Positions 1 to 32,941 of a stretch of DNA of 32,941 bases are shown piece after piece. Source of the DNA: Aporhodopirellula sallentina SM41 (GTDB lineage Bacteria; Planctomycetota; Planctomycetia; Pirellulales; Pirellulaceae); the NCBI RefSeq assembly GCF_000346505.1, contig NZ_ANOH01000118.1, positions 1-32,941 on the forward strand, in the 5' to 3' direction. Made by a program: the position numbers and the translations under genes. The notes below the pieces were generated by a model. The model was given only the letters and a program-made list of their open reading frames with translations. It was not told where the DNA came from and did not search any database. The first letter of the stretch is position 1, and each line of letters starts with the position of its first letter.

Positions 1-1113
1 TGGCCGCTCCGGCAATGCAGATTCCGGTCCCCGCTTGACGGGAATGTAGAACGCCTTGCCACCTGTGTGCCAAAGCTGCGAACCACGCTCCGCCCCGAAA
101 ACGGCAGTCGGGCCGATCACATGAACAGCGATGCGAGCCCGGCGACAGAGTTGCACCGTGGGCTCAACCAAAAGTGTATCGTCTCCCGATTCATCCGTCA
201 GAACAACAAAAAGAATCCGTTCCCGTCTCCGCTCTCTGACTCGATAGTGATAGGCAACTTTCTGCACAGCCATCATCACGTTTTCCAATCCACTTGAATC
301 GACGGGGATTCGCAACATCGCATTGCAGGCCTTGGCACCGTATCGTTGTGGCGGAACGATTTCGCGAAGACCCTGACCGTACGCCGCGACCGCACTGAAC
401 AGCGTCGATGCTCGCGTATAGTCGTTCTTGTGCGTGTTAAAGGAGTCAACTCGCTGGTAATACTCCGCCATCCGATGACCGAGATTGACGCGATCCGGTA
501 CCAGGCTGATGGAAGCATCCAACAACCAAACGACGAGTGTGTCGCCCAATTCCAGTTCTCTGTCGATTGAGTTCGAGACAATCTGAGAGATCGAGTCGTA
601 GCCGCGCGCTTCTCGCAACTCGTCGGTCCCCGACGCTGCTCGCACAACATCTTCGACATCAATTCGCCGCATTTCCTCAAGGTAATCGACATCAGACTCT
701 GCCAACAACTCGGCGGACTCGAGGGACAGGTCGTCACCGAAGGATGGCGAAAAATCCTCGATGCGATCCCGATTCTGCGATTGTTCGAAATCGACTTCAA
801 CCAGCTGCTCATCCAGCAGTCCTTTTTCAAATCCCGATTGCTCGGCGTCATCGAAAGAGAGTTCGACACGTGTAGCAAGCGTCAGCAGCTGCTCCTCATT
901 GACATCGTCAGCCCAGGCAAAATGGAGCGTGTTCGTCTGAAAGTCCCTCTCGAAGCTTTGAGGAAATATCCAACAAGCCATCAGAACGAGGATCAGCAAA
1001 TGGACAATCAAGGCTGTCGATAGAGACTTGACGCGCCGCTCAATCACTCGCCCAGCGATAGTCTCGCCGACGGCGGGTTGTTTGACCGCGAGAGTTTTGT
1101 TTGACAAAGCCAC
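1..1113 (-). CDS. Membrane-anchored von Willebrand factor A (VWA) domain protein, 3' end outside the window
   Basis: Reading the minus strand from a GTG at 1113 gives 371 codons without a stop, running off the left edge, so the C-terminus is missing. Residues about 32-50 form one hydrophobic helix (TALIVHLLILVLMACWIF) after a basic N-terminus, which predicts a signal anchor with the rest outside the cytoplasm. An acidic linker of about 130 residues follows. A VWA fold starts near residue 190: the strand VVWLLDASIS carries the metal-site DxSxS motif (D199, S201, S203), and LFVVLTDESGDD supplies the later T306-D307. VWA domains bind a divalent cation and a protein partner. The gene follows the SHD1/STN protein after about 130 nt on the same strand and may be co-transcribed. 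The start is uncertain: the frame stays open upstream, but GTG 1113 is the best-placed start before the helix. The partner and process are unknown. Confidence 0.8.
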   Translation of the reverse strand, partial: MALSNKTLAVKQPAVGETIAGRVIERRVKSLSTALIVHLLILVLMACWIFPQSFERDFQTNTLHFAWADDVNEEQLLTLATRVELSFDDAEQSGFEKGLLDEQLVEVDFEQSQNRDRIEDFSPSFGDDLSLESAELLAESDVDYLEEMRRIDVEDVVRAASGTDELREARGYDSISQIVSNSIDRELELGDTLVVWLLDASISLVPDRVNLGHRMAEYYQRVDSFNTHKNDYTRASTLFSAVAAYGQGLREIVPPQRYGAKACNAMLRIPVDSSGLENVMMAVQKVAYHYRVRERRRERILFVVLTDESGDDTLLVEPTVQLCRRARIAVHVIGPTAVFGAERGSQLWHTGGKAFYIPVKRGPESALPERP

Positions 1114-1243
1114 CGGCGGCGACCCTCGCCACCGACTGCCGGCAGAGCGTTCAGGATTGCAATGCCCGTGCTCGCCGAGATGTAGATCTTGCTTGCAACG
1201 GTGGTCGCGCGAGTTAACTGATCGCAAGGTCAAGTCCTCAACA

Positions 1244-2608
1244 CTATCTTCGAATGTTTTTTGTGCCGGCGGCCCGCAGGTCGGCGTAGAGCTTCTCGAT
1301 CGCCCGGTGCGCTCGATAGCTTTGCAAGACTTTCATCGTAAATGATCGCCCTCCCATTTGTCCTGGCTGGATGGAAGCCGGCCCTCCTAGGAGGTTCCAG
1401 CTACCTAACGCAATGACATTGGTTGTCGCGTGTTGAAGGGAGTCGAAATCAACCATCCTCAGCCTTGGATCTTGCAGGACGATTTGCGTCACGTCGTGGT
1501 CGATCGTGAGCAAGCGATGCTCTTCCTCCTGTCCTGAAATGATCTGAAACTTGCCATTTTCGACTGACCAAGCGAGGGATAGCTGGCCAAGAATCAGGTC
1601 GAGCACAGTGTCCAGTCGCGTCGATTCGAATTGCGCTATGACGGGCACATCCTCAGTTATTCCGATTTCCTCAAGGCTTTTGCGATCGATTTCGAATTCT
1701 ATGCCGATTTGTCGTTCAAGTTCGGCACAACACTTAGACAAACCGGTGAAACGAAAGTCGACAGTGACCGGAGTGGCCAACGCTTTCTCGATTTTTGTTT
1801 TGGCAACCAACTTTCCTACGGATCGACGCATCACTGCTGAGAAGCGTTTTTCAATCTCAGCAATTGTCCGCCAATCGTGATTGATAACAAGGATCGACTG
1901 CCCATACGGGACCGCTGTTGCCATCCCACCACGGTACTCCCAAGTCTTCGGCTGAACTTCTTTTAGCACGCGTTCGTGTACCGTCTTCGCGGTCGATCGC
2001 CCCGACAATCGGAAGACTGCCGGGCGATAGTACTTTGTGATGTCCCCCCTCGAAGTGACGACAACGATGTCGCGACACACCGTCCAGCGTAAATCCGTGT
2101 CGGCTGCAACCGAGTCCAGTGAATCAGATAGGCTGTAGCTTCCTTGAACCGGACCGATGTCCGTGCGGTCGGAGATCCCAATTCCTTCCAAGGCTCTTCG
2201 GTCGACAAAGATCTTCGCGTTAAATTCGCGTGATAATTCCGCAGTCAACTCTTTGAGCGGCGCTCGCGCGATATCGACTTGTTTGGATTGTCGCAATTGC
2301 TCCTCAATCGAGGCTGATCTCTTGGGAGCTGCCGCCCGACGATCACGAGCCGGTCTGCCTGGCGGCGGAAACCGTTTCTTCACGATAGCTTGGTCCGCTT
2401 CACACAGCTTTTTAATTTCGATGACGATCACGCGGCCCGCCGATGTTCGAAGAGTCACTTCGGGTCCCTTCACGCTCGCCAGCTCTGCAACAACCTTATA
2501 ATTGCCTGTTGCGTCCGTCCATGTTCTACTCTCTGCGAGCGCTGACTCAACAGGTAGCGCGCCGACGCACATTGCGAAAATCATTCCTAGATAAAGTTTG
2601 GGGATCAT
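1244..2608 (-). CDS. Exported SHD1-domain protein with two STN-like repeats
   Basis: This is a 454-aa protein with an ATG start and an N-terminal signal peptide (about residues 1-25, ending ALAES). Residues about 28-80 (RTWTDATGNYKVVAEL... to ...EADQAIVKK) match the SHD1 (SLA1 homology 1) pattern that planctomycetes use widely in exported proteins. Two related segments follow, at about 112-200 and 255-345. Each has the pattern hydrophobic strand, I-x-x-D-R-(R/K)-(A/S)-L-E-x-I-G-I, then L-x-W-(T/S)-V and a closing strand. This resembles secretin/TonB N-terminal (STN) domains, a small fold that binds partner proteins or peptides in the periplasm. The two segments clearly resemble each other, so an internal duplication is likely. 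It stands just upstream of the VWA gene and divergent from the ECF sigma gene. Its biochemical function is not known to me; the domain calls are from pattern reading. Confidence 0.8.
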   Translation of the reverse strand: MIPKLYLGMIFAMCVGALPVESALAESRTWTDATGNYKVVAELASVKGPEVTLRTSAGRVIVIEIKKLCEADQAIVKKRFPPPGRPARDRRAAAPKRSASIEEQLRQSKQVDIARAPLKELTAELSREFNAKIFVDRRALEGIGISDRTDIGPVQGSYSLSDSLDSVAADTDLRWTVCRDIVVVTSRGDITKYYRPAVFRLSGRSTAKTVHERVLKEVQPKTWEYRGGMATAVPYGQSILVINHDWRTIAEIEKRFSAVMRRSVGKLVAKTKIEKALATPVTVDFRFTGLSKCCAELERQIGIEFEIDRKSLEEIGITEDVPVIAQFESTRLDTVLDLILGQLSLAWSVENGKFQIISGQEEEHRLLTIDHDVTQIVLQDPRLRMVDFDSLQHATTNVIALGSWNLLGGPASIQPGQMGGRSFTMKVLQSYRAHRAIEKLYADLRAAGTKNIRR

Positions 2609-2741
2609 TTGCTTGTCCGTAGGCGAATCGATGCTGTATCAAAGATTTGGCAAACTCTTTCATCACCACGTTCTAACGCCGCCTCGCCTCTACCGCACAA
2701 TTCGAAATCGGCTGAATTGAGTCGATACAACGCGACCGGCA

Positions 2742-3395
2742 ATGCGTCGGATTGGCATCGAAACTGAAAAGCGTAGAAACAACTCGAATCCGCACGAAGA
2801 TTTTGGTGTTTTTGTGAACGAACCGACGCTGCCTCTCACGGAATTCCTTAATCGCGGAATGAACGCTGACTCGGACACCGACAACGAAGCGTTTGCGCGT
2901 TTGCATGAGGAGCTCCAGGCGATCGCACGAAACCATCTTCGCAACGAGTGTTCGGATCACAGTTGGGAACCTTCGGATTTGGTCAGCGAGTGTTACCTGA
3001 GAATCTTCGGAAGAAAACCCGAATTTGTAAATCGCTTCGAGTTCTATCGCATCGTCACCAACACCATGCGACAGTTGCTCGTTGACTACGCACGACGCCG
3101 GTCTGCTCAAAAGCGAGGTGGCGAAGTTTGGAAGAAAACCTCGATCGAATGGTGTTATCTCACTGTGACGCACAACGGTGTTGACGTGGCCGAGCTCAAT
3201 GAGGCGCTCTCGTCGCTTGCCGACGCTTCGTCGATCGATGCAGAGGTCATCAAGTTGCGGTACTTTGGCGGCATGAAATGGGAGGAGATCGCTTTGCTAT
3301 TTGGTTGCAGCGAAGCCAAAGTGAGGAAGGATGCGAAGCGAGCCGAGGCTTTCTTGCGGCGGGCGTTGGACGGAGATCGACGGATCGATGAGTGA
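2742..3395 (+). CDS. ECF-type RNA polymerase sigma factor
   Basis: This is a 217-aa protein of the planctomycete ECF sigma-70 class. The sigma-2 region lies around residues 45-120, with WEPSDLVSECYLRIF and FEFYRIVTNTMRQLLVDYARRRSAQKRGG recognising the -10 element and core enzyme. The sigma-4 helix-turn-helix is near residues 160-210 (IDAEVIKLRYFGGMKWEEIA, then LFGCSEAKVRKDAKRAEAFL). The first in-frame ATG (2742) adds about 24 residues that do not look like sigma factor; an in-frame GTG at 2814 (VNEPTLPL...) is an alternative start, and neither has a convincing ribosome site. The stop codon overlaps the kinase start by 8 nt, which implies translational coupling. No anti-sigma factor is adjacent, so the partner kinase is the likely regulator, as in other planctomycete ECF-kinase pairs. 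Confidence 0.9.
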   Translation: MRRIGIETEKRRNNSNPHEDFGVFVNEPTLPLTEFLNRGMNADSDTDNEAFARLHEELQAIARNHLRNECSDHSWEPSDLVSECYLRIFGRKPEFVNRFEFYRIVTNTMRQLLVDYARRRSAQKRGGEVWKKTSIEWCYLTVTHNGVDVAELNEALSSLADASSIDAEVIKLRYFGGMKWEEIALLFGCSEAKVRKDAKRAEAFLRRALDGDRRIDE

Positions 3396-6300
3396 CCGGT
3401 CGCTCTACAAAGAAGCCCAAAGTCTCTTTGACCGGGTCAGTGAAAAACCGGAGCAGGAGCAATCCGCATTCTTGGATGAGCAGTGCGGAGACGATCACGA
3501 ACTCTACGAGTACGTGCTTGGACTCATCCGGTCGGCGCGAGCAAACGCGAAAGCCCCAATCTTTGGATCGCCCGATTCGACGCCACGTACTGCCACCGAA
3601 GAAGGCCTCGTCAAGGTTGGCCCACACAACCTGACGGACCTCGACTCGTTACTCGGGAAACAACTCGGCGACTATCAGATTGTGGAATTCGTGGGGCGTG
3701 GAGGCATGGGAAGCGTTTACCGGGCTCGCCAGCTGAGCGCCAATCGAGATGTTGCGATCAAGTTCATTCGAGCCGTTGCCGGAGCCGCGGACGAAAGAAT
3801 CACGCGGTTTCGGACCGAAGTAGAAGCAGCTGCGAGCTTGGATCATCCGGAAATTGTTCCGGTCTACGATGCAAGGATTGAGGAGGACTTCTGCTTTTTT
3901 TCAATGAAGCTTGTCGAGGGGAATGATCTCGCGCACCGATCCCGGCAACAGCGCTTTTCCCCGCTCGATGCGGCTCGCCTACTTCGCCGGGTTGCAGAAG
4001 CAGTCCAGTACGCACATGAGCGAGGAATCATTCACCGGGACATCAAACCAGGCAACATTTTGATTGACGCGGATGGAAAACCCCTCGTGAGCGATTTCGG
4101 ACTTGCGAAATTTGTCGACTCAGGGGTCGATATTACGGTCACCGGTCAGGTTTTGGGAACGCCGAGTTATATGTCACCTGAACAGGCGCTCGGGCTGCAA
4201 GTGACGCACTCGACCGACATCTACTCACTTGGTGCCGTGCTCTATTGCCTGTTAACAGGTGATGCCCCCTGCGCAGGAATGCCGACGCCACAAGCACACG
4301 ACTCGATCAAATCGATACGTGATTTCGATAAGAACCTTCCGCGGGACCTTGATGCGATCTGCCAAACCTGTCTGCGTTGGGATCGCGATGACCGCTACAA
4401 GTCGGCACAGGCGCTTGCGAATGATCTGGGGCGATTCCTCGATGGTCGACCGATTCACGCTCGGCGTACAAACACTATTGGCCGACTTCACAAATGGTCT
4501 CGGCGGCGTCCACTTGCTGCTTCGACGCTTCTGCTCATCCTGTTCTTGGTTCTATTGACGCCCATCCTGTGGGGCAATTGGCAACGTCTCACGGGAAGAC
4601 TCAGCCAATTAGAGCGGGAGCGAAAACGGGATGCAGATCGCGTCGCTGTCATTGAGCAAAGCGCCCTCGAAAAGTCGATGTTGGCTGACGAGCGGCTTCA
4701 CGAGGCGGCGAAGGCGGATTACCGGCGTTTTATTCGGGAGGCACACGAGCATTGGAAGAACAATCGTCCTGAGCAAGCAACTCAAGCGCTGAAAGCTTGC
4801 CCGGAAATTGTCCGCGGCTGGGAGTGGGATTACCTCAATAGCCAATGCAATTCGGCACGGCAGACTCTGGCAGACGGGAATCATCGTCGACTCGCATTTA
4901 ATGACGATGGCACTTGGATCGCATTGGTTGGCGGCGGATCAAGTATCTTTGTCCATGACGCACTGTCGGGTGCGCGTTTGATGGAGCTACGCCAGATTAG
5001 TTTTTCGACTGCATACTCACAGGTCCACTTTCTCGACAATGACCGACTCATCAAGGAGGATCCGCGGCGACTGAACGTTTGGGATACGCGAACGGAACAG
5101 ATAGAGCTTTCATTGACACTTACGGACGAACTCGTAAGTCTTGCGGTATCGCCTGACAAATCACTGATCGCCGGCTGTTTCCAAACCAAAACAACGCTAT
5201 GGGATTCCACTACCGGAGACGTAGCCGTTGAATTCCCGACCGATCTATTTCCGACCGATGTGGCTTTTTGTCAGGATGGGAGGGTTGCCATTGTTGGACG
5301 GGACGCCGTCGGGCCGGTTCTGCATTTTCGAGACGTTTCAAGCGGAGAACTCCAGTCGGAGAATCGACTTCCGGGACCCGCGCGTGTGGCGATTGCTTCC
5401 CAACGAGGTGATTTTCTTGCGGTCGCTACGGACGAGGAACTGATTTGTTGGGTCGCTGATGCAGCGCCCGTGATCTTATGGAGAACTCCACTACGCGGCG
5501 TACAATCGCTCGCGTTCAGGGAAAGTGGCGCGGTCCTCGCCGCAGGAGGTGATTTTGGAATCAACTGCTACAGCCTCCGAACACGAGGGCTTGTGCGAAC
5601 CTATCGCGGCGAGGAAGTCAAGCAAGTCGCATTTGTCCCACGCAGCGATCAGCTCGTGTCGATCGGCCGAAGAGAAGGCGTTAGAAGGTGGACCACCCCG
5701 TCAACGCAATGCAGACGAGACTTTGCTTTCCACGTAGGCTGTCTTGACCAATCCGGCAACCGCTTCGCCGCAGGTATTCCCGGCATGGGAGATCTGCATG
5801 TCATCGACTTCGATCGGGATTACGAATTCGCCTCAGGTTCAGGCGGTAGCAGACTCATCGAAATCGAGAGTGGCCGGGATGCAACATCGATTCGCGTTGG
5901 ACAGCCCGTGCCGAGCGACGCGATGATCCATGCTCGAGCGATTTCATTTGCAATGGACCCTCAAGGAAAACGCGTTGCTACCGCAAACCAATCCGTTGTG
6001 ATTTGGAACGCTCTCGACGGATCGCGCCAGAAGACACTCGGTGAGGCGGCGCGCGGTATTTCTGTTATCGAGTTTAGCGAAGACGGAAAGCTGCTCGCAG
6101 CGTGCGAAGAACAACGCGTGAGGATCTGGGACTTGGAAACGGAAAGTGAGCTTGGGCCGATTGAGTTCGCGGGATCCGCTCTCGTATTTTCCGGGTCTGA
6201 ACGACTTGCGATCATCGAACGACCATCGAATCGCTACCCCGGTGCGCAACCGGAATCTTCAGTGTCTGAGTTTGATCCTCGAACAGGTAAACAACTCAAT

Positions 6301-8253
6301 CAGTTTCGGCAATCTCATCGTGAGGAATCGTTGTGCCTGGCCTACGATGAGGGCGGAAGGCGGCTCGCAATAGGTGACTCTGCGGGTGGTGTTTCCGTGT
6401 GGTCGACCACATCGGGAGAGCTCGAGCAACGATCAAAGACGCACGATGTAGGGACCGTCGGAATCGCCTACTCGCCAGACGGCGATCGGCTCTTCACCGC
6501 CGATCGATCGGGCGAAATCAAGCTTTGGGATGCAGCTGACCTTTCCGAGCTGATTTCGTTGCAGCGTTCACCCGGTCAGCAGACAGTGGCAACTGTTGCC
6601 GAAAGAGATGGCAAGAATCGGCTTAGCTTCTCATTGGATGGATCACGGCTCTGTCACTGGGACAATTCAATACGGCAGATATGGGAGATTATCAAGCCGA
6701 ACCAGGAGCCAGGCACCGAAAACCCGTTTCGACTTGTCGACGAAGGCGCGGAACAACTCCGTCACAACGATTCTATTCCGGATGTTTTTCGTGAGCGCGT
6801 CGAAGCATGTCGAAAGGAGTTTCCCGGCTATCCCGTGATCTATGGGACTGTACGAGTCGAAGGTAACACCAGCCCCACTGACATTGCGGCACAGATGTCG
6901 ATCGAAGACGACGGGACGTTTGCTTGCAGCGTTGCCGATCTCGATGATCCAATTGGTTTCCGCAAGCACGGCTACGATCCGATTGACCTGATTCCGTCTG
7001 ATTTTGGATCCGAAATTGTGGCGGTGGGCGAAGTCCTGATGACTCCCGTCGAATCAAGCGAATCTGCGGCAGTGATCGGACAGGTCTCTTCCGGAATCTC
7101 AGGCATCAGGTCGCTGTCCATCCACTGTACTCTTGGTCCGATCAACAGCCCGCGCGGACGAACGGATCCGAACAGTCACCAGCCGAGAGCGATTCGTATA
7201 AAGACCGATGATCACGGTAAATTCCAGATTGAAGATCTGTCACCGGCGAGTCATTTGGTCTCCATCTCAGGTGTCCGATATCGACCGAAATATCTACCGT
7301 TGCACCTAAAACCTGGGCAAACAATCGATCTTGGTGAGATCACTCTTGATCGACCCAAGAGTGTCGTCTTGGAATACACGTTTCTCCAAAACGGAAGGGT
7401 CGACCGCGAGACGATTCAGAGAAGGCCTGTGACGCTCGGTGAAACTTGGCGCCCCCTTCCGAACGAACAAGGATGGGAGATTGGGTTTGGACAGCACAAC
7501 GAGGCCGTGATGCTCTCGACGAACTATCCTCGCATCATTGAATTGGGGCAAACGAGCCTCGAAAATGCTTGGGTAAAAACTCGGAACGACGCGGGGCATC
7601 GTAAGACAATGACGCTCATTGACGGTAGCGTCGTCGCAGTCGTGTACGAGGAGCGCACTCTGTTGATCAAAGCGACGATCTCGCCCGCGACCGATGACGA
7701 ACGCGAGGCCGCGTTTCGCAGGTTCACCTCCACGCAACCTTTCACTTCGATCGACTTCCAGGAGGACGGTCCTCTAGCGAATGATCGATTTGGAAGAAGG
7801 GGGAACCGCGACGGCGTCTTTTTTGTTGAGTCCCAGCGTGGTTGGCAGGCATGGAATGAACTTCGGGCTAAGGGGGGCGCCTTCGCGGTAAAAGGCAGGT
7901 TCGATTCAGAGTCTCCAGGGGCCTGGCTGGTAACCGTGACCAACCCGAAAACCAAACGTGGCGTTGCTCTCGCTGTCCACAACGATGGACGGCTGATCTT
8001 AGGGCCCAGCCCATTCGACAAAACCATGACCCCAACACGCATTCTCGCGCAACTCAATCGCGATCAGGTCGAAGGTTTTCATGTAATCGGTTTTACAGTT
8101 CAGAAGAATCGTTTTGAACTTTTCTGGGATGGGAAGTCGATATGCGAACCAGTATCGCTCGATTATGACTTGTTGCCGTGTGTTGTGGCCATCGGATCCC
8201 GAGGCCGCGGGCTCGCTGAATTTGAGCAAATCCACTACTGGCAACAGAATTAA
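3388..8253 (+). CDS. Membrane Ser/Thr protein kinase with WD40 repeats and C-terminal beta domains
   Basis: Start chosen at ATG 3388, inside the end of the sigma gene (8-nt overlap), giving 1621 aa; an upstream in-frame ATG at 3331 would add only sigma-gene shadow. Residues 1-60 are the helical N-terminal segment often found in planctomycete kinases. The kinase domain starts near residue 92: glycine loop GRGGMGSV (103-110), lysine K125, HRDIKPGN with catalytic D218, and DFG 236-238, so it should be active. A single membrane helix spans about 376-395, predicting a cytoplasmic kinase and an external C-terminus. Beyond it lie a short coiled coil, WD40-type repeats to about residue 1100 (LNVWDT, VVIWNA, VRIWDLE, IKLWDAA), carboxypeptidase-regulatory-like beta domains (about 1145-1320) and a C-terminal jelly-roll-like domain. 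It probably senses an extracytoplasmic signal and controls the coupled ECF factor. The sensor ligand is unknown. Confidence 0.92.
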   Translation: MSDRSLYKEAQSLFDRVSEKPEQEQSAFLDEQCGDDHELYEYVLGLIRSARANAKAPIFGSPDSTPRTATEEGLVKVGPHNLTDLDSLLGKQLGDYQIVEFVGRGGMGSVYRARQLSANRDVAIKFIRAVAGAADERITRFRTEVEAAASLDHPEIVPVYDARIEEDFCFFSMKLVEGNDLAHRSRQQRFSPLDAARLLRRVAEAVQYAHERGIIHRDIKPGNILIDADGKPLVSDFGLAKFVDSGVDITVTGQVLGTPSYMSPEQALGLQVTHSTDIYSLGAVLYCLLTGDAPCAGMPTPQAHDSIKSIRDFDKNLPRDLDAICQTCLRWDRDDRYKSAQALANDLGRFLDGRPIHARRTNTIGRLHKWSRRRPLAASTLLLILFLVLLTPILWGNWQRLTGRLSQLERERKRDADRVAVIEQSALEKSMLADERLHEAAKADYRRFIREAHEHWKNNRPEQATQALKACPEIVRGWEWDYLNSQCNSARQTLADGNHRRLAFNDDGTWIALVGGGSSIFVHDALSGARLMELRQISFSTAYSQVHFLDNDRLIKEDPRRLNVWDTRTEQIELSLTLTDELVSLAVSPDKSLIAGCFQTKTTLWDSTTGDVAVEFPTDLFPTDVAFCQDGRVAIVGRDAVGPVLHFRDVSSGELQSENRLPGPARVAIASQRGDFLAVATDEELICWVADAAPVILWRTPLRGVQSLAFRESGAVLAAGGDFGINCYSLRTRGLVRTYRGEEVKQVAFVPRSDQLVSIGRREGVRRWTTPSTQCRRDFAFHVGCLDQSGNRFAAGIPGMGDLHVIDFDRDYEFASGSGGSRLIEIESGRDATSIRVGQPVPSDAMIHARAISFAMDPQGKRVATANQSVVIWNALDGSRQKTLGEAARGISVIEFSEDGKLLAACEEQRVRIWDLETESELGPIEFAGSALVFSGSERLAIIERPSNRYPGAQPESSVSEFDPRTGKQLNQFRQSHREESLCLAYDEGGRRLAIGDSAGGVSVWSTTSGELEQRSKTHDVGTVGIAYSPDGDRLFTADRSGEIKLWDAADLSELISLQRSPGQQTVATVAERDGKNRLSFSLDGSRLCHWDNSIRQIWEIIKPNQEPGTENPFRLVDEGAEQLRHNDSIPDVFRERVEACRKEFPGYPVIYGTVRVEGNTSPTDIAAQMSIEDDGTFACSVADLDDPIGFRKHGYDPIDLIPSDFGSEIVAVGEVLMTPVESSESAAVIGQVSSGISGIRSLSIHCTLGPINSPRGRTDPNSHQPRAIRIKTDDHGKFQIEDLSPASHLVSISGVRYRPKYLPLHLKPGQTIDLGEITLDRPKSVVLEYTFLQNGRVDRETIQRRPVTLGETWRPLPNEQGWEIGFGQHNEAVMLSTNYPRIIELGQTSLENAWVKTRNDAGHRKTMTLIDGSVVAVVYEERTLLIKATISPATDDEREAAFRRFTSTQPFTSIDFQEDGPLANDRFGRRGNRDGVFFVESQRGWQAWNELRAKGGAFAVKGRFDSESPGAWLVTVTNPKTKRGVALAVHNDGRLILGPSPFDKTMTPTRILAQLNRDQVEGFHVIGFTVQKNRFELFWDGKSICEPVSLDYDLLPCVVAIGSRGRGLAEFEQIHYWQQN

Positions 8254-9172
8254 CATGAATGGCATAGTACTCCGTGCTTAGAGCGTGCCAGCCAGATACT
8301 CGGTCTCATCCACTCGGATGTCGATTTACGTTGCATCCGGTGTCCGGATCTCGATCACCATTGCAAATGACAGTTTGATCGGTGTCGCGTTACCGATGAT
8401 CCACTCGTGATTGCGATCAGTTCTGCTATCTCGTTTGTATTCTGGCGTTTGCACTCTCGATCTGGCTTCCCACCCCGCGGCACTTTCCTGCCCCACACTC
8501 GACCCACAGGGCGGGTAGCAATAATGTGGCGAGAGGCGGGCTGGCATTGAGATAAGCTATCAGATGAAAAGCTATTCTGCTCTAGCTCGCGCTTTGTCAG
8601 CTGTCAGCATGGTTGCTTTGCCGGCGATTAGCGTCTCGCCGCCTGGTCACCCTTTGTGCCATCGGTTGCATCGACCGACGTGGATCAGAATTTTCGCGAG
8701 GTCGCAGCGGTAGGCTGCCCGCCCTGAGACCGAAGCGAGTTTGGCCGTCTCGACCGGTTGAGCCGCCGAAGTCGGCCGCCGGTGCGCCGAAATAGCCCGT
8801 CGAAAGTCGCGTCGGTGTCTGACACGGCCTGCAGTTTGTGGGATTTCTTCGTTCGGTAGGTTTGTCCAACCTCGAGCTCGAAATCGTTGGGGCGATGTTC
8901 GAATGACCGGCTCCAATTTCGGCGTTAGAACAACGCTGAGCACTGACCTATCAGACCTGAACAGGTCTTCACTGCTATGTGCACAACCTCTCAATTAGCA
9001 ACGCCACGAAGCGGAGATTGCTGGAGCTATGAGAAACTGTGTGAAGGGTGAATCAATTCATCTGATTAGCTTCTAATGAAATCGCGAATTTTGACTGTTT
9101 GATTCTGGGTCGAGGTGTAGGATGCGTCCGCGAAATGCAGGATGTCAAGCCCAGACCCCGAAGGACAACGTT
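8254..9172. other. Intergenic region of about 0.9 kb with partial repeat copies
   Basis: I see no convincing gene in either strand: the open frames here are short, cysteine/arginine-rich and lack signals. It holds degenerate members of the repeat family seen elsewhere in the window: a hairpin around TCGGTTGCATCGACCGA at 8662-8678 and a half-element at about 8750-8786 that shares CCGAAGTCGGCC with the copy at 13921. The promoter for the downstream SUMF1-like gene presumably lies in the last 150 nt, but I cannot define it. Confidence 0.6.
8662..8678 (+). repeat. Degenerate copy of the GGTTGCATCGACC hairpin repeat
   Basis: TCGGT and ACCGA form a perfect 5-bp stem around the loop TGCATCG. The same core, GGTTGCATCGAC, recurs at about 10899-10910 and 13827-13838, and GGTTTCATCGACC at 13921, 17929 (inverted) and 19315, always outside genes. 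About 75 nt further on, 8750-8786 resembles the second half of the 13921 copy. Confidence 0.5.
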
Positions 9173-10822
9173 GTGAATAGATATATCCCAATTGTGTTCG
9201 GTTGTGCTTTGAGCGCATTATTGATCGATAGAACCGCCATCGGAGCGAACATCACCTTTGGGAGCGGTGAGAACGCCTTCTCCATAGAGTTCGTTAAAAT
9301 CGGCGACCCCGGTAACGTCCGCGACGCCTCGTCGGGATATGGTTCCGTTGGCTACGATTACTTGATAGCCGTGCACGAGGTGAGCCGCGATATGATAACG
9401 AAGGCTAATAACGTGGGTGGCTTGAAGATAAGGATGCTATCCCACCGGCTAGCCAACTATATTGCTGGTGGAACACGGCCTAACATGGCGGCAGATGGAA
9501 TTAGCTGGTATGAGGCGGCAAAGTTTGCCAACTATCTGAATGCTGTTCAGGGATTTCCTGCAGCGTACAAGTTCGACGCCAATGGAAACATCCAATTTTG
9601 GCAGTCCGGTGACGCCGGGTTCGACCCGTCGAATCCCCTTAGAAACAGCAACGCAAACTTTTTCATTCCTACGAATAGCGAATGGCACAAGGCCGCCTAT
9701 TACGACGGCAACGGCAACTACTTTAAGCATGCAACCGGCAGCAATTCTACACCGACTCCTGTCGCAAGCGGCACGGCTGCTGGCACTGCCGTGATCAAGC
9801 AACCGATCAGTCAGGGGCCAGCGGACATCACGCTCGCCGGAGGCCTGAGCCCTCTCGGAACGATGGGGCAATGCGGAAACGTGATGGAGTGGACCGAGAG
9901 CGATGACCAATTCAAGCTGGCAGGATCTGCCCGAATAAATCTCGGCGGATCCTGGCATTTGGGGTGGGGGAGGAATACCAGTTCTGCTGCTGGACCATCG
10001 GGAAAGGGCTACAGTGATCTGGGGGTTGGCTTTCGGGTTGTAAGTCTCGGACGGGAACCTGAGTCGAGGTCGATGTTTGACCCCAATGTCACTGTAAAGG
10101 AGGGCTCAAAGAAGACACTGAAGCTCTCGCATCACTCAGCGGAGTATATCGAGGTTCCGCTGGAAAGAAATCCTTACGGAAGATGGGGCCCTTACAAGCT
10201 GGAGCGAATCGAGGGGCTCAGGCCCTGGGCGTTTTTTGTTGTGGAGAGGCCAGGAAACATCTCGCTTGGACTCTACGTGCCTAAGAGGTTGAACCAGGGA
10301 GGAAAGGACTACGAGAGGATTGAAATTGGTGGTTACTTCGTACGGATGGCTTACCTCGAGAACGGGACTTTTGCAAGCCCCTCTAAGATTACTGAATATG
10401 AAATACGCGGCACGCTCTATGACTCAACCGTCCAATTCGATGTCTTGAAACGAAAGAGACCGGAGTTCAGCATTGAAGTAGACTTCGCTACTGGAATTGG
10501 GAAGAGATGGGATAAGAAACAGAAAGACCGAAATCCAGAATCTGGAACATACGTAGCAGTGTCGCGAGGCGAAGATCCGATGGACATCGAGGGCTATCGC
10601 TTAGTGCTGGAAGACGCGTTTGTGAAACTGCTTGATGACATGAATACCCATGCCCAGTTTCATCCACATGCGTTTGACGAATTACGGAAGCAATCATGCG
10701 TGCTTTTTAAAGAGCTCTACCACGGTCACAGCAACCTCCGCGCTAGTGTGATATTCGAGAGACACGGTGTCGGTTTTAGGATAAGTACCGAGGATGGTCA
10801 CGTAGAGCGACATAATAATTAG
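9173..10822 (+). CDS. Secreted SUMF1/FGE-fold protein with an unrecognised C-terminal half
   Basis: Start chosen at GTG 9173, preceded by AAGGA at good spacing and giving a clean signal peptide (MNRYIPIVFGCALSALLIDRTAIGA); ATG 9122 in the same frame would put 17 polar residues before it. The mature part to about residue 300 has the formylglycine-generating-enzyme (SUMF1) fold pattern: ISWYEAAKFANYLNA, FFIPTNSEWHKAAYYDG, GQCGNVMEWTE, LGGSWHLG and GVGFRVV. The cysteine pair that active FGE carries after GGSW is absent (GGSWHLGWGRNTSS), so it is probably not a sulfatase-activating enzyme but a binding or structural relative, common in planctomycetes. The remaining 240 residues (from about MFDPNVTVKEGSK) match nothing I know; they are lysine- and arginine-rich and mix beta-strand and helical stretches. 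It stands alone between two intergenic spacers. Confidence 0.85.
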   Translation: MNRYIPIVFGCALSALLIDRTAIGANITFGSGENAFSIEFVKIGDPGNVRDASSGYGSVGYDYLIAVHEVSRDMITKANNVGGLKIRMLSHRLANYIAGGTRPNMAADGISWYEAAKFANYLNAVQGFPAAYKFDANGNIQFWQSGDAGFDPSNPLRNSNANFFIPTNSEWHKAAYYDGNGNYFKHATGSNSTPTPVASGTAAGTAVIKQPISQGPADITLAGGLSPLGTMGQCGNVMEWTESDDQFKLAGSARINLGGSWHLGWGRNTSSAAGPSGKGYSDLGVGFRVVSLGREPESRSMFDPNVTVKEGSKKTLKLSHHSAEYIEVPLERNPYGRWGPYKLERIEGLRPWAFFVVERPGNISLGLYVPKRLNQGGKDYERIEIGGYFVRMAYLENGTFASPSKITEYEIRGTLYDSTVQFDVLKRKRPEFSIEVDFATGIGKRWDKKQKDRNPESGTYVAVSRGEDPMDIEGYRLVLEDAFVKLLDDMNTHAQFHPHAFDELRKQSCVLFKELYHGHSNLRASVIFERHGVGFRISTEDGHVERHNN

Positions 10823-11203
10823 GCTCGATGAGGTGAGCAAAACAAGGGCGTGTTGGCGGCCTTTGTCGTCTCATCGCCTGAGCTGGCTTCCTACTGTCGG
10901 TTGCATCGACTTCCAACTCTGAACCGAAACTCGAATTGCGGTCGGTAATTTCACCGATGCGGCAAACAGCAAAACTCACTTCGGTGAGATACGCCGCCGA
11001 ATATTGAAGATTATGTGAATCTGCGTCGACTTGTCCAACTTCATGAACATCGAATGGTCATCAACCTGCATTAGTCTGGTGACAGCCGTCATCCATTCCC
11101 ACCTTGCCTGAAGCTCTAACTGAATCCGAGACTTGAGTCTGCCCCGGATTTATCATGTGAACTAGCCACGGACATCCGGGGCCCCTTATCGAGAGACGAA
11201 TCG
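10823..11203. other. Intergenic region of 381 bp
   Basis: No gene is supported. It contains a degenerate repeat core GGTTGCATCGAC at about 10899-10910. It separates two co-directional genes and presumably carries the promoter of the SHD1/WD40 gene. GAGAGACGA lies a few bases before the ATG at 11204 and can serve as its ribosome site. Confidence 0.55.
10899..10910 (+). repeat. Core of the GGTTGCATCGAC repeat, degenerate
   Basis: The 12-nt core is identical to the cores at 8665-8676 and 13827-13838. Flanking bases have diverged and the stem is weak, so this is an old or partial copy. Assigned by eye comparison only. Confidence 0.4.
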
Positions 11204-13732
11204 ATGGACGGAACATTAATGATAGCCGCACAAAACGAATTAACGCCCGAATTAGCACTCGCTTTCGCCGGTGTGTTTGCAATTGCATGTCCGGTAATGA
11301 TATGGCTTGGCATTGATGCCATTCGGTCCAAACGCATCAAGCTGACGGCTAAACAGAAACTAGGCAGTCGTGTTTTGTTTGGCGAGACCAAAACTCATGA
11401 GACGGGGTTCTGGGCGGTCATAACCGGTTGGGTGTACGTGGTCGCCGGATTCGTTTTCGGTGTGGTATCGATCGCAATGGTGTTCCTCTACTTCAATGGT
11501 CGCGGCGCCCCTCCGGTAGCCCAGGGCAGTCGTTCGAGACACGTGGAAATACCAGGCAAGAATACGAGCCAACTATTTGACCCAAACAGACACCAGCGAA
11601 AACCTCTCCCTGCCACGCGGAAACCACTGAACCAAAATCACAGGTCGTCCAGCGTTAATCATCTGAAAGAAACCAAACCTATTCAGCAGAGGCAAAACCA
11701 AAAAGTTTCTTGGGATACCGGTGAAGACGAAATGCCCCATCGGAGCGCTCTGGAAGGACTATCCCCCAAGGAACAATCCCGGCAGGCAGAAGACGAACAC
11801 AGGCGAGAGATTGTCGCCCATGGCAAAGAGGGTCAATCAGAACAGGCGGACGTCATCCGGCCCCAGCAAGAGGAGGCGACAAATCGAGATGATAGACTCG
11901 CCACTGCTCTTGCCACCTCAGAATCGACAAGCGAGTCAGCAGCGGTTTTCCCGCACGAACATCCCAAGGAACAGGCAGGATCGATTCGTAATTGGGTCAG
12001 TGCGGACGGAAGATTTCGCTTTGAGGGCTCTTTTCAAGGCCGGGAAGGTGACAAAATTTTCCTCGCTAAAGCGAATTCGGATCGCACGATCACGGTAAAA
12101 CTGAACAAACTCAGCCGCGCTGACGTTCGGTGGATTGAAGAACATGCCCCGTCGACGCCAAGTGAGGTCCAAGCTGTGACCACAGTCGACTTCAAGTCTG
12201 ACGCAGATCAACCAATCAAAGTCGTCACTTCTGCCAAAACGACCACGATCTCCACGGTGGCTCCAGCAATCAATGCGTATGGCGGCCAATTGTGGAAAGC
12301 GTTTCATGTCCAAATGCAGAATCAAGATGAATTGACGTTTGGTGATGCCTTCTGTCCGATTGTCGTTTCGGGTCGTGAGATATGGAGCGTGGAAAAGGGA
12401 AGCATCGTCTCTGATCTTTCAGGTAGCTACAACGAGAGGTGCATTCGAGCAATCTCTCCATCGGGTAAGTGGTTTGCAACAACCGACAAATCACCCAATC
12501 AAACCAATACCACGGTTTCCGTTTGGAACACTGAGACCGGTGAAAAAGAACTTGAATTGCCCGGCGATCCTGATAAGTACGTTGACTTGCTTCAGCTTTC
12601 TCTTAACAAACTGTACGTCGGCGGACGTCTTCGAGAAACGATCGAAATCTGGGATTTGCAAAACGGAATGCAAAAATCGATTTTCAGTTTCAAAGGCCTA
12701 CGGGGTAAGAATTCTGAAGTCGGAATTTCGCGGGACGGGCGATTCGCTGTTCTAGGCTCTAAGGAGAAAAATCTGGTTGTTGTGGACACGCAAACTCAAA
12801 AGATCGCTGTCCGTCTTCAAACACCACGCAACGGCTATACCGGATTACCTGGCCGAAATTCCGATTTGACTTTCGAAGCTACCGCCACGAGTAGGTCGCT
12901 TAGCCTGCGGACACGGTCTCTCGCATTTTCACCGCGTGGAAATGAACTGGCGATGGTTGTCGATGAACCAACTCACGCTCGAATCCTTTGCTGGGATCAA
13001 AACGGCAAAATCATCCTCGATACTGCCTACCCCACGACAAAGTTTGCAGGCGACCTGTCGCTTAAATGGTTTCCAAACGGAAAGGCCTTTCTGGTCGATA
13101 CAGATGTCATTGATCGCACATCGGGTTTGGTCGTGGTCGCTCACGAGCACAAACTTGGCCATGATCCAAAAATCATTCCAGCGGGAAACAATCACATCGT
13201 TGGCACTTGGGCAATCCACGGGAACCGTCTTGACACGGTAGAAATCCCTTGGGACGGAATTAGTCAATCAATCGACACAGCGAAAACTGGTGGAAGTGCG
13301 TTACTGAGCCCCGCTCATCCATGCGGAGTCCGTGTCGACATCGGAGACCTTCGAGATGGTGAAAGAGTCGATATCGAATCTGCGCTAAAAAGGAAACTGG
13401 CTCACGGCGGCGTGCAGATTGACAACAGTGCGAGTTCCTACTATCAGATTCGTGTGACGAACCCAGATGAGGTGTTGACCGGGCTCGATCGTCAGTTTCT
13501 CCCAGACATGCGTGGTCTGACAGTAAACCAACGGTTGCCTAAAGGCGCAACGACATTCGTCCTCGAGTTCGTTGCTGAGGGCGAAGTGATTTGGCGCGAG
13601 GTACTTGGTATCAATCACGGACGTGATAGCCGTCGGCTGGCTTCGTCGATTCACCGTTGTTCGATGCCTTACTTTATTCCGGTTTCCGATACCTTACCGA
13701 TGCTGCCATTGCATACGGCAGCGTTACGGTAA
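11204..13732 (+). CDS. Membrane protein with SHD1 domain and WD40-like propeller
   Basis: This is an 842-aa protein from ATG 11204 (ATG 11222 is a second possibility). Two N-terminal membrane helices are visible: about residues 14-32 (LALAFAGVFAIACPVMIWLG) and 66-90 (WAVITGWVYVVAGFVFGVVS). A long glutamine/glutamate-rich hydrophilic linker follows to about residue 255. An SHD1 domain lies at about 260-315 (NWVSADGRFRFEGSFQGREG... then IEEHAP), related to the one in the exported protein at 1244-2608. The rest has propeller-like repeats with W-N/W-D strands (VSVWNTETGEKELEL, IEIWDLQNGMQKSI, ILCWDQNGKII), followed by a C-terminal stretch of about 120 residues I cannot assign. There is no kinase domain, though the layout of helix, linker and propeller echoes the kinase at 3388. 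It is probably an envelope scaffold or sensor; no enzymatic motif was seen. Confidence 0.8.
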   Translation: MDGTLMIAAQNELTPELALAFAGVFAIACPVMIWLGIDAIRSKRIKLTAKQKLGSRVLFGETKTHETGFWAVITGWVYVVAGFVFGVVSIAMVFLYFNGRGAPPVAQGSRSRHVEIPGKNTSQLFDPNRHQRKPLPATRKPLNQNHRSSSVNHLKETKPIQQRQNQKVSWDTGEDEMPHRSALEGLSPKEQSRQAEDEHRREIVAHGKEGQSEQADVIRPQQEEATNRDDRLATALATSESTSESAAVFPHEHPKEQAGSIRNWVSADGRFRFEGSFQGREGDKIFLAKANSDRTITVKLNKLSRADVRWIEEHAPSTPSEVQAVTTVDFKSDADQPIKVVTSAKTTTISTVAPAINAYGGQLWKAFHVQMQNQDELTFGDAFCPIVVSGREIWSVEKGSIVSDLSGSYNERCIRAISPSGKWFATTDKSPNQTNTTVSVWNTETGEKELELPGDPDKYVDLLQLSLNKLYVGGRLRETIEIWDLQNGMQKSIFSFKGLRGKNSEVGISRDGRFAVLGSKEKNLVVVDTQTQKIAVRLQTPRNGYTGLPGRNSDLTFEATATSRSLSLRTRSLAFSPRGNELAMVVDEPTHARILCWDQNGKIILDTAYPTTKFAGDLSLKWFPNGKAFLVDTDVIDRTSGLVVVAHEHKLGHDPKIIPAGNNHIVGTWAIHGNRLDTVEIPWDGISQSIDTAKTGGSALLSPAHPCGVRVDIGDLRDGERVDIESALKRKLAHGGVQIDNSASSYYQIRVTNPDEVLTGLDRQFLPDMRGLTVNQRLPKGATTFVLEFVAEGEVIWREVLGINHGRDSRRLASSIHRCSMPYFIPVSDTLPMLPLHTAALR

Positions 13733-13759
13733 GTCTGTGATGGCCCGCGACTGGCGACA

Positions 13760-13778
13760 CCGGGATTGCCGGCTTTTT
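13760..13778 (+). terminator. Possible weak rho-independent terminator
   Basis: CCGG-GATTG-CCGG is followed directly by CTTTTTAA, 28 nt after the stop of the SHD1/WD40 gene. The stem is only 4 bp, so the call is tentative; the position and the T run are what suggest it. Confidence 0.3.
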
Positions 13779-13797
13779 AACCGTCGGTGACATCGAT

Positions 13798-13823
13798 GCG
13801 AGTTGGCAATTCCCCCAACTCGC
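13798..13823. repeat. Perfect 9-bp inverted repeat
   Basis: GCGAGTTGG (13798-13806) pairs perfectly with CCAACTCGC (13815-13823) across an 8-nt loop. It lies between convergent genes, so it could help end transcription in either direction. There is no T run. Confidence 0.5.
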
Positions 13824-13920
13824 GCAGGTTGCATCGACCGCCAGCTCGAATCTCACGGCCAAAGTTGCTTCGGTGTCTCGGAGATTGTGACACCGACGCG
13901 CCGAAACTGCGTCTCCAGAA

Positions 13921-13971
13921 TGCTCCGGTTTCATCGACCGGAGCAACTCACCGAAGTCGGCCTCCGGAGCG
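13921..13971 (+). repeat. 51-bp intergenic repeat with perfect hairpin, copy A
   Basis: The first half is a perfect hairpin: GCTCCGGT (13922-13929), loop TTCATCG, ACCGGAGC (13937-13944). The second half ends in GTCGGCCTCCGGAGCG, which repeats the CCGGAGC arm and could form an alternative pairing. It aligns over its full length with the inverse of 17929-17979 (42 of 51 positions identical by hand count). Confidence 0.7.
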
Positions 13972-14069
13972 TGTCCGCTACTTTGCCCACTCACTCCGAG
14001 CAAGCGATGGTCAATGCGCGGAGTGCTACCTGCGTCTTAGCCTCGTCCGTTTTTATGCGGAGTTTCATG

Positions 14070-17000
14070 TTATCGCAGCATTAGCCAATAGCGAATCTCC
14101 GTTTCTATTGCGTCGGCAGAAAAGGGATCAACCCGAAAGATAGAATCAAGTTGGCGCAAGATCCATCTTGCACCCGCCGGATCGTTTAAGGCATCCAGCA
14201 ACGCCTGAATTACTCGGCTTTGCAGTAGGTCCGGGCAATCCGTTCGCCGCAGCAATCTGAGAGTATCGGCAACAATACGTGCTCTCTGGACTGGAGGGTG
14301 ATTCGTGTTGGCGATCAAAGACAAAGACTGCTTCAGTGGCCAGCGATTTGGATCCCACTCAGATTCTTTTGCCGCTGCAACAACTGTGGAAGCGTGCCAG
14401 ATGAGTTGGGTGTAGTCCCACGATGCGAGTTTTGCTGTGTACAGATCGAAGGCTTTTTGATCGCAGTTCTCAGCGAACACTTGTTGACTAAGGACGAGTT
14501 GAGTCCATACCGAATCGACACCGAAGTCGGCTTTGCCAATCAACCCCAGCACGGCGTCGTCGGTCCAAATGGGAATTCCTAAATCGCTAGCAATGCAAAT
14601 TGAATCCAAGCCATGAAAGCCAATTGCTACACGGTACAGCTTGCGTCGTTCTGGGTCGATTCCCACGCTAGAACTAGAGGACTGAACATGACAATTCGAA
14701 GCAATCCAATCGCGCATCTTTTGCAGACCATCGACTCGTGACTGTTTTTCTTCGCCAGAAATCTCGGTCATGACAAGTTTGCCATCCTCACCGAGATTCA
14801 TGTAGCTCGACGCCTTATCTCCCTTTGCGCGATCTATCCATTGATCTACCTCTTCGACTGTTGACTGAGTTACAATCATTCGATCAACGATTGGCACGTC
14901 TTCCCACGCATCAATATGCCAACATGTCGCGATCGCCGTGAGCTCAAACAAGATTGAGGAATGCTGAAATCCCTTCTCGGAAAGTTGGTGAAACTCTTGT
15001 GGAGTAGTCCGCGAACACTTCACGCACCCATCGGGATGATCAGCCAGAGTCTGTAGGGCTTGCGGTATGTTGAAACCAAGTTGAGATGCCAGGAAGTGGA
15101 TCGTCAAGTTCTCGTCTCGGTATGCTCGAATACAGTGGTCGATGTGATCACGACGCTTCTCTAAGCTGCTTACGAGTGGCTCGATATTGAGCTGGCCATC
15201 GTCTTTGAATCCTGAAAACTCCTGCAACACGGACGTATCGGGGAATCTCTTGCGGAAATTGCCGATTGAATCCTGAAACGCCCGCAACTGCTTAGTCTGC
15301 AGTTCGGCTAATTCGGCCGTTTCTTCTTGAAAACCTCCAGGGAGTTCGATGTGATCACCGACAGCGCGACCTAGCAAGGTCTTGCCGATTGGGCTATCGG
15401 AAGCAAACTCACCTCTGCTCGGCTTGGGCCGGTCGTTTTCAAAAGTAATCCACTGGTCGGACTTGCCTGTCTTTTTCAGGAGCACGGCTGTATCGTTTGC
15501 TACACGAGCAGGGGCAGCCCCCAGTCCTGTGTATTGACCATGCTGGAGAACGAAGAAGATGTAATGCGCGTGAGCTTGTTCGCTGTCAAAGTTCAAACGG
15601 AGTTGTTCGTACAGGAATTCCAGTGCGAGATCAAACTTGTCCCCAGCGATGTATGGCATCGTGACAATCGCTGCTTCGATTGGTTCGATGTCGGAGGGTG
15701 TTGGAAGATGGTCGGGGTCAAGATCAAGCTGATCTAAACGGCCAAGCCGAACTGCCAAGAAGTTCCGAAACGCGACAAAGAAACGAGGGTCACCAGCGGT
15801 TTCAACATGCTGACCGGCTAACTCGAAAGCATCTTGCGGTAGATACTCGGATAGCACCTTCAACTCAAGCTTTCGCACTTTGTCATCTTGTGCTTCGGAT
15901 TCACGAAGCTCCCGACAAATCCGCAAAAGCCAATCATGTCGCTCTAGATGCTGAGCACAAGTCAGGTACTGCTTCATTGAGTCATCAAAGACTCCTGGCG
16001 TCACAACCTGCTCGAAGATCATCGCTGCTTCTGGGAACTGCTCCAACTCGAATAGAAGTGATGCGAGCAACTCTAGCTCTTGGCGATGCACTGACTCCGT
16101 GCTCTGCTCTAGTGCAAAGGAAGTCTCTTGTTTAGCCTTGTCAATTTCGTTGGTTACCTGGTAGATCCAGCCCTGTAACGTATGTGCTTGCAAAGGATTT
16201 GACTTCAGAAACTCGTCCGTAACGCATGTCTTCCCAAGTTCGTAGTCTTGGATCCCGATCGCCCATTGAACCGCATGAAATCGGCACTCAAGACTTCGTT
16301 CCCAATCCTGATTTGCGAGCTCAAGCATCTGCTTTATGCACTCTCGCTTCGTCTCGCCATCGGAATTGTGGTACTCAATGCCAACCGCAAGAAACTTACC
16401 TTCCAAGGTGTCGAGATCCAGTTTGTCACGAAGCTTCCATGCTTCCTCGTACATTCTGGTATGAAGAAAGAATGACGCTGCCCTTGCAACATAGCTGGCT
16501 GATTGAATTTTACAGGCAGCAGCTTTTTGATGATCGGAAGCTGCAGCATCCAGATTATCGAGAAGGAAATTTACCACCCCCCGGTGTGTGAAGGACTCAG
16601 GAAGCAAATTCGGATAGTCGCGTTCCGTAGCAAGGTCGATTGCAGTTGTATACTGTTTTAACGCTAGATCGAGGTTCAAGCGACGTGCCTGCCATGCACC
16701 ATGAACTGCCTCTTCGTGAGCGATGCAGGCATCAGCGAGGTAGGCGTATGGAGACTCGGAGTCTATCTCCAACGCACGGTCCGTGAACTCGCGAGCTTTC
16801 TCGTATTGTTTGCCCGCTGAAAACTTGTAGGCAAGTGCAACACATAAGTTGTCGTCCGATTTAGCAAGTGTTTCAATTTCGGCAAGGTAGGCGTCGACGT
16901 CTTCTAATGTATCTGCAGTATGTACAAGATGACTCGCCATTACGGCATTGCGTAGACCGTCTTCAAAATACTGTTTCGCCAGTTCGTGTGCCTCATTCGG

Positions 17001-17744
17001 CTTGCCTTGCAAGAACATGCCGTATACTCGGTTTTGCTTCGCTTCGTCTGAGTCTGGAGTCTTGTCAAACGCTGAAAGAAAACACTTGCCCGCTTCAGAG
17101 TACTGCCCGTTTTCAACCGCCACCTTGCCCTTTAATCGTAGGTAGCGGTACTGCTCCTCAAGAGATAGGTTTCCGGTTGAATTGAGGGCTTCCAGCTTTT
17201 CAAGTTCGTGCTTCGCGGCATCGAGCCTGCGATCCTTCAGAAGTTCCTCTACGAGCGGAGCGATTTGGTGTGCTCTAGGGATTTGCTCCATTGCACCGGC
17301 AAGGATGTTTTGACCATAGACAATGATCTCCGCTTGAACTCGGTGAAACAGGGAGAGTAGTTCGCAGATGTCTTCCCAAAAGTGAATCTCAACCGTGAAC
17401 TTCTTGTTTTTTCGGCGGTTGAGTGTGGCAACACAATTCTGTGCGTTCTTGGTTTTTTTGGCCGTAGTCGCAATGATGTAGTGGCTGAGTGGATGTGGGA
17501 ATTTCTCTGCTTTGGCAACTTCATCTTTGATCTCCTGGGGAGGCAGCGTTTTGTGCGGTTCGTGATGTTTGCATTGAACGGCAGATGTTGGTTTGAGACA
17601 CAGCGGATCAAAGATGTCCACACCATCCTGCGATTCACCGCGTTTCCCGTAGCGTTTCAGGTTTTGACGATCTAAGTGTTTCCGGTAGAAACGCAGGCAA
17701 AAGTCCTCAAACTCATCTTCGTTATCTGGTTGTGGGTATCTCAT
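14070..17744 (-). CDS. Predicted PD-(D/E)xK nuclease - TPR - GreAB-C-like - PIN multidomain protein (candidate conflict/defence effector)
   Basis: Start chosen at ATG 17744 (1224 aa); the frame extends 12 codons to a TTG at 17780. Residues 1-135 look like an Mrr/restriction-type nuclease: after an acidic helix (EDEFEDFCLRFYRKHL) comes GESQDGVDIFDP...AVQCKH, giving D43 and Q57-x-K59 of a PD-(D/E)xK site. About 160-740 is a long array of TPR-like helical pairs. Around 755-810, WITFENDRPKPSR...SPIGKTLLGRAVGDHIELP resembles the C-terminal FKBP-like domain of GreA/GreB. About 915-1100 looks like a PIN-type RNase: strand HSSILFELTAIATC, then MIVTQSTVEEVDQWI, and IPIWTDDAVLGLIG with two aspartates. 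TPR-GreAB-C-PIN arrangements are known; here a second nuclease is added at the N-terminus. It stands alone with repeat-bearing spacers on both sides. Role in defence is inference. Confidence 0.75.
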   Translation of the reverse strand: MRYPQPDNEDEFEDFCLRFYRKHLDRQNLKRYGKRGESQDGVDIFDPLCLKPTSAVQCKHHEPHKTLPPQEIKDEVAKAEKFPHPLSHYIIATTAKKTKNAQNCVATLNRRKNKKFTVEIHFWEDICELLSLFHRVQAEIIVYGQNILAGAMEQIPRAHQIAPLVEELLKDRRLDAAKHELEKLEALNSTGNLSLEEQYRYLRLKGKVAVENGQYSEAGKCFLSAFDKTPDSDEAKQNRVYGMFLQGKPNEAHELAKQYFEDGLRNAVMASHLVHTADTLEDVDAYLAEIETLAKSDDNLCVALAYKFSAGKQYEKAREFTDRALEIDSESPYAYLADACIAHEEAVHGAWQARRLNLDLALKQYTTAIDLATERDYPNLLPESFTHRGVVNFLLDNLDAAASDHQKAAACKIQSASYVARAASFFLHTRMYEEAWKLRDKLDLDTLEGKFLAVGIEYHNSDGETKRECIKQMLELANQDWERSLECRFHAVQWAIGIQDYELGKTCVTDEFLKSNPLQAHTLQGWIYQVTNEIDKAKQETSFALEQSTESVHRQELELLASLLFELEQFPEAAMIFEQVVTPGVFDDSMKQYLTCAQHLERHDWLLRICRELRESEAQDDKVRKLELKVLSEYLPQDAFELAGQHVETAGDPRFFVAFRNFLAVRLGRLDQLDLDPDHLPTPSDIEPIEAAIVTMPYIAGDKFDLALEFLYEQLRLNFDSEQAHAHYIFFVLQHGQYTGLGAAPARVANDTAVLLKKTGKSDQWITFENDRPKPSRGEFASDSPIGKTLLGRAVGDHIELPGGFQEETAELAELQTKQLRAFQDSIGNFRKRFPDTSVLQEFSGFKDDGQLNIEPLVSSLEKRRDHIDHCIRAYRDENLTIHFLASQLGFNIPQALQTLADHPDGCVKCSRTTPQEFHQLSEKGFQHSSILFELTAIATCWHIDAWEDVPIVDRMIVTQSTVEEVDQWIDRAKGDKASSYMNLGEDGKLVMTEISGEEKQSRVDGLQKMRDWIASNCHVQSSSSSVGIDPERRKLYRVAIGFHGLDSICIASDLGIPIWTDDAVLGLIGKADFGVDSVWTQLVLSQQVFAENCDQKAFDLYTAKLASWDYTQLIWHASTVVAAAKESEWDPNRWPLKQSLSLIANTNHPPVQRARIVADTLRLLRRTDCPDLLQSRVIQALLDALNDPAGARWILRQLDSIFRVDPFSADAIETEIRYWLMLR

Positions 17745-18214
17745 GAGGCTGGTATAGGGTGATAGTAAACGGGAACCCAATGTTCAGAGCTGGCCTAAAT
17801 CAGTCGTGCTCTGTGCCTAGTTCCGAAGTTCAGTATCCACTTTGAGGATGCTGACGGGAACGGGGACTGGAATGTTCTTGCACCTGAACATCTTCGGTCA
17901 ACCGGAAACAATGAATTTGCGTCTAGCGCGCTCCGGTGGCCGACACCGGATCAGTGCCCCGGTCGATGAAACCGGAGCACGCTTCGGAATTACTTGCTCA
18001 AGTCGGTTCGTCATGTACAGCTGGCGATGTTTCTTACCACCGCGTTCGTTAACTATTTCGACATGAAACGGGCGGCCCTTGCGCACCGAACTGGAACGCT
18101 GTCGCAGAATGTTAGCTTCGGAAGTCGATGACACTGCCGTCATCGAGTATTCCGAATTGTTGCAGTCAGTGTGTTCTAACTTGCTATTGCTCCACTGTTA
18201 GCCTTCTGGTTCAC
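17745..18214. other. Intergenic region of 470 bp with an inverted 51-bp repeat
   Basis: No gene is supported in either strand. It contains repeat copy B at 17929-17979. It should hold the promoter of the multidomain nuclease gene, but no clear -35/-10 pair or ribosome site stands out upstream of ATG 17744 (the leader reads CACCCTATACCAGCCTC). Confidence 0.55.
17929..17979 (-). repeat. 51-bp intergenic repeat, copy B (inverted)
   Basis: On the minus strand it begins TGCTCCGGTTTCATCGACCG, identical to the first 20 bases of copy A, and ends GTCGGCCACCGGAGCG. The hairpin arm differs by one base (ACCGGGGC) that still allows a G-U pair. About 185 nt upstream of the nuclease start. Confidence 0.7.
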
Positions 18215-19057
18215 CTACCTTGCGTTATCTTGAACTTCGTACTTGCTCAAGTTGGCATCGGCAGGCGCCCGCGAATCGGTCGATAATTGCTCAGTCCAGT
18301 AGGCGATTCTTGTCTTGCCCGATTGCCGTGAAAGTTCTTCCACAACGGCGGTCAGCTCTACGGCGTTTTGTTGCAGAATCAGACTGTTGCCGCGCCAGCC
18401 CAAAACGTTCCAACCGTGATCGGTCAACAACTTGCGAACCGCTTCCCTGGTTTCTTCGACGCCAACACTCGTTTCATACGAGGCAATGTTATAGTTCACA
18501 CTGACAAAGGTCGCGCCGGGCGGTACTGGCAGCTTGCTTACATTGACGTTGCTTTTATTCTTCAGTCGCACCACGACTTTTCCAGGCTCGTCGTGTAGTT
18601 GGACGGTGACATAGAGGTGAAATCCGGAGCGGACGAACTGACCTTCGGCGTATCCGTTGGAGATATCGGATTCGGACCACTCCTCCCACTGTCGCTCCAG
18701 CAAGTTGCGGCGCTGAAACTCAAATACGTTTCTCACACCAAATGCCTTGAGTCGAGCTTCATACTCCAAACAAGCAACAGTTCTCGTCGTAATTTCCCCG
18801 GCGTCGGGCAGGAGTGGAAATGTCGAGAGATCGATTACAGCTGCAGCTTCAACGGTGGTCGCCGGGGTATGCAGATCTTCGTCTAATGGATCCGCCGCCT
18901 TGGCGGCTGTCTCGTGAGGTACTGAATTCGGCAACGCGCCGACGGCGGACTTCCCCGGCCCTGCGTCCGCCTGCTGATTTGACTGCGGACCGCACCCCGA
19001 GAAGCAGCCCATCATCGATAAGCCTAGTAGCAGCCCGCTGATTGACTCTGATCGCAT
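18215..19057 (-). CDS. Putative lipoprotein of unknown function
   Basis: Start chosen at ATG 19057 (280 aa), because it opens a lipoprotein signal (MRSESISGLLLGLSMMGCFSGCG) with lipobox-like MMGC/FSGC, and GGAG lies about 11 nt upstream; the frame runs on to a TTG at 19213 with no signal-like sequence. After a low-complexity region (about 25-70) comes a globular part of about 200 residues with alternating strands and helices, including GKVVVRLKNKSNVNVSKLPV and TREAVRKLLTDHGWNVLGW. I do not recognise the family. It probably sits on the outer side of the cytoplasmic membrane. It follows the zinc-ribbon gene at 19342 on the same strand after about 285 nt. Confidence 0.72.
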   Translation of the reverse strand: MRSESISGLLLGLSMMGCFSGCGPQSNQQADAGPGKSAVGALPNSVPHETAAKAADPLDEDLHTPATTVEAAAVIDLSTFPLLPDAGEITTRTVACLEYEARLKAFGVRNVFEFQRRNLLERQWEEWSESDISNGYAEGQFVRSGFHLYVTVQLHDEPGKVVVRLKNKSNVNVSKLPVPPGATFVSVNYNIASYETSVGVEETREAVRKLLTDHGWNVLGWRGNSLILQQNAVELTAVVEELSRQSGKTRIAYWTEQLSTDSRAPADANLSKYEVQDNAR

Positions 19058-19314
19058 TAAGTAGTTTCTCCAAGTAAGGCACTGAACCGGAGGGGCTGGA
19101 CGACCGACTATCCGCCACGTGTAACGTGAATCAGCTTCACGCTCGCACGATTGTATCAAGTGCCTGAAAAGCCCGTGACAAGCAAGTTGGCGAATACGAT
19201 GGGGGCGATCCAAGACTCAACCCGCGTTGCGAATGGCATAGTTTGGCAGTGTCCTGAGCAGGTTCTCTTTCCACATCAGACGCCGGTAATCCTGCAGCGG
19301 TGACCGACACCGAT

Positions 19315-19334
19315 TGCTCGGTTTCATCGACCGG
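19315..19334 (+). repeat. Intergenic hairpin repeat, copy C (short)
   Basis: TGCTCGGTTTCATCGACCGG keeps the TTCATCG loop and a CGGT/ACCG stem of copies A and B with one base missing in the left arm. It ends 8 nt beyond the stop of the small zinc-ribbon gene. An adjacent GGTGACCGACACCG upstream resembles the flank of copy B. Confidence 0.55.
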
Positions 19335-19341
19335 TGATCGC

Positions 19342-19548
19342 TTAGCGCATCAGGTGGGCGACTCGCAGGATCCGAAACAACTTTCGTAGCATTTTGGCTC
19401 GGTGGAGATGCTGTGCCGCTTCGGCCTCAACCTCCAATTTCCGCGAATAGATGTCGCGGTCTTGGTAGCCACATGTCGGACAGTTTTCTTCGCTCGTGCT
19501 CTTTGGCTTCAGACAGCACGGACATTTTGTTTGAGCGTTGCTCGACAT
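19342..19548 (-). CDS. Small zinc-ribbon protein
   Basis: This is a 68-aa protein. ATG 19548 is preceded by GGGAG at 7-nt spacing, the clearest ribosome site in the window, which decides the start and supports the gene being real; the frame extends upstream only to a TTG at 19584. CPCCLKPK and CPTCGYQD give two CPxC knuckles 14 residues apart, a zinc ribbon. The C-terminal half is a basic amphipathic helix (AAQHLHRAKMLRKLFRILRV). No enzymatic motif. It follows the rhomboid gene by about 130 nt on the same strand and may share its transcript. A nucleic-acid or protein-binding role is possible but not shown. Confidence 0.7.
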   Translation of the reverse strand: MSSNAQTKCPCCLKPKSTSEENCPTCGYQDRDIYSRKLEVEAEAAQHLHRAKMLRKLFRILRVAHLMR

Positions 19549-19675
19549 AATTTGCTCCCAATTGGAACGGTGCGTGAACCGCAAAACTCGCTACGGGCAT
19601 GACCACGTCGAAAGCGAGGACGATGGAGTGGAGGTTGATTCGAACGGCTCGGCCTGCGGGTCCTGGCGAACCTCG

Positions 19676-20890
19676 CTAAGACATCGGATCGGGGGCGCGA
19701 GCCCGACCTTGATGCAGCCGAGCGTTCGCTGCTCGAAGAATTTTCTTCTTCGCGTTTGCGACTTGAGACGACAGCGGCAACCTGATTTCCTGCAATGCTT
19801 TGACCGCAGCCTGCGGATCGTTGTTGTTCCGCAGTTCGATCACCGCGATCTGCAAACGTGCGTTGTTCGAATGCTTCGAAGACCGCGAGGCCAGATAACG
19901 AAGCGGCAAGAGTCGCTCTCGGTGCCGATCGTTCTTGGCAAGTTGATTGACGTACGCGATCAGTGCTGAATCGGGAACCGCGGCGACACACGCGTTTTCA
20001 CGAAGACGGTTAAAACATGCAATCGACTCGTCAACGCGATCGGATCGGACGGCAATGGCGAACGCTTCAAACGCTGTCGCACACGGGTCACGTTTGGCCT
20101 GAGTTGTCGAGTCGGTGATCGCGGTGGTTACGGCGAGCGTCGACGCACCGTGGACACGATGCAGGATACTGTCTACTTGCGCTGTATCATTTTCGTTTGA
20201 ATCACGGCTCGTACCGAAGGGCCGGATCCCCGCTCGAGTCAACAAATCCCAACCTTCACAGTCGACCCACTCATGCTTGAGCATGAAGATTGCAAAAGGG
20301 ATCCCGACCGACATCCCCAGCAAGTGCAGCATGGGTGTCGACATTCGGATGCCCGTCCAAGCGACTTGCAGAAACTCGACCGCAAAGTAGAAGAACGCGA
20401 CCACGCTGATTGGGATGTCAATCGTGCCATGAAACATCCAACTCCAGGTATAGAGAAAATGGATGTCGTTTTGGGGAGCCCAGATCACCGCCACGGCGAG
20501 CAACGCAAAGATCACCCCGGACGCACCGAGCGCACCACCCTGACCATTCGTAAACAAGAACATCGGAACCTGTCCGATCGCTCCGTCGGCAAGCGCGAGT
20601 CCCAAATACAACAGACTGAATCGCTGCCATCCCAATTTGCCTTCGACGACGAGCCCGAAGCACCACAAGAAGATCATGTTCCCAATCAGGTGAGACCATG
20701 ATGCGTGCATGAACGCACTGGTCACCCACTGCAACGGGTTGATGCGGTCAAACTCGAGAATCAACCAATTGTAGGCGCCGTAGTCGCCCATGCCGGTGAG
20801 CACAAACAACGCGACGTTGGTAACGATGATACTGATCGTCGCCACGGGATAGTGGTAGATAGGAGCGTCGGTACCATAAGGTAAGAGCAT
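19676..20890 (-). CDS. Rhomboid-family intramembrane serine protease with C-terminal helical extension
   Basis: This is a 404-aa protein from ATG 20890. The first 220 residues contain the six-helix rhomboid core. HASWSHLIGNM supplies the conserved H62, H67 and N71. GALGASG places the catalytic serine at S124, and TPMLHLLGM the catalytic histidine at H189, so the dyad is intact. Rhomboids cleave transmembrane helices of substrate proteins within the membrane. The extra C-terminal part (about 240-404) is soluble and helical, with TPR-like segments (ATAFEAFAIAVRSDRVDESI, HSNNARLQIAVIELRNNNDP), a common add-on in planctomycete rhomboids that may bind substrate. It is the third or fourth gene in a same-strand run starting at 23295. 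The substrate is not indicated. Confidence 0.92.
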   Translation of the reverse strand: MLLPYGTDAPIYHYPVATISIIVTNVALFVLTGMGDYGAYNWLILEFDRINPLQWVTSAFMHASWSHLIGNMIFLWCFGLVVEGKLGWQRFSLLYLGLALADGAIGQVPMFLFTNGQGGALGASGVIFALLAVAVIWAPQNDIHFLYTWSWMFHGTIDIPISVVAFFYFAVEFLQVAWTGIRMSTPMLHLLGMSVGIPFAIFMLKHEWVDCEGWDLLTRAGIRPFGTSRDSNENDTAQVDSILHRVHGASTLAVTTAITDSTTQAKRDPCATAFEAFAIAVRSDRVDESIACFNRLRENACVAAVPDSALIAYVNQLAKNDRHRERLLPLRYLASRSSKHSNNARLQIAVIELRNNNDPQAAVKALQEIRLPLSSQVANAKKKILRAANARLHQGRARAPDPMS

Positions 20891-21220
20891 AGGTATCCAC
20901 CAAAACGAACCAAAACATCGATTGCTACTTCCCTAGGCAACAACCACGCGAAGACAGGGCGCGCCGCGTTCACGACCAAGAGATGTCCTCGGGAAAGGAT
21001 CGTCGCGAACGAAAAATGCGTACTGGTAGGCCGATGCTTGATCTGCAAGGAACGTCTGATTCTCAAGAATCGATCCAATAACCTCGACAACCAATTCGCC
21101 GGCGGGCGTTGGCCCCGGTTGTCCGGTGGAAACCGCGGCCAAGGCCGATCGGCTGATGAGTTTGCAGATAGGTTTAGAATACAAAACCTGTGGATCGCTC
21201 GGATCAATCGCCGCCGACTC
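20891..21220. other. Gap of 330 bp between the propeller and rhomboid genes
   Basis: The only plausible content is the minus-strand open frame at 20933-21184 listed separately. If that is not a gene, the gap is simply a spacer, because no hairpin or repeat stands out. Confidence 0.4.
20933..21184 (-). CDS. Possible small protein, in frame with the upstream propeller gene
   Basis: An 83-codon frame opens at TTG 21184 and ends 42 nt before the rhomboid start. It is in the same frame as the YCF48-like gene, whose TGA is at 21221, and the frame is open all the way from that TGA, so a readthrough product would add about 95 residues. The amino-acid sequence (for example PAGELVVEVIGSILENQTFL) and codon choice look protein-like, but there is no ATG or GTG start, only a weak AGG before the TTG, and I recognise no family. 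It could be a real small gene with a TTG start, the remnant of a longer propeller gene cut by a nonsense change, or chance. Confidence 0.3.
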   Translation of the reverse strand: MYSKPICKLISRSALAAVSTGQPGPTPAGELVVEVIGSILENQTFLADQASAYQYAFFVRDDPFPRTSLGRERGAPCLRVVVA

Positions 21221-22312
21221 TCAATCGCCGACAACGATCAGGCGGCCGAAGCGTCCGTCCGAACCGGATGCGAAGACCTGAGTCTGGCCAACCGCCAATG
21301 CGTGAAAGCCTGTCTGACTCATCAAATCCCATTCCTCGCCATCGCGACTGAAGTCGCTGCCAAACGGACCAACGGTGATCAGGCCCAACGGAAACGCTCC
21401 ACCGCGCGGGGTCGCAACAACAGCACTTCGGAATGCGGCAGGCTGCGTCTTCACCGTACGCCAGGTGACTCCCCGGTCGTGGCTGAGACAGGCGGTCACG
21501 TCCGACGTTTCAGACGCTCGATAGTCTCCACCGACGAGAACCAAAGTGTCACTTCCTTCTCCTGCGACCGATGACGGAACAACGCAAACCGAAAAGATCC
21601 CGGACGCTTGCGAACTGGGGATGGGCACCGACACAGTTGTCCAATCAGCATTCCAACCAGAGCGATGATAGAGGCGGCTCGTCTCGGATTCGCATCCGCC
21701 TGTCCCAAACCACAGTTGTCCCTGTTCGCCAACGAGCAGCGACGAATTGCTGGCGGCAAACGCTGCTTCGCCTTTCCGTGACAACGGCAGCCCTTTCGTC
21801 AATCGTTTCCAAGTCCGTCCGCCATCGCCCGTTTCGACAACCAACAACTTGCCATCGACCGGGTCACTGATCGCGATGCCGTGCCTCTCGTCCCAAAACC
21901 GCATCATATCAAAGAACGCCGCCGGAGAAGACGCGCGGTAACTTTCCCGCCATGACGCTCCGCCGTCTTCGGTCCGGAGCAATACCGCGGGTGAACCGGC
22001 ACTGGCGATGCAGGCAACGTCCGCATCGAACGCCTGCACACAGCGAAATTCCAAATCGCCAAATCCTTTCGGACCACACGACGTCCAAGTCTTGCCACCA
22101 TCGTCGGTGCGAATCACCGTCGCGTTCGATCCGCTGGCCCACACGACTCGATCGTCCACCGCAGACAGCCCACGAAGACTCGCGTCCGTCCCCGTTTCAG
22201 TCACGTCCCAATCCAAAGAAACGGGCTCAGCACCATCGGCAAAGGCCAGCATCATGACTGAAAGACAGAACACCCAAAACGGCCTCACAGCGGCGGGAAT
22301 TACAGAAAGCAT
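21221..22312 (-). CDS. Exported YCF48-like / Asp-box beta-propeller protein
   Basis: Start chosen at ATG 22312 (363 aa), which begins a signal peptide (MLSVIPAAVRPFWVFCLSVM...FADG); the frame reaches a TTG at 22345. The mature protein has at least four Asp-box hairpins of the form (S/T)-x-D-x-G-x-T-W: RTDDGGKTW, RTEDGGASW, ETGDGGRTW and SHDRGVTW, spaced as in YCF48/BNR propellers. YCF48 (HCF136) helps photosystem II assembly in phototrophs, but the many planctomycete relatives are not tied to that, and here only the fold can be called. It lies 77 nt after the zinc-ribbon membrane protein gene in the same-strand run that ends with the rhomboid gene. Periplasmic location is predicted. Confidence 0.82.
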   Translation of the reverse strand: MLSVIPAAVRPFWVFCLSVMMLAFADGAEPVSLDWDVTETGTDASLRGLSAVDDRVVWASGSNATVIRTDDGGKTWTSCGPKGFGDLEFRCVQAFDADVACIASAGSPAVLLRTEDGGASWRESYRASSPAAFFDMMRFWDERHGIAISDPVDGKLLVVETGDGGRTWKRLTKGLPLSRKGEAAFAASNSSLLVGEQGQLWFGTGGCESETSRLYHRSGWNADWTTVSVPIPSSQASGIFSVCVVPSSVAGEGSDTLVLVGGDYRASETSDVTACLSHDRGVTWRTVKTQPAAFRSAVVATPRGGAFPLGLITVGPFGSDFSRDGEEWDLMSQTGFHALAVGQTQVFASGSDGRFGRLIVVGD

Positions 22313-22389
22313 GCAAGCGAGTCCCAAGCAAAGATGCGTCGTCAATCATACGCCAGAAACGACTCGGCCAGCCTGACAGCCCGATTCTG

Positions 22390-23295
22390 TCAAACGGAAT
22401 CGTCATTCAAGTCGGTTGGAGTTTTAAGAGCGGTTGCGATTCCTAGCGCAGAGGCGAGCACGCCCCCGAGGAAAAGAACACCACATACAACCCACTTGCC
22501 ACCAATGTAGTACGTGATTGCAATGTACCATGGAACACGCATCCGACCCCCAGTCTGCTCCATGTTGTTGAACAGCATGAAGAGTCCGATGGAGCAGGCG
22601 ATGCAGAACAATCCAGAACCAATTTGAACGTACCAACTATCCTCTTCCTCCTCGTCTTCTGACGCCTCTTCCTCCATGGCTTTCTTCAAGAGTTGGTCCG
22701 ACGACGATAAGCCAGCTTGCGGTGCGGTAGTCGGGTGAGGTGCTGGTGGGACGTAGGCGGGATTGACGGGTTGAGGAAAATCAACGTTTGGGAAATCCAA
22801 CTCGGTCGCCATCCAATCGGGGCTGTCAGTTGGTGCATCGTCCAGGCCAGTCGACGGCAGATCGTCAAATCCGTCCGGCGGCAGGTCATCCAAACCCATT
22901 GGTGAAAGATCTTCGAGACCCGTTTGTGGAAACGCATCCGCAGCGGCTTGCGGCGATGCGTTAACGCCTGCCGATTGCAACGACTTCGCCACCGCTGGCT
23001 GAACGATTTTGGGAGTCTTCTCGAGTTCCTCGCCGATTCGAATTTTCGCACCACATGGACACTTCAACAACTTACCGCGATTTTTTGAGCCCACCTTCAG
23101 CTTGCGATTGCAGGAAGTGCATTTAATTCGAATGAATTCTTGAACGCCTGTTTTCTTCTCCAGTTCATCGCTGGCTGCTAATTGTGGCTTAGGAACGCGT
23201 AAGTCTTGCCCGCAAGGACATGTTACCACCTTATCCGCCATCGAATCCTTGGCTTTCAGCTTCTTACTGCAACCGGTGCATCGAAAACGGATCAT
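22390..23295 (-). CDS. Zinc-ribbon membrane protein with acidic repeats
   Basis: This is a 301-aa protein from ATG 23295. It has two tandem zinc ribbons: residues 1-35 (RFRCTGCSKKLKAK...VTCPCGQDLRVP) and 55-90 (RIKCTSCNRKLKVG...LKCPCGAKIRIG), each with CxxC...CxC. Next comes a proline-rich linker with four near-repeats of G-(L/F)-(E/D)-D-L-x-P (about 125-155). A strongly acidic segment (EEEASEDEEEEDSW) precedes two membrane helices (about 225-245 and 262-292). The ribbons should face the cytoplasm. This layout is common in planctomycete genomes, and I know no assigned function. It is the first gene of the run leading to the propeller and rhomboid genes. A perfect 8-bp hairpin lies in its leader at 23334-23354. 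Confidence 0.8.
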   Translation of the reverse strand: MIRFRCTGCSKKLKAKDSMADKVVTCPCGQDLRVPKPQLAASDELEKKTGVQEFIRIKCTSCNRKLKVGSKNRGKLLKCPCGAKIRIGEELEKTPKIVQPAVAKSLQSAGVNASPQAAADAFPQTGLEDLSPMGLDDLPPDGFDDLPSTGLDDAPTDSPDWMATELDFPNVDFPQPVNPAYVPPAPHPTTAPQAGLSSSDQLLKKAMEEEASEDEEEEDSWYVQIGSGLFCIACSIGLFMLFNNMEQTGGRMRVPWYIAITYYIGGKWVVCGVLFLGGVLASALGIATALKTPTDLNDDSV

Positions 23296-23333
23296 GACGG
23301 TAGTTCCACTTTAAATTTCTCATCTTCTTGTCA

Positions 23334-23354
23334 GCCCAAGCGCCGAGCTTGGGC
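23334..23354 (-). promoter_or_regulatory. Perfect hairpin in the leader of the zinc-ribbon gene
   Basis: GCCCAAGC, loop GCCGA, GCTTGGGC: a perfect 8-bp stem that ends 39 nt before ATG 23295 on the minus strand. It could act in the mRNA leader or mark the end of upstream transcription. It has no T run and its role is unknown. Confidence 0.35.
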
Positions 23355-23791
23355 GGCGTGATTCCCACGACCTGACGCCAGTTCACCCATCTGACAAAAC
23401 ATACTTGGTCAACCGAAAAAGCGTCCATTCTTTCGGGAACAGCAAGATGCACTATTCGACCGATATTCACAGAACAAACCGAATACCTTCACTTTTCACG
23501 CGATGAACGCTCACATGTTGCATCGTTTGCCATTCACAATCTCGCAAATCACTCCGTCGAAGACGTGGCGTATGGGAAATGGAATCAAGCCGAGGCAGCG
23601 TGTGTCGACTCGAGAAACGCCCCGCTGCTTGGAAGAACCGCATGGTGCCAGCAAGAGGCCCGGTTCCCATCGGACGCATCCCCTGAATCGTCGTACACGC
23701 GACAGCGGCCGGTTACATCCAATTCACCTCCCCGGTGGGAAAACTCCGGCCGGTGAAAACCAGCTCGACGTGACTCGAGCGTCCCAACACA

Positions 23792-23887
23792 GTGAGCCGA
23801 AGTGCGTGAGCACTCGGGTGATGGGCGGGTTGGGTTTGCATACTCATTCGACGGTTCCACCCGAGGCCTCACGGCCATTCGGCTCAC
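23792..23887 (+). repeat. 96-bp nested-hairpin repeat, copy 1
   Basis: Three stems nest: GTGAGCCGAA with TTCGGCTCAC (10 bp), CGTGAG with CTCACG (6 bp), and CTCGGGTG with CACCCGAG (8 bp), around a 37-nt apical part. Further outside, ACGTGA (23768-23773) can pair with TCACGT (23888-23893). Copies 2 and 3 have exactly the same length. Copies 1 and 2 also share the 14-nt flank ACGTGACTCGAGCG. Confidence 0.85.
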
Positions 23888-23895
23888 TCACGTAG

Positions 23896-23916
23896 CTCGG
23901 TCTTTCCAAGACCGAG
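23896..23916. repeat. Perfect 9-bp hairpin between repeat copies
   Basis: CTCGGTCTT, loop TCC, AAGACCGAG. It starts 9 nt after repeat copy 1. No T run follows on either strand, so it is not a standard terminator. Confidence 0.5.
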
Positions 23917-24029
23917 AACAGGCGCCGGTTAACTCGACAAACCGATGTGCTGCGATCCGCCCGCTAGCTCAACAGTGGTTTGTCCGCCTCGGAGATGCGG
24001 ACCTACGTGACTCGAGCGTTGCTGCCCCA

Positions 24030-24125
24030 GTGAGCCGAAGTGCGTAAGCACTCGGGTATTGAGCGGGTTGGGTTTGCATGCTCTTTCGACGATCTAACCC
24101 GAGGCCTCACGGCCATTCGGATCAC
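24030..24125 (+). repeat. 96-bp nested-hairpin repeat, copy 2
   Basis: It has the same orientation as copy 1, 238 nt further on. The outer arm has one mismatch (TTCGGATCAC), the middle stem one (CGTAAG), and the inner stem keeps CTCGGGT with ACCCGAG. It begins 28 nt past the purM stop (on the purM strand), so it will be in the purM 3' untranslated region if transcription continues. Confidence 0.85.
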
Positions 24126-24152
24126 TCACGCAACTCTGCGGCAAGCGGAGGC

Positions 24153-25214
24153 TTACTCGGCGTAGCGGACTTTGCCGGTGCCTTCGGTGATGGTGCCGAT
24201 TCGTTGACATTCGATGCCGAGCGATGAGAGCTGCGTGGTGATGCTCGATGCGTAGAAATCGTTGACGACGATCGCCATGCCGATTCCCATGTTGAACACT
24301 CGACGCATCTCGGACGTTTCCACTTTGCCGTGCTTTTGCACCCAAGTAAAAATCGGGTTCGGGGTCCAAGACGTTGGATCGATTTCGGCGTCGACTCCCG
24401 ATGGCAAAATCCGATCGAGGTTCTCTTCGATGCCGCCGCCGGTGATGTGAGCGATCCCGTGCAAGACTTGCTTGACGCGGTAATGCGACTGGATCGCGCG
24501 GATCGCGGGTGTGTAAATCCGTGTCGGTTTGAGGCAAACCTCGCCGAGTGATTCGCCTTCGAATTCGTCGGGCCGATCCTCCCACTTCGTACCGCTGTCG
24601 GCGATCACTTTGCGAACGAGCGAGAACCCGTTGCTGTGCAGTCCCGTCGCTCCCAATCCCAGCACCACGTCGCCGGGGGCGATCAGATGTCCGTCGATCA
24701 GTCGTTTGCGTTCAACGACACCGACGGCGAACCCGGCGAGGTCATAATCGTCGGTGCCATACATGTCGGGCATGATCGCGGTCTCGCCACCGAGCAACGC
24801 CAAATCGCCGGCCACGCATCCGTCGCTGATCCCCGAAACGATCCGCTCCAACCGAGCAGGATCGTCACGGCCCATCGCGACGTAGTCGAGGAAGAACAGC
24901 GGTTCGGCTCCCGTGCAGATCAAATCGTTGACGCACATCGCGACCAGGTCGATCCCGACGGTGTCGTGCCGATTGAGCGACTGGGCAATCACGAGTTTTG
25001 TTCCCACACCGTCGGTGCCGCTGACGAGAACCGGTTCCTCGTAATTTCGTGCGAACAGTTTGCCGGCGAAATCCAATTGAAACAGGCCGGCGAATCCTCC
25101 GTCGCTCGGCAAAACTCGCGGGCTGAACGTCCGGTGCATCAACCGGGGCAATCGGCTCATCGATTCGGCGTAGACGTCGAGATCGACGCCAGCATCTTTG
25201 TAGGTCGCGGCCAT
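24153..25214 (-). CDS. purM: Phosphoribosylformylglycinamidine cyclo-ligase (AIR synthetase)
   Basis: PurM converts formylglycinamidine ribonucleotide and ATP to aminoimidazole ribonucleotide, the fifth step of purine synthesis, in the cytoplasm. Start chosen at ATG 25214 (353 aa, close to the usual 345), since [13 protein letters not shown] matches the family N-terminus; the frame continues upstream for 16 residues with no such match. Family signatures are clear: [75 protein letters not shown] and [13 protein letters not shown]. The gene stands alone rather than in a pur operon, divergent from recQ with about 200 nt between the starts. The 96-bp repeat copy 2 follows its stop. Confidence 0.97.
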
Positions 25215-25416
25215 GGGCAAAGGGAAACAATGGGGGATCGGGGACAAAATGCTCGAAGGCATGCAGGCGGAAGGGCCGTGGCCGTTCCATGACGAGAAGG
25301 ATTAACCGAATTCAGCCGGAAACCTCGCACTTCCCCTATCATGACGGCAGGATGTGCGGGTGACGAGGGGCGGGTATGATGGCGACGTGAATATTGACGA
25401 GAACCATCACGGATCG

Positions 25417-27417
25417 ATGGCGGACGGCCCCCCGAATGCATCCACGTTGGATCCGCGATGGGAAACCGCCGAGAAAATCCTGCGGGATCGATTCGGCCAT
25501 GAAGGGCTGCTGCCGGCCCAACGGAAAGTCATCGAGCGGGTGCTTCGCGGCGACAACGTCCTCGCCGTCCTGCCGACTGGGCACGGCAAGAGCCTCTGCT
25601 ACCAACTGCCCAGCCAACTGCTGCCGGGGCTGACCGTGGTCGTGTCGCCGTTGGTGTCATTGATGAGAGACCAGTGCGAGTCGCTCGCCAAGAAATCCAT
25701 CCCCGCGGTCCGGATCGACCAATCGGTCTCGCACGAGGAGTTTCGCGGCGACTGGCAAGCGGTCCGATCGGGCAACGCCAAGTTGCTGTATCTCGCCCCG
25801 GAGCGATTCTTCAACGAGCGATTCGCTGCGCAGCTCGGCGACGTTCCCATCTCGCTGCTCGCGATCGACGAAGCCCACTGCATGAGCCAATGGGGGCACC
25901 ATTTTCGTCCTGACTATTTGCGGCTGCCTGAACTCGTGGACCGCTTTCGAATCGGGCAAACCTTGGCCCTGACCGCTACCGCCACGCCCGCGGTCGTCAA
26001 AGATATCCGAGGTGCGTTCGCGATCGAATCGAAGAACACCGTCCGCATGTCGACGCACCGGGCGAACCTGAGGCTGCATTGCACGCCGACTCCATCCGAT
26101 CGACGTGACGAGGTTTTGATCGATCGACTCGAGGGGCTGCCGCGCAAGCCCGCCGGTCGTCCCAATGCTCGACCGTCACGCGGCAAACAGCGGACATCGA
26201 CGCTGATCTATGTCACCCGCCGGAGCACGGCCGAACAACTCGCCGAGACACTTCGCGACGCCGGCTTCGCACCGCTGGTCTATCACGCCGGGTTGTCCGC
26301 CGACGAGCGAGAAACCGTACAGCGAGAATTCATCGACTCCGACAGAGCGTTGCTGATCGGCACGATCGCATTCGGCATGGGCGTCGACAAACCGGACATC
26401 CGGCGAGTGATCCACTACAACCCGTCGCAATCCATGGAAGCCTACAGCCAAGAAATCGGCCGCGGCGGACGTGACGGAAAACCCGCCGAGTGCGAAACTC
26501 TGCTGGTCGCTGACGACCAAACGGCGCTCAAAAATCTCGCCGCCGGGGACCTGCCCAGCGACGCGGCACTGGCTCGGCTGATCGAGCGATTGATCGGCCA
26601 GCCCCAGCGGTTTCATCTCGCCCTCGGCAAACTCGCCTGGGAAGTCAACCTGTCGACGCCCGCCGTCGCCACGATGATGATCCGGCTGCAATCGCTTGGC
26701 TACGTTCGATGCCTGCCGATGCGATACGACACCTATCGGATCACGCCGACGTTCACCAACGAACGAATCATCGACGAAAGCCTCGCCGCCCACCGCGCGG
26801 CCACTCGGGCCATCCTGGCGTCGCTGGCCAAGGGTCGTCGGGGTTTTCGTGTGAACCTGATCGTGGCCTGTGAACAGCACGGTATCGGCCGAGATCAACT
26901 CCTCGCGGCGATCGAACAGAACGCGATCGCGGGATTGTGGAACGTCGACAGCACCGATTCGATGCACGGCTACGAATGGATCAAACCGATCAAACGTCCA
27001 AAATCCGTACTGCAAACGTTGCGACGACACGCCTACGAGCAATTCGAGCAGAATGTCAGCCGGGTCAACCAACTGATGCAATTTTTTGAGTGCGAGCGGT
27101 GTCTACCCATCCAATTGGCCGAACATTTTGGACATCGGCGGTCTCGTTCATGTGGCCGGTGCACGGTTTGTCTCGGGGGCGGCCCGTTTTCCGAAGGGAG
27201 CGTTCGCGGTGAATCGATCGGCAACTCCGCCTTGGGGGTGCTCGAAACCGCGATTCGACAATATCCTGACCTCTTTTCAGACCCTGTGGATCAAGCCAAA
27301 TTCCTGTGCGGACTGAGCACGCCGTATTTTCGGCGTCACCGACTCTCTCGTGACCCAGGGTACGGTGTCTGCGAGGACGTCCCGTTTCAAACGGTGCTGG
27401 CCGCATTAAGCCAATAA
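25417..27417 (+). CDS. recQ: RecQ-family ATP-dependent DNA helicase
   Basis: This is a 3'-5' superfamily 2 helicase acting in recombination and repair. Starting at ATG 25417 gives 666 aa; in-frame GTGs at 25387, 25360 and 25354 are alternatives. Helicase motifs are complete: Q-motif region LLPAQRKVIERV, Walker A LPTGHGKS (K58), SPLVSLMRDQ, DEAHCMSQWG (151-160), ALTATATP, YHAGLSADER, IGTIAFGMGVDKPDIRRVIH and QEIGRGGRDG. A RecQ zinc-binding site follows near residue 560 (CERC ... CGRCTVC). No HRDC domain is visible after it; instead there are about 70 residues ending VPFQTVLAALSQ. The usual HDFRPxY signature reads HHFRPDY. About 30 nt separate it from hisH, which may be co-transcribed. Confidence 0.95.
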   Translation: MADGPPNASTLDPRWETAEKILRDRFGHEGLLPAQRKVIERVLRGDNVLAVLPTGHGKSLCYQLPSQLLPGLTVVVSPLVSLMRDQCESLAKKSIPAVRIDQSVSHEEFRGDWQAVRSGNAKLLYLAPERFFNERFAAQLGDVPISLLAIDEAHCMSQWGHHFRPDYLRLPELVDRFRIGQTLALTATATPAVVKDIRGAFAIESKNTVRMSTHRANLRLHCTPTPSDRRDEVLIDRLEGLPRKPAGRPNARPSRGKQRTSTLIYVTRRSTAEQLAETLRDAGFAPLVYHAGLSADERETVQREFIDSDRALLIGTIAFGMGVDKPDIRRVIHYNPSQSMEAYSQEIGRGGRDGKPAECETLLVADDQTALKNLAAGDLPSDAALARLIERLIGQPQRFHLALGKLAWEVNLSTPAVATMMIRLQSLGYVRCLPMRYDTYRITPTFTNERIIDESLAAHRAATRAILASLAKGRRGFRVNLIVACEQHGIGRDQLLAAIEQNAIAGLWNVDSTDSMHGYEWIKPIKRPKSVLQTLRRHAYEQFEQNVSRVNQLMQFFECERCLPIQLAEHFGHRRSRSCGRCTVCLGGGPFSEGSVRGESIGNSALGVLETAIRQYPDLFSDPVDQAKFLCGLSTPYFRRHRLSRDPGYGVCEDVPFQTVLAALSQ

Positions 27418-27449
27418 AATTCAGACCATTTCGAAAGTTAAACACAACG

Positions 27450-28082
27450 ATGATCACCATTGTCGACTACCAAATGGGAAACCTGCGGAGCGTTCAGAAA
27501 GCAGTCGAGCGATCCGGCGTGGAGGCGGTCATTACCAGCGACGCGTCGGAAATCGCGTCGGCCGAAAAATTGATCCTCCCGGGAGTGGGCGCGTTCGGAG
27601 ATGCGATTTCGGAAATCCGCAACCGAGACCTGGAATCACCCATCAAGGACTACCTCGCCGCCGACAAACCGTTCCTGGGCATCTGCCTCGGTTTGCAAAT
27701 GCTCTTCGAACAAGGTTTCGAGCACGGAACTCACGAAGGCCTCGGCGTCATCGAGGGTGACGTGACGAAGTTCTCGTTGCCGTTGGAGTACAAGGTGCCA
27801 CACATGGGTTGGAATACCGTCGACATCGGACCGGCGGGTGAAGACCTCGGAATTGCACCCCAAACACACTTCTATTTCGTACACTCCTACTATGTCCGCC
27901 CGACGGACCCGAGCGTTGTCGCGTTGACGTGCGACTACGGGGGTTCGTTCTGTGCCGCGGTCCGACGCGGCAACCTTTTCGCGACTCAGTTCCACCCCGA
28001 GAAAAGTCAGCAAGCCGGATTGCAACTCGTCGAGCGGTTTGCCCGCGGAACGTTGATGCCCAATACCCTTTCGAACTCATAA
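27450..28082 (+). CDS. hisH: Imidazole glycerol phosphate synthase, glutamine amidotransferase subunit
   Basis: HisH releases ammonia from glutamine and passes it to HisF to make imidazole glycerol phosphate and AICAR in histidine synthesis. From ATG 27450 it has 210 aa, the usual size. The N-terminus IVDYQMGNLRSVQKA and the class I amidotransferase triad are intact: C79 in GICLGLQMLF, H182 and E184 in QFHPEKS. PHMGWNTV and FVHSYYV are further HisH signatures. HisF and other his genes are not in the window, so the pathway is dispersed, as usual in planctomycetes. It lies about 30 nt after recQ and 13 nt before a hypothetical gene. Confidence 0.97.
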   Translation: MITIVDYQMGNLRSVQKAVERSGVEAVITSDASEIASAEKLILPGVGAFGDAISEIRNRDLESPIKDYLAADKPFLGICLGLQMLFEQGFEHGTHEGLGVIEGDVTKFSLPLEYKVPHMGWNTVDIGPAGEDLGIAPQTHFYFVHSYYVRPTDPSVVALTCDYGGSFCAAVRRGNLFATQFHPEKSQQAGLQLVERFARGTLMPNTLSNS

Positions 28083-28095
28083 GCCCCAACGTCCC

Positions 28096-28716
28096 GTGAC
28101 CTCTGCATCTGAATCTTCGCGTTCCGCCACAACATCAATTCCTGTCCCTCATCGGCTAGCCCCTGATGCGGTCGGCCCTCGCGTCGAGTTCACGTGGCAG
28201 GGTGACCGGTACGCTCACGTGATTTCCGGTAGTGACGACGAGGCAGCATCGCGTTGGTGCAGTCACGAAGGAAGTCCCAACGAAGATTGGCCGTCCTCGG
28301 CGGCGATCCAACAACTATCCACCGAGGCCATCGAGGGTCGAGAAACGATTCTCGGAGTCGGCTGTTGCGGGACGACTCACTTCAGCGTCAGCGTTCAACA
28401 CGAAAAACTCGATGACGACTCGCTGGCACTCCGGTTCGATTGGGCAGCTCGGCTCTCCAAACCACTCCAGTCGAGCAAAGTTGATCCCGAAGGCGACAAC
28501 CCAACGGATGCGTTCCTGGGCAGCACGTATCAACCGAGACGCGATGACTCAACGTCCGCTAGTGACCTAAGAACGTTGGAATTCGAATCCCTCGGCGACG
28601 CGATGTTGGACAAACCCCCGTCCAATGACACGACACAAATCCGCCCCGGTCAGATCACCGGATCCCGAACGATTGTGTGGTCATACCGGGTTAGGTTGTA
28701 TCCGCCAATCGACTGA
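28096..28716 (+). CDS. Hypothetical protein downstream of hisH
   Basis: This is a 206-aa protein from GTG 28096, 13 nt after the hisH stop, so probably translated from the same message. The sequence has a beta-rich first half (VEFTWQGDRYAHVISG, ETILGVGCCGTTHFSVSV, LALRFDWAARLSK) and a polar, less ordered second half. There is no signal peptide, membrane helix or catalytic motif that I recognise; a CC pair is the only cysteine feature besides one WCSHEG. The spacing and the strand-rich start make it a credible gene, perhaps limited to planctomycetes. I give no function. Confidence 0.72.
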   Translation: MTSASESSRSATTSIPVPHRLAPDAVGPRVEFTWQGDRYAHVISGSDDEAASRWCSHEGSPNEDWPSSAAIQQLSTEAIEGRETILGVGCCGTTHFSVSVQHEKLDDDSLALRFDWAARLSKPLQSSKVDPEGDNPTDAFLGSTYQPRRDDSTSASDLRTLEFESLGDAMLDKPPSNDTTQIRPGQITGSRTIVWSYRVRLYPPID

Positions 28717-28824
28717 CGATTTGAATTATTAATGCAAACCGATTGGCGCCCCTTTTCCGGGACAAGATGCCCGTATGCCGAGCAAAACGAAGTTCCCGCG
28801 TCTCACGCTACCAACTACAAACCC

Positions 28825-28920
28825 ATGAGCCGAAGTGCGTGAGCACTCGGGTGTTGGGCAGGTTGGTTTCGCGTGCTCTTTCGACGTTTCCACCCGAGGC
28901 CCTACGGCCATTCGGCTCAC
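28825..28920 (+). repeat. 96-bp nested-hairpin repeat, copy 3
   Basis: The outer stem is TGAGCCGAA with TTCGGCTCA and the inner stem CTCGGGTG with CACCCGAG, both perfect. The middle stem has lost pairing (CCTACG instead of CTCACG). Some 4.7 kb away from copy 2, in the same orientation, between convergent genes. Confidence 0.85.
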
Positions 28921-28974
28921 GGGTGCGTGCCGAATCTCGTTACCAATCCAAACTCGCTAGCGACTCCAACGTAG

Positions 28975-29002
28975 GCCGGACCAAGCGAAGCGAAGTTCCG
29001 GC
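28975..29002. repeat. Short inverted repeat with GCCGGA arms
   Basis: GCCGGA and TCCGGC form a 6-bp stem around a purine-rich loop (CCAAGCGAAGCGAAGT). It ends 31 nt past the kinase stop codon on the minus strand. One copy only in this window. Confidence 0.35.
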
Positions 29003-29033
29003 ATTCACCACCGCCGGTTAGGCGATGCCCACA

Positions 29034-31536
29034 CTAAGGATCGATCGCGTTGAAATATCTTCGGGCCGCGTCATGGAACGCCAGCCCCTGCCATTCGGCC
29101 GCCCGTCCCTTGGGAATCAGACCGACGAGAGTCGGCTCACGATAAAGCGCTTCCAGAGCCGCAACGACGAGTGCGTCGGAGGCATCCCGCCGGCACACTA
29201 AAAATGCGGTTGTCCCCAATGTCTCGATCAGCGAAGACTCTTCCGTCACGCCGGACGTCTCAGGCGTCGGGTAGTCCGTTCGCTCCAACGTCATCGGCCG
29301 CAGCGTCGGATGCTGCAGCGCGATCGAAACACTGCCGGTCAACGAGATCAGTTCCCAACTGCCTCGTGCCAGCAGACCTCGCACCAACTCGCTGCCGGGG
29401 CCGATGCAAATGATGGCGACCGATGGCAGCCCGTCATCTTCCTGATAAGTGACCGATGCGTCGTTGAGCGTTGGCCACTGCGTCACGACACGAGGGCAGG
29501 TGGCTTCGTCTAACTTCAGTGAATCCAAAATCAGCTCGGCTGCCCTTCGCGATCCGCTTCCCTCCGGGCCGACCGCAATCGGTTCTCCGACGAGATCCGC
29601 GATTGACTGCACCGGACCTCCTCGCCGGACCAAGACATGCACCGCTTCGTAAAACAACGGAGCCACCACCGCGAGCTGGTCTCCGCCGATCGCCGACGCC
29701 TGCATCGGTCCGAGTTGAACCTCGCCGGAGAGCAAACGCGTGCGGTTGTCCATCGTCCCCGACGTTGGCACCACTTCACACACCGCTCCCGTCGATTCGC
29801 CGATCGCATCCGCCAAATGCTGCGACGCGGTTGTGTACAACCCTCCGACGAGCCCACCCGCCAATCGAACCTGTTGCGGCATCGCGGCGATACGATGCCG
29901 ATGCCACCAATTCCCGAGCAGGAACATCAGCGGCAAAACGATGGCCAACGCCACCAAACTCGTCTGCAACCTCCGTTGCCCCAAAGGAGCGTCGGTCGAA
30001 GGATGCCCGGTTAACGCGGCAACGACGGGAACCTGCCGGACCCACTGAACGAGTTTGCCGAACCGACCCTTGGACCGGGCCGCGATGGAATGTCCTGCGA
30101 GATAGCTATCGAGATCGTCGGCGAGTTTACCGGCGCTGGCATACCGCTGCTCCGGTTGTTTTTCCAAACACTTTTCAACAATTGCTTCGAGGTCCGCATC
30201 CACATGTGGGCATATCGAACGCAGCGGCGGTGCGGGATGATGGGCGACCCGCATCAGTGTTTGCATGATGTTGTCGCCGACCAACGGTGGTCGTCCGGCG
30301 ATCGCCGCAAAGAGAATCCCGCCGAGCGAATAAATGTCGCTTTGGTGGGTCGCACCGTCACTGTTGCCCACCGCTTGCTCGGGCGCCATGTAATGCGGCG
30401 TGCCGACGGCCGCGCCGCTGCCGGTCAGACTGCTGTCCGCGTCGACATGTTTGGCCAGACCAAAATCGGTCACGTGGATCTGGCCGTTCTGGCCGATCAT
30501 CACGTTGCCCGGTTTAAGATCACGGTGCAACACACCTCGGCTGTGTGCGTGTTCGATCGCCCGGGCCACATCGCGAACAATCTCAGCAGCCCGTCGCGGT
30601 GGCAACGGTCCTTTCTTCAAAACACGTTGCAGGTCTTTCCCCTCGATGTACTGCATCGAAAAGAAGTGGTGACCGGCCCGGCGTCCGAACTGGTGCACGG
30701 CCACAATGTTCGGGTGACGCAGACGAGCGGCGGCTTTGGCTTCGGTGTAAAACCGTCGCACTTCCTCTTTGCCGGCCAACATCCCGCTGCGGATCATTTT
30801 CACGGCAACCAACCGATCCAAGTCGCGCTGTTTGGCGAGATAAACGACCCCCATCCCGCCAACGCCGAGCACCTTCAGCAGCGTGTAATCTTCCATCTCG
30901 AATGGCAACGACGGACCATCTTGTCCACGCGGTCGGTTCGCGACGGGCAAGGTGGCGTGCGGATCGAGCCCTGAAAAGTCTCCGGTCGTTTCCCCCGGTC
31001 CGAGCTCGTCCATACCGAGCGTTTCGCCATCCACCTTTCCACGCGAAATTTTGATCTCGTGCGGCCAGTTGGCTTGGATCGGAGGCACGTTGTCGATCGA
31101 TGCGAAATCGAGATAACTGCTCGCAGTCTCCCCACCGTTGTCGGTGGACTTATCGCCTGCCGACTCGTTCTCAGCCGATTTGCTGCCGGCTGCGTTTGGC
31201 TTTCGCTCGCCTTGTTCTCGCTCGCTTTGTTTTTTCTTCGCCTTGCTCTCTCTCGCCGTGTTTGCGTTCGCCGAATTCCGGCTCGTCTGGATCTTGCTTC
31301 GCCGCATTCGCCGCACCGAGTTGATCGCCGGTGTGCGTGTACTGGCCGATCAGATCCGCCGCATCCATGAGTTCACGAAGCTGCGCGGAGAGATGCGGGA
31401 ACCGGCTGAGGAATTCCTCTCGTGAATCAATCTCACCGCTGTCACACGCCTTCAGGTACAACGCGAACGCTTCGTCGACCTGCGACTCCTCATCGTTCAA
31501 CGGCGGCACCACATCGTCGGACGGTCGATCGGTCAT
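29034..31536 (-). pseudogene. Ser/Thr protein kinase fused to a TAXI-type solute-binding domain, interrupted by an apparent frameshift
   Basis: The gene starts at ATG 31536, overlapping the sigma-factor stop in ATGA. The first frame (to a stop at 31171) holds the usual kinase N-terminal helical segment (EAFALYLKACDSGEIDSREE...LRELMDAADL). The kinase proper is in another frame, open from GTG 31316 to 29034. Dropping one A from the A6 run at 31230-31235 joins them into 833 aa. In that numbering: GVGGMGVV loop, K246, HRDLKPGN with D339, TDFG, a membrane helix near 517-537, then a domain (LAGGLVGGLYTTASQHLADA...) that matches TAXI-type TRAP solute receptors. The kinase motifs are intact, so the external receptor probably senses a small molecule. 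If the frameshift is real, an internal start could still yield the kinase part; it may also be an assembly error. Confidence 0.75.
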
Positions 31537-32204
31537 GTCGCCCACCATGGACTGCTATCGGTGTCGAGCAGCGTACGCATTTTTTTTAATCCACGTTTGA
31601 GCAACCCGGCGACCGCGGTTTCGCTCTTGCCCATCCGCTCGACAATTTCCTTCAACGGCAATCCTTCCATGTAACGCAGTCGAATCGCCTCGGCTTGGTT
31701 TTCGGGCAGTTGATGCAGCGCCTCCATCATCGCAACGACGGCTTCCTCTCGAACGGCCACACCGCTGGGACTGGTGATGCCACCGGGAAGCTGAGCGATC
31801 CAATTTTCGCGAGACCCGGATTCGCCGTTCGCCGCCGCGTGGACCTCTTTCTTGGTACTGCGTTTCTGCGTCATCACGTGATGCGAAAGCGCTGACGCGA
31901 CGTTGTTCTTCAACATCCCGCGCAGCCATCCGGCAAACTCCGCCGGGGTTTCGCCGCGAAAGGCGCCGAGGTCGCGTTTGGCTTCCAGGAACGTGACCTG
32001 CACGATATCCGCCGGGTCAATGCGTCGTCGCAACTGATCGGACAGATACCGATGAGATAGCATCAGCAGATACCCACGATACCGTGACAAGAGCATGCCC
32101 AGTGCTTCGTTGTTTCCCCCCTTGGACGCGACCACTAAGGCGGTCGTTGAAGAGGCATCCACAAACGAATCCACGTCTGACGGCTCGCGAGTATCACGGT
32201 TCAC
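31533..32204 (-). CDS. ECF-type RNA polymerase sigma factor
   Basis: This is a 223-aa protein from GTG 32204 (no convincing ribosome site). Sigma-2 runs from about 30 to 100 (ALGMLLSRYRGYLLMLSHRY, RRRIDPADIVQVTFLEAKRD, FAGWLRGMLKNNVASALSHH). Sigma-4 is at about 160-215 (MMEALHQLPENQAEAIRLRY, then LPLKEIVERMGKSETAVAGL), with a helix-turn-helix for the -35 element. It is a different subgroup from the sigma factor at 2742: the two share the fold but little sequence. The stop overlaps the downstream kinase ATG by 4 nt (ATGA), so the kinase is the likely partner and regulator. Confidence 0.92.
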   Translation of the reverse strand: MNRDTREPSDVDSFVDASSTTALVVASKGGNNEALGMLLSRYRGYLLMLSHRYLSDQLRRRIDPADIVQVTFLEAKRDLGAFRGETPAEFAGWLRGMLKNNVASALSHHVMTQKRSTKKEVHAAANGESGSRENWIAQLPGGITSPSGVAVREEAVVAMMEALHQLPENQAEAIRLRYMEGLPLKEIVERMGKSETAVAGLLKRGLKKMRTLLDTDSSPWWAT

Positions 32205-32265
32205 TGAAAGTGGCTCAACGATGGGTTACGTGGAATCAAAAGGGCATTTGTCGATCATGATCGAC

Positions 32266-32941
32266 TCACTCGGCAGGCGGTGATTCCTCGTCGGAAGGCG
32301 TCTCCGCTTCCGCAGGTGCCCCGCCTGATCTCTTGTTTGCTTCGATAAGAGCCGTTTCGAGATCGTTCACAATCTTTGGGTTGATGTGCTTGGACAGCAA
32401 CTCACGTGTCACGCTGAACATCTCATCCACCTTCCGTTGCTGGTTCGCGTTTCGACCGATCGCCTTGAGGAACAGAGTTTGTTTCTTCCCCATGTCATTG
32501 GCGATTTTTTCGTTGGACGGTTCGTTACGCAACATCTCGAGCAACTCGTCGGCTTCTTTCAGTTTACCTTCCTTGATCCGCATACTGATACGTGCTTTGA
32601 ACAATTCTCGCACGGCGACCAAATCAATGATGGCATTTTGAACACCACGGATATACGCTTCCGCCTGCAAACGCATATCGTCCCCGGCGAGGTCAGCAAC
32701 GGTCACCTCGTGATGCCCGGGCACCATCGGCAATCGAGCCAGCACGGCGCCACCGTTTTTGACATACAGCAGCCGCAGCGGCCGATCGATTTTACCGACC
32801 GTCAATCGCCCGTTCCAATCGGTTCGCCCGACAAACGTCATGCTCTTGCTGTCGAGTTCCTTGTCGTAGATCTCATAACCGATCAGCGGTTGATCCGGTC
32901 TCCCCTTCGCGTGCAGTCTCAGCATCGTGTCGTTGCGTTGA
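32266..32941 (-). CDS. Unrecognised protein, 5' end outside the window
   Basis: The frame is open to the right edge (225 codons plus stop visible). The ATG at 32925 is probably internal, since the upstream codons read QRNDT with no stop. The visible part starts with a beta-sandwich-like stretch (DQPLIGYEIYDKELDSKSMT, TDWNGRLTVGK, RPLRLLYVKNGGAVLARLPM) resembling an extracellular or carboxypeptidase-regulatory-like domain. A helical region of about 110 residues follows (LKEADELLEMLRNEPSNEKI, NQQRKVDEMF) and an acidic tail. No catalytic motif. It is 61 nt upstream of the sigma gene on the same strand and could be in its transcription unit. Confidence 0.7.
   Translation of the reverse strand, partial: QRNDTMLRLHAKGRPDQPLIGYEIYDKELDSKSMTFVGRTDWNGRLTVGKIDRPLRLLYVKNGGAVLARLPMVPGHHEVTVADLAGDDMRLQAEAYIRGVQNAIIDLVAVRELFKARISMRIKEGKLKEADELLEMLRNEPSNEKIANDMGKKQTLFLKAIGRNANQQRKVDEMFSVTRELLSKHINPKIVNDLETALIEANKRSGGAPAEAETPSDEESPPAE

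Follow-up and report, generated by a model that had tools for sequence, protein, structure and literature searches.

A predicted antivirus protein of the TPR-GreA/B-C-PIN family with an N-terminal restriction-type nuclease domain in Aporhodopirellula sallentina SM41

The closest described counterpart of the protein studied here is the TPR-GreA/B-C-PIN conflict system, described by Kaur et al. (2021), who list an REase among its exchangeable N-terminal effectors and stress that its genes stand alone with few conserved neighbours (family description in PMC8195603). The family is a comparative-genomics prediction, and no experimental test of any of its members was found in those parts of the open-access literature that were covered. 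Two other known groups resemble single parts of the protein: (i) Mrr-type PD-(D/E)xK restriction nucleases; and (ii) GreA/GreB/Gfh1 transcription factors. In the case of E. coli GreA, the NTD and the CTD both seem to be required for specific RNA polymerase binding (excerpts of PMC7527559). Backup nucleases, including PARIS, have been described at BREX loci in an article whose main text contains neither GreA nor TPR as a whole word and calls PIN RNases less common (PMC12839542).

The window, i.e., the whole stretch of 32,941 nucleotides that was analysed, holds on its minus strand an open reading frame at 14070-17744 (stop codon included; coding part 14073-17744) with a product of 1,224 aa. According to the open reading frame, the Pfam matches and the dN/dS values, the gene has the order REase, TPR, GreA/B-C, PIN and tail. 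The initial annotation had read these four domains in one protein and had proposed that a single gene encodes a TPR-GreAB-C-PIN conflict-system protein that begins with a restriction-type nuclease domain. Pfam matches, two of them weak and family-supported, bear out this reading; the nuclease, which had been regarded as an addition to the known arrangement, is already a published effector (family description in PMC8195603). The domain order, the family membership and the conserved residues of catalytic type are established for this protein, which belongs to an already described, predicted bacterial antivirus family. Like the described system (PF20698), it is a single polypeptide, the product of a stand-alone gene, in which an N-terminal effector is combined with TPRs, GreA/B-C and PIN. 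It is one large protein with a probable DNA-cutting domain at its N-terminus and a probable RNA-cutting domain near its C-terminus. The gene is an intact REase form whose sequence is maintained by selection: dN/dS, calculated against the TBK1r pieces, amounts to 0.12-0.32 in seven protein segments, on which purifying selection acts. Structure predictions (two models, two input sequences each) reached a mean pLDDT of only 33.6 and 38.4 and were useless; Rfam gave no match on the window at gathering score, and the PADLOC-DB 2.0.0 models gave 0 families at E <= 1 for the window protein.

The PD-(D/E)xK-type nuclease domain comprises residues 1-140 (17325..17744, minus strand). Its Mrr_cat_2 match (residues 50-112; E 0.0059; 16.9 bits) is under the Pfam cut-off of 22 and is trusted because of family support, since 4 of 10 rows with an REase exceed this cut-off. 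Within the domain lie D43 (17616-17618, minus strand) and Q57-C58-K59 (17568-17576, minus strand); D43, Q57 and K59, found where they had been claimed to be, make up the D...QxK catalytic pattern of PD-(D/E)xK nucleases and, together with C58 and E75, are unchanged in all 18 aligned REase domains. The dN/dS of this segment is 0.12. It shares the D...QxK pattern and the Mrr_cat_2 match with Mrr-type restriction nucleases, but differs from them in being fused to a putative sensor platform and in having no PDB relative by sequence; its structure model is of low confidence (pLDDT 38.4). DNA cleavage is the activity predicted for this domain.

The TPR array (about residues 160-740; 15525..17267, minus strand), recognised by a TPR_1 match over the Pfam cut-off (28.8 vs 27.8 bits) and by further TPR models, precedes the PIN domain as it does in the TPR-GreA/B-C-PIN conflict system. 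Between them lies the GreA/GreB C-terminal-like domain (about residues 745-830; 15255..15512, minus strand), a sub-threshold, family-supported assignment: the GreA_GreB match of the window protein (residues 773-802; E 0.0041; 17.5 bits) is below the Pfam cut-off of 26.9 and is trusted because the best PDB match of the 17-row C-terminal family profile is E. coli GreA (1grj, E 0.0056) and because the relative L040 is over cut-off with 27.5 bits, the only one of the 15 rows scanned. That profile also matches the Gfh1 chains 2f23, 2etn and 2eul (E 0.52-0.75). While the likeness to GreA/GreB/Gfh1 concerns the C-terminal domain, the GreA_GreB coiled-coil domain is missing (no Pfam match at E <= 1 for the Gre N-terminal coiled coil with its acidic tip); TPRs precede the Gre-like part instead, which is embedded in a 1,224-aa protein. 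Of the 24 core rows, only the window protein has the complete GreB-like motif D783-S784-P785 (15390-15398, minus strand); individual positions are kept more widely, i.e., P785 in 11/24 rows, E779 in 19/24, G796 in 22/24 and K818 in 23/24. Docking to RNA polymerase through this domain, a published prediction for the family that the initial annotation also suggested, may apply here.

The PIN domain (residues 933-1071; 14532..14948, minus strand) matches PF20698, PIN-TPR-GreABC, with E 9.1e-29 and 100.9 bits, against a Pfam cut-off of 27.8, and is conserved in 24 rows. The absence of profile matches that the initial annotation had named as a possible outcome did not occur, as the PIN match is strong and conservation within the family supports the nuclease. 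Candidate catalytic acids are E934, D1047, D1062 and D1063. The conserved acidic residues previously pointed out in the WTDD motif are indeed there (W1060-D1063), positions 1062 and 1063 being acidic in 24/24 rows; the position of the usual first PIN aspartate holds E in the window protein. This segment has a dN/dS of 0.24 and no relative in PDB by sequence, and RNA cleavage is its predicted activity. The C-terminal tail (residues 1072-1224; 14073..14531, minus strand) has no Pfam match, hence no named domain, and its dN/dS is 0.32.

Relatives have a patchy distribution, being present in 4/13 genomes of the genus (own genome counted) and in 18/397 of the class, and thus do not show the pattern of a core housekeeping gene at a conserved locus that had been considered at the outset. 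A PF20698 match was found in 22 genomes, 17 of which were aligned; G031, G120, G281, G296 and G319, with matches that are weak or truncated at the end of a contig, were excluded. The core of G296 is good but truncated. From three further genomes, G481 and G590 were added and G766 was left out, giving a core set of 24 rows (17 from planctomycetes, two from the added genomes and five from plasmids). The 17 planctomycete relatives have a common C-terminal core and different N-termini, and on the core tree (24 rows, seven N-terminal labels) the REase label must have changed at least twice: N-termini have been exchanged between relatives. Among them are SMEK and GT4-conflict domains, which are unnamed in the family-description section of PMC8195603. 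All six Bacteroidota loci L009-L014, which had come up as search hits, were set aside; L009, L011 and L014, 594-600 aa long, are ordinary TPR proteins that match the TPR part only. No relative was found in two scans of IMG/VR, and phage records gave one match, a Salmonella contig whose 291-aa protein carries an REase-like domain only.

Regarding genomic company, 10 genes scanned around the window gene include no dedicated defence gene. Among the 16 neighbourhoods of its relatives, at least 5 have BREX, Hma or type I RM genes next to or around the relative (for 8 loci, 30 genes were scanned one by one; the other 8 loci are covered by pooled tallies showing 25 families each): (i) L035, from the same genus as the window gene, in a BREX operon with pglX on one side and pglZ on the other; (ii) L049, against HmaC/HmaB; (iii) L040, behind pglZ-brxD-brxHI; and (iv) L037 and L039, beside type I RM genes. 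Some relatives thus differ from the published stand-alone pattern (PMC8195603, family description) in their placement within BREX or Hma operons. The neighbourhood survey for defence islands suggested in the initial annotation finds such company among relatives, but not significantly more than in the control, which comprised 12 regions (Fisher p 0.16 or 0.33, assuming one or two control regions with defence genes, respectively). Pooled PADLOC families differ little (316 over 179 ORFs in relatives vs 178 over 131 in controls), and raw family counts were rejected as a measure of defence company because generic models (PD-T4-6 kinases, GajB helicases and mads, for example) are abundant in the control as well. 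Relatives also occur on 19 plasmid records, 8 of them typed as conjugative, and in one case Shedu lies next to the relative; short REase-like proteins are encoded on a plasmid that also carries phage genes and next to an integrase of phage type.

The repeat-bearing spacers and the lower GC noted earlier were both recovered. GC is 0.49-0.52 over 14-18 kb vs 0.59-0.62 over 24-27 kb, and the gene forms a module of ~4 kb between the arms of a 51-nt inverted repeat, 82% complementary, the only inverted pair >= 30 nt reported for the window. Homology to two other genomes stops at these arms: TBK1r homology starts inside the left arm (13921..13971, plus strand) at 13949 and ends inside the right arm (17929..17979, minus strand) at 17957, and G009 homology starts at 17928. 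Since other DNA forms the left flank in G009, no clean empty site was found there. The repeat may be an integron attC site, of which the end boxes were not seen by eye, or a REP-like element. Modules bounded by such repeats may reveal the way in which single genes of this kind travel between planctomycete genomes.

On balance, the window protein is probably a stand-alone, horizontally moving, abortive-infection-type antivirus protein of the TPR-GreA/B-C-PIN family. In the scheme considered most likely, a platform for sensing and docking, made up of the TPR superhelix and GreA/B-C, would keep the protein bound to RNA polymerase or to some other target altered by infection; the PIN domain would cut RNA near the docking site, and the PD-(D/E)xK N-terminal nuclease, an exchangeable effector, would attack DNA, of the phage or of the cell, once the platform is triggered. 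We infer the defence role, and what is sensed. The antivirus reading is favoured by the PF20698 match, the published family description, the conserved REase and PIN residues, the dN/dS values, the N-terminal exchange, the patchy spread, the defence-operon and plasmid company of relatives and the complete D-S-P in the window; against it stand the lack of a dedicated defence gene among the window neighbours scanned and the non-significant company of relatives. Further points against it are that D-S-P is not kept in the family, that the first PIN Asp is E and that the Gre coiled coil is missing. It is conceivable, though less probable, that the GreA/B-C domain has lost contact with RNA polymerase and is a reused module that binds another partner or restrains its own effector, with the TPRs alone sensing: D-S-P is complete in one core row and P785 in fewer than half, yet E779, G796 and K818 are kept, and the two-domain binding of E. 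coli GreA points the same way (PMC7527559, excerpts), while the window protein itself retains D-S-P and the family profile still ranks GreA first.

The plasmid records with relatives, the module boundaries at repeats and the short REase-like proteins near phage genes and integrase would suit a protein serving its own module or plasmid in mobile-element competition (addiction or exclusion) instead of the phage defence of the cell; we consider this unlikely, given the relatives inside BREX and Hma operons and a module that holds no partner antitoxin gene. It is very improbable that the protein regulates transcription or RNA processing and has no part in conflict: transcript processing would suit a combination of GreA/B-C and PIN, and the scanned window neighbours are not dedicated defence genes, but the gene is absent from 9/13 genomes of the genus, N-termini are swapped for other effector-type domains and some relatives keep defence-gene company.

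A bolder extension of the antivirus reading, rather unlikely as a whole, is that REase-TPR-GreAB-C-PIN proteins are RNA-polymerase guards, a fallback layer acting alone or in BREX/Hma operons, which would dock through the Gre-like domain, notice when a phage takes over transcription (BREX-blinding phages included) and fire an RNase plus an exchangeable DNase, the one-gene planctomycete module being exchanged at the palindromic boundary repeat. The BREX-located relative in the same genus makes it testable whether the protein backs up BREX and whether it reads RNA polymerase; L035 resembles PARIS and the other backup nucleases found at BREX loci (as presented in the main text of PMC12839542) in being a nuclease protein between core BREX genes.

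The minus-strand ORF at 14070-17744 encodes 1,224 aa, and the layout proposed for it in the initial annotation (TPR array, GreA/B-like domain, PIN domain and an N-terminal nuclease-type domain in one protein) holds. In Pfam searches of the protein, (i) PF20698 (PIN-TPR-GreABC) matches residues 933-1071 with 100.9 bits; (ii) TPR_1 exceeds its own cut-off; and (iii) GreA_GreB (residues 773-802, E 0.0041) and Mrr_cat_2 (residues 50-112, E 0.0059) give sub-threshold matches. NCBIfam returned five matches, none close to cut-off, three of them GreA models; a PADLOC scan of the protein gave no match. Both the placement in this family and the pairing of two nuclease-type domains in one protein are upheld. 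The nuclease had been presented as an addition to a known arrangement, a claim that is not supported, this kind of protein being already known, REase effector included; what is added here are the operon placements of its relatives and the module boundaries. In the control genome of Methanocaldococcus jannaschii, PF20698 matches were seen below the curated cut-off.

The window-type N-terminal domain is present in 10 of the 17 aligned planctomycete proteins, all ten of which keep D43, Q57, C58 and K59; D43, Q57 and K59 combined occur in none of the remaining seven. In a set of 18 REase domains (those ten, an eleventh from a planctomycete, four from Alphaproteobacteria, two from Gammaproteobacteria and one from an archaeon), the alignment shows F12, G36, G41, D43, Q57, C58, K59, E75, T93 and W123 to be invariant, the D43, Q57-x-K59 pattern first pointed out thus being kept in full. 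We take these residues to represent the layout of a PD-(D/E)xK nuclease, and by this residue layout the window N-terminus stands as a predicted nuclease of that type. Mrr_cat_2 matches eight of the ten REase rows in Pfam (four over cut-off), with no match in those of loci L041 and L035. REase-domain proteins were also observed (i) on a Leclercia plasmid that also bears genes for phage capsid and tail (L066 5983-6918, 311 aa); and (ii) close to trmE in Salmonella, where the neighbours are an integrase gene and a primase-helicase-like one (L070 5977-6852, 291 aa); neither contains the TPR-Gre-PIN core. A haloarchaeal plasmid protein of 1,055 aa, annotated as a TPR protein (L067 2340-5507), carries the window-type REase domain and has no core-profile match.

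Conserved acidic residues at the PIN-like end were confirmed: positions 1062 and 1063 are acidic in 24/24 aligned cores (the C-terminal TPR-GreA/B-C-PIN part), position 1047 has D or E in 22 and position 965 has E in 12. At position 934, 21 cores have D and one each has H and S; the window protein has E there, as does the sibling protein of the genome TBK1r. A PIN site with E at the usual D position is plausible for the window protein, judging from its residues.

For the GreA/B-C domain, the top PDB match of a profile of the C-terminal part is E. coli GreA (1grj, E 0.0056), and GreA_GreB matches 8 of 15 scanned rows in Pfam, over cut-off in one. The window protein has D783-S784-P785, presumably the equivalents of GreB D121-S122-P123. 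This D-S-P is complete in the window protein alone among 24 rows (P785 in 11/24) and, in consequence, docking on RNA polymerase is possible for the window protein and doubtful as a rule for the family. Counted by hand along the 1grj alignment, GreA S121 and S124 correspond to A781 and S784; the available part of one study states that, in E. coli GreA, S121P abolishes RNA polymerase binding and S124L retains it (PMC7527559). The mechanism is a prediction: Kaur et al., in the sections available, propose that the protein docks on the beta' coiled coil, that the transcript is extruded and that PIN cleavage follows, the N-terminal effector being a fallback (PMC8195603). Two PIN-domain defence systems, DS-3 and DS-5, were tested according to the accessible part of PMC13092281.

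The TBK1r sibling gene (L008 6590-12859) occupies a chromosomal place other than that of the window gene, and its product is 92% identical to the window protein over residues 273-1224 and 95% over 1-165. It is now broken by an insertion at about residue 276, and a second inserted element lies directly downstream; by family name, we take these to be IS21-like and IS1380-like, respectively. By simple counts between the two genes, dN/dS ranges from 0.12 (residues 1-160) to 0.32 (the tail); two TPR stretches give 0.17 and 0.18, Gre 0.18, the linker 0.21 and PIN 0.24.

The repeat-bearing spacers noted initially proved to hold the arms of a 51-nt inverted repeat on both sides of the gene (13921-13971 and 17929-17979). 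This palindromic repeat of about 51 nt, composed of two CCGG-bounded halves and a variable loop, is also found at 19317-19334. TBK1r homology covers 13949-17957 and ends inside both arms, the DNA around being different; G009, a genome sharing flank DNA with the window, has no match to the window protein and is homologous from 17928 to 19301 (98.3%), both ends lying at the boundary repeat. The TBK1r terminal half-sites appear swapped left/right relative to the window, a pattern that would be expected from inversion between the arms. A 16-mer repeat core was found in 5/15 genomes (its reversed control in 0/15), five times in the window genome (three inside the window) and five times in G009 (four on one contig). 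At G009:C113 89489-106176 (L086, L071), seven repeat sites with at most three mismatches lie on one strand within 17 kb, with genes between them, a series that resembles an array of cassettes and in which no attC boxes were recognised. A serine-recombinase-like gene (by eye) adjoins a repeat at G009:C113 107144-108367 (L071), near the position matching the window REase gene.

The 24 cores carry different N-termini: REase (15), TM-like (3), SMEK (2), GT4-conflict, SIR2-like, PNPase-like and other (1 each), the SMEK and GT4-conflict labels coming from Pfam and the TM-like, SIR2-like, PNPase-like and other ones being assigned by eye. On the core tree, whose deep order is limited by long branches and five open forks, the REase label requires three changes (at least two are forced by well-supported branches) and all labels jointly require six, a number equally low in 0/200 shuffles. 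Three of the four rows from the window's genus (the window protein, L035 and L036) share one supported six-row clade with members of other families; the fourth, L037, whose N-terminus is TM-like, is placed elsewhere. With the window genome counted, family matches were found in 4/13 genomes of the genus, 6/60 relatives, 18/397 genomes of the class (16 over cut-off) and 5/392 genomes drawn from the phylum (3 over cut-off). Among 72,556 plasmid records, 19 match, eight of them typed conjugative, and none reaches 80% query coverage in one place. Core and REase together were confirmed on Bosea, Sinorhizobium, Ancylobacter and Bradyrhizobium plasmids, and a Nostoc plasmid has the core with a different N-terminus; 3/8 plasmid or phage-collection proteins examined have the REase without a core match.

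Several relatives sit among defence genes. At L035, the order on a single strand is brxC, a PDC-M47A/PD-T4-4_A gene (also matching AriA), pglX, the relative, pglZ and brxL; at L040, the genes are pglZ, brxD, brxHI and then the relative, which overlaps brxHI by 14 nt (ORFs as called), with ZacB and ZacC farther on. At L049, HmaC abuts the relative and is followed by HmaB; L039 has HsdR, HEC-06/Orf5, an Aga-type REase gene and PDC-S28, and L037 has HsdR and HsdS. Seven genes scanned individually at L042, L050 and L051 gave no match at E <= 1e-20. No description of BREX-embedded family members was found in the literature searched (open papers, mostly at the level of titles), which is no proof of absence. 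On the S. meliloti plasmid, annotation places Shedu, an ATP-dependent endonuclease and a UvrD-type helicase nearby. The Bosea, Ancylobacter and S. meliloti plasmids share a gene pair upstream of the relative (L063 6627-7961; L064 7080-7970; L068 2335-3666): the first encodes an HTH protein (76-90% identical among the three) and the second, short in S. meliloti, is 84-87% identical over the aligned part. By eye, this second gene is Abi-like.

The 179 neighbour ORFs matched 113 and 203 PADLOC families in two scans; the control, 131 ORFs taken at a distance of about 100 kb along the contigs concerned (12 regions, with one long ORF excluded for its size), matched 178 at E <= 1e-8. A type I methyltransferase (4e-186) is among the best 25 of these 178, as are GajB-type helicases, PD-T4-6 kinases and mads models; BREX core genes are absent from these 25. 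Defence company in 5/16 neighbourhoods versus 1/12 or 2/12 control regions (an assumed number, as the pooled table does not assign families to regions) gives a Fisher p of 0.16 or 0.33; hence, the single operon placements are telling, and enrichment of defence genes around relatives is unproven.

Seven of ten window genes scanned (purM and hisH excluded) had no match, and three matched generic kinase or RecQ-type helicase models. Within the first 300 residues of the protein encoded at 9122-10822, the C-terminal half resembles, by eye, a formylglycine-generating-enzyme (FGS) domain, a fold linked to conflict systems in the accessible part of PMC8195603. Near the recQ-like gene, a 109-nt direct repeat is present in three copies (23790-23898, 24028-24136 and 28823-28931); the other two match the first copy at 88% and 81% identity.
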